From a virus, in the IMG/VR virus record IMGVR_UViG_3300005525_000097, positions 1 to 25,129 of that record: a DNA stretch of 25,129 nucleotides; one strand, 5' to 3'. Below are positions 1 through 25,129 of the stretch, one piece after another; the first letter of the stretch is position 1, and each line of letters opens with the position of its first letter. The position numbers and the translations under genes are program-made. The notes beneath the pieces are model-generated. The model made no database searches and was not told the DNA's origin. It saw only the letters and a program-made list of their open reading frames with translations.

Positions 1-303
1 TGGACCGGTGGGGCTTCAGGCTTCTTGGCCGTGACCGGAGGGGCTTGGACCGGTGGGGCTTCAGGGGCTTTCACCGTGGCCGTGACCGGTGGGACTTGGA
101 CCGGTGGGGCTTCAGGCTTCTTGGCCGTGACCGGAGGGGCTTGGACCGGTGGGGCTTCAGGGGCTTTCACCGTGGCCGTGACCGGTGGGACTTGGACCGG
201 TGGGGCCTCAGGCTTCTTGGCCGTGACCGGAGGGGCTTGGACCGGTGGGGCTTGGACCGGAGGGGCTTCAGGGGCTTTCACCGTGGCCGTGACCGGAGGG
301 GCT
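1..303 (-). repeat. In-frame tandem repeat of alternating 45- and 51-bp units (96-bp period)
   Basis: Units begin at 1, 46, 97, 142, 193 and 253, each opening with TGGACCGG on the plus strand; an extra 15-bp partial unit lies at 238-252. Copies are nearly identical at DNA level. Read on the minus strand they encode 15-residue (APPVTAKKPEAPPVQ) and 17-residue (VPPVTATVKAPEAPPVQ) units that alternate as a 32-residue super-repeat. All unit lengths are multiples of three, so copy-number changes keep the frame. The array continues past the left edge. The open plus-strand frames here are by-products of the repeat. Confidence 0.95.
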
Positions 304-932
304 TGGACCGGTGGGGCTTCCGGTTTTGTTTGGGTGGTTATTGCATCCCACTCTTCCAGCGTCATCGGGGCCTTTTGGACCGGTGGGGCTTGAGCCGGTG
401 GGGCTTCAGGGGCCTTCGTTTTGGGATCGGGCTTTGCGGTTCCCGTGTGCTTCTCGATCGCTTCCTTTAGCGTGTTAGCGAAGCCTTCGGGGTCTTCTTG
501 CAGGGCCCCCGATTCCGCTACGGCCTGCGGTGCTGTGGGCTTGTCTGTAAGTCGCTTGACCGCGTTGAGCCCCTCAATCACTGTTCGGGCCACGTCGACC
601 ATTGCCACGGCTTTTCGCACTAGGCCGCCGGTCCCGATGATATCATCAAGGGAAATTGCGGCTTTCTTTACCCGGTCAAAGTCTTTTTGAGATTCGGACT
701 TCTCATTGTCGTTGGGTCTCCGATCGGCCCGCTCTTTAACCGGGGTGGCACTGTCGGTTAGGGGGGCGGGTCGATCGGTTGGCTTCGGTTGGGGCGTGGG
801 AGTGGTGGCCGATACCGCCGGAGGGGGCGGAACGAATGGAGGCGGACTAGGCCCCGTATCCGGCTTCGCTGTTTGCGAGTCGGGCGGGGTTTCGTCCACC
901 AATACAATTTGAAAGCGTGCGCCTTCACTCAT
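1..932 (-). CDS. Pro/Ala-rich repeat tail protein, N-terminal part (tape-measure candidate)
   Basis: The reading frame starts with ATG at 932 and stays open to the left edge, so only the first 310 residues are visible. It begins MSEGARFQIVLVDE, followed by a Pro-rich stretch (residues about 15-65), a charged segment and a probably helical part (about 84-130, KDFDRVKK to AVKRL). From about residue 175 it is Ala/Pro/Val repeats such as APPVTAKKPEAPPVQ, interrupted once by MTLEEWDAITT (190-200). The start lies 6 bp after the stop of the tail-tube-like gene, with only a weak AAGAG upstream. A long gene after the tube gene is often the tape-measure protein or another long tail protein, but nothing visible proves that. 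No separate tail-assembly chaperone pair is seen between the two. The C-terminal domains, which would decide the function, lie outside the window. Confidence 0.8.
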   Translation of the reverse strand, partial: MSEGARFQIVLVDETPPDSQTAKPDTGPSPPPFVPPPPAVSATTPTPQPKPTDRPAPLTDSATPVKERADRRPNDNEKSESQKDFDRVKKAAISLDDIIGTGGLVRKAVAMVDVARTVIEGLNAVKRLTDKPTAPQAVAESGALQEDPEGFANTLKEAIEKHTGTAKPDPKTKAPEAPPAQAPPVQKAPMTLEEWDAITTQTKPEAPPVQAPPVTATVKAPEAPPVQAPPVQAPPVTAKKPEAPPVQVPPVTATVKAPEAPPVQAPPVTAKKPEAPPVQVPPVTATVKAPEAPPVQAPPVTAKKPEAPPV

Positions 933-938
933 TCGCTC

Positions 939-1409
939 TTAGGCTGCCGCGACGAAGCTACCAGTTGGGCTCGGGAAGGCCCGAAGTCGCATCGGTACTT
1001 CGCGAAGATCCGGGGCCATCAACAAGGACACGGGATAGTTTTCCGCAATGATCGTTGAGAACAAAGTAGAACTGAGTGGTAGCGGCCCTGGGTTGGTTTG
1101 CGCTGCGGTCAAGACAAGCGATTTGACGAATGTGTTTTGCACAACCAACTTTCCAACGTGGTCACCAATCGCGTAACCGGTCCCGTAAGGGTTGATCATT
1201 GCTTGGACCGCCCCGGCATCAAATTCGATTAAACGAAACTCCGCGAACACTTCCATACCTCGAATAATCGCGTCTTGGGCTGTATCTCCCCACTTGTCAC
1301 CTGTGATAAGTCGCTTCATGAAGGAATGCGAGATTCGGAACCCATCCACCGTTTGGCCAAGGGGCAAAGCGTTCCATGTGGCTGTATAGCGTCCGCTAGT
1401 AAATGGCAT
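939..1409 (-). CDS. Probable major tail tube protein
   Basis: This 156-residue protein begins MPFTSGRYTATWNALPLGQT, with a Gly/aromatic-rich N-terminus and alternating beta-type sequence throughout (for example VFAEFRLIEFDA and LVVQNTFVKSLVL). That composition, the length and the position after the connector and terminator genes fit a siphovirus tail tube subunit. The ATG overlaps the upstream stop as TAATG, indicating translational coupling. It has no transmembrane segment and no cysteine. The assignment rests mainly on gene order and general sequence character, so another virion protein is possible. Confidence 0.6.
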   Translation of the reverse strand: MPFTSGRYTATWNALPLGQTVDGFRISHSFMKRLITGDKWGDTAQDAIIRGMEVFAEFRLIEFDAGAVQAMINPYGTGYAIGDHVGKLVVQNTFVKSLVLTAAQTNPGPLPLSSTLFSTIIAENYPVSLLMAPDLREVPMRLRAFPSPTGSFVAAA

Positions 1410-1804
1410 TATTTAACTCCTAGTAAGTAACCGGATTGAACTAACTTCTGTTCCGCCGCCACCCGTAAACAGCCCGGGCAATTTGCAATGTCCGGAACCG
1501 TTGTTGCCGACTCAAGATTTGTGAACGTGGCTAAGTAAGCTCGCTCCGAATCACAAGCAATCTTATATCGCAAGCCCCCTTCCCCTTCGATCGGTCCCCT
1601 GTTGTCCCGAGTGATTAGGTGAATCAAAACCAAGGATCCAACCATGGGGCCCTTGAATGCCTTGCACTTTGGGCAACAGAAATAGTCGTCTTCTATCACG
1701 AATTCAAAGCGGTCATGGTCTACCGGCTTGCATTCAGGGTTGTAGCAATAACCTCGGACGGGTTGCTTGGACGTTCGATCGGGCGGGATTACGATGCCAC
1801 TCAC
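1409..1804 (-). CDS. Cys-rich, probably zinc-binding protein in the tail module
   Basis: The 131-residue protein starts with GTG, which overlaps the upstream stop as GTGA. It contains eight cysteines: C20 and C25 (CYNPEC), C43, C44 and C47 (CCPKC), C84, and C109 and C112 (CPGC). The pairs at 20/25, 44/47 and 109/112 look like zinc knuckles. I do not recognise the family. It lies between a tail-terminator-like gene and the tail tube gene and is coupled to both, so it is probably a tail assembly or structural protein. Zinc binding is inferred from cysteine spacing only. Confidence 0.75.
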   Translation of the reverse strand: MSGIVIPPDRTSKQPVRGYCYNPECKPVDHDRFEFVIEDDYFCCPKCKAFKGPMVGSLVLIHLITRDNRGPIEGEGGLRYKIACDSERAYLATFTNLESATTVPDIANCPGCLRVAAEQKLVQSGYLLGVK

Positions 1805-2367
1805 GTTTTCAGTTCCATTCGGCGGGCCCCGCCAAAAGTGATCCCGCGCGTCAGGCCAACATAGGTATCGGCTCCCGCTGCGGATTGTGTGGAAGCCCCG
1901 TACACTTCGCCCACTATGGGACGGGGCTTGGAGTCCACGGAAGTGATTCGAAGAGGGGTCCCGGGCATCAGCCCCAGAGCCGTTGGCTCCGATGCCGCCA
2001 AAATGGCGTTGGCGCGAACAATCACGGACCTTTGCCAGTCGACGGCTTTGACAATCTTGTCCAAGCGAGTATTGACCCCGATCACTTGGTCCAAGTAAAG
2101 GGATCGGCGTTGGTCTCTGGGTGTGTTTCGGGATCTGAGATACACCGACACTCTACACCCCATGACAACGTCATAGATACCACCTGAAGAATCGTGACGG
2201 GGTCCCACTCGAAATCCTTCAGGGGAAACGCTGACGTAAACGTCCCCGGACGTCTGCGGAACGAAGTCCGCGTCATATTCGACATTGCAAGCGGACTCCT
2301 GAAGATCAAGGACCTTTCGAACGGCTTCGGTGACCGCTTGCAGCAAGGCGGGTTCTGCGCTAAGCAC
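1801..2367 (-). CDS. Tail terminator / head-tail joining-like protein
   Basis: The 188-residue protein follows the gpG-like gene and precedes the tail genes, the usual place of a tail terminator or neck protein. The N-terminal helix VLSAEPALLQAVTEAVRKV and later beta-rich segments (GDVYVSVSPEGFRVG, YDVVMGCRVSVYL) fit the small alpha/beta fold of such proteins, but I see no diagnostic motif. I chose GTG at 2367 because AAGGGGG lies six bases upstream and the start overlaps the previous stop by only 8 bp. An in-frame GTG at 2394 would add nine residues. The stop overlaps the next start as GTGA. Confidence 0.65.
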   Translation of the reverse strand: MLSAEPALLQAVTEAVRKVLDLQESACNVEYDADFVPQTSGDVYVSVSPEGFRVGPRHDSSGGIYDVVMGCRVSVYLRSRNTPRDQRRSLYLDQVIGVNTRLDKIVKAVDWQRSVIVRANAILAASEPTALGLMPGTPLRITSVDSKPRPIVGEVYGASTQSAAGADTYVGLTRGITFGGARRMELKT

Positions 2368-3190
2368 GGTGGGCCCCCTTGCTGAAAGCGTCACTCAATC
2401 CCACTTCAAGGGCTTTGGCGAAAGCCTCGCTCCACCGTTCAAGCCATACTTGGGGGGCTCTTGTTGGTAAGAACGGTCTTGCTGGGATCTTTCGCTTCGG
2501 ATCCCCGTATTGGTGGGTTGCCGCGTATTTCACAGTGGTGCCAACAATCACGCCGTTAGCAAGTAGCGAGAAGACTTGATCACCTCCCCCCTCACCTTTT
2601 GGCTTCGCATAGCTAGCTCCATTGCCCCCAAGCTCACCCGGACTGAGTGAATTTAGAAGGACGCCGGTGTCCCGTAGGATCTCCACGTCCCGATTGCCGT
2701 AAACTTGAAGCTTAGTCTTGCCGCCCTCGGCCTTGATCTTGTTCCAAGCAATCCCCGCCGCAATGCTCTTGGCTTGGTTGATCGGGTACTTGGTGGACAG
2801 CCAAGCAAGGGATTGAGAGAAGTATTTCTTCCACTGTTTCAACTGGGCCGCGTCAAGCAATCCGGTTCCAACGGGGGCGTGACGATGACCACGGCCAAGG
2901 CCCACCGCCGTCTTCAGCCGCGTTTTCTCCCCCGGTCCGAATCGCCGCGAATACGCCAACGTCCTCGGGGATAAGGGAGGCCACTTGACCCCGTCTTCAC
3001 CGACGCCGCCACGGGCTTTCTTGACGAAGTCCGCTTTGATGTCCGAAAGAGCCGCAAAGCCAAGGACCGTGAAAGCACTTCGAGCAATTCCGATTTCATC
3101 CGGGCCGCCACCGGTCAAAGCAAGTCGGACCTTGTCGACAATCTCCCGGGCTTGCCGTCTGGATCCACGGAAGTAGACCCTAGTAACCAT
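2360..3190 (-). CDS. Virion morphogenesis protein, Mu gpG-like
   Basis: This 276-residue protein has the signatures of the gpG tail-completion/virion-morphogenesis family: DGVKWPPLSPRTLAY (about residues 66-80), ILRDTGVLLNSLSPG (about 171-185), VGTTVKYAATHQYGD (about 216-230) and the C-terminal IPARPFLP (about 235-242). Family members act in head completion or tail joining. It is longer than usual because of an insert between the first and second motifs containing WLSTKYPINQAKSIAAG. The ATG overlaps the Gp36-like gene by 11 bp. Confidence 0.88.
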   Translation of the reverse strand: MVTRVYFRGSRRQAREIVDKVRLALTGGGPDEIGIARSAFTVLGFAALSDIKADFVKKARGGVGEDGVKWPPLSPRTLAYSRRFGPGEKTRLKTAVGLGRGHRHAPVGTGLLDAAQLKQWKKYFSQSLAWLSTKYPINQAKSIAAGIAWNKIKAEGGKTKLQVYGNRDVEILRDTGVLLNSLSPGELGGNGASYAKPKGEGGGDQVFSLLANGVIVGTTVKYAATHQYGDPKRKIPARPFLPTRAPQVWLERWSEAFAKALEVGLSDAFSKGAHRA

Positions 3191-3671
3191 AGTGGTAGGG
3201 CTCCGTATCTCGGGGCCTACTGATGGGGACTTGAGTGCTGTTCTCTGCCACTCGTTGCTGCCTTCGTATGTATCGGCGGTCGATTTTCATGTTCGACATT
3301 GCCGGAACACTTGGAGACCGAAGGGCCACGCCGGGGAGTAGAATCGATCCGGACTGAACACCCTTGAGCATTTCCATGATCCGGTTGAAATCCGCAAGTA
3401 TTGATTCGGGTATCGGGTTCCCTCGGCGTTCGCAAAGAAAGCAAGCCGAAAGAACTACCGCCCACCTTTGGAGCATTCGGGAAGATTGAAGGGCCGCGTC
3501 CGCGTATCGACGATAAACGTATAGGTTGATTTCGTCGGTGGCTTGTTCGCAACATTCCGTTGCGTTGGCTTCCCAACCACGGTCATCGTGGGACCCAAAA
3601 GCTTCTACCCCATTGACCCCCAAAAAGTTTTGGAGGTCTGACGGGGTAGAGTAAGTCCAAGAATAAGCCAC
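3180..3671 (-). CDS. Gp36-like (DUF1320-type) head-tail connector protein
   Basis: The protein (163 residues) begins SWTYSTPSDLQNFLGVNGVEAF. A helix rich in acid and aromatic residues follows (ATECCEQATDEINLYVYRRYA) and then LQRWAVVLSACFLCERRG. This is the helical layout of Gp36-type connector proteins, which join the head to the tail. The start is GTG, 18 bp after the capsid gene stop, with AAAGG upstream. The C-terminal third (RRYIRRQQRVAE) is basic. Position between the capsid gene and the gpG-like gene supports the call. Confidence 0.8.
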   Translation of the reverse strand: MAYSWTYSTPSDLQNFLGVNGVEAFGSHDDRGWEANATECCEQATDEINLYVYRRYADAALQSSRMLQRWAVVLSACFLCERRGNPIPESILADFNRIMEMLKGVQSGSILLPGVALRSPSVPAMSNMKIDRRYIRRQQRVAENSTQVPISRPRDTEPYHYGY

Positions 3672-3689
3672 CGGGAAACCCTTTCCGGG

Positions 3690-4835
3690 TTAGAACACCA
3701 CAGTCCCAAAAGCCACGTTCGAAGGAACGTGGTTGACCACCAAGGCGTTGTCCAAAGTAAAAAGTTCGGTTGCCGTTGGGTTGGCGATTTCCCGCGCCCA
3801 AGCATTGAAGCCGAACTTCTCCGACTTCGGCCCGCCATCGTATTCGGCAATAGGTTCGCCACCGATGTAACAAGCCAAGTCCCCGCCGGTAACGTCGGAC
3901 CCGATGAACAGGGCAGAGTTGGCCGGTACGTGGGGCTGGAATGTTTCGGACCCTGGGAGGCCAATTTCCAAGCCTTCGTCCGTCACCAGCCATTCACACC
4001 AAGGCATGAAAGACAAGCGGGCGCGATAGGTCTGGATCTGCTTGCCGTCAGGTCCCGTGGCTGTGTCCTTCGAAATGACTTCGAATGGAGGGCCCGCCGT
4101 ACCGTGGGCTTCTTGAACCGCATCGTTCTTGATCACAAGCGACCAAATTTGTGACGTGGTGATCACTTTGGCCAAGCCTGAGCCGTTAAGCCGTTGGAAG
4201 GCCGCGTGGATACTGAACAAGTTCGAAGGGATGTCCGCCGTGGTCGTAGTCGCCCAAGAGGTTCCGATGATGTTACCGGCTCCAAGCATGTTCAACTGGG
4301 ACTTGTTCCCGGCGGGCATGTTGGTGGTCACCTGTCCGGTGGCGTTGGTATTGACATATTGCCAGTACCACGAATCGCCATCGAGCCGATACCAAAGCGA
4401 GTCCCGCAAGGTTCCAACAAGCATGGCCGTCCGCCAGTTGGCCGAAAGCTGGGCCAAGTAGTTGGTTTGCATTTGGATCATCTTGGCCCCCGCCTTATCG
4501 CGGGTGACCGGGTCATCGATACGGCCAATGTTGTTGATCTGTTCAGCAAGCAAGGGGATGCTTGAGTGCATCCGGGGATATTCGAACGGAACCCGCGATG
4601 CGACTTGCATTTGGACACGGCCCGCCGCTGTCCCCGGGGCTCGGCCCGCTGCGGTCTTGATCGTGTTGTTGAAGATGTGGTAAGCCCCGATCCGCCCGTG
4701 GCCCATGTTGACTTCGTTGGCTCCACCCGGGGCCATCTTAAATTCTTTGAGCATCGCGCCCGAAGCTTCTACCCGTTGGCTGATAACCTCGGTGAGAACC
4801 TGGGGCCGAAAAATATCCTGAAATAGCGATGGCAT
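3690..4835 (-). CDS. Major capsid protein, lambda gpE-like family
   Basis: The 381-residue protein begins MPSLFQDIFRPQVLTEVISQ and matches the capsid-E family in length and layout: an N-terminal arm, MHSSIPLLAEQINNI near residue 90, and a Gly/Trp-rich C-terminal half (PWCEWLVTDEGLEIGLPG). It forms the icosahedral shell. It follows the decoration gene directly, as in lambda (D-E). GAGGAAGAG upstream gives a strong ribosome binding site. The leader shares the GGGTGGCAC element with the decoration gene, consistent with high expression of both. Confidence 0.92.
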   Translation of the reverse strand: MPSLFQDIFRPQVLTEVISQRVEASGAMLKEFKMAPGGANEVNMGHGRIGAYHIFNNTIKTAAGRAPGTAAGRVQMQVASRVPFEYPRMHSSIPLLAEQINNIGRIDDPVTRDKAGAKMIQMQTNYLAQLSANWRTAMLVGTLRDSLWYRLDGDSWYWQYVNTNATGQVTTNMPAGNKSQLNMLGAGNIIGTSWATTTTADIPSNLFSIHAAFQRLNGSGLAKVITTSQIWSLVIKNDAVQEAHGTAGPPFEVISKDTATGPDGKQIQTYRARLSFMPWCEWLVTDEGLEIGLPGSETFQPHVPANSALFIGSDVTGGDLACYIGGEPIAEYDGGPKSEKFGFNAWAREIANPTATELFTLDNALVVNHVPSNVAFGTVVF

Positions 4836-4843
4836 GTATGTCT

Positions 4844-4862
4844 CTTCCTCGGTGCCACCCTA
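4844..4862 (-). promoter_or_regulatory. GGGTGGCAC leader element before the capsid gene
   Basis: On the minus strand the sequence reads TAGGGTGGCACCGAGGAAG, ending in a strong Shine-Dalgarno site a few bases before the capsid ATG at 4835. The same core followed by a purine-rich stretch occurs before the decoration gene and before the membrane coiled-coil gene at 17955. A sigma54 promoter was considered and excluded because TTGC is missing at the right spacing. The role is unknown. Confidence 0.5.
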
Positions 4863-4886
4863 GGAATGAAACGGAATCTTCGGCGG

Positions 4887-5321
4887 TTACTCGTCGTCGA
4901 AGATGAAGAACTTGGCTCGAAGCGCGGTTCGCGTTGCGGCTTCTGCCGCGTTGCCCACCAATGCCGCTCCGTTGATCAAGAGTTGCGAAGCCTTGACGTC
5001 GCCGCTCAAAAGAACACGGACGTTTGGTTGGGCTTGGTTGGATCCGTTTTCGTCAACCACACGAAGATCATCCAAGAGAATGCCGTATGGGTTTTGGGAT
5101 CCGTCGGTGGGGCCAGTCTTGTATTCGACCAAGAGGCCAGTGGCCGTGATTCGGCCCAAGATTGTCCCGGCTCGAAGTGTGGTTTGCGGAGTGTTACCAA
5201 GGTCTCTTGCCGCGCCGCTGACGGTTCGAGGGAGAATAGTTGCCCGGACCCGTCCATCGCTCACGAAAAGGATGGGGCGGGTTGCGAGTGCATCTGTTTG
5301 CGTTTGAACTCCAATTGGCAT
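4887..5321 (-). CDS. Head decoration/stabilisation protein, lambda gpD-like
   Basis: The protein is 144 residues long, slightly longer than lambda gpD. It shows typical gpD features: an early section on resetting the initial values (RTVSGAARDLGNTPQTTLRAGTILGRI cut short here: TLRAGTILGRI), then PYGILLDDLRVVDENGS and VRVLLSGDVKASQLLING. Such proteins bind as trimers on the outside of the capsid. It lies between protease/scaffold and capsid, the usual order. The start codon ATG has GAGGAA upstream in the shared GGGTGGCAC leader. Confidence 0.88.
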   Translation of the reverse strand: MPIGVQTQTDALATRPILFVSDGRVRATILPRTVSGAARDLGNTPQTTLRAGTILGRITATGLLVEYKTGPTDGSQNPYGILLDDLRVVDENGSNQAQPNVRVLLSGDVKASQLLINGAALVGNAAEAATRTALRAKFFIFDDE

Positions 5322-5331
5322 TGTCGGGTTT

Positions 5332-5349
5332 CCTCAGTGCCACCCAAGG
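5332..5349 (-). promoter_or_regulatory. GGGTGGCAC leader element before the decoration gene
   Basis: On the minus strand it reads CCTTGGGTGGCACTGAGG and includes the Shine-Dalgarno site for the decoration gene starting at 5321. It matches the capsid leader at 13 consecutive positions except one (GGGTGGCACyGAGG). The 55-bp gap to the protease gene holds this element and nothing else evident except a 12-bp palindrome, ACGGCTAGCCGT, at 5373-5384 that contains the protease stop codon. Confidence 0.5.
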
Positions 5350-5376
5350 ATTGACAAAAGTGGGTAAGACCTACGG

Positions 5377-6522
5377 CTAGCCGTTGATCATTTGCTTAAT
5401 CTGTTCGATCCGCTCCCGGGGAACGTCTCCCTTGGGGGTTGGGGGCTCGGCCACGCTCATCCGGGAAAGCTTGCTGGAAGCCTTGGCTTGATAGGTCGAG
5501 GTCTTGAAGGTCCCCTCGGGGATGGGATTCCTGGCTTCGATCCATCGATCCAATTCGGTGGGTGCCGCTTCGCCCTTGTTGTTGAGGGACAAACGGGCCA
5601 CGCCGACCGAAGCAAGCTTGGCCTTGTACTCATCGTCACTCATTCGGCCCGAGTCACGAAGCGCGTTCAGCTTGGTCGTCAAGCCTTCGCGGAAGTAGCG
5701 TTCAGCGTAAGTCTGGGCCGCGCGGACCTTGGCCAAGCTCATCGTTTGAATATCTGGGGAAACCACCGTATCGGGGGTGGGATCTTGCCCACCACCACCC
5801 ATGGCCGCTTGGATGGCCTGGACGATGTTCGAAGCGTCCGTCCCCTCGGGGAGAACAATTCCCCCTTGGGCCAAAGCCGCGATGATTTGCGAGACAATGT
5901 CCCCGCCAGCGTCGAGGGTTGGGGCCATGTCATCCGGGCCCGCTGCTGGTTGATCGCCTACCATGTCCATTCGTTTCACCTTGTCGGGTTGATAGTACTT
6001 TGGGGCTAGCCCCATTCGGATGGCGCAGCCCATAAGGGCCGGTTCGTGTGTTGGGATAAATGGGCCTTGGCTGTGATCTACGGGGTAATCCACAAGATCC
6101 ACCGACGTGATCACGTCCGCATAGCTGTTCCCGTGGCCGTCCCGAAACTCGGGAAAGATCACCGGGGACACAAACACGGAATTGGCTTCCACTTTTTCTT
6201 GGGCGCTCGGGGTCAAGACTTCCACGGTGATTTCCGCCGACTGACCGTCGGGCGAAACTCGGAAGTCAGTCATCCGGCCTTCGGTGTTGTGAGCCCCGCG
6301 CGTATCTCGCTTGGAAAGCGAGTCCATGGTTATGGGGCTCAATAGCTCGAAGTCGTCGACCGCCGCATGGTTCCAGTGCATTGGGATGGCGTATCCCGCT
6401 TCGGTCAATTTGCGGAACTGCCCTTCCCAATGTTTCAGCCGGTCCGAAGTGACCGTAACCGCGCCGTCACCGGACTGGTATTGGTTCACCGCAAGGACCG
6501 CTTTTCGAAATACTTTTCCCAT
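5377..6522 (-). CDS. Prohead protease with scaffold domain, Mu I-like
   Basis: In this 381-residue protein, residues 1-160 resemble the Mu-I-type prohead protease: a VNQYQSGDGAVTVTSDRL start, YAIPMHWNHA near residue 45, NSVFVSPVIFPEF near 115 and ITSVDLVDYPVDHSQG near 140. The middle is low in order and rich in Gly/Pro/Asp (PDDMAPTLDAGGD, MGGGGQDPTPD). The C-terminal part is helical and charged and probably acts as the scaffold, removed on maturation. It is the first minus-strand gene after the plus-strand island, and its promoter should lie in 6523-6718. The ATG has a GGGGG run directly upstream, closer than usual. Confidence 0.85.
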   Translation of the reverse strand: MGKVFRKAVLAVNQYQSGDGAVTVTSDRLKHWEGQFRKLTEAGYAIPMHWNHAAVDDFELLSPITMDSLSKRDTRGAHNTEGRMTDFRVSPDGQSAEITVEVLTPSAQEKVEANSVFVSPVIFPEFRDGHGNSYADVITSVDLVDYPVDHSQGPFIPTHEPALMGCAIRMGLAPKYYQPDKVKRMDMVGDQPAAGPDDMAPTLDAGGDIVSQIIAALAQGGIVLPEGTDASNIVQAIQAAMGGGGQDPTPDTVVSPDIQTMSLAKVRAAQTYAERYFREGLTTKLNALRDSGRMSDDEYKAKLASVGVARLSLNNKGEAAPTELDRWIEARNPIPEGTFKTSTYQAKASSKLSRMSVAEPPTPKGDVPRERIEQIKQMING

Positions 6523-6634
6523 GCCCCCAATCGTGGTGGCTATTTAGTGGGCTTCAAGCTTAGACCGTTCGTGGAATTGCCAACGGTTTCCATAGTTTCC
6601 AAAATTGACCGAATTTTTTATCCTATTTTCGTCT

Positions 6635-6686
6635 GTTCCCTATTGAATCAATTTGGCACGGACGATATATTGTAAGTGTTGGGTTT
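6635..6686 (+). promoter_or_regulatory. Promoter-like element P1 (52-bp repeat, copy 1)
   Basis: The element differs at only one base from the copy at 7669-7720. It holds a sigma70-type promoter: TTGAAT (6643-6648), a 17-bp spacer, then TATATT (6666-6671). The predicted start is near 6678, about 40 bp before the first plus-strand gene. An 11-bp palindrome, ATTGAATCAAT (6642-6652), covers the -35 box and could be an operator. This element lies in the 196-bp gap between divergent genes. The gap should also hold a minus-strand promoter for the protease gene; I see no convincing one. Confidence 0.7.
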
Positions 6687-6718
6687 GATGTTTGGTTCTT
6701 TATTGAAGGGGATTTGAA

Positions 6719-7033
6719 ATGGGCGTTGCAGAAGTTAAGCCTTGGGGAATCATCCTTGATCAACTCGGTGGCCAAAGCCGGTTGATTGCCATGTTGGGCG
6801 CGTCCCACTTCGGCCACGGGGATGGGGGCTTGAGCCTCCAATTCCGATTCAAGGGTTCGTCGAAAGTCAACTTTATGAAAGTGAAGTTGGACCTGGGGTT
6901 GGATTTGTACTCGGTTGAGTTTTGGAAGTTGGGCTCCAAGAGCCAAGTCAAGGTGCAAGCGTTCGATTCGGTTTATGCCGAGGATCTCAAGTACTTGTTT
7001 GAACGTGTTTCTGGGTTGTATCTCTCGTTGTAG
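6719..7033 (+). CDS. Small conserved phage protein (LGG...DLY...GLYLSL type), function unknown
   Basis: The protein has 104 residues, with GAAGGGG seven bases before the ATG. It shows features I associate with a widespread phage and mobile-element family of unknown function: an ILDQLGG...LIAMLGASHF N-terminus, a central LDLGLDLYSVEFWKLG and the C-terminal ending VSGLYLSL. It is the first gene of the plus-strand island, directly behind promoter-like element P1, and no role can be given. Family membership was judged from memory. Confidence 0.82.
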   Translation: MGVAEVKPWGIILDQLGGQSRLIAMLGASHFGHGDGGLSLQFRFKGSSKVNFMKVKLDLGLDLYSVEFWKLGSKSQVKVQAFDSVYAEDLKYLFERVSGLYLSL

Positions 7034-7051
7034 TTGAAAGGGTTTGGAAAA

Positions 7052-7459
7052 ATGGAAAAGAAAAGATTTGAGAATTGTTCGATGTACCGGGCCGGTAACG
7101 GCTGGGGGTCCTACCACTTGATCAAGTGCAAGTGGATCGAAGTGGAAATAGTTGAGTACGCTCAGTACCCTTCGGCCCTGAAGGTTAGTTTTCTGGAGAA
7201 GGGGAAGCGAAAGCCGGTGGGGTTCATGATGTCCTACAAGCCAAGCTTGGTGATTGCCAAAGGGTGGGAATGCCCCGAGCCCCCGAGCATGTGGGCCCCG
7301 AGTGACGACCCTTATGTTAAAGCCTCCAAGTATTCATCTTGTGACCCTGGATGGGAAAGGGACTTCAACAAAGAAGTAATCCCGAAGATTGAAGTATTGG
7401 CCAACTACCATGGCCACAACCCGCATCACGTCCAAAAGGGGGAATGGGTTTCAATATGA
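7052..7459 (+). CDS. Hypothetical protein
   Basis: I do not recognise this 135-residue protein. It begins MEKKRFENCSMYRAGNGWGS and is rich in Trp and Tyr (KCKWIEVEIVEYAQYPSALKV), with a PEPPSMWAPSDDPYVKASKY middle and a His-rich NYHGHNPHHVQKG C-terminus. It has no membrane segment. ATG at 7052 is preferred over the TTG at 7034 because GAAAGGG lies about ten bases upstream. It is 18 bp from the previous gene and overlaps the next as ATGA, so the three probably form one operon from P1. Confidence 0.78.
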   Translation: MEKKRFENCSMYRAGNGWGSYHLIKCKWIEVEIVEYAQYPSALKVSFLEKGKRKPVGFMMSYKPSLVIAKGWECPEPPSMWAPSDDPYVKASKYSSCDPGWERDFNKEVIPKIEVLANYHGHNPHHVQKGEWVSI

Positions 7460-7635
7460 TCGGTTCAGAGCGACAACCAAAGGTTGGTGAAATTCTTCAC
7501 CGATCTGGGGTTCGGTGGTTGGTTCAAGAAGTCATCGATGAAGGGAAGTACTGGAGGGTGGTGGCTATCTGGGATCGGCTTGGCCGCCCACCCTTGTGGC
7601 CTAAAGAGCCCCGGGCGTTCGTGGTTGGAAAATGA
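7456..7635 (+). CDS. Small hypothetical protein
   Basis: A 59-residue protein, MIGSERQPKVGEILHRSGVR at its N-terminus, with the beta-rich WLVQEVIDEGKYWRVVAIWDRL behind it; it resembles a small SH3-like barrel, but no family was recognised. The start at 7456 overlaps the upstream stop as ATGA. An in-frame ATG at 7444 has its purine run only one base away, which is too close. It is the last gene before the second promoter-like element. Confidence 0.65.
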   Translation: MIGSERQPKVGEILHRSGVRWLVQEVIDEGKYWRVVAIWDRLGRPPLWPKEPRAFVVGK

Positions 7636-7668
7636 AAAATGATCGGAAAATATCTCGCAATTTTGCCC

Positions 7669-7720
7669 GTTCCCTATTGCATCAATTTGGCACGGACGAT
7701 ATATTGTAAGTGTTGGGTTT
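7669..7720 (+). promoter_or_regulatory. Promoter-like element P2 (52-bp repeat, copy 2)
   Basis: This copy has TTGCAT (7677-7682), a 17-bp spacer and TATATT (7700-7705), giving a predicted start near 7712. It matches copy 1 at 51 of 52 positions; the one change, A to C, lies in the -35 box and in the 11-bp palindrome and weakens the palindrome. It precedes the gene at 7752. The 116-bp gap at 7636-7751 holds nothing else evident, and no hairpin terminator is seen upstream of it. Confidence 0.7.
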
Positions 7721-7751
7721 AGTTGGTTTGAAATGCGAAAGGGAAAATGAA

Positions 7752-7952
7752 ATGGGACAGTCGATTGAGCCGCTAATGTTCGACTCTGTGATGTCGATCG
7801 CTTTTATCAATCACGGTAGGGGGGATGACGTCGTCGTATGGGTTTGTGAGTCCCCGAAGGCTTACAAAGATGCTCTTGAAAGGCTTGCCGGACAAAAGCA
7901 TTGCAAGATTATACACAAAGGCGCAAGCGTCATAGTTCGAGAAGAAAGCTAG
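7752..7952 (+). CDS. Small hypothetical protein
   Basis: A 66-residue protein, MGQSIEPLMFDSVMSIAFIN at the start, then VVVWVCESPKAYKDALERLAG and a KIIHKGASVIVREES end: a short alpha/beta pattern with no known family. The ATG at 7752 has GAAAGGG eight bases upstream. A GTG at 7710 in the same frame is rejected because it lies at the predicted transcription start of P2. It is the first gene after that element. Confidence 0.72.
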   Translation: MGQSIEPLMFDSVMSIAFINHGRGDDVVVWVCESPKAYKDALERLAGQKHCKIIHKGASVIVREES

Positions 7953-7969
7953 AAATGGGGAGATGAAAA

Positions 7970-8275
7970 ATGAGCCAACCAAGTAAAAAATTATTCGATT
8001 CATTCCTGCGATGTAGCGAACTGGAATGCGTCCTGAGAAACTGGTCCACTGACGACCAAAAGGCAATGCGCGATTACACCCTCGACGAGTTGATCGGGCT
8101 TGCCAGGGAACGACTGGAAGAGTTCCGCGAATCTGGACACGTGCTGCATGAAGGGCGATTTTCGGACGATCCTGACGAACGTAAGTACTGCCGCGAAGAG
8201 ATGCGGAAGGTTCAGGTTTGGCTTAAAAAGGCCCAAGCCGAACGGGATCCAGTTTTTCAACACAAGGGAAAATGA
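7970..8275 (+). CDS. Hypothetical acidic helical protein
   Basis: The 101-residue protein is largely helical and charged: MSQPSKKLFDSFLRCSELEC, then YTLDELIGLARERLEEFRES and YCREEMRKVQVWLKKAQAER. No family was recognised and there is no membrane segment. GGGGAG lies seven bases before the ATG. It sits 17 bp after the previous gene and one base before the next start, in an operon from P2. Confidence 0.75.
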   Translation: MSQPSKKLFDSFLRCSELECVLRNWSTDDQKAMRDYTLDELIGLARERLEEFRESGHVLHEGRFSDDPDERKYCREEMRKVQVWLKKAQAERDPVFQHKGK

Positions 8276-8276
8276 A

Positions 8277-8759
8277 ATGTGCGAAATAATGACCGACAAG
8301 CGAGGCTTTGAAATTGAAACCTGTTCCCGCTGTGGTGGCTCGGGTGAGTTCTCCTACTGCGAGATGTACGGGAGCCGATGCTTCAAGTGCCATGGAAAGA
8401 GGGTTGTGTTGACCAAGAAGGGTTCTGTTGCAAAGGCGTTCTTCGACTCTCTGTTTGTCGTTCCGGCGCTAACCATCAAGGTTGGTGACGTAATCTTCTC
8501 GGGCGGCCTGAATAACAAAAAGAGAAGGGTCTTGGCCGTCGTCCCTGAATGCTACGACTGTTGCTCTATTGTGGACGGGGTCAAAATCCCCACCACCAAG
8601 ATTGAGATGGAGGGCCTGACTTTCTACGCTCATTCCGATACCTTGGTTACCAAGTGCGAACCAAAAGCACTTTACGAAGAACGATTGGCCAAGGCCCTGG
8701 AATACCAAGCAAGCTTGACCAAGGCCGGAAAGCCACGAAAGACGAAGGTGGCAAAGTGA
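8277..8759 (+). CDS. DnaJ-like zinc-finger phage protein
   Basis: A 160-residue protein with an N-terminal zinc-ribbon: CSRCGGSGEFSYC (C16, C19, C28) and CFKCHGK (C35, C38), resembling the CxxCxGxG repeats of DnaJ. Similar small Cys-rich proteins are common in phages and have no known role. The remainder contains VGDVIFSGGLNNKKRRVLAV and a basic C-terminus (KAGKPRKTKVAK). The ATG has AAGGGAAAATGAA directly before it, nearly the same leader as the gene at 7752. The stop overlaps the next start as GTGA. Confidence 0.82.
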   Translation: MCEIMTDKRGFEIETCSRCGGSGEFSYCEMYGSRCFKCHGKRVVLTKKGSVAKAFFDSLFVVPALTIKVGDVIFSGGLNNKKRRVLAVVPECYDCCSIVDGVKIPTTKIEMEGLTFYAHSDTLVTKCEPKALYEERLAKALEYQASLTKAGKPRKTKVAK

Positions 8760-9046
8760 CTGATCCGAATCGATCAAGCCGCGTCGGCAAGAAAGCACCA
8801 TGGCCCAAGGGCAAGCCCCGCAATCCGGTCGACCCGCGATGGAAGGCCCTTCGGTCTTTGATCTTGAAGGCCTTGGCCGAACCGTCAAGGCATGAGCCAG
8901 CCGGAGAGAATATCCGCTCGGCGGCCTATATCGCCACCCTGTGCGGGGTTGGCCGTCCTACGGTGTCGAAGTGGATCCACAAACGAGCGAACCCACCGCC
9001 GGAAGCCGTCGAAGCTATGGCCAAGTGGCTTTCACTCTTGGACTGA
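8756..9046 (+). CDS. Helix-turn-helix DNA-binding protein (Cro/XRE-like)
   Basis: The 96-residue protein has a basic N-terminus (SSRVGKKAPWPKGKPR) and a C-terminal helix-turn-helix, SAAYIATLCGVGRPTVSKWI (about residues 55-74), followed by HKRANPPPEAVEAMAKWLSL as in Cro/XRE domains. The GTG start overlaps the previous stop as GTGA and has GAAGGTGG upstream. As the last gene of the island it may regulate the two promoter-like elements, which share a palindrome; this is an inference. It overlaps the 3' end of the opposite-strand HTH gene by 15 bp. Confidence 0.75.
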   Translation: MTDPNRSSRVGKKAPWPKGKPRNPVDPRWKALRSLILKALAEPSRHEPAGENIRSAAYIATLCGVGRPTVSKWIHKRANPPPEAVEAMAKWLSLLD

Positions 9047-9280
9047 GTTCTTCACCGCGTCGGCAATCCGCCGCCGCTCGGTCCTAATCCGGTCCACTTC
9101 GCTTTGGCGGACTCGCCGGATATTCCCGGGGAACGGGACGTATTCGATCATCCCGGTATCTACCCATTTCCGAACCGTGGCGCGTACCACGCCAAGTTGG
9201 GCGGCCACTTCGGTTAGCCCCAAAAGGGGATCCTCGGCGTGGGTCTTCAAGGCTCGTATCTTGCGGTCTTTGTCGGTCAT
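9032..9280 (-). CDS. MerR/excisionase-like helix-turn-helix protein
   Basis: This 82-residue protein holds LGLTEVAAQLGVVRATVRKW (about residues 20-39), then VDTGMIEYVPFPGNIRRVRQSEV: the winged helix-turn-helix pattern of MerR and excisionase-type proteins, with a basic C-terminal helix. The ATG at 9280 overlaps the large terminase stop as ATGA and has GGGA upstream, so it is translated together with the terminase. Roles could be regulation or DNA recognition in packaging. A separate small terminase candidate exists at 13998. Confidence 0.75.
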   Translation of the reverse strand: MTDKDRKIRALKTHAEDPLLGLTEVAAQLGVVRATVRKWVDTGMIEYVPFPGNIRRVRQSEVDRIRTERRRIADAVKNSVQE

Positions 9281-10737
9281 TGCTTCCCATGCCTCCCGTT
9301 TACTATTCCACCCCACTGGTTGGCCTGCATCTCTTTGGAGATGTAGCAAGCGTAGGAAGTGCCGTCGATTTGATCGGCCACTTCATCCGGTCTACCTTGC
9401 CAAGCCGTATGCTCGCCCAAGTACGTTCGAACCCATGGATCCATCACTTCCGGGATCCGGACCAAGCCGTCTTCCACTCGGCTGATGGCCCCCGCCGCCA
9501 CGGCCCGCTCAAGCTTTGCCCCTCGGTGGCTTTCGGCCATGCCCGGGATCTTGGGACCGATCAAGCGGACCTTCCGGCCCTTTATCTCTTTAGCGAGTGC
9601 GGGCCCGAAGTGCGCGTTTTCGATGTTCACACTGGGGACGTCCATCGAAGCCAAGTGATCGTTGAACCGGGCCTTCAAGTCCGGCCACTCGACTTGGATC
9701 CGGCACGTCGATCGAAGGAATAGAAGATGGCGGGGCCTATAGTAGTCCCACACTTGGCAAACGGACCAAGAGGGCTCTTTCCCCCTGTCCTGTTCCGCTC
9801 GTTCCCGCGATGTCCCCGCTGTGTCGATGATGCCGAACCGTCGAAGGTGCCCCCTGGGTATGGTCACCGCTTCACCATGGATCAAACATTGGATGTCGCC
9901 GTTGGGAAGTGTCCCGTAGGTCTTGAACCAATCCCGGTCGAAGACTCCCGAAGCTTGGGAAAGCCAGTTACCGCCCAAGAGGGCTTCCCGCTCGGCCCTC
10001 GGAAGTGATCGAAGACGGTCTTCGTATTCGGGATCCGCCGTTGTCAAAGCGGGGTTGTCCCGAAGCGTGGCCGGGATGAAAGTGAAGCTCAAGGCTTTGC
10101 CCTTGATATGCTCCAAGCCTTCCCGCGTATCGGACCACTCAAGTGAATCATCACTTGACCGCTTGAACCATCGAATCACCCCGGCGCGTTCGGGGATGGG
10201 GGTACCAAGCAAAGGATCAATCCACCATTCCAAGAGTCGGGCCACCCAGGAACCGGGCTCCGGGTTGCACGTCGCGCGCATGTACGGCTTCACGGGGCCC
10301 ATCGATCGCATACGTGAAACCAAGTACCAAAATTGTCCCTCACTAAAGTGGGTCAATTCGTCCCAAGCCACCAACGGGATTTCCGTTCCTTGCCAATCAA
10401 GCTTATCGTTTTCATGCTCCAAGTGGCTGAACTTGATGTATGCCCCCGAAGGGAAACGACAATCCATCGCGCTTTCACGGAGCTTGCCACCCGCCAACGG
10501 ATAAAGCTCGCAAGCCTTGTCCCAAAGGCCCTGGGACGCGGATATTTGCTTGTAGGTCCGTCGAAAGATAACCGGGGTCCAAGTCGGGTGGTTGATACCG
10601 CGAAGACAATCGAGAAGCAAACAATAGGTCTTTCCGCCACCCGCGCCACCGCCATAAATGGCGATGTCCGCCGGTGTCGACAGAAAGGCCGTTTGTGGGC
10701 CCGGTTGTGGGCCGATACGAATAGCTTCCGCTATCAT
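9277..10737 (-). CDS. terL: Terminase large subunit
   Basis: The 486-residue protein has an ATPase domain with Walker A GGGAGGGKT (29-37), Walker B LVAWDE (122-127) and the coupling motif TCNP (156-159). The C-terminal nuclease domain contains RRFGIIDTAG (D305) and ends with DEVADQIDGTSYA, the final acidic motif. It pumps DNA into the prohead and cuts it. The start at 10737 overlaps the previous stop as ATGA; an ATG at 10794 would give a 60-bp overlap and is less likely. Portal and minor head genes, which normally follow, are missing here. Confidence 0.97.
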   Translation of the reverse strand: MIAEAIRIGPQPGPQTAFLSTPADIAIYGGGAGGGKTYCLLLDCLRGINHPTWTPVIFRRTYKQISASQGLWDKACELYPLAGGKLRESAMDCRFPSGAYIKFSHLEHENDKLDWQGTEIPLVAWDELTHFSEGQFWYLVSRMRSMGPVKPYMRATCNPEPGSWVARLLEWWIDPLLGTPIPERAGVIRWFKRSSDDSLEWSDTREGLEHIKGKALSFTFIPATLRDNPALTTADPEYEDRLRSLPRAEREALLGGNWLSQASGVFDRDWFKTYGTLPNGDIQCLIHGEAVTIPRGHLRRFGIIDTAGTSRERAEQDRGKEPSWSVCQVWDYYRPRHLLFLRSTCRIQVEWPDLKARFNDHLASMDVPSVNIENAHFGPALAKEIKGRKVRLIGPKIPGMAESHRGAKLERAVAAGAISRVEDGLVRIPEVMDPWVRTYLGEHTAWQGRPDEVADQIDGTSYACYISKEMQANQWGGIVNGRHGKQ

Positions 10738-11573
10738 GAAGTCGCTTGGTTGACTGGTTGAAGAAAGTCGATGACCCCAGTTGCTAGAGGCCATACCGCC
10801 GCCGGGGTTGTGTCATACCGCCGAAGATCCCAGTACAGTCGACCCGCCGGAAGAGTTGATACGGCGCGGGCCTTCAAACTGAGCCGGACCGATCGAATAG
10901 GATCCGACCCGACAACGATCCCCACAAGCGAAGCATCACCTGACACAAAGCTTCCACCGCTCGGGGTGACCAAGCCATCGGAAGAACTTACTTGCAAGCT
11001 GATGGGATCCGCGTTGATGTCCGGTTTGGCCGTCCACACAAGCCGACCGGTCCCGTTCTTGGCGCTCGGATGAATGCCAATGATCATTTCGGAATTGCTC
11101 TTGAGATACTGCCGAAAGTTAGCGACGTAGTAATCTCCAAGGGATTCCCGTTCTGCCCGGGTCACTACTTGAGTCGCCACCTGAGCCACCCCGGACACTC
11201 CTTGAGACACGCTGAACCGGCCCAAAAGGATGTTGACTACTTGGTTGGCAATTGTGTCATCGAGTGCGTTAGCCAATTCTTCCGCTTCTATTTGAGGCGG
11301 GATGACGTCATACAAGCGAACGTAGGTGGAATCGGCCTTGATGTCGATTAGGCCGCTAGCCACCTGGGCCCCGCTCAAGGAAACATCGACCCGATATACT
11401 GCCGGGGTCAACGTCCCAATGTCGACCGTGAAGCTGCCTTGAGCAAAGGATTGACCAACAAGCGTAAAGGGGCTCCCCACCACGGCGGTTTCAGCCGGGT
11501 ACGGGCCGCGAATCACGGCCACCGGACTCGAAGAATTCGAAATTGGAAGATCGACGAACAATGAAACCGGCAT
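10734..11573 (-). CDS. Virion structural protein, probably fibre or baseplate related
   Basis: The 279-residue protein is beta-rich and has two parts. The first (about 1-85, GPYPAETAVVGSPFTLVGQS and SFTVDIGTLTPAVYRVDVSL) looks like an Ig-like or carbohydrate-binding sandwich. A helical linker follows (EELANALDDTIANQVVNILL). The C-terminal part (about 165-270) ends LSLKARAVSTLPAGRLYWDL, similar in pattern to the small baseplate-type protein at 17580. It sits between a fibre gene and the large terminase. I do not recognise a specific family. Confidence 0.7.
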   Translation of the reverse strand: MPVSLFVDLPISNSSSPVAVIRGPYPAETAVVGSPFTLVGQSFAQGSFTVDIGTLTPAVYRVDVSLSGAQVASGLIDIKADSTYVRLYDVIPPQIEAEELANALDDTIANQVVNILLGRFSVSQGVSGVAQVATQVVTRAERESLGDYYVANFRQYLKSNSEMIIGIHPSAKNGTGRLVWTAKPDINADPISLQVSSSDGLVTPSGGSFVSGDASLVGIVVGSDPIRSVRLSLKARAVSTLPAGRLYWDLRRYDTTPAAVWPLATGVIDFLQPVNQATS

Positions 11574-11586
11574 ATTTGCAATCGCT

Positions 11587-14001
11587 TTATAGGTTTGGCC
11601 TAAATCCGCTGACTTTTACGTGAATTGCACAAGACCTAAGGATCCCATTTACGGTCGTCTCTTCGACAAGATCATCATAAATAGAGTCAGATGGTGCTAA
11701 ATCCGGCCACCCCGATCCGTATGTATGAGGTAACGAAAGGATAAAAGACCCCGATGTGCTATCCGGGCTTGCACCTAATTGATCTAGGCTCCCGGACGAG
11801 TACGAAGCTTGTGGACTCGCCGGGGAGAAAGTTTGCATCACAACGGTGCTGTGGCTGCTGTTCACGGCCATCCAATAATGACCACGGGTCAAGGAAAAGG
11901 TACTTCCACCGGATCTCGTAGCGTTGATAAGGCCAGCGTTATTCACGCTCATAGCCGCTGTGTATGCAATAGGGGCCCCGACGGGGACCCCGTGAGTACT
12001 TCTGTTTGCATAGATGGCCATCTCGATGAATTGCGAAGGCCCTGCCGTGATTACTCTTGCCCCAAAACGGGTAATCGTAATGTCGTTTGGCAAATAGAAG
12101 GGGATGAAGCGTATTGAGTTAGCCAACAAGGCAGCACCTGACACAAGTTGCCCGCGTCCGAGTTGATACCAACACCCTTCGATATAACCCGGATGGTCAC
12201 CACCACCACCACCTGCGCCGAAAGGGCCCACCGTCGCGCCGTTCACTCTCGCAAACATGCCCGCCGAGGTCGTCCACACGTCGCCATTCGTCGGAGTCGT
12301 TGGGGCCGTGCCGTGGGGGATCCGAAGAGGGGCTAAAGACGTCGTGGCCGCCGGAAGCGTTGCCATGCCCGTCAATGTCAACGAGGACCCGGAAGCCGCT
12401 CCGATGTTGGGGGTGATCAACGTGGGGCTAGTCGCCCTAACGGGGGATCCTGAACCCGTGGCCGCCGTCCACACAGGAAGGGCCGAAGCGCCGCCACCGA
12501 CAAGAATGTCGGTGGTCGCCCCTGCGGCCAATGTCTGATGGGCCCCCGTGGCCGTGGTTCCGGCTGCAATGAGTCCGAAAGGCGTGGTCGATGTTGCTCT
12601 ACCGGTCCCACCTTGGGCCACTGTGACCACCGCTTGATCGGTCAAGACGTTGGCCGAAGCATTCGGAAAGGTGTATGTCTTCAGTGATGTAGCCGGACCG
12701 GCCACCGCGAAGAAAGCGTTCCCGGTTCCGCCATTCCCTCCACCAAGTGTTCCAGTTACCCCCGTCGATAACGGAAGGCCATTGCAATTGGTTAGCGTCC
12801 CTGACGTCGGAGTCCCAAGGATCGGAGTGACAAGCGTTGGGCTGGTCGCCTTCACGTAATCGCCGGACCCAGTAACGGCCACACCAACGATTGATGTGGA
12901 ACTTGCCCACTCAGTCGCTTGCCCCGCCGTCGGGGTTCCGGAGTTCGATACGTTTCCGCCACCCGCCGGGGTAGCCCATGTCCCGTCACCGCGCCAATAA
13001 GAAGATGCCGAAGCGCCCGTCCCACTGTTCAAATTGGTCACGGGTAGATTGCCCGTTACACCGGTCGACAATGGAAGGCCGTTGCAATTGGTCAAGGTCC
13101 CCGAAGTCGGAGTTCCAAGAATCGGAGTGACAAGCGTTGGACTTGTCGCCTTCACGTAAGATCCCGAGCCCGTGACGGCCACTCCAAGCAGGGTTGTGGA
13201 ACTAGCCCACTCAGCCGCTTGTCCCGCCGTCGGGCTCCCCGAGCTTGATAAGTTTCCGCTTCCCGAAGGCGTGGCCCACGTCCCGTCACCCCTCCAGAAA
13301 GTCGAAGCCGAAGCCGATGTCCCGCTGTTCAAATTTGTCACGGGTAGATTGCCCGTTACACCGGTCGATAACGGAAGGCCGGTACAGTTGGTCAAAACCC
13401 CTGACGTTGGAGTTCCAAGGATCGGAGTGACAAGCGTTGGACTTGTTGCTTTTACATAAGATCCCGAGCCCGTAACGGCCACCCCAATGAGGGTTGTAGA
13501 GCTTGACCACTCCGCAGATTGTCCCGCCGTCGGGGTTCCGGAGTTCGATACGTTTCCGCCGCCCGGTGGAGTGGCCCAAGTCCCATCACCCCGCCAATAT
13601 GTCGTCGATGTAGCCGAAGCCCCGCCGTTTAGTCGTGCGATGGGAAGATTGCCCGTTACCCCGGTGGCCAATGGAAGGCCCGTACAGTTCACAAGGCTTC
13701 CCGCCGTTGGCGTCCCAAGGTTAGGGGTTACCAACGTGGGGCTTGTCGCTTTTACATAAGATCCCGAGCCCGTGACGGCCACCCCAACGATGGTTGACTC
13801 CGATAGCCATTCAGCAGCTTGGCCCGTTGTGGGGGTTCCCGAGTTCGATACGTTTCCGGTCCCTCCCCCCGCCGCGTAGGTCAATTGAGTAACGCCACCC
13901 GCGAACGAAGACACGGCTAGAACTTGGCCAACGGTTGGGGATCCTGATGGAAGCCGAACGATACCGCTAGGGGTTACAAGAATGCTCGCTAGATAGCTCA
14001 T
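11587..14001 (-). CDS. Long repeat-containing tail fibre protein
   Basis: This is an 804-residue fibre. After a short N-terminal part ([20 protein letters not shown]) it carries about four 100-residue repeats (about residues 47-445), each with [41 protein letters not shown] and [11 protein letters not shown] motifs, typical of phage tail fibres. A Gly/Thr-rich part follows. The last 200 residues from [19 protein letters not shown] are different and probably form the receptor-binding tip. The start overlaps the small terminase stop as ATGA. A fibre between the two terminase genes is unusual. Confidence 0.9.
12661..13860 (-). repeat. Four in-frame 300-bp repeats in the tail fibre gene
   Basis: The conserved TTTCCG block recurs at 13853, 13553, 13253 and 12953, exactly 300 bp apart (100 codons). 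Blocks such as CAAGCGTTGG and GATCCCGAGCCCGT also recur at this spacing. Similarity is high at DNA level, including synonymous positions, which suggests duplication or gene conversion. The copies differ mostly in the SxxTxxG variable part. Confidence 0.92.
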
Positions 14002-14363
14002 TGTGGCTCTTGGCTTCTCCCGTTGTCGGGAAGGACGATCGAGACGTTAGTCACTTTTTCGGCGTTGGAATCAACTTTGATTTCCTTACCAAAGCCCCGA
14101 TCTTTATGCTTTCTTTCGAGATACCACATGGCGACCTTGGTGTTTCCGCCTTTCATGGCCGCATGGATGCAAGACTCCGCAAGATCCCCGGTTTCTTGCA
14201 ATGTCTCTTCCATGACTTCGCGGGCCCACTCATTGTTCTTCAACTTGGACTGTACCGTCTTTCGATTGACCCCAAGAATGGCCGAAATAATTTGAACAAT
14301 GCCACCCGCTTCACGGATGGCTTTTTCCCATTGGGCATTGGCAATCTTTTTTGGTGCGGCCAT
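13998..14363 (-). CDS. terS: Terminase small subunit (probable)
   Basis: A 121-residue protein with an N-terminal helix-turn-helix, [20 protein letters not shown] (about residues 17-36), and [20 protein letters not shown] behind it. Then comes the typical small-terminase stretch [20 protein letters not shown] and DRGFGKEI. It would bind the packaging site and recruit the large subunit. ATG at 14363 has AGGAG upstream and lies one base after the stop of the preceding small gene. An upstream start at 14459 is rejected because it overlaps that gene. The large subunit is two genes away. Confidence 0.72.
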
Positions 14364-14364
14364 C

Positions 14365-14532
14365 CTATTTCCACACTCCTGATATTTTAACGAACGGATC
14401 AGATTGCTTCCACACGCCGGAGATGCGGATGTAAACTGTCGATTCTTTCCACACCTCACCCACCCGAAGCCAAACCTTAGTATAAGGTGCCGGTGGGGGC
14501 GATCCTTGGGGCGAAAGCAAAGTTAAAAGCAT
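14365..14532 (-). CDS. Small WK-repeat tail protein
   Basis: A 55-residue protein, MLLTLLSPQGSPPPAPYTKV, then three repeats of the form VGEVWKEST, ISGVWKQSD and ISGVWK, with the last ending the protein. Short proteins with repeated (V/I)xGVWK motifs are often found beside phage tail fibre genes. The ATG is 3 bp after the previous stop, and its own stop is one base before the small terminase ATG, which supports it as real. The function is unknown. Confidence 0.8.
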   Translation of the reverse strand: MLLTLLSPQGSPPPAPYTKVWLRVGEVWKESTVYIRISGVWKQSDPFVKISGVWK

Positions 14533-14535
14533 GAC

Positions 14536-14700
14536 TTAAACCAAAGTCAAAAGCAAGTTTTTCGTTTCCGTGGTTTTTGCGATCTGCGAATCAATCGACT
14601 CAATTTGCACTAAATCGCCGAGAGCAGAAGCGCTGGAACGAAGCTGCCCAAGGTAGACTAGTCTTCGTTCGCACAATCCAATCAATTCAGCAACAGTCAT
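14536..14700 (-). CDS. Small helical tail-associated protein
   Basis: A 54-residue protein with MTVAELIGLCERRLVYLGQL and then SASALGDLVQIESIDSQIAK. It is a two-helix coiled-coil type, similar to small proteins often found beside fibre genes in phages. The ATG overlaps the stop of the Kelch-like gene as TAATG. An in-frame start at 14799 would overlap that gene by about 100 bp and is rejected. The role is unknown. Confidence 0.8.
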   Translation of the reverse strand: MTVAELIGLCERRLVYLGQLRSSASALGDLVQIESIDSQIAKTTETKNLLLTLV

Positions 14701-16142
14701 TAAATCACCATTTGCCTGAGCATGACGTTTGAAGTATTCAGGACCATGTAAATGTAATCGATTTCGGTAGATCCGTCTCTGTACGTCACATCGAAACAAG
14801 TGTCACCCACAATACTTGCGCCTTGTGGGTATAGCATCGTACTCCAAGGCTGCATTGCTTGCTCCGCAAAGTCAAAGCAGAACCAGCGACCAGTATTATC
14901 ACGCTGCATGTAGAGCCGGTCCTTGTTGTAGCACCACTTTGTTCCGGTGCTCGTGGCATCGCCGGGAGGTGCGTAGGTAATCGTGGCCCAAGTGTTTCCG
15001 GCAATGTCGTAGCGATGCAGGTTGGTCGTGTTGCCGCCTTGGAAGCTGTAGATGTAGCGACCGTTCAGGATTGCGTTTTCGTTTGTCCAGTCGCTTGCCG
15101 AAACTGAATGAATCCAGTGTCCTGACATTCCGGCACCGGGCGCGGCAGCGCGGGCAGCAACAGGAGTTAGCGTTGACCAAGTGTTGCCAGCGATTGAATA
15201 CCGATAGAGCGTGACGGCATTATTGCCCATGAAGTAAATGAAATCATCATTTCCTTCGAGGCTATATTGCGATGTCGCGTCTGGGTTCGTTGTCCAGTTG
15301 CTCGACACGGTAGTCGCGGTCGAAGTATTGCTCGCTACCGTTCGAATCTGCCCGGCTCCGGTTCCGGCAGTGATTCGAATCTGAGAATTCGTCCACTGAT
15401 TGACCGTCCAGTTCTTGCCAGTATTGGTAAGCGTTGCCGCTGCGCCCGATGTTGCGGTACCGGTGGCAAAGGACTTGAAGCCGTTATCAATCCAAGCCGG
15501 AGTAGAAACGAGCTTTCCATCGGTTCCAATTGACGATGGAAGGCCGGTTTGACTTAGCGTTACCCAAGTGTTCGTCGCGAAGTCGTATTTGCGAAAACTG
15601 GCCGAGGCCAGTGTTCCCGCTCCAACCACGTAAAAAACAGGAGTCTTCAATCGATATTGCGACGTGTTGTCGAATGCGACTGACTCAGCCGCACCCTCAA
15701 ACGTGATGACCGCATTTGTTCCAATTGTGTTGGAGGCGATCGTCTTGAGCTTGCCCGCATTGGTGCCACCGACGAAGTACACCGAGTATCCGCGAAGGTC
15801 GCGTGCGAGAGTCTGATTCGTAGTGATGCTGGTCGTTGTCCCAGCGGTGGCCGTCAGGCTGGACGCTGCCACGGTAGTTCCGGTCGAGAACGAACCAGCA
15901 ACACCACACGCACCCGCACCAAACGTACCCGCAAGAGCGGGCGAAGGCAAGGAAATCCATGCGTCTTCGGATGGGTTGTACATCGATGCAGCCGTGTTCG
16001 ACGAGACGAGCAACTGCTGTTGCCTGTAGTGTCGAGATGAAACAATAAAATGCGCGGCTGCGGTTGCTGAAAGCGGATAGAGCGAGCAGAACTCCCACCG
16101 CTTTAGGTCAAGTGTTCTTCGGTTGCCGTTCGTTGTTGGCAT
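14700..16142 (-). CDS. Kelch-like beta-propeller tail/adsorption protein
   Basis: The 480-residue protein holds several Kelch-type blades marked by YRYSIAGNTWSTLTP, LHRYDIAGNTWATITY, FRKYDFATNTWVTLSQ and MYNPSEDAWISLP. Inserted between blades are two related segments, NAGKLKTIASNTIGTNAVIT and GAGQIRTVASNTSTATTVSS, both ending in SQYxL. Beta-propellers in phage tails usually bind host surface molecules, so an adsorption role is inferred. GAGAG lies before the ATG. Its codon choice looks less GC-rich at third positions than its neighbours by eye, which may mark transfer. Confidence 0.8.
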   Translation of the reverse strand: MPTTNGNRRTLDLKRWEFCSLYPLSATAAAHFIVSSRHYRQQQLLVSSNTAASMYNPSEDAWISLPSPALAGTFGAGACGVAGSFSTGTTVAASSLTATAGTTTSITTNQTLARDLRGYSVYFVGGTNAGKLKTIASNTIGTNAVITFEGAAESVAFDNTSQYRLKTPVFYVVGAGTLASASFRKYDFATNTWVTLSQTGLPSSIGTDGKLVSTPAWIDNGFKSFATGTATSGAAATLTNTGKNWTVNQWTNSQIRITAGTGAGQIRTVASNTSTATTVSSNWTTNPDATSQYSLEGNDDFIYFMGNNAVTLYRYSIAGNTWSTLTPVAARAAAPGAGMSGHWIHSVSASDWTNENAILNGRYIYSFQGGNTTNLHRYDIAGNTWATITYAPPGDATSTGTKWCYNKDRLYMQRDNTGRWFCFDFAEQAMQPWSTMLYPQGASIVGDTCFDVTYRDGSTEIDYIYMVLNTSNVMLRQMVI

Positions 16143-16155
16143 GTTTTTCTCTCGC

Positions 16156-16602
16156 TTATGTCACGGAAATGTTGCGTCGAAGGTTGTCGGCTTGCAATTT
16201 CATCAATACAGGAATCTGGTCTGTAGCCGAGAATCCACCGACTTGAGATTGGTTAGTCACTGTGGTGACTGTCCCCACGTTCCACGTTCCGGACTGACCA
16301 GCGTTGACGAGCAGGTTCGAAGCAAGAGGTTGCCGAACCTCCATGATGGGCCAACCAGCAGCAGACGGCAGCGCCATTCCGATCGTCCGCGTCAGCGATT
16401 GGATAGCGACTCGCATTGCTTCGATCGCTTCCATCAATTCCCCGACTCCCTGGACTGGCAATCCGTTTGATGAAGACACGTCGCCATCGTTGATGCCATC
16501 CACACCGTGGATCAACTTCACACGTTGGAACAGATTGCCGCCAATATCGTCGGCAGCGATTGTCGCTCCGGTTCCTGGCGTGTAGCCTACGTTATCTGGC
16601 AT
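16156..16602 (-). CDS. Small virion/tail protein
   Basis: The 148-residue protein begins MPDNVGYTPGTGATIAADDI and continues GGNLFQRVKLIHGVDGINDG, the start of a phage protein type often found next to tail fibres. A helical middle (ELMEAIEAMRVAIQSLTRTI, about residues 55-74) precedes a beta-rich end (SGTWNVGTVTTVTNQSQVGG). Nine bases separate it from the fibre gene upstream, with AGGA before the ATG. I cannot name its function. Confidence 0.78.
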   Translation of the reverse strand: MPDNVGYTPGTGATIAADDIGGNLFQRVKLIHGVDGINDGDVSSSNGLPVQGVGELMEAIEAMRVAIQSLTRTIGMALPSAAGWPIMEVRQPLASNLLVNAGQSGTWNVGTVTTVTNQSQVGGFSATDQIPVLMKLQADNLRRNISVT

Positions 16603-16611
16603 ATTTGAGTC

Positions 16612-17583
16612 CTAAGTGTATTGCAAATAAATGTCGCCATCGGCCCCGCCGCTCGGCGAAGCGGTACCCGATGTGATTGCCTTTTGACCGCCGATTAAGC
16701 TTCGAACCGCCGGGCCATCAGCTTGAATCAAAACCGACCGACCAAAAGCCGTGGTAGAAAGATCCGCGATTGCCGTTAGATCCGAGTCCAACGGTTGAGC
16801 ATCGGAAATGCCATAGCCCGAGAGTGTGGTTGGCTTGCTGGCCAGGGCCGCAAAAGTCCCATCGAAAGACGAAGTCCCCGCGCCAATCAAAGTGCGAATT
16901 GCTAAGCCATCGGCCTGGGTCAAAACCGACCGACCAAAAGCCGTGGTAGAAAGAGCCGCGATTTCCGTTAGATCCGAGTCCAACGGTTGAGCATCGGAAA
17001 TGCCATAGCCCGAGAGTGTGGTAGGCTTGCTAGACAAAGCCGCAAAAGTCCCATCGAACGAACTCGTTCCCGCACCAATCAAGGTTCGAATCGCCGGGCC
17101 GTCGGCCTGGGTCAAAACCGACCGACCAAAAGCCGTGGTAGAAAGAGCCGCGATTGCCGTTAGATCCGAGTCCAATGGTTGAGCATCGGAAATGCCATAG
17201 CCCGATAGTGTGGTTGGCTTGCCCGTGGTAATTTCAGACCAAGAATGAACGTGCGCAGACGGTTCAAACGTCGACGGCACTCCGGTAAGCTTAGACCACG
17301 CCAAAGAAGTGATCCAAGCCGGATTAGAATAACTGCCAGATGTCGAAACAGAATCAAGAGTCGCATTGACCCAGTTGGTACCATCGAAACGCAAAAGCTG
17401 GCCGGTGGACGGCGAAGTGATCACCACGTCCGTAAGCCCGTCCAAGTTTGTCGCGCCACCACCACCGCCGCCGCCGCCGCTAACAATCGGACCCGCCACA
17501 ACGTCAATCGAAAGGGCCGATGGTGGGGCGACGTCAACGGAAATTGTTGGTGGTGGGTAGACGTTGACCGAAAATTGGCTCAT
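16612..17583 (-). CDS. Tail fibre protein with GYGI repeats
   Basis: A 323-residue fibre. The N-terminus (FSVNVYPPPTISVDVAPPSA) has a repeated VDV pattern, then a GGGGGGGG run and the NLDGLTDVVITSPSTGQLLR block common in fibre proteins. Three copies of a 64-residue repeat follow, containing KPTTLSGYGISDAQPLDSDL and TTAFGRSVLTQADG. The end, AITSGTASPSGGADGDIYLQ, is typical of fibre C-termini. The start overlaps the previous stop as ATGA. No receptor-binding domain is visible, so it may attach another tip protein. Confidence 0.88.
   Translation of the reverse strand: MSQFSVNVYPPPTISVDVAPPSALSIDVVAGPIVSGGGGGGGGATNLDGLTDVVITSPSTGQLLRFDGTNWVNATLDSVSTSGSYSNPAWITSLAWSKLTGVPSTFEPSAHVHSWSEITTGKPTTLSGYGISDAQPLDSDLTAIAALSTTAFGRSVLTQADGPAIRTLIGAGTSSFDGTFAALSSKPTTLSGYGISDAQPLDSDLTEIAALSTTAFGRSVLTQADGLAIRTLIGAGTSSFDGTFAALASKPTTLSGYGISDAQPLDSDLTAIADLSTTAFGRSVLIQADGPAVRSLIGGQKAITSGTASPSGGADGDIYLQYT
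16680..17225 (-). repeat. Three in-frame 192-bp repeats in the fibre gene
   Basis: The block ACCAAAAGCCGTGGTAGAAA starts at 16741, 16933 and 17125, exactly 192 bp apart (64 codons). The copies are nearly identical at DNA level, pointing to recent duplication or gene conversion. The third copy runs into the non-repeat part near 17225. Confidence 0.93.
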
Positions 17584-17954
17584 CGAGTCACCTCGGACGA
17601 AACTTCAACGATGCCTTCGAGAATCCGTTCCTTACTCCCGCCCGGCTTTATCCAATCGATGTCGTAGACGTATTGGCTATCGCTGTCCGAAGGCCTCGGG
17701 CCTGCCGGTATGGCCGCCGTGACCGTGTTGGCAAGTGAGAACGTCACTTTGTTGGTCGTGGTGTTGACCGCCACAACAAACGAGCAAACAACTGTCGGTG
17801 AATCCTTTGTTTTTCGGACTTGACCTTGGAAACTGCTCCCGGTCAAACTGACCACGGCCCCAACGGAATCTTTCAGGTCCATTTCAAACGAAAAATCGGA
17901 GCCCTGGTTTATGGCTAGCTTGGCGTTCGCTGCGCGGGATCCAATCGTTGGCAT
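17580..17954 (-). CDS. Small baseplate/fibre-associated protein
   Basis: This 124-residue protein begins MPTIGSRAANAKLAINQGSD and has the layout of a common phage tail protein: INQGSDFSFEMDL, VVSLTGSSFQGQVRK, YVYDIDWIKPGGSKERILEG and the ending VEVSSEVTR. Family members are beta-sandwich proteins near fibres or baseplates. The stop overlaps the fibre start as ATGA, and the ATG directly follows the stop of the gene at 17955, so it is translated as part of the same run. Confidence 0.82.
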   Translation of the reverse strand: MPTIGSRAANAKLAINQGSDFSFEMDLKDSVGAVVSLTGSSFQGQVRKTKDSPTVVCSFVVAVNTTTNKVTFSLANTVTAAIPAGPRPSDSDSQYVYDIDWIKPGGSKERILEGIVEVSSEVTR

Positions 17955-18269
17955 TTATTGAACCTCTTTCCTGATTTCACACCTACTTTGCCTGACGTCT
18001 TCCACCCCCTGATGAAGTCGATCCATATCGGATCGAATACCAGTGATGTCGTCCGCAATCTTGTCCAGTGCGTTGGCTGTGTTGTCGAGCGCCTTGGCCG
18101 TCGACGTCATGTACTCGCTCATGGTCACAATATGAGCCGTGGCCGCGTTTTTAAGTGGGATGATGACATGTTCAAAAAGGACGTTGCAAATCCGCCATCC
18201 GGCTATGCCAATTGCAATCAAAGCGACCACGGCTAGGCCCTGGTTCACCCATCGCATTGCTTCATCCAT
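17955..18269 (-). CDS. Small membrane-anchored coiled-coil protein
   Basis: The 104-residue protein has one N-terminal membrane segment, GLAVVALIAIGIAGW (about residues 11-25), and a long helical part: TAKALDNTANALDKIADDIT with heptad spacing (about 56-75), then RSDMDRLHQGVEDVRQSRCE. It resembles spanin or holin accessory proteins in shape only. GGAAG in the GGGTGGCAC-type leader lies before the ATG. It ends the membrane-protein block and joins directly to tail genes. Confidence 0.78.
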   Translation of the reverse strand: MDEAMRWVNQGLAVVALIAIGIAGWRICNVLFEHVIIPLKNAATAHIVTMSEYMTSTAKALDNTANALDKIADDITGIRSDMDRLHQGVEDVRQSRCEIRKEVQ

Positions 18270-18282
18270 GTTCGATCTGCTT

Positions 18283-18298
18283 CCAGTGCCACCCAGAA
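18283..18298 (-). promoter_or_regulatory. GGGTGGCAC leader element before the gene at 17955
   Basis: On the minus strand it reads TTCTGGGTGGCACTGG, followed by a GGAAG Shine-Dalgarno site 10 bases before the ATG at 18269. It shares the GGGTGGCAC core with the leaders of the decoration and capsid genes. It occupies most of the 39-bp gap after the stop of the CGPC protein gene. Confidence 0.45.
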
Positions 18299-18308
18299 GC
18301 GAAAATGC

Positions 18309-18800
18309 CTACAAGCCCCCGGCGGCCTTGTAGACTTCAAAGTCCAACCTTGTTTGGAAGTCAAGCCATTTCTTACCGTCCCACACTTTCCAATATGGTG
18401 TGGGTTGGCTTGTTTGACTGATTTCCTTTTTTACTTGCCAACCCGCCCGAATCCACTCGGGAGCGCTGTCCCTCCACCATTGTTCGCAGGGACCGCACCC
18501 TTCAAGCGAAAATAGAATCACCGTTGGTTTCATGCTCGTAGTTATTGTTTCGCTTCCTGCTTTCAATTCGGGGCTACCGACCGGATCTTTGATCCTGTTG
18601 ATAAGCCTTTCCAACGTCGAAAACTTTCGGTCGTGCTGGCCAAGAATCTCGTCGGCTTGCTGTAAGTATCTTTCAACTCTTGTGAATTTCTCTTCGATGA
18701 ATTTCCAAGCTTGGTAGCCCTTCCAACCGACAAAAAGGACAAGTGCCAAAGTCAGAAACATAACCAACGATCGGACAATGGACGCAATGGATTCAATCAT
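18309..18800 (-). CDS. Membrane-anchored thioredoxin-like protein with CGPC motif
   Basis: The 163-residue protein has an N-terminal membrane segment, LVMFLTLALVLFVGW (about 12-26), a helical linker with heptads (FIEEKFTRVERYLQQADEIL, 34-53) and a C-terminal domain starting TVILFSLEGCGPCEQWWRD. The CGPC motif (C102-C105) after a beta strand is the thioredoxin active site; a TPYWKVWDGKKW segment near 140 would hold the cis-proline region. A disulfide-reducing or -exchanging role is inferred. It is coupled to the two-span membrane gene by ATGA. The domain is short for thioredoxin, about 75 residues. Confidence 0.82.
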   Translation of the reverse strand: MIESIASIVRSLVMFLTLALVLFVGWKGYQAWKFIEEKFTRVERYLQQADEILGQHDRKFSTLERLINRIKDPVGSPELKAGSETITTSMKPTVILFSLEGCGPCEQWWRDSAPEWIRAGWQVKKEISQTSQPTPYWKVWDGKKWLDFQTRLDFEVYKAAGGL

Positions 18801-18994
18801 GGTTCCCTCTTGCTGTAAATCACGCCATCAATCACAAACATGGCCGCAAAAATAACGGCCATGGTTCCGATGGCCTTTCCTACAGTCCCAGGGCCCGCGT
18901 ACCCCCAAATCCCAGCAATCCCCATAGCCATGCTGGCCAATGTCAATACCGCCAGCACAAGCTTTACATGCTTTGACAGAACGGGCTCGATCAT
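18797..18994 (-). CDS. Two-span small membrane protein, holin-like
   Basis: A 65-residue protein with two membrane segments, VKLVLAVLTLASMAMGIAG (about 10-28) and IGTMAVIFAAMFVIDGVIY (about 42-60), short charged ends and a GYAGPG turn. Size and layout fit a class II holin, which opens the inner membrane for the lysin, but many small phage membrane proteins look like this. It lies directly after the papain-like peptidase, coupled through ATGA, and before the CGPC protein. Confidence 0.75.
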   Translation of the reverse strand: MIEPVLSKHVKLVLAVLTLASMAMGIAGIWGYAGPGTVGKAIGTMAVIFAAMFVIDGVIYSKREP

Positions 18995-19851
18995 GTTTGC
19001 AACTCCGGTGGATTGTCACCCTCTGGGTCATCGATCGAACCGCGAACTAGGTAGAAAGCGTGATACCGTGAAGTGGTTCGCAAGTGACGGTTCCAGGAAA
19101 CCCAACCCCGCCCATCGTCGCCATACCTACGGCCCCAACTGTTGACCATATCAAACTGCCATTCGCCATTATGGAATCGAATATCATCGACCCCCACCGC
19201 ATGGTTTCCCGGTCCATCTGTTCGACCTACAACACCATCAGCGTCGATGGATTCAAACCCGCGTGCGACGTGAACCGCAATCACGCCCAAGAACCCCGCA
19301 CAAAGGCCGCTAGCCAACTCGTCTTCGGTGTCCACTCGATAGCACTCAAGGGCCTTGAACCGTGCCATGGCCGCCTTGGCTTCGCTGGAAATGCGGTTCC
19401 ATAGATACTCTTCATGAGGGACCAAGGCTTCGGGCGGAACTCCGGCTTCCGTCATGGCCTTCATGCCTCTATCAAGCATCGATCCGCCATCCCTCCCGCC
19501 GTTGATCTGCGCGTAAAGGCCTTCCCCTGAAAGCCTCACCCGCTTTCGGCCCGCCTTCACTCTGGCCTTTTCCAACGTGTGGGCCCCGGCGTAACCGTTG
19601 CAAGAACCTCGGCCACCTTGGTTCCTGATGTAGTCCGCCGCCGGGAAAAGGATCCTTGCCGGTGTCCTCGGCTTGTGGTTCAGAATCCCAAGCCGCTCGT
19701 CCTTGGTGAACATTTTGGCCATTGGCGCATCAGCGTAGGCCGAGAACGTCTCGGGACGAAATTCGGGGACCAAGCACCCTAATTGGATCGGGGTGCCTTG
19801 CCAATCGAAGTACTCTCGTCCCTCGCTATCTTTGGAAATCCCCGCACTCAT
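18991..19851 (-). CDS. Papain-like (C1-type) cysteine peptidase
   Basis: The 286-residue protein has the full papain active site in the correct order: Gln78 and Cys84 in NQGGRGSCNGYAGA, His217 in GPGNHAVGVDD and Asn237 in VNSWGRRYGDDGRGW. The NSWG and GxGW spacing is classical. It is about family length without a long propeptide; the N-terminal 70 residues may act as one. No signal peptide is visible. It cleaves protein substrates; a role in lysis or envelope breakdown is inferred from the flanking small membrane genes and the lack of any recognisable lysozyme or amidase in the window. It is coupled by ATGA on both sides. Confidence 0.9.
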   Translation of the reverse strand: MSAGISKDSEGREYFDWQGTPIQLGCLVPEFRPETFSAYADAPMAKMFTKDERLGILNHKPRTPARILFPAADYIRNQGGRGSCNGYAGAHTLEKARVKAGRKRVRLSGEGLYAQINGGRDGGSMLDRGMKAMTEAGVPPEALVPHEEYLWNRISSEAKAAMARFKALECYRVDTEDELASGLCAGFLGVIAVHVARGFESIDADGVVGRTDGPGNHAVGVDDIRFHNGEWQFDMVNSWGRRYGDDGRGWVSWNRHLRTTSRYHAFYLVRGSIDDPEGDNPPELQT

Positions 19852-20240
19852 CGACCCGTAGCCTCCCTGACGATCGCATCAATCCCCTCGGTGGTCGCTG
19901 GAATCGGCTTGGCCGCTAGTAGCTTTCCCTCGGGATCCGCTATCACAAGAGCCGGGATCCCCGCTTCCCTGGCTGGCTTGGCGTAGCTTGCTGCGTCTGG
20001 AGCGTCGACGTCATAAAACCGCCACTTGAGCCCCCGCGATTCCAGCCCTCGCCAATAGTCTGCTTCGCTTTGTACTCTTGCCACCGCTGGGGACCGCTCG
20101 GCGGTTTCTTCGACGACAACCACCCAAGCCCCTTCAATGTTGACGGGTGGGTTGACCATCGGGACGGATCCAACCCATGGCGCGACCATTAGCACAAGGC
20201 CGCCGATCACCATGAGCATTGCCGGGGCCGCTTTGGTCAT
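19848..20240 (-). CDS. Membrane-anchored thioredoxin-fold protein without cysteines
   Basis: The 130-residue protein begins MTKAAPAMLMVIGGLVLMVA, a membrane anchor or signal segment (about 5-24). The rest has a thioredoxin-fold pattern: AWVVVVEET, WRFYDVDAPDAASYAKPARE and GIPALVIADPEGKLLAAKPI, with the proline before the fourth strand where thioredoxins have cis-Pro. It has no cysteine, so it cannot do redox chemistry and may bind a partner. The start at 20240 overlaps the previous stop as ATGA; ATG at 20255 with AAGGA upstream is an alternative adding five residues. Confidence 0.75.
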   Translation of the reverse strand: MTKAAPAMLMVIGGLVLMVAPWVGSVPMVNPPVNIEGAWVVVVEETAERSPAVARVQSEADYWRGLESRGLKWRFYDVDAPDAASYAKPAREAGIPALVIADPEGKLLAAKPIPATTEGIDAIVREATGR

Positions 20241-20569
20241 GAAGGCTTTGGCCATGAGGGGTTTGTATCCTTGCTGGCAAAGACCGCTTGGACAAGCTGC
20301 CTAACCGCCGCCTTGCCCTCCTCTGAGCCGATCGACTCAAAGTAGGCCATCAGGGCTTCGGATTGGGAAAGCGCTTCCATGCGCGTTTGAGATGCCTTTT
20401 GGGCGATGTTGACATTCTGCAAAATTTTCGACAAGTCGCCCGGTGTCAGAGCGTCAACGAGTCGGATGGCTTGTTGTCCTTGGGGCTTTGCCAACCAAGT
20501 CATGGCCGCCCAAAAGAGACCAACCAAAAAAATCAAACCGCCGATGGCTGAAAGTATGGCTTGGATCAT
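20237..20569 (-). CDS. Single-span small membrane protein
   Basis: A 110-residue protein beginning MIQAILSAIGGLIFLVGLFW, an N-terminal membrane segment (about 4-24), and then a soluble helical part (TPGDLSKILQNVNIAQKASQ, EGKAAVRQLVQAVFASKD). No family was recognised. The start at 20569 overlaps the stop of the HTH protein gene as ATGA; a longer reading from 20707 would overlap that gene by more than 140 bp and is rejected. It is the second gene in the membrane/peptidase block. Confidence 0.75.
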   Translation of the reverse strand: MIQAILSAIGGLIFLVGLFWAAMTWLAKPQGQQAIRLVDALTPGDLSKILQNVNIAQKASQTRMEALSQSEALMAYFESIGSEEGKAAVRQLVQAVFASKDTNPSWPKPS

Positions 20570-21174
20570 TCGTCGTTTTCGATTCCGTTTAGGGTCCCTA
20601 GAACTTCGGAAAACACTTCCTCGAATGCACTCGGGAAGATCGGGTCCGTGATCGATGAAGGTGCGTTCGTTCCGCTGGCCACCCACCAAGCGAACAAGAT
20701 CAAGCACAACCGGACCAAGAGGGCAACCATCACGGGGGACAACCCTTTGACCCGTTCATCCTCACGAACAAGGTGTTCGAAAAGTTCGACGCTGGGGGCC
20801 GACCGCTCAAAAGCGCTGACCGAAATTTGGAAAATCGTTTCGCGATCTGGAAACATGCGTCCATCCTGCAAAGTGCGCGCGAGGGGTAACCGGTCGAGAC
20901 TGCCCCATCTTTGACTTCCAAGCCCCCCATTGCAAGCTTCTCCAGCCAGGGGGCCCCTTGTGTCCCTCTCCAAGCCGTGATCGAGTTCTTGGCGGGTTTT
21001 GACCCAGGCTTCGATCTGGTCCCAGGTCCAGTACGCCCGCCGCCCCATCGTCTTTCGCGGCTCGGGAAGTTTCCCGGCCCGCTTGTACCGCTTGAGGGTC
21101 CGGGTTGAGAGCTTCACCGCTCGGGCAAACTGCTTCATGTCCACCAACTCCAATTCGACCCGTTCCGCATCCAT
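20566..21174 (-). CDS. MerR-type HTH protein with a C-terminal membrane segment
   Basis: The 202-residue protein has an N-terminal helix-turn-helix, MKQFARAVKLSTRTLKRYKR (about 13-32), then AGKLPEPRKTMGRRAYWTWD and QIEAWVKTRQ as in MerR/HTH_17 domains. The middle is unassigned. Near the C-terminus lies a strongly hydrophobic stretch, VMVALLVRLCLILFAWWVAS (about 148-167), long enough to span the membrane. AGGAG eight bases before ATG at 21174 decides the start; an upstream ATG at 21207 has none. It could be a membrane-tethered regulator of the downstream block, acting at the repeats in its own leader; that is an inference. Confidence 0.8.
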   Translation of the reverse strand: MDAERVELELVDMKQFARAVKLSTRTLKRYKRAGKLPEPRKTMGRRAYWTWDQIEAWVKTRQELDHGLERDTRGPLAGEACNGGLGSQRWGSLDRLPLARTLQDGRMFPDRETIFQISVSAFERSAPSVELFEHLVREDERVKGLSPVMVALLVRLCLILFAWWVASGTNAPSSITDPIFPSAFEEVFSEVLGTLNGIENDE

Positions 21175-21244
21175 CCCGATTTCTCCTTTTGGGGCTTTTT
21201 CCAACATTGCCGTTTTGTAATTTTCCCTTTGGACTCTAGTGGCC

Positions 21245-21293
21245 GTGGGTGTAGGGGAGGGAGCCTAAGCGGACTCCCCGTAACCCCACCCAC
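21245..21293. other. GC-rich stem-loop in the leader of the HTH gene
   Basis: On the plus strand the outer arms are GTGGGTG (21245-21251) and CACCCAC (21287-21293). The inner arms are GGGGAG near 21254 and CTCCCC at 21274-21279, around a loop with TAAGC. There is no following T run on either strand, so it is not a classical terminator. In the minus-strand transcript it would lie about 70-120 bases before the HTH gene start and could act as a leader structure or attenuator. Confidence 0.5.
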
Positions 21294-21330
21294 GTAAGTC
21301 CACCGGGGCCGATTCGGACCACTTGTTTTC

Positions 21331-21400
21331 GACCTGTTCCCGACCTGTTCCCAGATCACCAAACCCCGTAGGGGTGGGAACAGGTTTTTGGGAACAGGTC
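21331..21400. repeat. Paired direct and inverted 11-bp repeats (operator, origin or terminator candidate)
   Basis: GACCTGTTCCC occurs twice in direct tandem (21331-21341, 21342-21352). Its inverted form follows twice: GGGAACAGGTT (21376-21386, one mismatch) and GGGAACAGGTC (21390-21400). Between the pairs lies ACCCCGTAGGGGT (21363-21375), itself a small hairpin. The outermost right copy overlaps the stop of the primase-helicase gene. The 11-bp phasing suits protein binding on one DNA face; position beside replication genes and the HTH gene suits an origin, an operator or a termination structure. Confidence 0.8.
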
Positions 21401-23294
21401 AAACCGTGATCAAGTGCCACTGTTTTGCCCCCCTTTTTCCGGTATCAAAAGCGATCAAATTTTCGTAAGCCAAGGCCTCCAAAATCGACGTCAAATCGCC
21501 CTTCCGAATCTTCAATTCACGCTGTAGGTCCGAAGTGCTAACGGCGGGATTTCCGCCGATAGCTTCTAACACCCTTCCCCTCAAATCGGCGTTTTCGGAC
21601 CCCTTTTCGGCCTCCGTTTTGGCCTTCTTGGCGGCCTTCTCAAGCTCGTCAAATTCGGTCACGGATCGAAGGGTTGATTGCCAAGTTCGGTGCGGGTAAA
21701 CACCATCGAAGGCCTCCAAAATGTTCAAACCTTGGTGACCGGCGGACCCGCCCCAAGAGAACCAAACCTTATGGCTTCCGTCCTGCTTATAAGCTTCTCT
21801 TCTCTTGAGAAGTAAGAATTGGCGGGCAAATTCTGCCATCCCTGACTGCGAAAGATCCTCAAGTTCGGGGGCTTCGCTGTAGGTCCTGCCGGTCTTTCGG
21901 AAGTGATGCAAGAGGATCAAGGTAATCCCGGCGCGGTGGATCCGCTCGGCAATGAGTTCGAGCTTTTCGCCCATCGCGTAGATGTTGCTGGCGGCCTCAC
22001 CGGCTCGGAGTGACCGGTAGAGTGGGTCGATAAAAACCGTGTCGATTTCCTTGTGTGAAAGCTCTTCAATCAAATCGTCTACGCATTTTGCATTGTCCAG
22101 CTTGGGAAGCTTGAATCCGATTTCCAGCCTATCAAGTTGGTGGGCTTGGATCCCACGGGCTTCCGCAATGGCCCGCATCGTGCTTTGGAGCGTACTTTCC
22201 CCCGACTCCCCGGATATGATCATGCAAGGCCTTGGGTTCGGCACAGCGAATTTCCCGAGGAATGGCGTACCCGTCACAATGCTGACCGCCATGTCCAAAG
22301 CAATCGACGTTTTTAGCGTCTTGGAAGGCCCACCGATCACCATCGGTTCGTTGGCCACCATGAAGCCTTCTATGATGAACGTGCGTTCAATGGTCTTGTG
22401 GAATAGCTCCGCGCCGGTGATTGCCCGCGTCTGGTACTTGTTCGGGTCGAAGCCGTTGGCCTGGGCCAGCCGCTCAAGAAGCTTGATTGTGCAAAGTTGG
22501 CCGGACTCCCTCTTGAACGAGTCCCACTTGTATTCGCATTCGCGTTCCGAGTACTTGGGCGAACTGCTGGACCACTCCATCCACCGTTCGAGCATTTTGG
22601 TAGACGAATCGCACCAATGGAGTGCCATCCCGACCTTGATCCATTCGTGGTAATCGTCTGCAATGTCTTCGTGGATGTGATCTAAAAACTGAAGGGCCCG
22701 GTCCGCGTCGTCGTTGAAGGGGTCAATCTTCGTGACGTCGTAAATGGGATCCGATAACATCGTCTGAAGAGCGTAAAGACCCTCCCGCTGCCCCGTGATC
22801 TCCTTGGCCGCCCCCACTCGTTGGCCTGTTATTGTGAAATAGCGGTTGGTAGTCGCCCCGTCGTACAGTTCCACCCCCTTCTTGTGGCTGATTGCTTCCA
22901 AGTTGGGGTTCAGTTTCCCCGCCGCTATGAGCTTCACGCCCGTACTGCTCGGGGACTGCTCGGCATACGTGGGGAGCATTCCAAGCACCATCTTGGCTTG
23001 GTTGGTGAGGGTTCCTTCCTGGATGCAATCGTCCAGGTCGATTCCCACCATGCCTTCCGGGAGAACAATACCAATCCCATCGAAGAGCCCCTCGGCATGA
23101 GCCATAAAGGCTTCGTTGAAGCTGGTCCATGTCTCCGGGTTGGCCGTCGATGCCGCGCGGCCGTTAGTCTGCTTCGGGGGCTTGTCCCATGATCCGTTCC
23201 GATGTTCCCACTTCCAAACAAGCCATCGATCCATGGCCTTCAGCGCTTGGGGGATGTGCTTCGGATCAACGTCAATTCGCGTTGGCTTGTTCAT
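21399..23294 (-). CDS. Primase-helicase (PrimPol-like N-terminus, RecA-type helicase)
   Basis: The 631-residue protein has three parts. The N-terminal region contains GIGIVLPEGMVGIDLDDC (73-90, acidic motif DLDD) and YDGATTNRYFTITGQR, as in PrimPol-type primases. A PriCT-like linker (about 200-285) holds EWIKVGMALHW and EYKWDSF. The RepA/AAA-type helicase has Walker A GGPSKTLKTS (321-330), Walker B DTVFIDP (418-424) and LILLHHFRKTG. A winged-helix end (STSDLQRELKIRKGDLTSIL) completes it. It would prime and unwind phage DNA. It overlaps the helicase gene by 23 bp. No DNA polymerase gene is in the window. Confidence 0.9.
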   Translation of the reverse strand: MNKPTRIDVDPKHIPQALKAMDRWLVWKWEHRNGSWDKPPKQTNGRAASTANPETWTSFNEAFMAHAEGLFDGIGIVLPEGMVGIDLDDCIQEGTLTNQAKMVLGMLPTYAEQSPSSTGVKLIAAGKLNPNLEAISHKKGVELYDGATTNRYFTITGQRVGAAKEITGQREGLYALQTMLSDPIYDVTKIDPFNDDADRALQFLDHIHEDIADDYHEWIKVGMALHWCDSSTKMLERWMEWSSSSPKYSERECEYKWDSFKRESGQLCTIKLLERLAQANGFDPNKYQTRAITGAELFHKTIERTFIIEGFMVANEPMVIGGPSKTLKTSIALDMAVSIVTGTPFLGKFAVPNPRPCMIISGESGESTLQSTMRAIAEARGIQAHQLDRLEIGFKLPKLDNAKCVDDLIEELSHKEIDTVFIDPLYRSLRAGEAASNIYAMGEKLELIAERIHRAGITLILLHHFRKTGRTYSEAPELEDLSQSGMAEFARQFLLLKRREAYKQDGSHKVWFSWGGSAGHQGLNILEAFDGVYPHRTWQSTLRSVTEFDELEKAAKKAKTEAEKGSENADLRGRVLEAIGGNPAVSTSDLQRELKIRKGDLTSILEALAYENLIAFDTGKRGAKQWHLITV

Positions 23295-24678
23295 CGCTTT
23301 CCTTGTACGTCTTCAGAGCGTCAAGGAAAGACTTTTGAGAACTGTCCTTTGACTCGATTCGATCCTTTACCGCCACGTCGACGGTCCTATTCGCCAATAT
23401 CCGGTGAACTCGCACTTGTCCCGTGACCCCTTGGCGGTGGATCCGAGCATTGAGTTGCAAATAGACTTCCAAGTCATCAGTAAGGCCCATCCAAATAATG
23501 TCACGCCCGGGCCCGGCTTGCATGTTGACCCCATGAGAAAGCGCTTGCGGCTGAACGGCCAAGATGGGGATACCCCCTTGGTTCCACTTCTCCACAATCG
23601 AATCCGTTTCCTTGGCGTTCACACTCCCATCGATGTGGGCAATGTTCCCAAAAGTGTTCTTGAGCCGTTCAAGGTCATGCTTGTATTGAAACGCAATCAA
23701 TACCGGCTTGCCGTTCAACTCTTCCACAAGGTCTTTAATAGCTTCGACCTTGGCCGTGTGGATGTGGTGGACCGTTCGGTCTGCGTCGTAAAGGCCACCG
23801 TTGGCCAACTGCTTGCAAGCGAGATACTTCGAACCCGCATTCAAAGGGGTGAAGGTCCCTTCATTCTCAAGCTCAAGAAACATCTTTCTTTCCAAGGTCT
23901 TGTAGTCCTTGAAAACGTCCGGTGGAAGGTCCACCCACACGTCATTGACCAAAAGGCTTGGTAGGTCCAAGTGATCCGCTGCGTCCATACGAAGACAAGC
24001 GTTGGCTATCAGGGATTCAATTTCTTCTTTCGCGCCTTTCAGGGGGATCCGCTCGTAGCCTGAATAACCCCCGCGATAAAAGTACCGCGTTTGAAACTTG
24101 CTGATGACCGCCCCAAGGCTAGCCCCTTGGTCGACGATAAACATTTGCGAGAAAAGGTCCTCGATGCTCCTGGGGCTCGGGGTTCCCGTAAGGATCAAAC
24201 GCCGTTGGAAGTTGGGGATCAATTTCTTCAAGGCCTTGGTCCGCTTTGCGCCCCATTGCTTAAACTTGCTCGACTCGTCGACCACTAGCGTTTGGAAGTC
24301 CAGCGTCTTGAGCTTGAAATAGCTGGTCAACCACTCCACTCCCTCGGGGTTGATCAAGTAAATGTCCGCTGGGGTGGCCAAGGCCTTCAATCGCTGCGTG
24401 GGCGTACCGTGAATGATGCTGACCTTGAAGTCTTGGAACTGATCCCACTTCTTGACTTCCCTTGGCCAAACGGAATAGACCACCCGCAAAGGGGCGATGA
24501 TAAGGGTCTTTTGAGAAAGCCCTAGGATCTTCAAGAGCCGAAGCCAAGCCAACGTGATCGACGTCTTCCCAAGGCCAGGATCCAGAAAGAAAGCCCCACC
24601 TTCATGGCCGTCAAGGATAGTCCTTTGGACCAGCCACTTGAGCGCGAATTGTTGGTATTTGTGGGGCTGGAACTTCAT
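23272..24678 (-). CDS. SNF2/SF2-family DNA helicase
   Basis: The 468-residue protein carries the SF2 motifs: Walker A DPGLGKT (33-39), LIIAPLRVV (Ia), the DEAD-box variant DESS (134-137), LTGTP (163-167), and a C-terminal helicase half with PVLIAFQYKHD, GVNMQAG and the arginine-finger motif ARIHRQG. Phage SNF2-like proteins unwind or remodel DNA in replication or recombination. ATG at 24678 overlaps the upstream stop as ATGA; a start at 24693 would add MDGTI. It is followed by the primase-helicase. Confidence 0.92.
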   Translation of the reverse strand: MKFQPHKYQQFALKWLVQRTILDGHEGGAFFLDPGLGKTSITLAWLRLLKILGLSQKTLIIAPLRVVYSVWPREVKKWDQFQDFKVSIIHGTPTQRLKALATPADIYLINPEGVEWLTSYFKLKTLDFQTLVVDESSKFKQWGAKRTKALKKLIPNFQRRLILTGTPSPRSIEDLFSQMFIVDQGASLGAVISKFQTRYFYRGGYSGYERIPLKGAKEEIESLIANACLRMDAADHLDLPSLLVNDVWVDLPPDVFKDYKTLERKMFLELENEGTFTPLNAGSKYLACKQLANGGLYDADRTVHHIHTAKVEAIKDLVEELNGKPVLIAFQYKHDLERLKNTFGNIAHIDGSVNAKETDSIVEKWNQGGIPILAVQPQALSHGVNMQAGPGRDIIWMGLTDDLEVYLQLNARIHRQGVTGQVRVHRILANRTVDVAVKDRIESKDSSQKSFLDALKTYKESDEQANAN

Positions 24679-25085
24679 GATAGTTCCATCCATGTTCTAT
24701 ATTCGATCGGCAAGGCTAATAGCAAATCTTTGTTGCATTTCACTTCCGTGGTGGCGTTGATTACTTCCACTGTTTGAAGCAAAGTAAGGCCGTGGAGGGC
24801 CCCCTTTTTACCCCGAATGGCTTTCTTTAATGCAGACCATCCGCGCTCCGTTAAACCCGTGGCCTTTGTCGGCTTTCTTTTTTTCAATCGTAGCCAATAC
24901 TTGCAATGTGATTCCGCCGATGTACGAATGTCGACCAAGGAAACGTCAAAGTCCTTGAAACAATAGTCTCGGACTTGAGCGACTGAATACCCCCCCATCC
25001 AAAAGTAGATGTCCCCTTCGACTAACTTCTTTCCAATTTCATCCAAGGTCAACTTAGGTCCCTTAGCTTTCTTCGTTCGCATCAT
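24675..25085 (-). CDS. Hypothetical basic protein, start uncertain
   Basis: With the start at 25085 it has 136 residues; the frame stays open to the right edge, so a longer form is possible. It begins MMRTKKAKGPKLTLDEIGKK and has a lysine-rich middle (YWLRLKKRKPTKATGLTERG) and a SALKKAIRGKKGALHG stretch. No family was recognised; basic character and position before the helicase suggest nucleic-acid binding. The ATG is preferred because no ATG lies upstream in the window and TGATG would overlap an upstream stop. Its own stop overlaps the helicase start as ATGA. Confidence 0.65.
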   Translation of the reverse strand: MMRTKKAKGPKLTLDEIGKKLVEGDIYFWMGGYSVAQVRDYCFKDFDVSLVDIRTSAESHCKYWLRLKKRKPTKATGLTERGWSALKKAIRGKKGALHGLTLLQTVEVINATTEVKCNKDLLLALPIEYRTWMELS

Positions 25086-25129
25086 CAAAACTCGATCCGT
25101 GTTCACACATGCACCCAAGCGGCGATCGG

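Follow-up and report, generated by a model that had tools for sequence, protein, structure and literature searches.

Papain-like, thiol-dependent enzymes with a role in wall lysis are known from viruses of methanogens, where the pseudomurein endopeptidases PeiW and PeiP represent family C71. No exported thioredoxin-fold partner is known for either enzyme. The state of a thiol also matters in the SAR endolysin Lyz of phage P1, in which lysis is controlled by the thiol/disulfide state of the catalytic cysteine. Peptidases of the C1A (papain) family are not known to cleave peptidoglycan.

The locus examined here places a C1A-type peptidase gene within a block of small membrane-protein genes. It probably represents, although we say so with modest confidence, a late lysis or envelope-disruption cassette in which a C1A peptidase, paired with its cognate exported partner, takes the endolysin slot. 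No cassette of this kind turned up in the literature searched.

Gene content of the cassette

The window, i.e., the whole stretch of DNA analyzed, is a 25,129-base fragment of a tailed phage and carries genes for terminase, major head protein, head-tail adaptor, helicase, primase, and tail fibres. The cassette spans positions 17955–21207 on the minus strand and is bordered by tail-fibre genes, which start with an LtfC-like gene. Reading of the ORFs gives seven genes in sequence, with 4-base ATGA overlaps at most joints (e.g., 20569/20566 and 19851/19848), as expected from the original prediction of seven coupled genes in this order. The features are listed below; G003 and G004 are the closest relatives of the window.

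20566..21207, minus strand: MerR-type HTH fused in frame to a membrane protein of ~96 aa, "TM-A" (PF00376, 29.5 bits)
20237..20569, minus strand: 111-aa protein with an N-terminal membrane segment followed by a helical tail (G003/G004 have a homolog of 43% identity in the corresponding position)
19848..20255, minus strand: P0004, predicted exported or anchored thioredoxin-fold partner without CxxC (AF2, Foldseek, profile)
18991..19851, minus strand: P0001, papain-type (C1A) peptidase without a signal peptide (PF00112, catalytic residues, AF2)
18797..18994, minus strand: 65-aa two-span membrane protein, holin-like by size and topology only (sequence)
18309..18800, minus strand: P0006, N-anchored thioredoxin-like protein with CGPC (sequence; 31% identical homolog in G003)
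17955..18269, minus strand: P0007, N-anchored, spanin-like coiled-coil protein (weak phrog_739 match; 42% identical homolog in G003)
17580..17954, minus strand: LtfC-like tail-fibre assembly protein (phrog_3304, E 9e-13)

P0001 is 286 aa long and scores 27.4 bits against PF00112 (cut-off 20.7). Gln78, Cys84, His217, and Asn237 are all present in catalytic order, and in an alignment of 28 peptidase sequences the Gln, Cys, and His are invariant, with the Asn nearly so. The AlphaFold model has a papain fold (mean pLDDT 90), and its best solved matches in Foldseek are xylellain along with mite and cathepsin papains, with 3ois at the top; a PDB profile match has an E value of 8e-23. Judged by sequence and predicted fold, P0001 is an intact C1A papain-type peptidase, in keeping with the complete enzyme proposed earlier.

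The gene for P0004 lies immediately upstream of the peptidase gene and is ATGA-coupled to it. Residues 40–135 of P0004 are modelled with pLDDT >90, and the top Foldseek matches are mostly thioredoxins, yet CxxC is absent from the protein and from the aligned domain of its homologs. P0004 is consequently treated as a partner domain by its predicted role and is not counted as an oxidoreductase. The two thioredoxin-like proteins of the original prediction are thus both recognizable, P0006 by its CGPC and P0004 by a predicted thioredoxin fold that lacks CxxC. P0006 itself has no thioredoxin match in Pfam despite its CGPC, while the CGPC protein of another locus (L027) matches PF00085 (E 8.8e-8). 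CGPC proteins also occupy the place of P0006 in L020, L022, and G071.

The remaining products were said to be membrane proteins as well, and a membrane segment can indeed be read from the sequence of each of the six non-peptidase genes. For the first gene, the membrane segment stands but the description needs correction, since a MerR-type HTH (PF00376) reads through into the membrane protein. TM-A begins at the internal ATG of MFPDRET... and has one C-terminal membrane segment. In G003, the HTH and TM-A are encoded by separate ORFs that share a frame (7589–7828 and 7904–8203). The 111-aa protein has no Pfam or PHROG family match. The two-span protein has, at 65 aa, the size and topology proposed for a holin, but it matches no Pfam or PHROG family and its gene is missing from G003 and G004. 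This absence from the closest relatives argues that it is not a core part of the cassette; in G071, a Lipid_desat gene sits at its place.

P0007 weakly matches the Rz-like spanin family phrog_739 (E 0.06). Looking downstream of the peptidases, exported CxxC proteins were counted at 29/36 loci with the type II peptidase described below and 5/22 type I loci, versus 6/93 random anchors, and anchored coiled-coil proteins with a spanin-like EC(R/K)xxR motif at 12/58 loci versus 0/93 random anchors, all of these being rough figures from automatic ORF calling.

Distribution of the cassette and exchange of its core

The terminases of G003 (38 kb) and G004 (29 kb) are 73% identical to that of the window, and both contigs carry the block in the same order, at 31–64% identity, without only the two-span gene. 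Thioredoxin-like, peptidase, and CGPC genes also adjoin the tail fibres in G011 (44.6 kb) and G012 (42.5 kb), which look near-complete because their contig ends fall inside or close to tail-fibre genes. A scan with a 10-sequence alignment yielded 44 viral loci with relatives of P0001 (type I), at identities down to ~25%, on contigs ranging from <10 kb to 341 kb. A relative is also encoded by the 595-kb LR756511. With both versions of enzyme and partner counted, the cassette occurs on >120 uncultured phage contigs.

Detection depended on the kind of search. Scans of viral and genome collections with single proteins gave no relatives of P0001; alignment-based scans of viral contigs provided them. 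A narrow two-sequence alignment found no peptidase relatives among the genome contigs scanned, and the only matches in the collections of cultured phages and plasmids were LR756511 and distant C1 peptidases from Persicobacter and Leptospira. In one of the viral loci (L057), an intein with a LAGLIDADG part (PF14890, E 5.8e-10) is situated exactly at the catalytic cysteine of the peptidase.

A conserved neighbourhood had been suggested as a check, and the block does recur as a unit in relatives. Its most constant element is the pairing of thioredoxin-like domain and peptidase: a profile run over the ORFs of the loci detects the domain next to the peptidase, or joined to it in one protein, at 43 of the 44 type I loci. 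The match lies directly upstream of the peptidase, except in L062, where it is ~200 bases upstream, and no match occurs elsewhere within the peptidase loci scanned. L038, L044, L050, and L062 are among the loci outside the training set of the profile. In L050, a single fused protein comprises an anchor, the thioredoxin-like domain (residues 114–203), and the peptidase (residues 237–499). As read by eye, the thioredoxin-like partners carry export signals in the form of a signal peptide, an anchor, or a lipobox (L074). On this sequence evidence, the two genes are a conserved core.

Terminase relatives were also examined for the content of the locus where the type I peptidase is missing. While G071 possesses a type I peptidase and thioredoxin-like partner as in the window, G072 (73% terminase identity) has a divergent papain-like peptidase at the same locus, here called type II, preceded by a helical anchored protein that replaces the thioredoxin-like one. 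The Gln, Cys, His, and Asn are conserved across type II. The G072 cassette includes a small membrane protein with a match to the PHROG holin family phrog_9987 (E 2.9e-4). Type II peptidases are likewise found in G094, G097, and G098, which have ~57% terminase identity to a second phage group. In G097 and G098, the partner appears by eye to have a similar exported N-terminal domain, with a helical C-terminal domain instead of the thioredoxin-like one.

A scan for type II relatives found 110, of which 80 were kept for counts. Thioredoxin-like partners are present at 43/44 type I versus 0/80 type II loci, and helical partners, as detected by two small profiles, at 60/80 type II versus none of the type I loci. 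In contrast, TM-A profile matches are found with both peptidase types, at eight loci of type I and 25 of type II, versus 0/80 control loci. As read from these sequences, a change of peptidase type goes with a change of partner type, whereas the membrane genes around them are retained. This co-exchange within a stable frame is the strongest evidence that enzyme and partner work as a pair.

Candidate role of the cassette

Neither a Pfam or PHROG lysin nor a peptidoglycan hydrolase domain from these libraries was found among the window proteins scanned, which agrees with the earlier statement that the window holds no known endolysin. The suggested check outside the window had a similar outcome, with no peptidoglycan hydrolase in whole-Pfam scans of the near-complete G012 (24 large ORFs) and of G016 (37 ORFs, mostly its own). 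SLT, Amidase_2, and phage lysozyme domains occur in 0/29 records of the peptidase set versus 9/30 random contigs of similar size (Fisher P 0.002), a moderate difference given a control rate of only 30% and a set whose records are not independent, include several fragments, and count among them one that does not cover the locus (G010). M15 was present in 0/29 of these records, and M23 in two, namely LR756511, which encodes the peptidase too, and a 188-kb record with a weak match. Since only 30% of the control contigs carry the three families, a strong claim of a missing endolysin is toned down here. The phages may have a diverged, unrecognized lysin. Two findings had been named as speaking against the original prediction: a classical endolysin/holin pair elsewhere in the genome, and a virion role or unrelated neighbourhoods for the peptidase. 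Neither appeared in the small phages, but LR756511 encodes an M23 domain as well as the peptidase.

Lysis itself is what we infer for the block, and it is the best of the readings considered, standing as somewhat probable. In its favour, the block is conserved as a unit, whole-Pfam scans of two relatives revealed no endolysin, a PHROG holin and spanin-like proteins belong to the cassette in relatives, and the peptidase types exchange at the locus. What fares less well is the part assigned to the CGPC protein in keeping the thiol active: the closest partner is the upstream, CxxC-less thioredoxin-fold protein, and a CGPC protein is less constant, occurring at 5/22 type I loci in an automatic count. 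The CxxC-less partner deserves more emphasis than the CGPC protein, and the system is better viewed as modular and widespread than as a feature of one phage.

For the lysis reading, the following sequence of events is envisaged. The peptidase would be made in the cytoplasm, exit through the holin-like protein, and meet its partner in the periplasm, on the outer surface of the inner membrane. There the partner may hold, fold, or restrain it. The peptidase would then cleave proteins of the envelope or peptides of the wall. The exported CxxC thioredoxin might keep the catalytic cysteine of the peptidase reduced or open substrate disulfides, and the outer membrane would be finished off by the spanin-like coiled-coil protein. 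For a papain-type enzyme, the simplest assumption is that the substrates are envelope proteins or peptides, with wall peptides also possible. A broader proposal, put forward tentatively and in our view somewhat unlikely, is a widespread form of phage lysis by a C1A proteinase that acts on envelope protein rather than peptidoglycan. The proteinase would be controlled by the partner, the cognate exported domain that co-exchanges with it, and aided by an exported thioredoxin, in phages of ~40 kb to several hundred kb.

The rival that survives best, although unlikely, is a regulated envelope protease unrelated to lysis. Here an anchored pair would remodel or remove proteins of the cell surface in the course of infection or lysogeny. 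Possible purposes include superinfection exclusion, host takeover, and keeping the exit route protected, and the thioredoxin-like protein would serve as anchor or inhibitor. An exported partner suits such a role, the L050 fusion would amount to a membrane-tethered protease, two relatives of the window (G003 and G012) are temperate-like in having an integrase, and the peptidase coexists with M23 in the 595-kb phage. However, the block is found next to tail-fibre genes and in the company of holin- and spanin-like genes, and it is present in very large phages as well as in small ones in which no other lysin was found.

Alternatively, the pair may be of the zymogen or toxin-inhibitor kind, with the thioredoxin-like or helical partner acting in trans as a pro-domain. 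It would fold the peptidase and inhibit it, and release in the envelope would be the trigger. This reading is decidedly unlikely, and since it describes control it is compatible with lysis. The partner gene is upstream and ATGA-coupled, the domain is N-terminal in the L050 fusion, where C1A pro-domains sit, and the partner changes with peptidase type. Against these points, only the partner is exported. The peptidase has no signal peptide, and the two would therefore come together only after release.

More doubtful still is a true endolysin, in which a C1A-derived enzyme would cut wall peptides like CHAP or NlpC/P60 of the papain superfamily; the cassette position is the same and classical lysins are missing, but sequence and fold match C1A proteinases, NGG substrate motif included. 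A virion maturation or entry protease, to which the adjoining tail-fibre and LtfC-like genes might point, is very improbable, as the exported partner is expected to act in the infected cell and the neighbours are membrane rather than morphogenesis genes, with head genes elsewhere in the genome. A head-protease reading was rejected on gene neighbourhood.

Planctomycetes were considered as a host on the basis of older reports that give them protein-rich walls (PMC3422733). The notion of a peptidoglycan-free planctomycete host is weakened, as planctomycetes do contain peptidoglycan (PMC4432640) and nothing here ties the phages to them.

If the lysis reading is correct, >120 uncultured phage contigs would encode a protease-based way of bursting bacteria. 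This would help explain the lack of annotated endolysins in such phages, point to hosts with an envelope strength that depends on protein, and offer a new enzyme class to try as antibacterials. The pairing of partner and enzyme would be directly testable in E. coli. Even if non-lytic, the system is a peptidase-partner module that co-exchanges across very different phages and is undescribed according to the searches made here.

Comparison with known systems

P0001 shares with xylellain and other C1A peptidases (MEROPS C1A, PF00112) the catalytic Gln/Cys/His/Asn, an LS...NGG motif, and an N-terminal extension, and its model shares their fold (E 1.2e-12). Unlike these enzymes, it is phage-encoded, lacks a signal peptide, and has a conserved exported partner gene. 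P0001, a type II peptidase, and the LR756511 homolog all match PHROG 16701 ("peptidase"), a family for which the library gives no function, partner, or cassette.

PeiW and PeiP differ from P0001 in family and substrate, and the likeness is that of thiol-dependent, papain-like viral enzymes. Lyz of phage P1 has a lysozyme fold and is controlled within one protein, and the P0001 system differs in both respects.

Canonical holin-endolysin-spanin cassettes share with the block its small membrane proteins, one soluble enzyme without a signal, an anchored coiled-coil protein, and compact overlapping genes that adjoin tail genes. In contrast to them, the block has no peptidoglycan hydrolase and carries instead a cysteine peptidase, its partner, and an exported thioredoxin. 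By analogy, the block resembles a working lysis cassette and is a candidate member of this group.

Fused reading frames

In relatives of the phage, a single ORF encodes a protein of 2351-2935 aa, in which a Mu-like portal (PF06074) is joined to a DarB-like antirestriction methyltransferase/helicase (phrog_10089). This portal-DarB fusion ORF is located in related contigs as follows:

G003 29752-36807 (L015 10752-17807)
G010 16147-24954 (L018/L019)
G012, a near-complete relative: L079 14368 to L080 1441

A different fusion occurs at 20566-21207 of the window, where one frame runs through both an HTH gene and a membrane protein gene. Since the two are separate ORFs in G003, the read-through suggests that a stop codon was recently lost in the window or that the sequence contains an error.

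Proline-rich proteins and a zeta-toxin-like kinase

The left-edge, tail-side gene of the window (3-932) contains Pro/Ala-rich APPVQAPPV repeats, and a related proline-rich N-terminus is present in the long protein encoded by G003 and G010. A zeta-toxin-like kinase domain, preceded by a proline-rich region and close to head genes, is found in G012 and G010:

G012: L080 1829-3238; PF06414 is among the families matched in the scan of G012
G010 25285-26820 (L019)

Genes beside and within the peptidase cassette

Radical SAM/SPASM and glycosyltransferase-like genes adjoin the upstream side of the cassette in G016 (L083 10812-15039), a feature of the second group of phages that carry it. The 595-kb phage LR756511 has, directly downstream of the peptidase region, genes for two exported proteins whose CxxCH motifs resemble haem-binding sites (L031 9280-11856). 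At locus L057 (4651-6552), the papain-type peptidase is interrupted by an intein that has a LAGLIDADG-like part and sits precisely in front of the catalytic Cys; this Cys is the +1 residue. Contig G071 carries a phage-encoded lipid desaturase gene (L333 2515-3045) between the genes for the peptidase and the CGPC protein; its product matches PF10520 (E 6.5e-37), a plasmalogen-desaturase-like family.
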